A stretch of 14,897 bases of DNA from a bacterium. GTDB taxonomy: Bacteria; Blakebacterota; Blakebacteria; Blakebacterales; Blakebacteraceae. This document shows positions 1 through 14,897 of the stretch, piece by piece. A program made the translations under genes and the position numbers. The first letter of the stretch is position 1; every line of letters starts with the position of its first letter. The DNA lies in contig JALGWK010000044.1 in assembly GCA_025774205.1 (NCBI GenBank), positions 1-14,897 of the forward strand, written 5' to 3'. The notes below the pieces were generated by a model that was not told the origin of the DNA, searched no databases, and was given only the letters and a program-made list of their open reading frames with translations.

Positions 1-300
1 GAACTGGGGAGGATTGTGGGCACTCCCACTTACGGGGCAGTGATCGCAACCGGTTCGTACCGGTTGATCCATGGCGGTTCGATCCGTACCCCCGGATCGC
101 TGGTGGTGACCTGGGATCCGACCAGGCCGAACAACTACGGCATCAACCTCGAGAACTACGGGGTTCCGCCCGATGTCTGGGCCGAGAACGGCCCCGATGA
201 CGAGCTGAACGGCTTCGACCGGGAACTGAAAGCCGCTGTGGATGAGGCTCTCCGGATGCTCCGGTCCGGCACCTGGCAGTACGATCCGCCCGGAGAATAG
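1..300 (+). CDS. Tricorn-type S41 protease, C-terminal fragment (5' end outside window)
   Basis: An open frame enters from the left edge and stops with TAG at 298-300, giving about 99 visible residues. They read as the end of an S41 (tricorn-type) protease: a GTPTYGAVIATGSY segment, then the stretch ending in LENYGVPPDVWAEN, then a DDELNGFDRELKAAVDEAL helix. In S41 tricorn-like proteases the same order (GTPTxGxVIGTG, NxENxGVPPDIxVENTPxD, GxDxQLxxAV) follows the catalytic serine, which would lie upstream of the window. These enzymes degrade peptides or damaged proteins and often carry beta-propeller and PDZ domains before the catalytic part. The codon at 16 is an internal GTG, not a credible start, because the homology runs through it. 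The gene converges on the next one with only 30 bases between; no clear terminator is seen. Confidence 0.85.
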   Translation, partial: ELGRIVGTPTYGAVIATGSYRLIHGGSIRTPGSLVVTWDPTRPNNYGINLENYGVPPDVWAENGPDDELNGFDRELKAAVDEALRMLRSGTWQYDPPGE

Positions 301-330
301 AGGTCCACATATGGGATCGCGGCCGTTTTC

Positions 331-1284
331 TCAATACGTATCCAGATCGTTGCCGTAGACCACCCGGCCGGAGTACCGGGAAGTGATCTCGCTCATCAGT
401 TCCTCCGGGGTTGATCCCCAGAGGAGCTGGTGGGTGAGGATGAGCAGTCCGGGTTGTACCTGCCGGGCGATCTCCGCGAGTTCCACGGTCGAGGTGTGGG
501 AAGCGGCGTGGTAACGCTGCCAGACGGGGATTCGTCCCTCGAATCCGGCCTGTGAGTAGACTTCGTGCACCAGCACATCGCAGCCACGAGCGTGTTCGAC
601 CAGGGCGTCGGTCGGGGCGGTATCGCCGGAGATGACGATCACCCGGTCGGGGGTTTCGAACCGGAAGCCGAAGGCCTGGTCCCAGGCGCCATGCCTCACT
701 CCGAAGGCTGTCACCCTGACCAGCTCATCCTCGTAGATGAGTCCCGCTTCGATCTCATGAACATTCACCCGGTACCCGTCCGGGTTGGCCGGTTCCAGAC
801 CCTCCAGACGAGTCCGGATATCATCGTCCCACGCCTCGAGGATGTTCCGGGTCATCGCCTCGATCCCCTGCGGTCCGTACACTTCCAGCGGTTCGTCGCG
901 CTCCAGTACCCAGGGAGTGAAAATCAGGTCGGGATAGCCGAGGGTATGATCCGAGTGCAGGTGGGTGACAAAGAGTCTCTTCAGGTTCGAGGGAGCCAGG
1001 GCAGTGATCCCGTTCTGACGGGCGGCATTGGCCCGCCTGACAACACCGGGCCCCACGTCGACGATATAGGCGGTGCTGTCGACGATGATGGCGATCGAGG
1101 TACCGGCCTTTTCCGGTTCGGCGTTCGGGGTTCCGGTGCCGAGCAGAACGACGAGGGTCCTCAGTTCAACCCGGCCGCTGTCCGACTCCTCCGATCCCGG
1201 GGAACAACCGGCCAGCAGTATCACGATCATGAATACAGCCAGCTGGATCCCGCCCGATCGTCGTTTACCGTCCGTTCTGATCAT
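331..1284 (-). CDS. Lipoprotein metallo-beta-lactamase-fold hydrolase (RNase Z/arylsulfatase-like)
   Basis: This is a 317-residue protein with a lipoprotein signal: a basic start, a hydrophobic stretch at about 13-26 and the lipobox LLAGC with Cys27. It is therefore probably anchored in an envelope membrane. The body is a metallo-beta-lactamase fold with a full metal-binding set: THLHSDH at 107-113 (H108, H110, D112, H113), R197-H198, SGDTAPTD with D221, H240-E241 and THQ with H285. The HAASHTS segment (H259, H263) and the order of motifs resemble the RNase Z-like and AtsA-like arylsulfatase branch, but an exported lipoprotein is unlikely to process tRNA. The substrate cannot be told; a phosphodiester, sulfate ester or lactone are all possible. 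The ATG start has GGGAG nine bases upstream and places the signal peptide at the N-terminus. It is divergent from the KamA-like gene. Confidence 0.88.
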   Translation of the reverse strand: MIRTDGKRRSGGIQLAVFMIVILLAGCSPGSEESDSGRVELRTLVVLLGTGTPNAEPEKAGTSIAIIVDSTAYIVDVGPGVVRRANAARQNGITALAPSNLKRLFVTHLHSDHTLGYPDLIFTPWVLERDEPLEVYGPQGIEAMTRNILEAWDDDIRTRLEGLEPANPDGYRVNVHEIEAGLIYEDELVRVTAFGVRHGAWDQAFGFRFETPDRVIVISGDTAPTDALVEHARGCDVLVHEVYSQAGFEGRIPVWQRYHAASHTSTVELAEIARQVQPGLLILTHQLLWGSTPEELMSEITSRYSGRVVYGNDLDTY

Positions 1285-1591
1285 CCTGATTCACTCCCGA
1301 TGCCTGCCTGCTGAACTGCTGCCCGTGATTACGGAACGATGTTCATTTGTGGATGGTACATGTCGGGAGGCCTGATTGACATGAAACATCACCCTTCCAC
1401 TGACGTAATAAAACAGCAGTTGGCGGGAACCGTAGATTTCTGCTATGATTATATCGTGACTGCAGCCTCCTCAGCCGTGTGAGATCAGCGTTCCCTCGAT
1501 CCACGGCCGGAAGACAGTCATTCCGTGACGTTCAGGTGTGCAACTGTGACCGGCGGAGTTCGTCGCGAAGACATGAAAAGGGGTCGGCCTC
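1285..1591. other. Divergent intergenic region
   Basis: About 307 bases lie between the lipoprotein hydrolase and the first possible start of the KamA-like gene. Short open frames here overlap in several phases and none has good coding character. The one clear signal is a plus-strand promoter at 1420-1449. I found no convincing promoter for the minus-strand gene, no hairpin-T-run and no recognised riboswitch. Confidence 0.6.
1420..1449 (+). promoter_or_regulatory. Sigma-70-type extended -10 promoter
   Basis: The -35 box is TTGGCG (1420-1425). After an 18-base spacer comes the -10 box TATGAT (1444-1449), which matches the consensus at 5 of 6 positions. TGC directly before it gives the extended -10 motif TGnTATGAT. 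Transcription would start near 1456, leaving a leader of about 135 to 185 bases before the KamA-like gene, depending on its start. It is the only strong promoter-like match in this spacer. Confidence 0.6.
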
Positions 1592-3073
1592 ATGGTTTGC
1601 CCTGTGGCTCGATCCTGCTCTTTACCCAGGGAGTCGTTTGTGGCAGAGAATTCTTCATATACCGGTACACCACCCGACTTTCGGTACCGGGCTGTCCTGA
1701 GGCACGATCTCCCATCCCTGCCGCAGATACAGGCCCTGGATGCCGACGAACGACTGGCGATGATGGCCGTGAGCGCCGTCATGCCCTTCCGGGTGAACCG
1801 GTACGTGATAGAGGAACTCATCGACTGGGATGACATCCCCGATGATCCGATCTATCAGCTCACCTTCCCCCAGCGCGGCATGCTGGCGCCGGAGGACCTC
1901 TCCGTGATGCAGGACCTGCTGCTGAGGGACGCGTCCCGGGATGAGCTGCAGGAGGCCGCCCGGAAGATCCGTTTCCGGATGAACCCGCAACCGGATGGTC
2001 AGAAGCAGTACAACGTACCGCACCATCAGGGCGTACCGATCCCGGGCATGCAGCACAAGTATCCCGATACGGTGCTCTACTTCCCCAGCCAGGGACAGTC
2101 GTGCCATGCTTTCTGCAACTACTGTTTCCGCTGGGCCCAGTTCATCGGGGAGAAGGATCTCAGATTCCGGAGCAGTGAGACCGACCTGTTTCATGCCTAT
2201 CTGCGGGATCACCATGAGGTGACCGATCTGCTCTTCACCGGCGGCGATCCGATGGTCATGCGCACGAAGCACCTGCGGGCCTATATCGAACCTCTGCTGA
2301 GGTCGGATCTGGAACACATCAAGCAGATCAGGATCGGCACCAAGGCCCTTGCCTGGTGGCCGCACAGGTTCGTGAACGGGGAGGAAGCGGATGATTTCCT
2401 CCGTCTGCTGGAAGAGATCCGCGAGGCCGGGAAGCTGCCGGCGATCATGGCCCACTTCTCCCATCCCGTGGAACTCTCCACCGATATCACCAGGCAGGCG
2501 ATACGGCGGATACAGAGTGCCGGCGGCATCATCCGTACCCAGGCGCCGGTGGTCCGGCATGTGAACGATTCCGCCTCGATCTGGACAGAGATGTGGAAAA
2601 CCCAGGTCGCCCTCGGATGCGTCCCCTACTACCTGTTCGTAGCCCGGGATACAGGTCCGAAGGAGTATTTCAGGGTTCCCCTGGCTCGTGCCCTGCGGAT
2701 CTATCAGCGGGCCTCTCGCAGGGTCAGCGGTCTTGCCCGCACTGTTCGGGGACCGGTCATGAGCGCTCTGCCGGGGAAGGCGCATCTTACCGGAGAGGTC
2801 GAAATCCACGGAAAAAGACTGTTCACCCTCCAGCTGCTGCGGGGGCGGAAACCGGAATGGGAAAGGCGGCCCTTCTTCGCGCACTACAACGAGGAAGCCG
2901 CCTGGCTGACCGACCTGGAACCGGCCTTCGGGGAGCAGGAATTTTTCTGGGGCAGTGAATTAAGGGCCATGCTTCAACCGGGCAAGGGGCGTAAGCTGTT
3001 CCGGCGCACCGGGAAACAAGAGCACGCTGATCGTGACGTACACCGGTTGCAGGATCACCCGGAAAACCGATAG
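1592..3073 (+). CDS. KamA-family radical SAM protein (lysine 2,3-aminomutase-like)
   Basis: This protein is 493 residues from ATG 1592, or 477 from GTG 1640. Numbering from 1592, the radical SAM cluster motif CxxxCxxC is CHAFCNYC (C171, C175, C178), followed by F179-R180-W181. The SAM-binding TGGDP lies at 216-220. The segments PFRVNRYVIEELIDWD (65-80) and YQLTFPQRGML (88-98), and the C-terminal part with GRKPEWERRPFF, are typical of the KamA/lysine 2,3-aminomutase family. These enzymes use SAM and pyridoxal phosphate to move an alpha-amino group to the beta carbon. LPGK (K396) is a possible PLP lysine, but that assignment is uncertain. It is longer than EpmB, so EF-P modification is not the first guess. 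GTG 1640 may be the true start because AGGGAG sits six bases before it, but ATG 1592 also has AAGGGG eight bases upstream. The substrate is unknown. Confidence 0.88.
   Translation: MVCPVARSCSLPRESFVAENSSYTGTPPDFRYRAVLRHDLPSLPQIQALDADERLAMMAVSAVMPFRVNRYVIEELIDWDDIPDDPIYQLTFPQRGMLAPEDLSVMQDLLLRDASRDELQEAARKIRFRMNPQPDGQKQYNVPHHQGVPIPGMQHKYPDTVLYFPSQGQSCHAFCNYCFRWAQFIGEKDLRFRSSETDLFHAYLRDHHEVTDLLFTGGDPMVMRTKHLRAYIEPLLRSDLEHIKQIRIGTKALAWWPHRFVNGEEADDFLRLLEEIREAGKLPAIMAHFSHPVELSTDITRQAIRRIQSAGGIIRTQAPVVRHVNDSASIWTEMWKTQVALGCVPYYLFVARDTGPKEYFRVPLARALRIYQRASRRVSGLARTVRGPVMSALPGKAHLTGEVEIHGKRLFTLQLLRGRKPEWERRPFFAHYNEEAAWLTDLEPAFGEQEFFWGSELRAMLQPGKGRKLFRRTGKQEHADRDVHRLQDHPENR
1628..1633 (+). promoter_or_regulatory. 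Ribosome binding site supporting a GTG start at 1640
   Basis: AGGGAG ends six bases before GTG 1640, an ideal spacing. Starting there removes 16 residues (rich in Cys, Pro and Ser) that do not look like the family's N-terminus. The competing site AAGGGG at 1578-1583 serves ATG 1592, so the start remains open. Confidence 0.5.
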
Positions 3074-3156
3074 AATCCACAAGGCATCATCAGAGTGCGA
3101 TCAGTCGGCAGATTTCTCCGCCGCCAGGGCAACCAGTACAATATCCGGAGTTCCGA

Positions 3157-4518
3157 ATGGCTGTTTTCTCCAGAAAGAAGGGGAGCGAGGTACCTGTCGA
3201 AGCGATTGCTCCCGCATCGACTGCGGAACCATCCCGCTCACTATCAGCATCTCCGTCCTCGATTTCCACCTCCCACCTGGTGATCCTGAACCGGATCCTG
3301 TCGGCCACCAGAGGGCCGTATGACGTTCAGGAACTCCTCGAACTCCTGGTGAAGGAGATCGTGGACGCGGTCGGTGCCCGCTGGGGCACGATCAAGCTGA
3401 AGGCGGACGAGGAAGACACGGTCCACACCATGATCCGGCGCCCCGGGATCCGCGCCGGAACGGTGCCGCGGGCGATGGAGAACACCGCTTTCTTTCTGGT
3501 CATGGGCACCGGTGACTCTCTTGTCATCGATGACCTGGAGGGCGACTCCCGCTTTCCCAATTCAACCCAGGGGGTTGAATCGGCGAAATCCCTCCTGGCG
3601 GTCCCGATCCAGCATCAGGGCGAAGTCATCGGCGTTCTCGCGCTGGTGGATACAGACGACGGCCGTCAATTCAGAGATGAAGACATCGGGCTGACGACTC
3701 TGCTGGCGACAGAAGCAGGTCCCCTGATCGAGAACGCCCGGCTCGTCGAAGAGGCGCTGGAACAGAAGGCCATGGAGCGGGAAAGGGAACTGGCCGAGGA
3801 TGTCTGGAAGCGCTTTCTCCCGGCGGTGCTGCCGGAGATCGAGGGGTTCGATCTGGCCGCTCACTGCACACCGGCCCAGCGCATCGGCGGCGACTACTAC
3901 GACGTCATCAGTCTTCCGGACGGAAGAACGCTGGTTGCCCTGGGGGATGTCTCCGGGTCGGGGATGCCGGCCGCGCTGCTCATGAGCAACCTGCAGGCCG
4001 CCCTCCGGGTCGGTCTCGGCGCGACGACCGACCTTCCAACCCTGGCTGCGGCCGTGAACCGGCATATCTGCTCCACAACCGACGCGGAACGGTACGCGAC
4101 CCTCTTCATGGGGATCATGGATCCATCCCGGTGCCTGTTCTCCTTCGTGAACGCAGGACACAATCCCCCCGTGGTCTTTCGCGGCGACGGCAGCTGGCAG
4201 GAACTCGCGGCTACCGGTATCCCGGTCGGATTCATCCCCGACTCGCCCTACGAGTCAGCGGAGATCGATCTCAGCGCCGGAGATCGACTCATGATCCACT
4301 CCGACGGGATCCCTGAGGCGTTCTCGAAAGAGAACGAGATGTTCGGTGATGAACGTCTGATCGAGATGGTACTGGAGAAGAAGGATATCCCGGCCCGGGA
4401 ACTGCTGGACTCTATCCTCGGCGCGGTGGATGAGTGGACCGCCGGATCGGACGCCTATACCGACGACCGGACTCTGATCATCCTGAACTGCTGCAAAGAT
4501 CCGACCTGCCAGGAATAA
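3157..4518 (+). CDS. GAF domain-PP2C (SpoIIE/RsbU-like) serine phosphatase
   Basis: This is a 453-residue cytoplasmic protein. Residues 1-40 are a Ser-rich, probably disordered leader; 55-195 form a GAF sensor domain; 197-215 are a charged helical linker; about 228-445 are a SpoIIE/RsbU-type PP2C phosphatase. Catalytic motifs are present: RIGGDYYD (242-249, D246), GDVSGSGMPAALL (263-275, D264), NAGHNPP (332-338), SDGIPEAFS (382-390, D383) and DDRTLIIL (436-443). Such enzymes dephosphorylate a STAS anti-anti-sigma protein so that it can bind an RsbW-like kinase. A STAS gene lies 21 bases away and convergent, and an RsbW-like gene starts the same operon, so both partners are in the window. The ATG start has GGAG six bases before it. 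The gene follows the KamA-like gene by 83 bases with no terminator seen, so the two may be co-transcribed. Confidence 0.93.
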   Translation: MAVFSRKKGSEVPVEAIAPASTAEPSRSLSASPSSISTSHLVILNRILSATRGPYDVQELLELLVKEIVDAVGARWGTIKLKADEEDTVHTMIRRPGIRAGTVPRAMENTAFFLVMGTGDSLVIDDLEGDSRFPNSTQGVESAKSLLAVPIQHQGEVIGVLALVDTDDGRQFRDEDIGLTTLLATEAGPLIENARLVEEALEQKAMERERELAEDVWKRFLPAVLPEIEGFDLAAHCTPAQRIGGDYYDVISLPDGRTLVALGDVSGSGMPAALLMSNLQAALRVGLGATTDLPTLAAAVNRHICSTTDAERYATLFMGIMDPSRCLFSFVNAGHNPPVVFRGDGSWQELAATGIPVGFIPDSPYESAEIDLSAGDRLMIHSDGIPEAFSKENEMFGDERLIEMVLEKKDIPARELLDSILGAVDEWTAGSDAYTDDRTLIILNCCKDPTCQE

Positions 4519-4539
4519 TCCCGGGAGGTCCGGTCGCGG

Positions 4540-4893
4540 TCAACCCCCCTGGCGTTCCTTCATCGCGTCGAACGCCTCATCGACCGTCTCGAACGTGTCG
4601 AAGATCTTTACTACCTGTGTCAGCATGAAGAGGGAATTGACCTTCTTCGCGGCCTGGGCGACCACCAGGTCACCGCCGGCGTTCCGACAGCTCGTCAGGC
4701 AGCCCATCAGCAGTCCCAGACCTGATGAATTCAGCCACTCCACCTTGCCCATGTCGAGTACCACCCAGGGCATATTGTCATCTATCAGTTCTTTGATCCG
4801 ATCATGACAGACCTGCTGATCCGGTCCCCCCATCATCTTGCCGGAAACACTGACGACAGCCACCCCTTCCCGGATATTCTCCTTCAGTTTCAT
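4540..4893 (-). CDS. STAS-domain anti-anti-sigma factor (SpoIIAA/RsbV-like)
   Basis: This 117-residue protein is a single STAS domain. The phosphoacceptor loop VEWLNSSGLGLL lies at 51-62. By alignment with Bacillus SpoIIAA (FMDSSGLGVI, Ser58), Ser56 would be the phosphorylated residue; it is preceded by Asn55 instead of the usual Asp. The unphosphorylated form should bind the RsbW-like kinase and release its target; the kinase would phosphorylate it and the GAF-PP2C phosphatase would reactivate it. It is the last gene of the minus-strand operon, 112 bases after the GAF-HlyD gene. The frame stays open to 5028, but ATG 4893 is preferred because AAGGAGG lies seven bases before it and the domain begins right there (MKLKENIREG). 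Confidence 0.92.
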   Translation of the reverse strand: MKLKENIREGVAVVSVSGKMMGGPDQQVCHDRIKELIDDNMPWVVLDMGKVEWLNSSGLGLLMGCLTSCRNAGGDLVVAQAAKKVNSLFMLTQVVKIFDTFETVDEAFDAMKERQGG

Positions 4894-4900
4894 GACGGCA

Positions 4901-4907
4901 CCTCCTT
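4901..4907 (-). promoter_or_regulatory. Strong Shine-Dalgarno deciding the STAS start
   Basis: On the minus strand AAGGAGG ends seven bases before ATG 4893. It is the best ribosome binding site in the window and rules against the longer open frame upstream. It suggests that the small STAS protein is made in excess of its operon neighbours. Confidence 0.75.
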
Positions 4908-4918
4908 CGATATACGCT

Positions 4919-4933
4919 GGCGCGGATCGCGCC
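4919..4933. repeat. Perfect inverted repeat upstream of the STAS gene
   Basis: GGCGCG, a three-base spacer and CGCGCC form a perfect six-pair stem in the 112-base gap between the GAF-HlyD and STAS genes. No T-run follows on either strand, so it is not a standard intrinsic terminator. It could be an mRNA processing or stability element that separates STAS output from the rest of the operon, or a protein-binding site. Confidence 0.4.
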
Positions 4934-5005
4934 AATCCCGCCCGGTAATGGAGCGGTTTCAGCATTCGAACATGGGACGTTCGTGGATCGGAGGTGTTTA
5001 TCCGA

Positions 5006-6916
5006 TCACGACCACTTGCGGAGCGCAACGAATCTGACGAACGGTCTGGCTATGAACCAGAACAGGCTCCGCCGTCCCAGAGTGACTTTACCAATCCCTG
5101 TCATTCCCGGTCTGACCCCTTCAGGGGCATTGATCCGCACTGTCGCGATCAGTACCCGCTTGCCCTCACGGGTGTTCAGGGCGGCCGGGGCCAGTATATC
5201 AACTGCCCCGTCAAAGGTCTGTTCCACATAAGCATAGAACTTCATCTTCACCGGCTGGCCGAGTTTGACCAGGTACCAGTCACGCTCCGGAAGCGCGATT
5301 TCCACGCGGAATTCATCGAGGGTGCCGACCTCGCAGAACACATCACCTGAGGCAAGGTAATCACCCTGGCGCTCCTCCACGTGCGGTGTGATCACGACCG
5401 CGGGGAAGGGGGGCGCGATGAAAGTTGCCGCGAGATCCCGGCTGAGCAGGTTGAGTTGCTCCTGGTAGGCCGCCCGGTCGGCAGCGGCCTGCTGAGCGGC
5501 GTAATGATCGTTACGGGCCCGCGCGGCATGCTCGTCACGGGTTGCCTTGTCGAGGGCTCCTTCGACGTCCCGGTAACGCATTTCGGTGTCGAGACTGCGC
5601 AGTTTCCCGACCGGATTGTCGGGACCGACCACATCACCCTCCCGAGCAAAGACATCCTCAACCACTCCGGCGATTGGAGCCCGGAGCTGGAGTCGCTCGC
5701 CCGGGAAGACGACCGCGGTTCCGCCGGTCCGGTAGGGGATCTTCACCAGCAGCAGGGCTGCCAGGCCCAGAACCACCGGGATACCAGTGGTCCGCAGCCG
5801 CTTCTTGCCCGCCGCCCACAGCTTGCGGCGTTTCTCCATGATCGGTTCGAGGAAGCTGATGAATGGGACCTGGTGATAGAGCTCTGAATTACGGATGGCC
5901 ACCGAGGCCTGGTTGGCCATGATCCGGAGCAGTTCCATCTCCTCGGCACCGGGCAGGCCGCTGGTGCCCAGCTGGCAGTAGGCTCCCATGATCCCCTGAT
6001 CGTCCTTGAGGGGAACACCCCAGAAACTTGAGGTCTCGCTGGCCTCGAAGTGTTCGCGGAACAGGTCCTGCCCCTCGCCCTCGGGAAGATCCTTCAGGGT
6101 GGTCGCGATCTCGGTGTCGGCCAGGATGACGTATTCCATCAGACGCCGCAGGGCCTCCTGCTCCTGCTTCTCCGGCTTTTCACCACCGATCTCGTCGATG
6201 TTGAAGGTGCTCCCCTTCTGCATGCCGATGGCGCAGTACTTCAGTTCGGCCAGCGCCGAAGCCATGGTCACCATCGTCTTGAGGATGCGGTCGAGGTCGA
6301 GGGTAGAGGTGATCTCCTGGCTGATCTTGAGAAGGGTATCGAGATCCCGGAGTCGTTTCTCCAGCCGGTTGTAGAGCAGGGCGTGGTTCAGCGCGACCGC
6401 GGTGTGATTCCCGAGGCTGGCCAGGAACGCCAGTTCTCCGTCATCGAACTCCTCGCCGGTCGACTTGTCCCCGACGACCAGCGCCCCGGTGAGTTCATCC
6501 TCGATGAACAGGGGCACGTAGACAGCGTAGCCGGGATCGGAGAGTCCCGATTCCCATTCGTCGGCCGCCAGCACGGTCTGTCTGGTCACCGGCGCCTTCT
6601 TCAGAGAGGCGATCCACAGCGCGGTGATATCGGGCTCACTCCGTTTGAAGGCGTCCACATCCTCCTCTTCGAGACCCTGATGGGCCAGGATGTCGAACAC
6701 CGCGCCGCCCTGGGAGTAGGTTATCACCAGACCGCGGGAAGCGAAGACGCTGTCGAGGACACTTGCCAGCAGTTCGCTTCCGATGACACGTTCCTCATGA
6801 GTGGATGCGGTCAGCATACCCGCCTGATTGATCAGGAGCAGCCGACTCGCGGTCTGTTCCAGCTGGCGGTAGGCCGCATCCAGTTCCTGTCGAATGTTCT
6901 CTATTTCGTTGGTCAT
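5006..6916 (-). CDS. GAF-GAF-transmembrane-HlyD adaptor fusion protein
   Basis: This is a 636-residue fusion. After a short helix (5-28), residues about 25-180 and 190-345 are two GAF-type sensor modules joined by a helix containing LLYNRLEKRLRDLDTLLKIS. A basic stretch (362-376) and one membrane segment (about 377-392) follow. The C-terminal part is HlyD-like: a lipoyl half (408-440, LRAPIAGVVEDVFAREGDVV), an alpha-hairpin (446-500) and a beta-barrel (530-612) ending in GVRPGMTGIGKVTLG. The positive-inside rule puts the GAF domains in the cytoplasm and the adaptor in the periplasm. This would let a cytoplasmic signal act on a trans-envelope channel. The start lies one base after the stop of the M50-HlyD gene (TGATATG) and has no clear Shine-Dalgarno, so it is probably translated by coupling. 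No enzyme motif is seen in the GAF parts. Confidence 0.9.
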   Translation of the reverse strand: MTNEIENIRQELDAAYRQLEQTASRLLLINQAGMLTASTHEERVIGSELLASVLDSVFASRGLVITYSQGGAVFDILAHQGLEEEDVDAFKRSEPDITALWIASLKKAPVTRQTVLAADEWESGLSDPGYAVYVPLFIEDELTGALVVGDKSTGEEFDDGELAFLASLGNHTAVALNHALLYNRLEKRLRDLDTLLKISQEITSTLDLDRILKTMVTMASALAELKYCAIGMQKGSTFNIDEIGGEKPEKQEQEALRRLMEYVILADTEIATTLKDLPEGEGQDLFREHFEASETSSFWGVPLKDDQGIMGAYCQLGTSGLPGAEEMELLRIMANQASVAIRNSELYHQVPFISFLEPIMEKRRKLWAAGKKRLRTTGIPVVLGLAALLLVKIPYRTGGTAVVFPGERLQLRAPIAGVVEDVFAREGDVVGPDNPVGKLRSLDTEMRYRDVEGALDKATRDEHAARARNDHYAAQQAAADRAAYQEQLNLLSRDLAATFIAPPFPAVVITPHVEERQGDYLASGDVFCEVGTLDEFRVEIALPERDWYLVKLGQPVKMKFYAYVEQTFDGAVDILAPAALNTREGKRVLIATVRINAPEGVRPGMTGIGKVTLGRRSLFWFIARPFVRFVALRKWS

Positions 6917-6917
6917 A

Positions 6918-8921
6918 TCAGAAAAAGAAATCCAGGCGAAGGGTCTGTAAAGCGTTCCGCAGTAACTGTGCCCACAGTGACCGGCGCTTTCCGTAAAGAC
7001 GTACTTTGCCGCGCTGGCCCGGTACCAGGGCCAGTTCGGTGTTGTCGAACACTATCTCGACTCCGTACCAGGCTTCGCCGTCCGCGACCCGTTCACCGAC
7101 GAGGTCCATGACGACGATCCGTCCTTCCACGACCTCCCAGGCCCGGGAAGCCGGCTTGAATTTCACTAGCGAACCATACTCGACGTCCGCCATCTCCCGT
7201 TCGGGCACTTCGAGGCGTGCCCTGAGGGAATCTGTCACGCCGACCTGGATGAGCAGTTCTCCCTGCCGGACGTAGCGGTGTTTCATCTCACTCACATGAG
7301 CGTTCAGCACCCGTCCCGGGAAGGGAGCCTTCATGGTCAGGCGGTCCATCCGGGCGAGGATGAGATCGCGGCTCTCCTCCAGCCGGCTGACCTGGGTGAA
7401 ACAGCGATTCGCCTCGGTATCGTCACCGCGCGCGAACGCCTCTCCCGCCTGAGCGCGGAGATTCCTGATATCATGTTTGATACCGCTCATTTCGAGATCG
7501 AGGCCGTTGCTCTCGATCACGGCCAGCAGCTGGTCCCGCTCGACATAATCTCCGGTCTCCACGAGAACATCGATCACCTGACCGGCAGCGGCCGCTTCCA
7601 TGTTCACCTGCAGGTACGGTTCGAGTATCGCGAGGCGCTTGTCCACCGTCGGCGTGCGTATGAACGCCGGGAGGATGAGCAGGACAAGTACAACCGAAAC
7701 CGCGATGGGGATGTTCCGGCGGATCGATCCCGATCGGTCCATTGCAGCCAGTTTCACGAACCCGGCCCCTTTCTTGATGAATCTTCTGAGCAGGATGTAC
7801 ATCAGGAACGCGAGCAGGATCCAGCCCATCGCCGCCATGCTGCCGACCAGCCACTTCTTGAGCAGTCCGTAAATGAGCGAGAAGATGAAGATCGAGTAGC
7901 AGAAGGCCATGATGCTGAAGATCAGGTAGATACGTTTCTCCCGTCGGCCCCCGATGGGCATGTCTCCGGGCAGGCCGAACAGTCTCTTCCACTGATAACC
8001 CAGGTAATCGAACGACCGCTTCCTGAGGTTCGGGACATCCACGAACTCGCTCAGGGCGTAGTAGCCGTCGTACTTGAGCAGGGGGTTCATGTTGAAGATC
8101 CACGACGAGATGCTGGAGAAGATGACGATCTTGAAGGCGAAGTCGTGGATATGCAGGGTGGGATCGGTCAGCCACCAGACAAAGACGAAGGTAGCGCCGA
8201 CGAAGAGTTCCACCAGCGGCCCCCCGAAGACCACCATCACCCTCGAGAACTTGCTCGGAAAGCGATAGGAATCACTCACATTGCAGAAGAGGGCGGGGTT
8301 GATCAGATAGATGATCAGCAGACCCATCTGATGGACCTCTCCGCCGTAGTACTTGCAGGTCAGCCCATGCCCGAATTCATGGATCACGATGATCAGGATG
8401 ATGCACAGGTAGAGGACCACGATCTGCGCCAGCGACCAGCCTTCGAAGATGTAGAAGGAGGAGAGTCCCGCCCAGGTCGCCTCCCAGTTGCCGATGAGGA
8501 TCACATAGGAACCGATCACGAGCGTCCAGAAGAAGGCCAGGAATGCCTTCGAGGTCACCCACTGGAGCCGCCCGATCATCCAGTTGAACAGGTTGTCCGG
8601 GTCGATGGCCGTGAAGCTCATGTGGAGCAGGGTGTTCCGTTTCTCCCGTTCCCGCCGGACCTTCTCCATCAGGAGGATGTTCATCTCCAGCCGGTCGCGG
8701 AAGATGAGTTTCATCCCGACCAGGTGTTCGAGGTACTGGTTGACGTAATCCAGGTCGAAATCCCACTCAGTGAACTCTTTACCCAGCTGGTTGGCGATCT
8801 CCTGGTGTGAGTGCTTCCCGTCACACAGTTCACAGAACCGCTTCCCCAGTTCGTCGAACTGCATGTACTTGCGGCGCACCGGGTCCTTGGCGATGAAGAT
8901 CTCCTCACCGCGCATGACCAC
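6918..8921 (-). CDS. PqqD-like/M50 metalloprotease/HlyD fusion (putative peptide zinc metalloprotease)
   Basis: This is a fusion of about 667 residues. Residues 1-75 resemble a PqqD-like winged-helix domain (IAKDPVRRKYMQFDELGKR, then DGKHSHQEIANQL). About 127-420 hold roughly seven membrane segments with the M50 zinc site HEFGH (181-185) and the distal NPLLKYDGYY (279-288, D285), a likely third zinc ligand. Residues 437-645 form a HlyD-type adaptor: lipoyl halves around AAAAGQVIDVLVETGDYV and LTMKAPFPGRVLNAHV with a short hairpin between. Related M50 proteins are linked to peptide processing and export (YydH-type). The start is unclear: GTG 8921 and ATG 8915 lack a well-spaced ribosome site, and the family homology seems to continue a few codons upstream to a TGA without any start codon. 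Confidence 0.9.
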   Translation of the reverse strand: MVMRGEEIFIAKDPVRRKYMQFDELGKRFCELCDGKHSHQEIANQLGKEFTEWDFDLDYVNQYLEHLVGMKLIFRDRLEMNILLMEKVRREREKRNTLLHMSFTAIDPDNLFNWMIGRLQWVTSKAFLAFFWTLVIGSYVILIGNWEATWAGLSSFYIFEGWSLAQIVVLYLCIILIIVIHEFGHGLTCKYYGGEVHQMGLLIIYLINPALFCNVSDSYRFPSKFSRVMVVFGGPLVELFVGATFVFVWWLTDPTLHIHDFAFKIVIFSSISSWIFNMNPLLKYDGYYALSEFVDVPNLRKRSFDYLGYQWKRLFGLPGDMPIGGRREKRIYLIFSIMAFCYSIFIFSLIYGLLKKWLVGSMAAMGWILLAFLMYILLRRFIKKGAGFVKLAAMDRSGSIRRNIPIAVSVVLVLLILPAFIRTPTVDKRLAILEPYLQVNMEAAAAGQVIDVLVETGDYVERDQLLAVIESNGLDLEMSGIKHDIRNLRAQAGEAFARGDDTEANRCFTQVSRLEESRDLILARMDRLTMKAPFPGRVLNAHVSEMKHRYVRQGELLIQVGVTDSLRARLEVPEREMADVEYGSLVKFKPASRAWEVVEGRIVVMDLVGERVADGEAWYGVEIVFDNTELALVPGQRGKVRLYGKRRSLWAQLLRNALQTLRLDFFF

Positions 8922-8969
8922 CTTCGAGAAGGTGATATCCTCTGCTGTTCAGGTGAGTCCGCATGCTGC

Positions 8970-9857
8970 CTATCTCAGTTCCAGTTCCACGGTCATGCCC
9001 GACCGTAATCCGGCTTCTCTGACCTCGACGGTGATCTTGACACCACCTCCGGGATCCACCACCGGGCTGATCAGCTGCAGGGTGCCCCAGACCTGTTGGG
9101 GGTTACTGCTGTCGGGATCTACGTTGAGTCTGACCGGCTGATCTGTTTCAAGTTCTGCGACATGGCTCTGGGGAATGGTGAACACTGCCCACAGGACGTC
9201 GAGATCGGCGATTGTGAAGCATTCCTCCTGCATCCCGATCCACTGGCCGGCCTGGATCCTCCGCTCGATCAGGTGACCGGAGATCGGCGCCGTGATGTCA
9301 GTATACCCCAGCTCGATGAACGCCAGCGCCGAATCAGCCTGCGCCTGCCGGTATTCAGCCCGGCTGACATCGAGTTCGAGTGCAGACACGATCCTGATTC
9401 GCGCCTCCTCACCGGATGCCTCCAGATTGCGCTGGTAGATTGCCCGCGAGCGATCCGCCTCCGCGGCAGCTCTGCCAGCCCTCAGCTTGTAAGATTCCCT
9501 GTCGATTGAGGCGAGTACGTTCCCCGCTGACACCCGATCACCTTCCTCGACATTGAGCTCGTTCACCATGCCCGGAACCCGGTTGAGCACCACCACCTGT
9601 GACTTCGGAGTGAAGATGGTCAGATACCGTTGTTCATCCTGCCTGTCGAGTGCCTGTCGCCCGGGAGTCGTTCGTCGCCCAGCCCCTGATTCTGCCGGTC
9701 GTACCGACGGTCGCAGGGCAGGAATCTCGGAATCAGGAGTGAGGTTCACCGCTTCTTCGGCCGAGGCGTCTTCCGATGCCGCACCACGGCCGCAGGCCGC
9801 GATCGTCAGGGGGATGATGACCACGGCTGTCATTGTCAGGAACGCGTTCTTCTTCAC
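8970..9857 (-). CDS. Periplasmic adaptor (membrane fusion) lipoprotein, HlyD/RND type
   Basis: This is a 295-residue lipoprotein. A signal peptide with a hydrophobic core at 6-20 ends in TIAAC, with Cys22 as the lipidation site; a low-complexity linker follows to about residue 75. The adaptor core has the lipoyl half VPGMVNELNVEEGDRVSAG, a short alpha-hairpin (about 120-175), the second half DITAPISGHLIERRIQAGQW and a beta-barrel to the end (GLRSGMTVELELR). In pumps such adaptors join an inner-membrane transporter to TolC. Here no transporter gene is next to it and its neighbours are M50 proteases. It starts with GTG (9855-9857) with AAGGAG eight bases upstream. It follows the first M50 gene by 28 bases and precedes the M50-HlyD gene by about 50. 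Confidence 0.9.
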   Translation of the reverse strand: MKKNAFLTMTAVVIIPLTIAACGRGAASEDASAEEAVNLTPDSEIPALRPSVRPAESGAGRRTTPGRQALDRQDEQRYLTIFTPKSQVVVLNRVPGMVNELNVEEGDRVSAGNVLASIDRESYKLRAGRAAAEADRSRAIYQRNLEASGEEARIRIVSALELDVSRAEYRQAQADSALAFIELGYTDITAPISGHLIERRIQAGQWIGMQEECFTIADLDVLWAVFTIPQSHVAELETDQPVRLNVDPDSSNPQQVWGTLQLISPVVDPGGGVKITVEVREAGLRSGMTVELELR

Positions 9858-9885
9858 GAGCAGTGCTCCTTGTCGGAACAGGATC

Positions 9886-10935
9886 TCATAGTCGATTCAG
9901 CCCTTTCCGGGCTATCCGATAGATCACGTACAGAACCAGCAGCAGCCAGTCGGCCAATGCCGTAAACACGAGCAGGAACAGGGCCATACCGAGCCGGACG
10001 ATCTCCAGAGCCACCTGAATAAATGGCGCTGTCCGCCACCGTTCGAGCCAGTCGGGTGCCTTCCTGAACCTCGTCAGCGGTTTCCAGCTGACTGCCTCCC
10101 GCAGGACCATGGCCATGTCGCTGGCGCCTGAGGGAGCCCAGGCATAGACCAGGAAGTAGACTGTCTGAGGAAGGAGCAGGAAGAGGGGAACGGGGCCGGG
10201 CGCCAGAATCCACCATATCCAGGCTCCCACCCACCAGACCGTATCGCTCAACAGTCCGCCAGCATAGTACCAGATTCTGTCTTCCGGTGTCAGGAGGATA
10301 TCCCGGTTCGAGAGGACGTAGAAATTGAAGTTTCGCTGGATGCCGATCTCGGGGACCTCTCCGTCGAATCGACGGATCGCCAGGGCGTGCCCCAGTTCAT
10401 GGAAGAAGGCCGTGACCGAGTACCCCAGGTAGTAGCCGAGGATGACCACTACCGGTCCCAGGATCAGGTGGAAGCGGGCCAGGTCTCCGAGGGCGACGAT
10501 GAGGTCGGCTCCCCTGGCGAAGGTCAGCACGAATCCGGCGGCCGCCAGCAGGAGAGCGATGATCCCGATCAACCGTCTGCCGTAGAGATACTGGAGCGGT
10601 CTCACGAACCTGAGGAGTCCGGCCGGATCGAACTTCACCATGCGGCGGGACTTCACCTCTGATCCCTCGAGATAGCCGTAGGTAATCCAGCGGGTGAGGA
10701 TGTCCCGCACATCATCATCGCCCAACCCCCAGTCGTACCGGTTGTTGATCTCCCCGCACAGATCGGAGAGCGATCTGCCGTTACACATCTCAAGCACGGC
10801 GGCGGTGCCGTCGTCGATGATGAACGCGTCCAGTCCCGGACCGGAGATATGGACCGCGCCCCCCTTCAGGATCCGGTACTCGACCCCCTCCCGGACGAGA
10901 GGGTTATCCAGCGGGGTTGTGCTCTCAGGCGCCAT
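9886..10935 (-). CDS. PqqD-like/M50 family membrane metalloprotease
   Basis: This is a 349-residue membrane protein. Residues 10-95 form a small PqqD-like domain (FIIDDGTAAVLEMCNGRSLSDLCGEI is typical of such winged helices). Membrane segments follow at about 120-140, 155-176, 225-245, 248-266 and 310-338. The zinc-protease motif HELGH (179-183: H179, E180, H183) lies at the end of a segment, and D273 in SGASDMAMV is a candidate third ligand. Unlike its paralogue at 6918-8921 it has no HlyD domain. Its ATG lies inside the end of the RsbW-like gene (11-base overlap) and has GGAG six bases before it, so the regulator and protease are translationally coupled. Its substrate is unknown; neighbours suggest a peptide or protein exported through the adaptor/TolC parts. 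Confidence 0.9.
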   Translation of the reverse strand: MAPESTTPLDNPLVREGVEYRILKGGAVHISGPGLDAFIIDDGTAAVLEMCNGRSLSDLCGEINNRYDWGLGDDDVRDILTRWITYGYLEGSEVKSRRMVKFDPAGLLRFVRPLQYLYGRRLIGIIALLLAAAGFVLTFARGADLIVALGDLARFHLILGPVVVILGYYLGYSVTAFFHELGHALAIRRFDGEVPEIGIQRNFNFYVLSNRDILLTPEDRIWYYAGGLLSDTVWWVGAWIWWILAPGPVPLFLLLPQTVYFLVYAWAPSGASDMAMVLREAVSWKPLTRFRKAPDWLERWRTAPFIQVALEIVRLGMALFLLVFTALADWLLLVLYVIYRIARKGLNRL

Positions 10936-11344
10936 TTGTATCTCCGTTGACCTGAAGCACGACGGTCAGGACGTTCCAGCCATCGTCGGAATATTCGTAC
11001 GTGGTCGAGGCGGCCATCTGTATGACCAGGGGCAGTCCACGCTTTCCTTCCATCAGCTGCAGTTCCGGCTGCTCAACCTGGAGGGGATCGAAAGCAGGTG
11101 ATCGGTCACGGATGGTCAGCGTGATCTGATCCCCTTCGATCTCCATTTCCAGGTCGATCGGACCCGGCTCATCCCGGTATCCGTGCCGGATGATGTTCAG
11201 GACGACCTCTTCGATCACCAGTTCAGCGGTGAGCAGGAGATCATTCTGTCCCAGGAACTCGATTCGGGAGCGGCAGAACTGCATCAGACTTTCAAGTGCC
11301 TCCGGTCCCGAGGGGACGCTGATCTGCAGTGATCCTCCCCTCAT
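10925..11344 (-). CDS. RsbW-like anti-sigma factor/serine kinase (HATPase_c_2)
   Basis: This protein is 139 residues from ATG 11344. The GHKL ATPase motifs are visible: the N-box ELVIEEVVLNIIRHGY (41-56, with E46 and N50), a G1 box RDRSPAFDPL (79-88) and a G2 box GKRGLPLVIQMA (100-111). In the G1 box Ser82 stands where a Gly is common. Such proteins bind and inactivate a sigma factor or another target and phosphorylate their STAS antagonist. No sigma factor gene is in the window. It is the first gene of the operon ending with STAS. The open frame extends to GTG 11443, but that codon has no ribosome site and the domain begins at about 11344. ATG 11344 itself has only a weak, distant GGGAGG, and a CTG further in with GGGGAGG before it is a less likely alternative. 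Confidence 0.85.
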   Translation of the reverse strand: MRGGSLQISVPSGPEALESLMQFCRSRIEFLGQNDLLLTAELVIEEVVLNIIRHGYRDEPGPIDLEMEIEGDQITLTIRDRSPAFDPLQVEQPELQLMEGKRGLPLVIQMAASTTYEYSDDGWNVLTVVLQVNGDTNGA

Positions 11345-11436
11345 GGTTCTCTCAGGCGCCTCCCGGATATCGGGGAACCGGGTAGCCCGGGTTGAAGGGA
11401 GCAGCCGCCCGACCTTGAATGAGGGGAAAAAGGGGA

Positions 11437-11487
11437 ATTCCACATTCAGTGCGGACTTCTATTCCACACTGATGCGTGAATTCCACA
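11437..11487 (+). repeat. Three direct ATTCCACA repeats (possible activator or repressor sites)
   Basis: ATTCCACA occurs at 11437-11444, 11461-11468 and 11480-11487, with start-to-start spacing of 24 and 19 bases. The third copy sits in a near-palindrome, GTGAATTCCAC. The group lies about 110-160 bases upstream of the sigma-54 -24 box, the usual distance of enhancer sites for AAA+ activators. It also lies just downstream of a possible minus-strand promoter, so it could instead control the operon. The function is inferred from position only. Confidence 0.45.
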
Positions 11488-11531
11488 TCACCTGCTGAAT
11501 GCACGAAAAGACCCGGAATGACGCAGTTTCG

Positions 11532-11562
11532 ATAATAAGATGCCAAGCCGTTGATCTGTAAC
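11532..11562 (-). promoter_or_regulatory. Weak sigma-70-like promoter candidate for the minus-strand operon
   Basis: On the minus strand a -35-like GTTACA (11557-11562, 4 of 6) and a -10-like TATTAT (11532-11537, 5 of 6) are separated by 19 bases. Transcription from here would give a leader of about 180 bases containing the ATTCCACA repeats. The spacing is long and the -35 poor, so this is only a candidate; the operon may instead use a sigma factor of unknown consensus. Confidence 0.25.
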
Positions 11563-11597
11563 TGGTTGCGATCGAAAGTGAGCAATTCTTTCACATC

Positions 11598-11612
11598 TGG
11601 CACGCGCTTTGC
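11598..11612 (+). promoter_or_regulatory. Sigma-54 (RpoN) -24/-12 promoter
   Basis: The sequence TGGCACGCGCTTTGC matches the sigma-54 consensus TGGCACG-N4-TTGC at every defined base, with the GG and GC doublets exactly 12 bases apart. Transcription should begin near 11624, about 35 bases before the start codon of the repeat-protein gene. Sigma-54 promoters need an AAA+ activator bound upstream; none is encoded in the window. Confidence 0.85.
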
Positions 11613-11658
11613 GCTTAAAGGGCGCCATGAACCATTCACACTATCAGGGGGTATCAGG

Positions 11659-12165
11659 ATGACTGACGAACCACGCAAGCCGGTCTTCAAGGAGAACGAG
11701 GAGCTCGAGGAGAAGGAAGCTCCCCGTCGGGCGCCGATGGGTGAGGAACTCCAGGAGAAGGAAGCTCCCAGGCGCGCTCCGGTAGGTGAGGAACTGCAGG
11801 AGAAGGAAGCCCCGAGGCGGGCTCCGATCGGTGAGGAACTGCAGGAGAAGGAAGCTCCCAGGCGTGCTCCGGTAGGTGAGGAACTGCAGGAGAAGGAAGC
11901 CCCGAGGCGGGCTCCTCTCGGTGAGGAACTGCAGGAGAAGGAAGCTCCCCGGCGCGCTCCGCTCGGTGAGGAACTGCAGGAGAAGGAAGCCCCCAGGCGT
12001 GCACCGATGGGTGAGGAACTGCAGGAGAAGGAAGCTCCCAGGCGTGCACCGATGGGTGAGGAACTGCAGGAGAAGGAAGCTCCCCGGCGCGCTCCGATGG
12101 GTGAGGAGCTGCAGGAGAAGGAAGCTCCGCGCCGTGCCCCGATGGGTGAAGAACTGCAGGAGTAG
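11659..12165 (+). CDS. Repeat protein of ten 15-residue GEELQEKEAPRRAPx units
   Basis: This is a 168-residue protein of unrecognised family. A 13-residue head (MTDEPRKPVFKEN) is followed by ten tandem 15-residue units and a final EELQE. Each unit reads EELQEKEAPRRAP, then one aliphatic residue (M, V, I, V, L, L, M, M, M, M in order), then G. The units contain no Cys, Ser, Thr, Asn, Asp, His or aromatic residue. They alternate an acidic helical-looking half with a Pro/Arg half. No signal peptide or membrane segment is present. Base differences between units are almost all synonymous in this frame, which supports the plus strand. ATG 11659 has GGGGG seven bases before it, a sigma-54 promoter 47 bases upstream and a terminator after the stop, so it is a complete single-gene unit. 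It could be an exported peptide precursor or a structural or binding protein; this is inference. Confidence 0.85.
   Translation: MTDEPRKPVFKENEELEEKEAPRRAPMGEELQEKEAPRRAPVGEELQEKEAPRRAPIGEELQEKEAPRRAPVGEELQEKEAPRRAPLGEELQEKEAPRRAPLGEELQEKEAPRRAPMGEELQEKEAPRRAPMGEELQEKEAPRRAPMGEELQEKEAPRRAPMGEELQE
11698..12162 (+). repeat. Tandem repeat array, 45-bp unit, ten full copies plus a partial copy
   Basis: Ten 45-base units (11698-12147) and one 15-base partial unit lie inside the repeat-protein gene. Units 2 and 4, and units 3 and 5, pair up as near-identical copies, showing an earlier 90-base duplication; units 7 and 8 differ by one base. The first half of each unit is nearly invariant even at silent sites, while the APRRAP half varies at silent sites. 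There are no spacers, so it is not a CRISPR array. Confidence 0.95.
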
Positions 12166-12206
12166 TCATCCCTGCGATCCACCCGTAAGGGTGAACCGAC
12201 CCGCAG

Positions 12207-12248
12207 CGGGGGTGTTGGACCAGTCACGGTTCAGCGCCCCCGTTTTTT
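12207..12248 (+). terminator. Strong rho-independent terminator of the repeat-protein gene
   Basis: A 15-pair stem (12207-12221 with 12228-12242) has no mismatches if three G-U pairs are allowed, encloses the loop AGTCAC and is followed by six T. A smaller hairpin, CACCC-gtaa-GGGTG, precedes it at 12180-12193. The T-run exists only for plus-strand transcription. The stop codon of the convergent TolC-like gene overlaps the T-run. Confidence 0.9.
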
Positions 12249-13914
12249 ATCTGCCACGAGCAAATGGTACTGAGGGAATCGTCTGTCGACGGACGGCGGT
12301 ATTTGTCTCCCAATCGAACATGGTGATCTCCCTCAGCCTGGCTTTACCTTCCTCATAATCGATCATGGCGTCCATGAAGAGGGTTTCAGTCTGGAGATAT
12401 CGCTGTTGGGCGAGCAGCAATTCGGTATAGCGGATCTCTGCCTTTTCGAATTGTTCCTGACTGATTTCATATCCCGCTCTGGCAAGATTCCTGTTCTGTG
12501 CCTGCAGTTCCATGCGCTGCATGGCGCTCTGCATGGCGCTGACATGCTCAACAACAGTAGCGTGCAATTCGAACTGTACCTCTTCCGTTTCCCTCATGAG
12601 CACTCTCTGCTCGGAAGCGATCTGCTGGATCCTCGATTCATTGGTACGGGAGTCTGAGATTGGTAACCGAAAAGAGAGGAATACGTTCAGGTTTGGTTTG
12701 ATATAATCCGGATCAAGGCCCGCCTGCAGGTGGTCGAACCATCCGTCATCCCGGTCGGAGCCAGCTTCCGTCGAGTTCGCACTGTAATCGATGCCGATAT
12801 TGAATTGCAGATCAGGCTTGTTCCGGCTGATGGTCTTCTGTATTTCCAATTCGGCTTTTTCGACTTCGATCTGGGCTCTCCGTTCGTCGGAACGATTCTG
12901 AAATGCCATCTCGAGCGCTCGTTCCAGGTCGATCTGGATCGGTCTGAAGGTCTCGTCAGCATCGACCACGAGTTCAAAGTCGGGATCGATTCCCACCGTG
13001 CGGTTGAATGTAACTCTCTGACTGTCCAGTTCGTGACGGGCCCGAAGCAATCGATCCTGGCTGTTCGCCATCTCTACCTCAAGACTCAGCTTCTCCATCT
13101 CGGGGATCAGGCCGAGCTCATATCTGCGCAGACCGGTTTGATAGTTGACTTCACTCTGCTTGAACATCTGATCCGAGATATCCAGCAATCGCTGCCTTGT
13201 ATAGAGGGAGTAAAAAGCAAAGGTGATCTCATTGATCCGCTGTATCTCCACTTCGTTGTAACTCAATTCCAGGCTTTCCAGGTCGAGTTCAGCTTCCCGC
13301 AGATGTCCCTTGATGGTGTTGTACTGGAATAGTGGTTGGTTGAAATCCAGCGAAATGCGCGGCATTACATACCGTATTCCCATTTTCGGGCTGGTGAACA
13401 GGAATTCAGGAGAGAGCGCTTCCATGTGCCGCTCGAAGCCGGTCATTCGCGTGGACAAGGTGATATTACCGTTTGTTTTCAGAGGCTGGACTATATTCAG
13501 GGCGGCTGTGACGCGCGTCGTTTCCTGTTTGAACAGTACCAGGTCGAGATGGGCAAGATCGGTATAGAGCTGGTTTACATACCCCTGAGTTCTTTTCGGC
13601 AGCAGCGAGTCCAGATAGATACGCGTCCTCAGACTCCGCCTGGCCTCTTCAAGACCGTACGCCAGCTGGAGGTATCGCTCCGTCAGTCGGTAGATATCGA
13701 ACGAGCCATCCAGGGCCAGTTGCACCGCGTCATCGAGTGTGATAACCAGTGGAACACGCTGAGCAGCAGGTCCTGCCCACAGGAGACTCCTGTCTGATTC
13801 GGGAGGTTGGCCTCCATCCGGCACTGACTGTCCGGAAATCGCGCCCTGGGGAACGCAGAACGTTAGTCCGGTCAGAACAGCGGTCCACTTGACAAATATT
13901 CGGAATCGACGCAT
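12247..13914 (-). CDS. TolC-like outer membrane efflux/secretion channel
   Basis: This is a 555-residue outer-membrane protein of the TolC (OEP) family. A signal peptide covers about 1-28 (RRFRIFVK, a hydrophobic core, AISG). Two OEP repeats follow: the first begins near ITLDDAVQLAL (58-68) with the long helices at 205-305, including RYELGLIPEMEKLSLEVEMA. The second begins near IDLERALEMAF (328-338) with helices at 425-530, including RYTELLLAQQRYLQTETLF. Beta-strand-rich parts lie between (about 135-195 and 368-420). TolC proteins form trimeric tunnels that dock on periplasmic adaptors, and three adaptor modules are encoded in the operon to the left, so this is their likely channel. The ATG has AAAGGAAG eight bases upstream. 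It follows the Kelch gene by 71 bases on the same strand and ends convergent with the repeat-protein gene. Confidence 0.92.
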   Translation of the reverse strand: MRRFRIFVKWTAVLTGLTFCVPQGAISGQSVPDGGQPPESDRSLLWAGPAAQRVPLVITLDDAVQLALDGSFDIYRLTERYLQLAYGLEEARRSLRTRIYLDSLLPKRTQGYVNQLYTDLAHLDLVLFKQETTRVTAALNIVQPLKTNGNITLSTRMTGFERHMEALSPEFLFTSPKMGIRYVMPRISLDFNQPLFQYNTIKGHLREAELDLESLELSYNEVEIQRINEITFAFYSLYTRQRLLDISDQMFKQSEVNYQTGLRRYELGLIPEMEKLSLEVEMANSQDRLLRARHELDSQRVTFNRTVGIDPDFELVVDADETFRPIQIDLERALEMAFQNRSDERRAQIEVEKAELEIQKTISRNKPDLQFNIGIDYSANSTEAGSDRDDGWFDHLQAGLDPDYIKPNLNVFLSFRLPISDSRTNESRIQQIASEQRVLMRETEEVQFELHATVVEHVSAMQSAMQRMELQAQNRNLARAGYEISQEQFEKAEIRYTELLLAQQRYLQTETLFMDAMIDYEEGKARLREITMFDWETNTAVRRQTIPSVPFARGR

Positions 13915-13985
13915 GTCAAACGCTTCCTTTCGAAGAACAAGGATGCAGGCGGATCTCGCAAAAGGCAGGTCGTTATCCCCACCAC

Positions 13986-14897
13986 TTATCGTTCCACATA
14001 TCCTCCCACGACATACAATTTTCCATTAATCACTGCGGCAGCCGGTTCAGAGCGCGGAGTCGGCATATCAGTGAGTCCTGTCTGCCAGGAATCAGTTGCC
14101 GGGTCGTAGGCAAGCAGAGAACCAAGGACGGATTTGGTTGATGGTGTCTCGTAGAGTCCGCCAGCGATATATATCACGTCATTGATCACTCCGAACCCTG
14201 CCTCGGCCCGTCCCCCACTGAGCATGGCCGCGTATCCTGTCTGCCAGACTCCGCTCGAGGGATAGGACTCGACGACACCGGTCACCTGTCTTTGCTCACT
14301 GAAACCGCCCAGTACGTACAGCGTGTCATTAACCACGCCAGCCATGGCCTGACCGCGGGCGGTCGGCATATCCAGTTTGCCCAGCCAGGTGTTCAGGATG
14401 GGATCGAATATTTCTGTGTCTGCGATATCGACAACACCTTCCGTCACACCACCCGCTACAATGATCTTGCCATCTACAATTCCGACGGCAGGGCAGAAAC
14501 GTGCGATGTTCAGGGATGGTCCATCTGTCCAGGAGTCTGTTGCTGGATCGTATATCTCCATCGAAGACTTATAAAGCCTGCCCTGTGCTCCACCGAAAAC
14601 ATACAGCTTCCCGTCAAGCACCGCCGCTCCCGGACCGTCCCGCTTGACTCTCATTGAAGCCTTGCGGACCCATTGGTCTGTACTCGGGTTGTACTCCTCC
14701 AGGACATTCAGGTAGGGTTTGCCCCTCTTGAGATCCGAACCACCAACAACGTATAGCCGGCCGTTAATAACCTCGGCCGCGGCCACACTACGCGGTTCGT
14801 TCATCGAAGCCAGTGAGTCCCACGCTCCGGTGGCTGGATTGAAGGCTTCAAGGATCGCCAGTTCCTGGGGGCCATTACCGTTGCCGTTGGGCCCGTC
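13986..14897 (-). CDS. Kelch-repeat beta-propeller protein (5' end outside window)
   Basis: The frame stays open to the right edge, so 303 C-terminal residues are visible and the start is missing; ATG 14804 is internal because a repeat (LEAFNPATGAWDSLASM) runs across it. Six Kelch blades can be counted by their strand-GG signatures: RLYVVGG, KLYVFGG, KIIVAGG, TLYVLGG, VIYIAGG and KLYVVGG, each followed by a YDPxTDxW-type strand. Six blades suit a nearly complete propeller, with the last blade ending the protein. A DGPNGNGNGP stretch at the edge is probably a loop or linker. Kelch propellers bind proteins or sugars and are often exported in bacteria, but no signal peptide can be checked here. 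It lies 71 bases upstream of the TolC-like gene on the same strand and may share its transcript. Its role is unknown. Confidence 0.9.
   Translation of the reverse strand, partial: DGPNGNGNGPQELAILEAFNPATGAWDSLASMNEPRSVAAAEVINGRLYVVGGSDLKRGKPYLNVLEEYNPSTDQWVRKASMRVKRDGPGAAVLDGKLYVFGGAQGRLYKSSMEIYDPATDSWTDGPSLNIARFCPAVGIVDGKIIVAGGVTEGVVDIADTEIFDPILNTWLGKLDMPTARGQAMAGVVNDTLYVLGGFSEQRQVTGVVESYPSSGVWQTGYAAMLSGGRAEAGFGVINDVIYIAGGLYETPSTKSVLGSLLAYDPATDSWQTGLTDMPTPRSEPAAAVINGKLYVVGGYVER

Follow-up and report, generated by a model that had tools for sequence, protein, structure and literature searches.

The window analysed here, 14,897 nucleotides long, is one whole contig of a bacterial genome assembly of 3.09 Mb (527 contigs, 86% complete). 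It holds a small gene for a tandem-repeat protein, with an operon of M50 metalloprotease and HlyD-type adaptor genes on one flank and a TolC gene on the other. The features are as follows.

1592-3073: KamA-like radical SAM protein
3157-4518, plus strand: GAF-SpoIIE phosphatase (partner switching)
4540-5028, minus strand: STAS domain protein (partner switching)
5006-6916, minus strand: GAF-GAF-HlyD adaptor
6918-8921, minus strand: PqqD/RRE-M50 protease-HlyD fusion (HEFGH, NPLLKYDG), real start probably more upstream
8970-9857, minus strand: HlyD-type periplasmic adaptor
9886-10935, minus strand: second, smaller M50 protein (HELGH; NF041824, E 3e-7)
10925-11443, minus strand: RsbW/SpoIIAB-type HATPase, divergent from the repeat gene
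11434-11487, plus strand: putative enhancer, with TTCCRCA at 11438, 11462 and 11481 and inverted TGCGGA at 11450
11598-11612, plus strand: sigma-54 promoter TGGCAC-GCGCT-TTGC
11659-12165, plus strand: repeat protein, ten 15-residue units, each with EL(E/Q)EKEAP, then a GEELQE stub
12207-12248, plus strand: intrinsic terminator, 15-bp hairpin and T6
12247-13914, minus strand: TolC-type outer membrane channel

The open reading frame runs from the ATG at 11659 to the stop at 12165 and encodes 168 residues, arranged as MTDEPRKPVFKE, a first unit NEELEEKEAPRRAPM, nine copies of GEELQEKEAPRRAP(V/I/L/M) and the stub. Tandem Repeats Finder (TRF) reported a single array (11708-12162, period 45, 10.1 copies, 89% matches, no indels), so that both translation and TRF agree with the coordinates and the ten units given in a preliminary description of this DNA. 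The nine full units differ at position 15 alone, where the residue is V, I, L or M. Between them pS was 0.36 and pN 0.03 (0.005 when position 15 is left out), and in the sister genome the corresponding values were 0.55 and 0.04. Such an excess of pS over pN indicates protein-level selection or homogenisation rather than an accident of the DNA, and a purely DNA-level origin, by replication slippage only, was ruled out on the same ground. The protein is hydrophilic throughout (48% charged residues, C-terminus ...GEELQE), its units lack Cys, Ser and Thr, and its sole Thr is residue 2. The gene is single-copy in its own genome.

Upstream of the gene, the sigma-54 box matches TGGCAC-N5-TTGC exactly and is kept in all three homologues described below, and the hairpin downstream (about 12207-12242, followed by the T run) has a folding z-score of -5.6; the promoter and the terminator that had been proposed for this gene are thus both borne out. 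The three TTCCRCA sites and the inverted TGCGGA lie 110 to 165 bases 5' of the box and are conserved; the spacing of the three sites, 24 and 19 bases, is identical in the three genomes, within DNA that has otherwise diverged. The exact core TTCCRCA-N5-TGCGGA occurs once per gene-bearing genome, at the repeat-gene promoter, and a genome-wide search for an enhancer regulon revealed no further exact core in any of them. To judge from the sequence, the three-site block and the sigma-54 box form the layout expected for a putative enhancer-binding activator. A GAF-AAA+ activator gene lies immediately 3' of the repeat gene in one relative (G002) and about 3 kb downstream in another (G001); the window stops short of the position that it occupies in G001. 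On the other strand, the HATPase gene more likely starts nearer 11343, outside the enhancer block.

Outward from the repeat gene, the minus strand carries in order the RsbW-like ATPase, the small M50 protein, the HlyD adaptor, the PqqD-M50-HlyD fusion, the GAF-GAF-HlyD adaptor and the STAS protein, past which GAF-SpoIIE lies on the plus strand. A partner-switching set (SpoIIE phosphatase, STAS protein and RsbW-like ATPase) is therefore embedded in the locus, at 3157-5028 and 10925-11443. Residues 16 to 389 of the fusion protein matched NCBIfam NF041824 (daptide_HExxH, RRE-site-2 protease) with an E value of 4.6e-54. The score, 184 bits, is below the equivalog cut-off of 300, which makes the protein a relative and not an equivalog. 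It has the make-up of an RRE-site-2 protease, namely an RRE/PqqD domain at the N-terminus and, fused to it, an M50 part that keeps HEFGH and NPLLKYDG. In AlphaFold models both M50 proteins open with strands and continue with three helices, in the PqqD/RRE order; for the small one the predicted order, three strands then three helices, comes from a model of low confidence (51.5). The PqqD-like domains earlier ascribed to the M50 neighbours are thus found again, in the NF041824 match and in this fold order, the latter with the reserve just stated for the smaller protein. Foldseek with the fusion protein gave only HlyD/MacA-type adaptors among the matches listed. The locus has no conserved RiPP-modifying enzyme, no daptide-type aminotransferase, decarboxylase pair or methyltransferase was found among the window genes, and a search of its own, incomplete genome for a dedicated SecA paralogue or export ATPase found none (SecA n=1).

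The phylum sample consisted of four genomes, that of the window (G000) and G001, G002 and G003. The repeat gene was present in three of them (G000, G001 and G002); G003, 63% complete, has neither the gene nor the M50/HlyD operon. In all three carriers the gene is divergent from an operon of PqqD/RRE-type M50 and HlyD adaptor genes. Operon gene order is identical in G001 and largely kept in G002 over two contigs, and the operon proteins are 55-61% identical between genera. The array of G001 has seven units, 15 residues each as in the window. That of G002, which belongs to another genus, has 21-residue units ELEEKEAPRRASVFGEEDAPM followed by 12-residue units LLEEKEAPRKGA, and the contigs break within it. 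Between the genera L(E/Q)EKEAPR(R/K) is kept, and the spacer varies in sequence and in length (units of 15, 21 and 12). The motif E-K-E-A-P-R, searched as encoded in the DNA, has no other occurrence in the genomes of the phylum. The KamA-like gene is conserved in G001 and missing from the matching stretch of G002. The latter genome also has a MATCAP/DUF1704 carboxypeptidase (L071:1981-3249) in place of the RsbW-like ATPase, flanked by the M50 gene on one side and the enhancer block on the other.

These comparisons bear on several points of the preliminary description. Homologues lying apart from any M50/HlyD operon would have spoken against its reading, and 3 of 3 carriers are linked. The repeats for which it advised a search beside PqqD-M50-HlyD genes elsewhere were found in G001 and G002, and no arrays were present at the other M50-HlyD loci fetched. 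Its placing of the gene between the operon and TolC is right for the window but does not hold in G002, where TolC is not adjacent; likewise the lack of Cys, Ser and Thr is true of the window but not of the G002 units, which hold Ser (RRASVF). Beyond the phylum no homologue of the repeat protein is known: Pfam, NCBIfam and PDB gave no match, no relative was found among phages and viral contigs, and the plasmid tblastn matches (LPD7, SesJ) were low-complexity likeness only.

The repeated motif resembles one already described for daptides: ELExMEAP, found in the leaders of precursors whose partner is an RRE-site-2 protease (PMC10036551). The daptide leader is removed by the RRE-dependent peptidase MpaP, and cleavage occurs directly after the ELExxxxx motif (PMC12338566). 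In the window the first unit reads ELEEKEAP and the remaining ones ELQEKEAP, that is 6 and 5 of the 7 letters of ELExMEAP; the units of G002 have either ELEEKEAP or LLEEKEAP. When all other loci retrieved were translated in six frames (about 0.99 million residues), a match of at least 6 of 7 was found in three stretches only, all of them daptide-like precursors with a C-terminal Thr, beside the M50 gene of one genome (G247). Composition-matched shuffles reached the observed match with p = 0.0018 for the first unit, 0.0012 for the G002 unit, 0.009 for the whole protein and 0.025 for the 15-residue unit tiled. A profile HMM of related 16-residue motifs gave no significant result, the motif being too short: 762 of 5000 whole-protein shuffles equalled the window protein. 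By itself the motif likeness is suggestive, and it becomes convincing solely when joined with the gene neighbourhood. The three precursors of G247 (L097:2920-3692) contain QELEALEAP or QELETLEAP, have a C-terminal Thr and a core rich in branched-chain residues, and provide a natural positive control.

Homologues of the PqqD-M50-HlyD protein were surveyed in 386 diverse genomes and then in 95 genomes of the phylum of one of them (G087). This phylum has 12 such loci, and in nine of them one to four small ORFs lie immediately upstream of PqqD-M50-HlyD; the remaining three are not intact at the 5' end, so that all nine intact loci have the peptides. The ORFs contain (I/V)ExLE(E/A/Q)RIAP, with Gly-, Ser- or Asn-rich tails after it. 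At loci L143-L149, L151 and L154 peptides with ELE(E/A/Q)RIAP have Gly/Ser/Asn/Asp-rich tails (for example GSKDDHGSKAHA repeats), and as many as four paralogues stand side by side. Peptides of the same type are also present in a different phylum (G345). LE(E/Q)RIAP had 19 matches in the 386 genomes and was N-terminal in a small-peptide ORF in two, both beside PqqD-M50-HlyD. In G298 a 25-residue peptide, MVYNLMIEELEEKVAPGGFSLGGQH, with ELEEKVAP, lies 3' of the PqqD-M50-HlyD gene, and in G178 and G031 divergent proteins of more than 1000 residues have the N-terminus KKKGV(K/R)V(Q/E)KLDEIVAPG. Two proteins of this size with KLDEIVAPG N-termini (L107:217-3360 and L108:3472-6873), encoded divergently from PqqD-M50-HlyD, are built of NPDGS...CPPGTTYDANAGT-like repeats and have no obvious signal peptide. 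NCBIfam gave no match for the representatives at L109, L114, L107 and L108, nor Pfam for the small-peptide representatives. Every other system found had one motif per polypeptide.

A further group of homologous loci was compared on alphaproteobacterial plasmids of Methylosinus, Thalassospira, Pseudosulfitobacter and Pontibrevibacter. Their operons run from a giant protein through GAF-HlyD or HlyD, PqqD-M50-HlyD, a SecA-like ATPase (three of four plasmids, that of Pontibrevibacter assigned from its DEAD/DEAH annotation alone) and HlyD to TolC (two). Three of the four giant proteins bear the annotation LEPR-XLL; that of Methylosinus, annotated LamG, reads DTLEPRVLLNAD. With a giant LEPR-XLL gene and GAF-HlyD, PqqD-M50-HlyD, short SecA-like ATPase, HlyD and TolC genes, the operon (L160, L161, L165, L167 and L158) looks like a dedicated secretion system. 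No published description of it, or of an RRE-M50-HlyD export machinery, was found in the literature searched. The motifs of all these groups fall into one alignment register: ELExMEAP of daptides, ELE(E/A/Q)RIAP, ELEEKVAP, KLDEIVAP, (L/I/M)EPRxLL and EL(E/Q)EKEAP of the window.

An array of this motif stands beside a daptide-related protease, and similar motifs occur at homologous loci; the repeat is therefore best taken as a recognition and cut motif, not as an arbitrary core. Since each unit holds a close form of the motif used by RRE-M50 proteases, a multi-copy precursor is the leading model. Context and motif together give good support to recognition of the array by the RRE-M50 protein, and we infer binding by the RRE, cleavage at each unit and export. 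In the reading that we lean towards as somewhat probable, the protein serves the adjoining RRE-M50 protease, HlyD and TolC as a substrate built as a tandem array, cut after each EAP and exported. Sigma-54 and an activator acting at the enhancer would switch expression. EL(E/Q)EKEAP in each unit would be bound by the PqqD/RRE domain of the M50 protein, and the protease would cleave following ...EAP, yielding an N-terminal piece MTDEPRKPVFKENEELEEKEAP, nine copies of the 15-mer RRAPxGEELQEKEAP, where x is M, V, I or L, and a short C-terminal stub. HlyD and TolC would carry the peptides out. The preliminary description had proposed a multi-copy peptide precursor connected with the PqqD domains; linkage in three of three carriers and the likeness of the unit to the RRE-M50 motif agree with this, but the conserved part is the presumed recognition and cut motif and not a core peptide. 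Its other suggestion, a scaffold or antifreeze-like function, found no support in this analysis.

Several observations count against this reading. The unit is short and Glu-rich, so that the shuffles and the profile HMM described above set it apart only modestly or not at all; it has Lys at -4, and none of the other systems found has an array for comparison. The predicted products are very hydrophilic, unlike the usual substrates of site-2 proteases; no dedicated export ATPase was found, and TolC does not adjoin the gene in G002. The main rival, which we consider unlikely while giving it real weight, is a multivalent RRE ligand that stays uncut, be it a sponge, an activator, a scaffold or a disordered surface protein exported whole. 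A fully hydrophilic protein with 48% charge, a motif strictly repeated in seven to ten copies around a spacer unconserved between genera, two RRE-type M50 proteins within one locus, and sigma-54 control, as is usual where dose is regulated, would all suit such a ligand. However, in the sole characterised family having such a protease the motif is the cut site, and homologous loci hold substrate-like proteins and no decoys.

It is improbable that the repeat protein is a low-complexity protein with a part in stress, desiccation or structure, unrelated to the operon and its neighbour by chance, with a motif likeness that stems from a Glu/Pro/Ala-rich composition. The shuffles gave p values of only 0.001 to 0.025, the HMM test was negative and no homologue is known beyond the phylum, all of which this explanation would accommodate. 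Against it, linkage is retained over two genera whose operon proteins are 55-61% identical, the G002 repeats retain exactly the motif in a different composition, and the same motif class adjoins homologous proteases in other phyla. A multi-core RiPP precursor with cores modified before release, for instance by the KamA-like radical SAM protein (1592-3073), is very improbable: that gene lies in the same region in G000 and G001, and RRE domains are present, but it is missing from the corresponding G002 stretch, no other modifying enzyme is conserved, and the cores consist only of Arg, Ala, Pro, Gly and one aliphatic residue.

Returning to the tandem-array substrate, we suggest more tentatively that each chain may give a single unmodified peptide in some nine copies and that the locus may be a branch of a wider RRE-M50-HlyD export machinery. 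As part of the same tentative proposal, this machinery would also handle the LExRIAP peptides and the giant LEPR-XLL proteins, by way of a single motif class x-L-(E/D)-x-x-x-(A/L)-(P/L). Daptides are the setting in which RRE-M50 proteases are known, and there these enzymes take off the leader after ELExMEAP. The locus suggests that an HlyD-fused protease of the same type serves many further secreted proteins, and that one phylum made a tandem array out of the recognition motif. If so, the LEPR-XLL motif of giant proteins would gain a testable role, and the repeat protein would be an unusually clean in vitro substrate, with ten sites per chain, for RRE binding and site-2 cutting.

Among known systems, the YydH/LiaK epipeptide maturation metalloproteases (NF058609) share a weaker match in the M50 part (E 3.4e-13); they have an epimerase-type radical SAM partner, none being conserved here, and a different precursor. 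Daptides share the protease family (NF041824, over the RRE and M50 parts), short precursors beside the protease, and ELExMEAP against EL(E/Q)EKEAP. In contrast to the ten motifs of the window protein, each daptide precursor has one; its Met(-4), essential for binding by the RRE of MpaB, is Lys(-4) in the window motif. Daptide clusters contain an aminotransferase, a decarboxylase and a methyltransferase, of which the window locus has none, and use an ABC exporter, whereas the window has an HlyD fusion and TolC. Daptide cores are hydrophobic and end in Thr. The window protein lacks the C-terminal Thr and the hydrophobic core, and its locus the modifying enzymes, and it is therefore not a daptide. 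The LEPR-XLL operons share the GAF-domain HlyD, PqqD-M50-HlyD, HlyD and TolC genes, and (L/I/M)EPRxLL stands in the same register. They also hold a SecA-like ATPase and DUF3467, neither of which is in the window locus, and their substrates are thousands of residues long with one motif; with 168 residues and no NCBIfam match, the window protein was rejected as a LEPR-XLL protein. The small ELE(E/A/Q)RIAP peptides share motif, gene neighbour, size and a low-complexity remainder. They differ in having one N-terminal motif and a Gly/Ser/Asn-rich tail, whereas the window protein consists of the motif from end to end.
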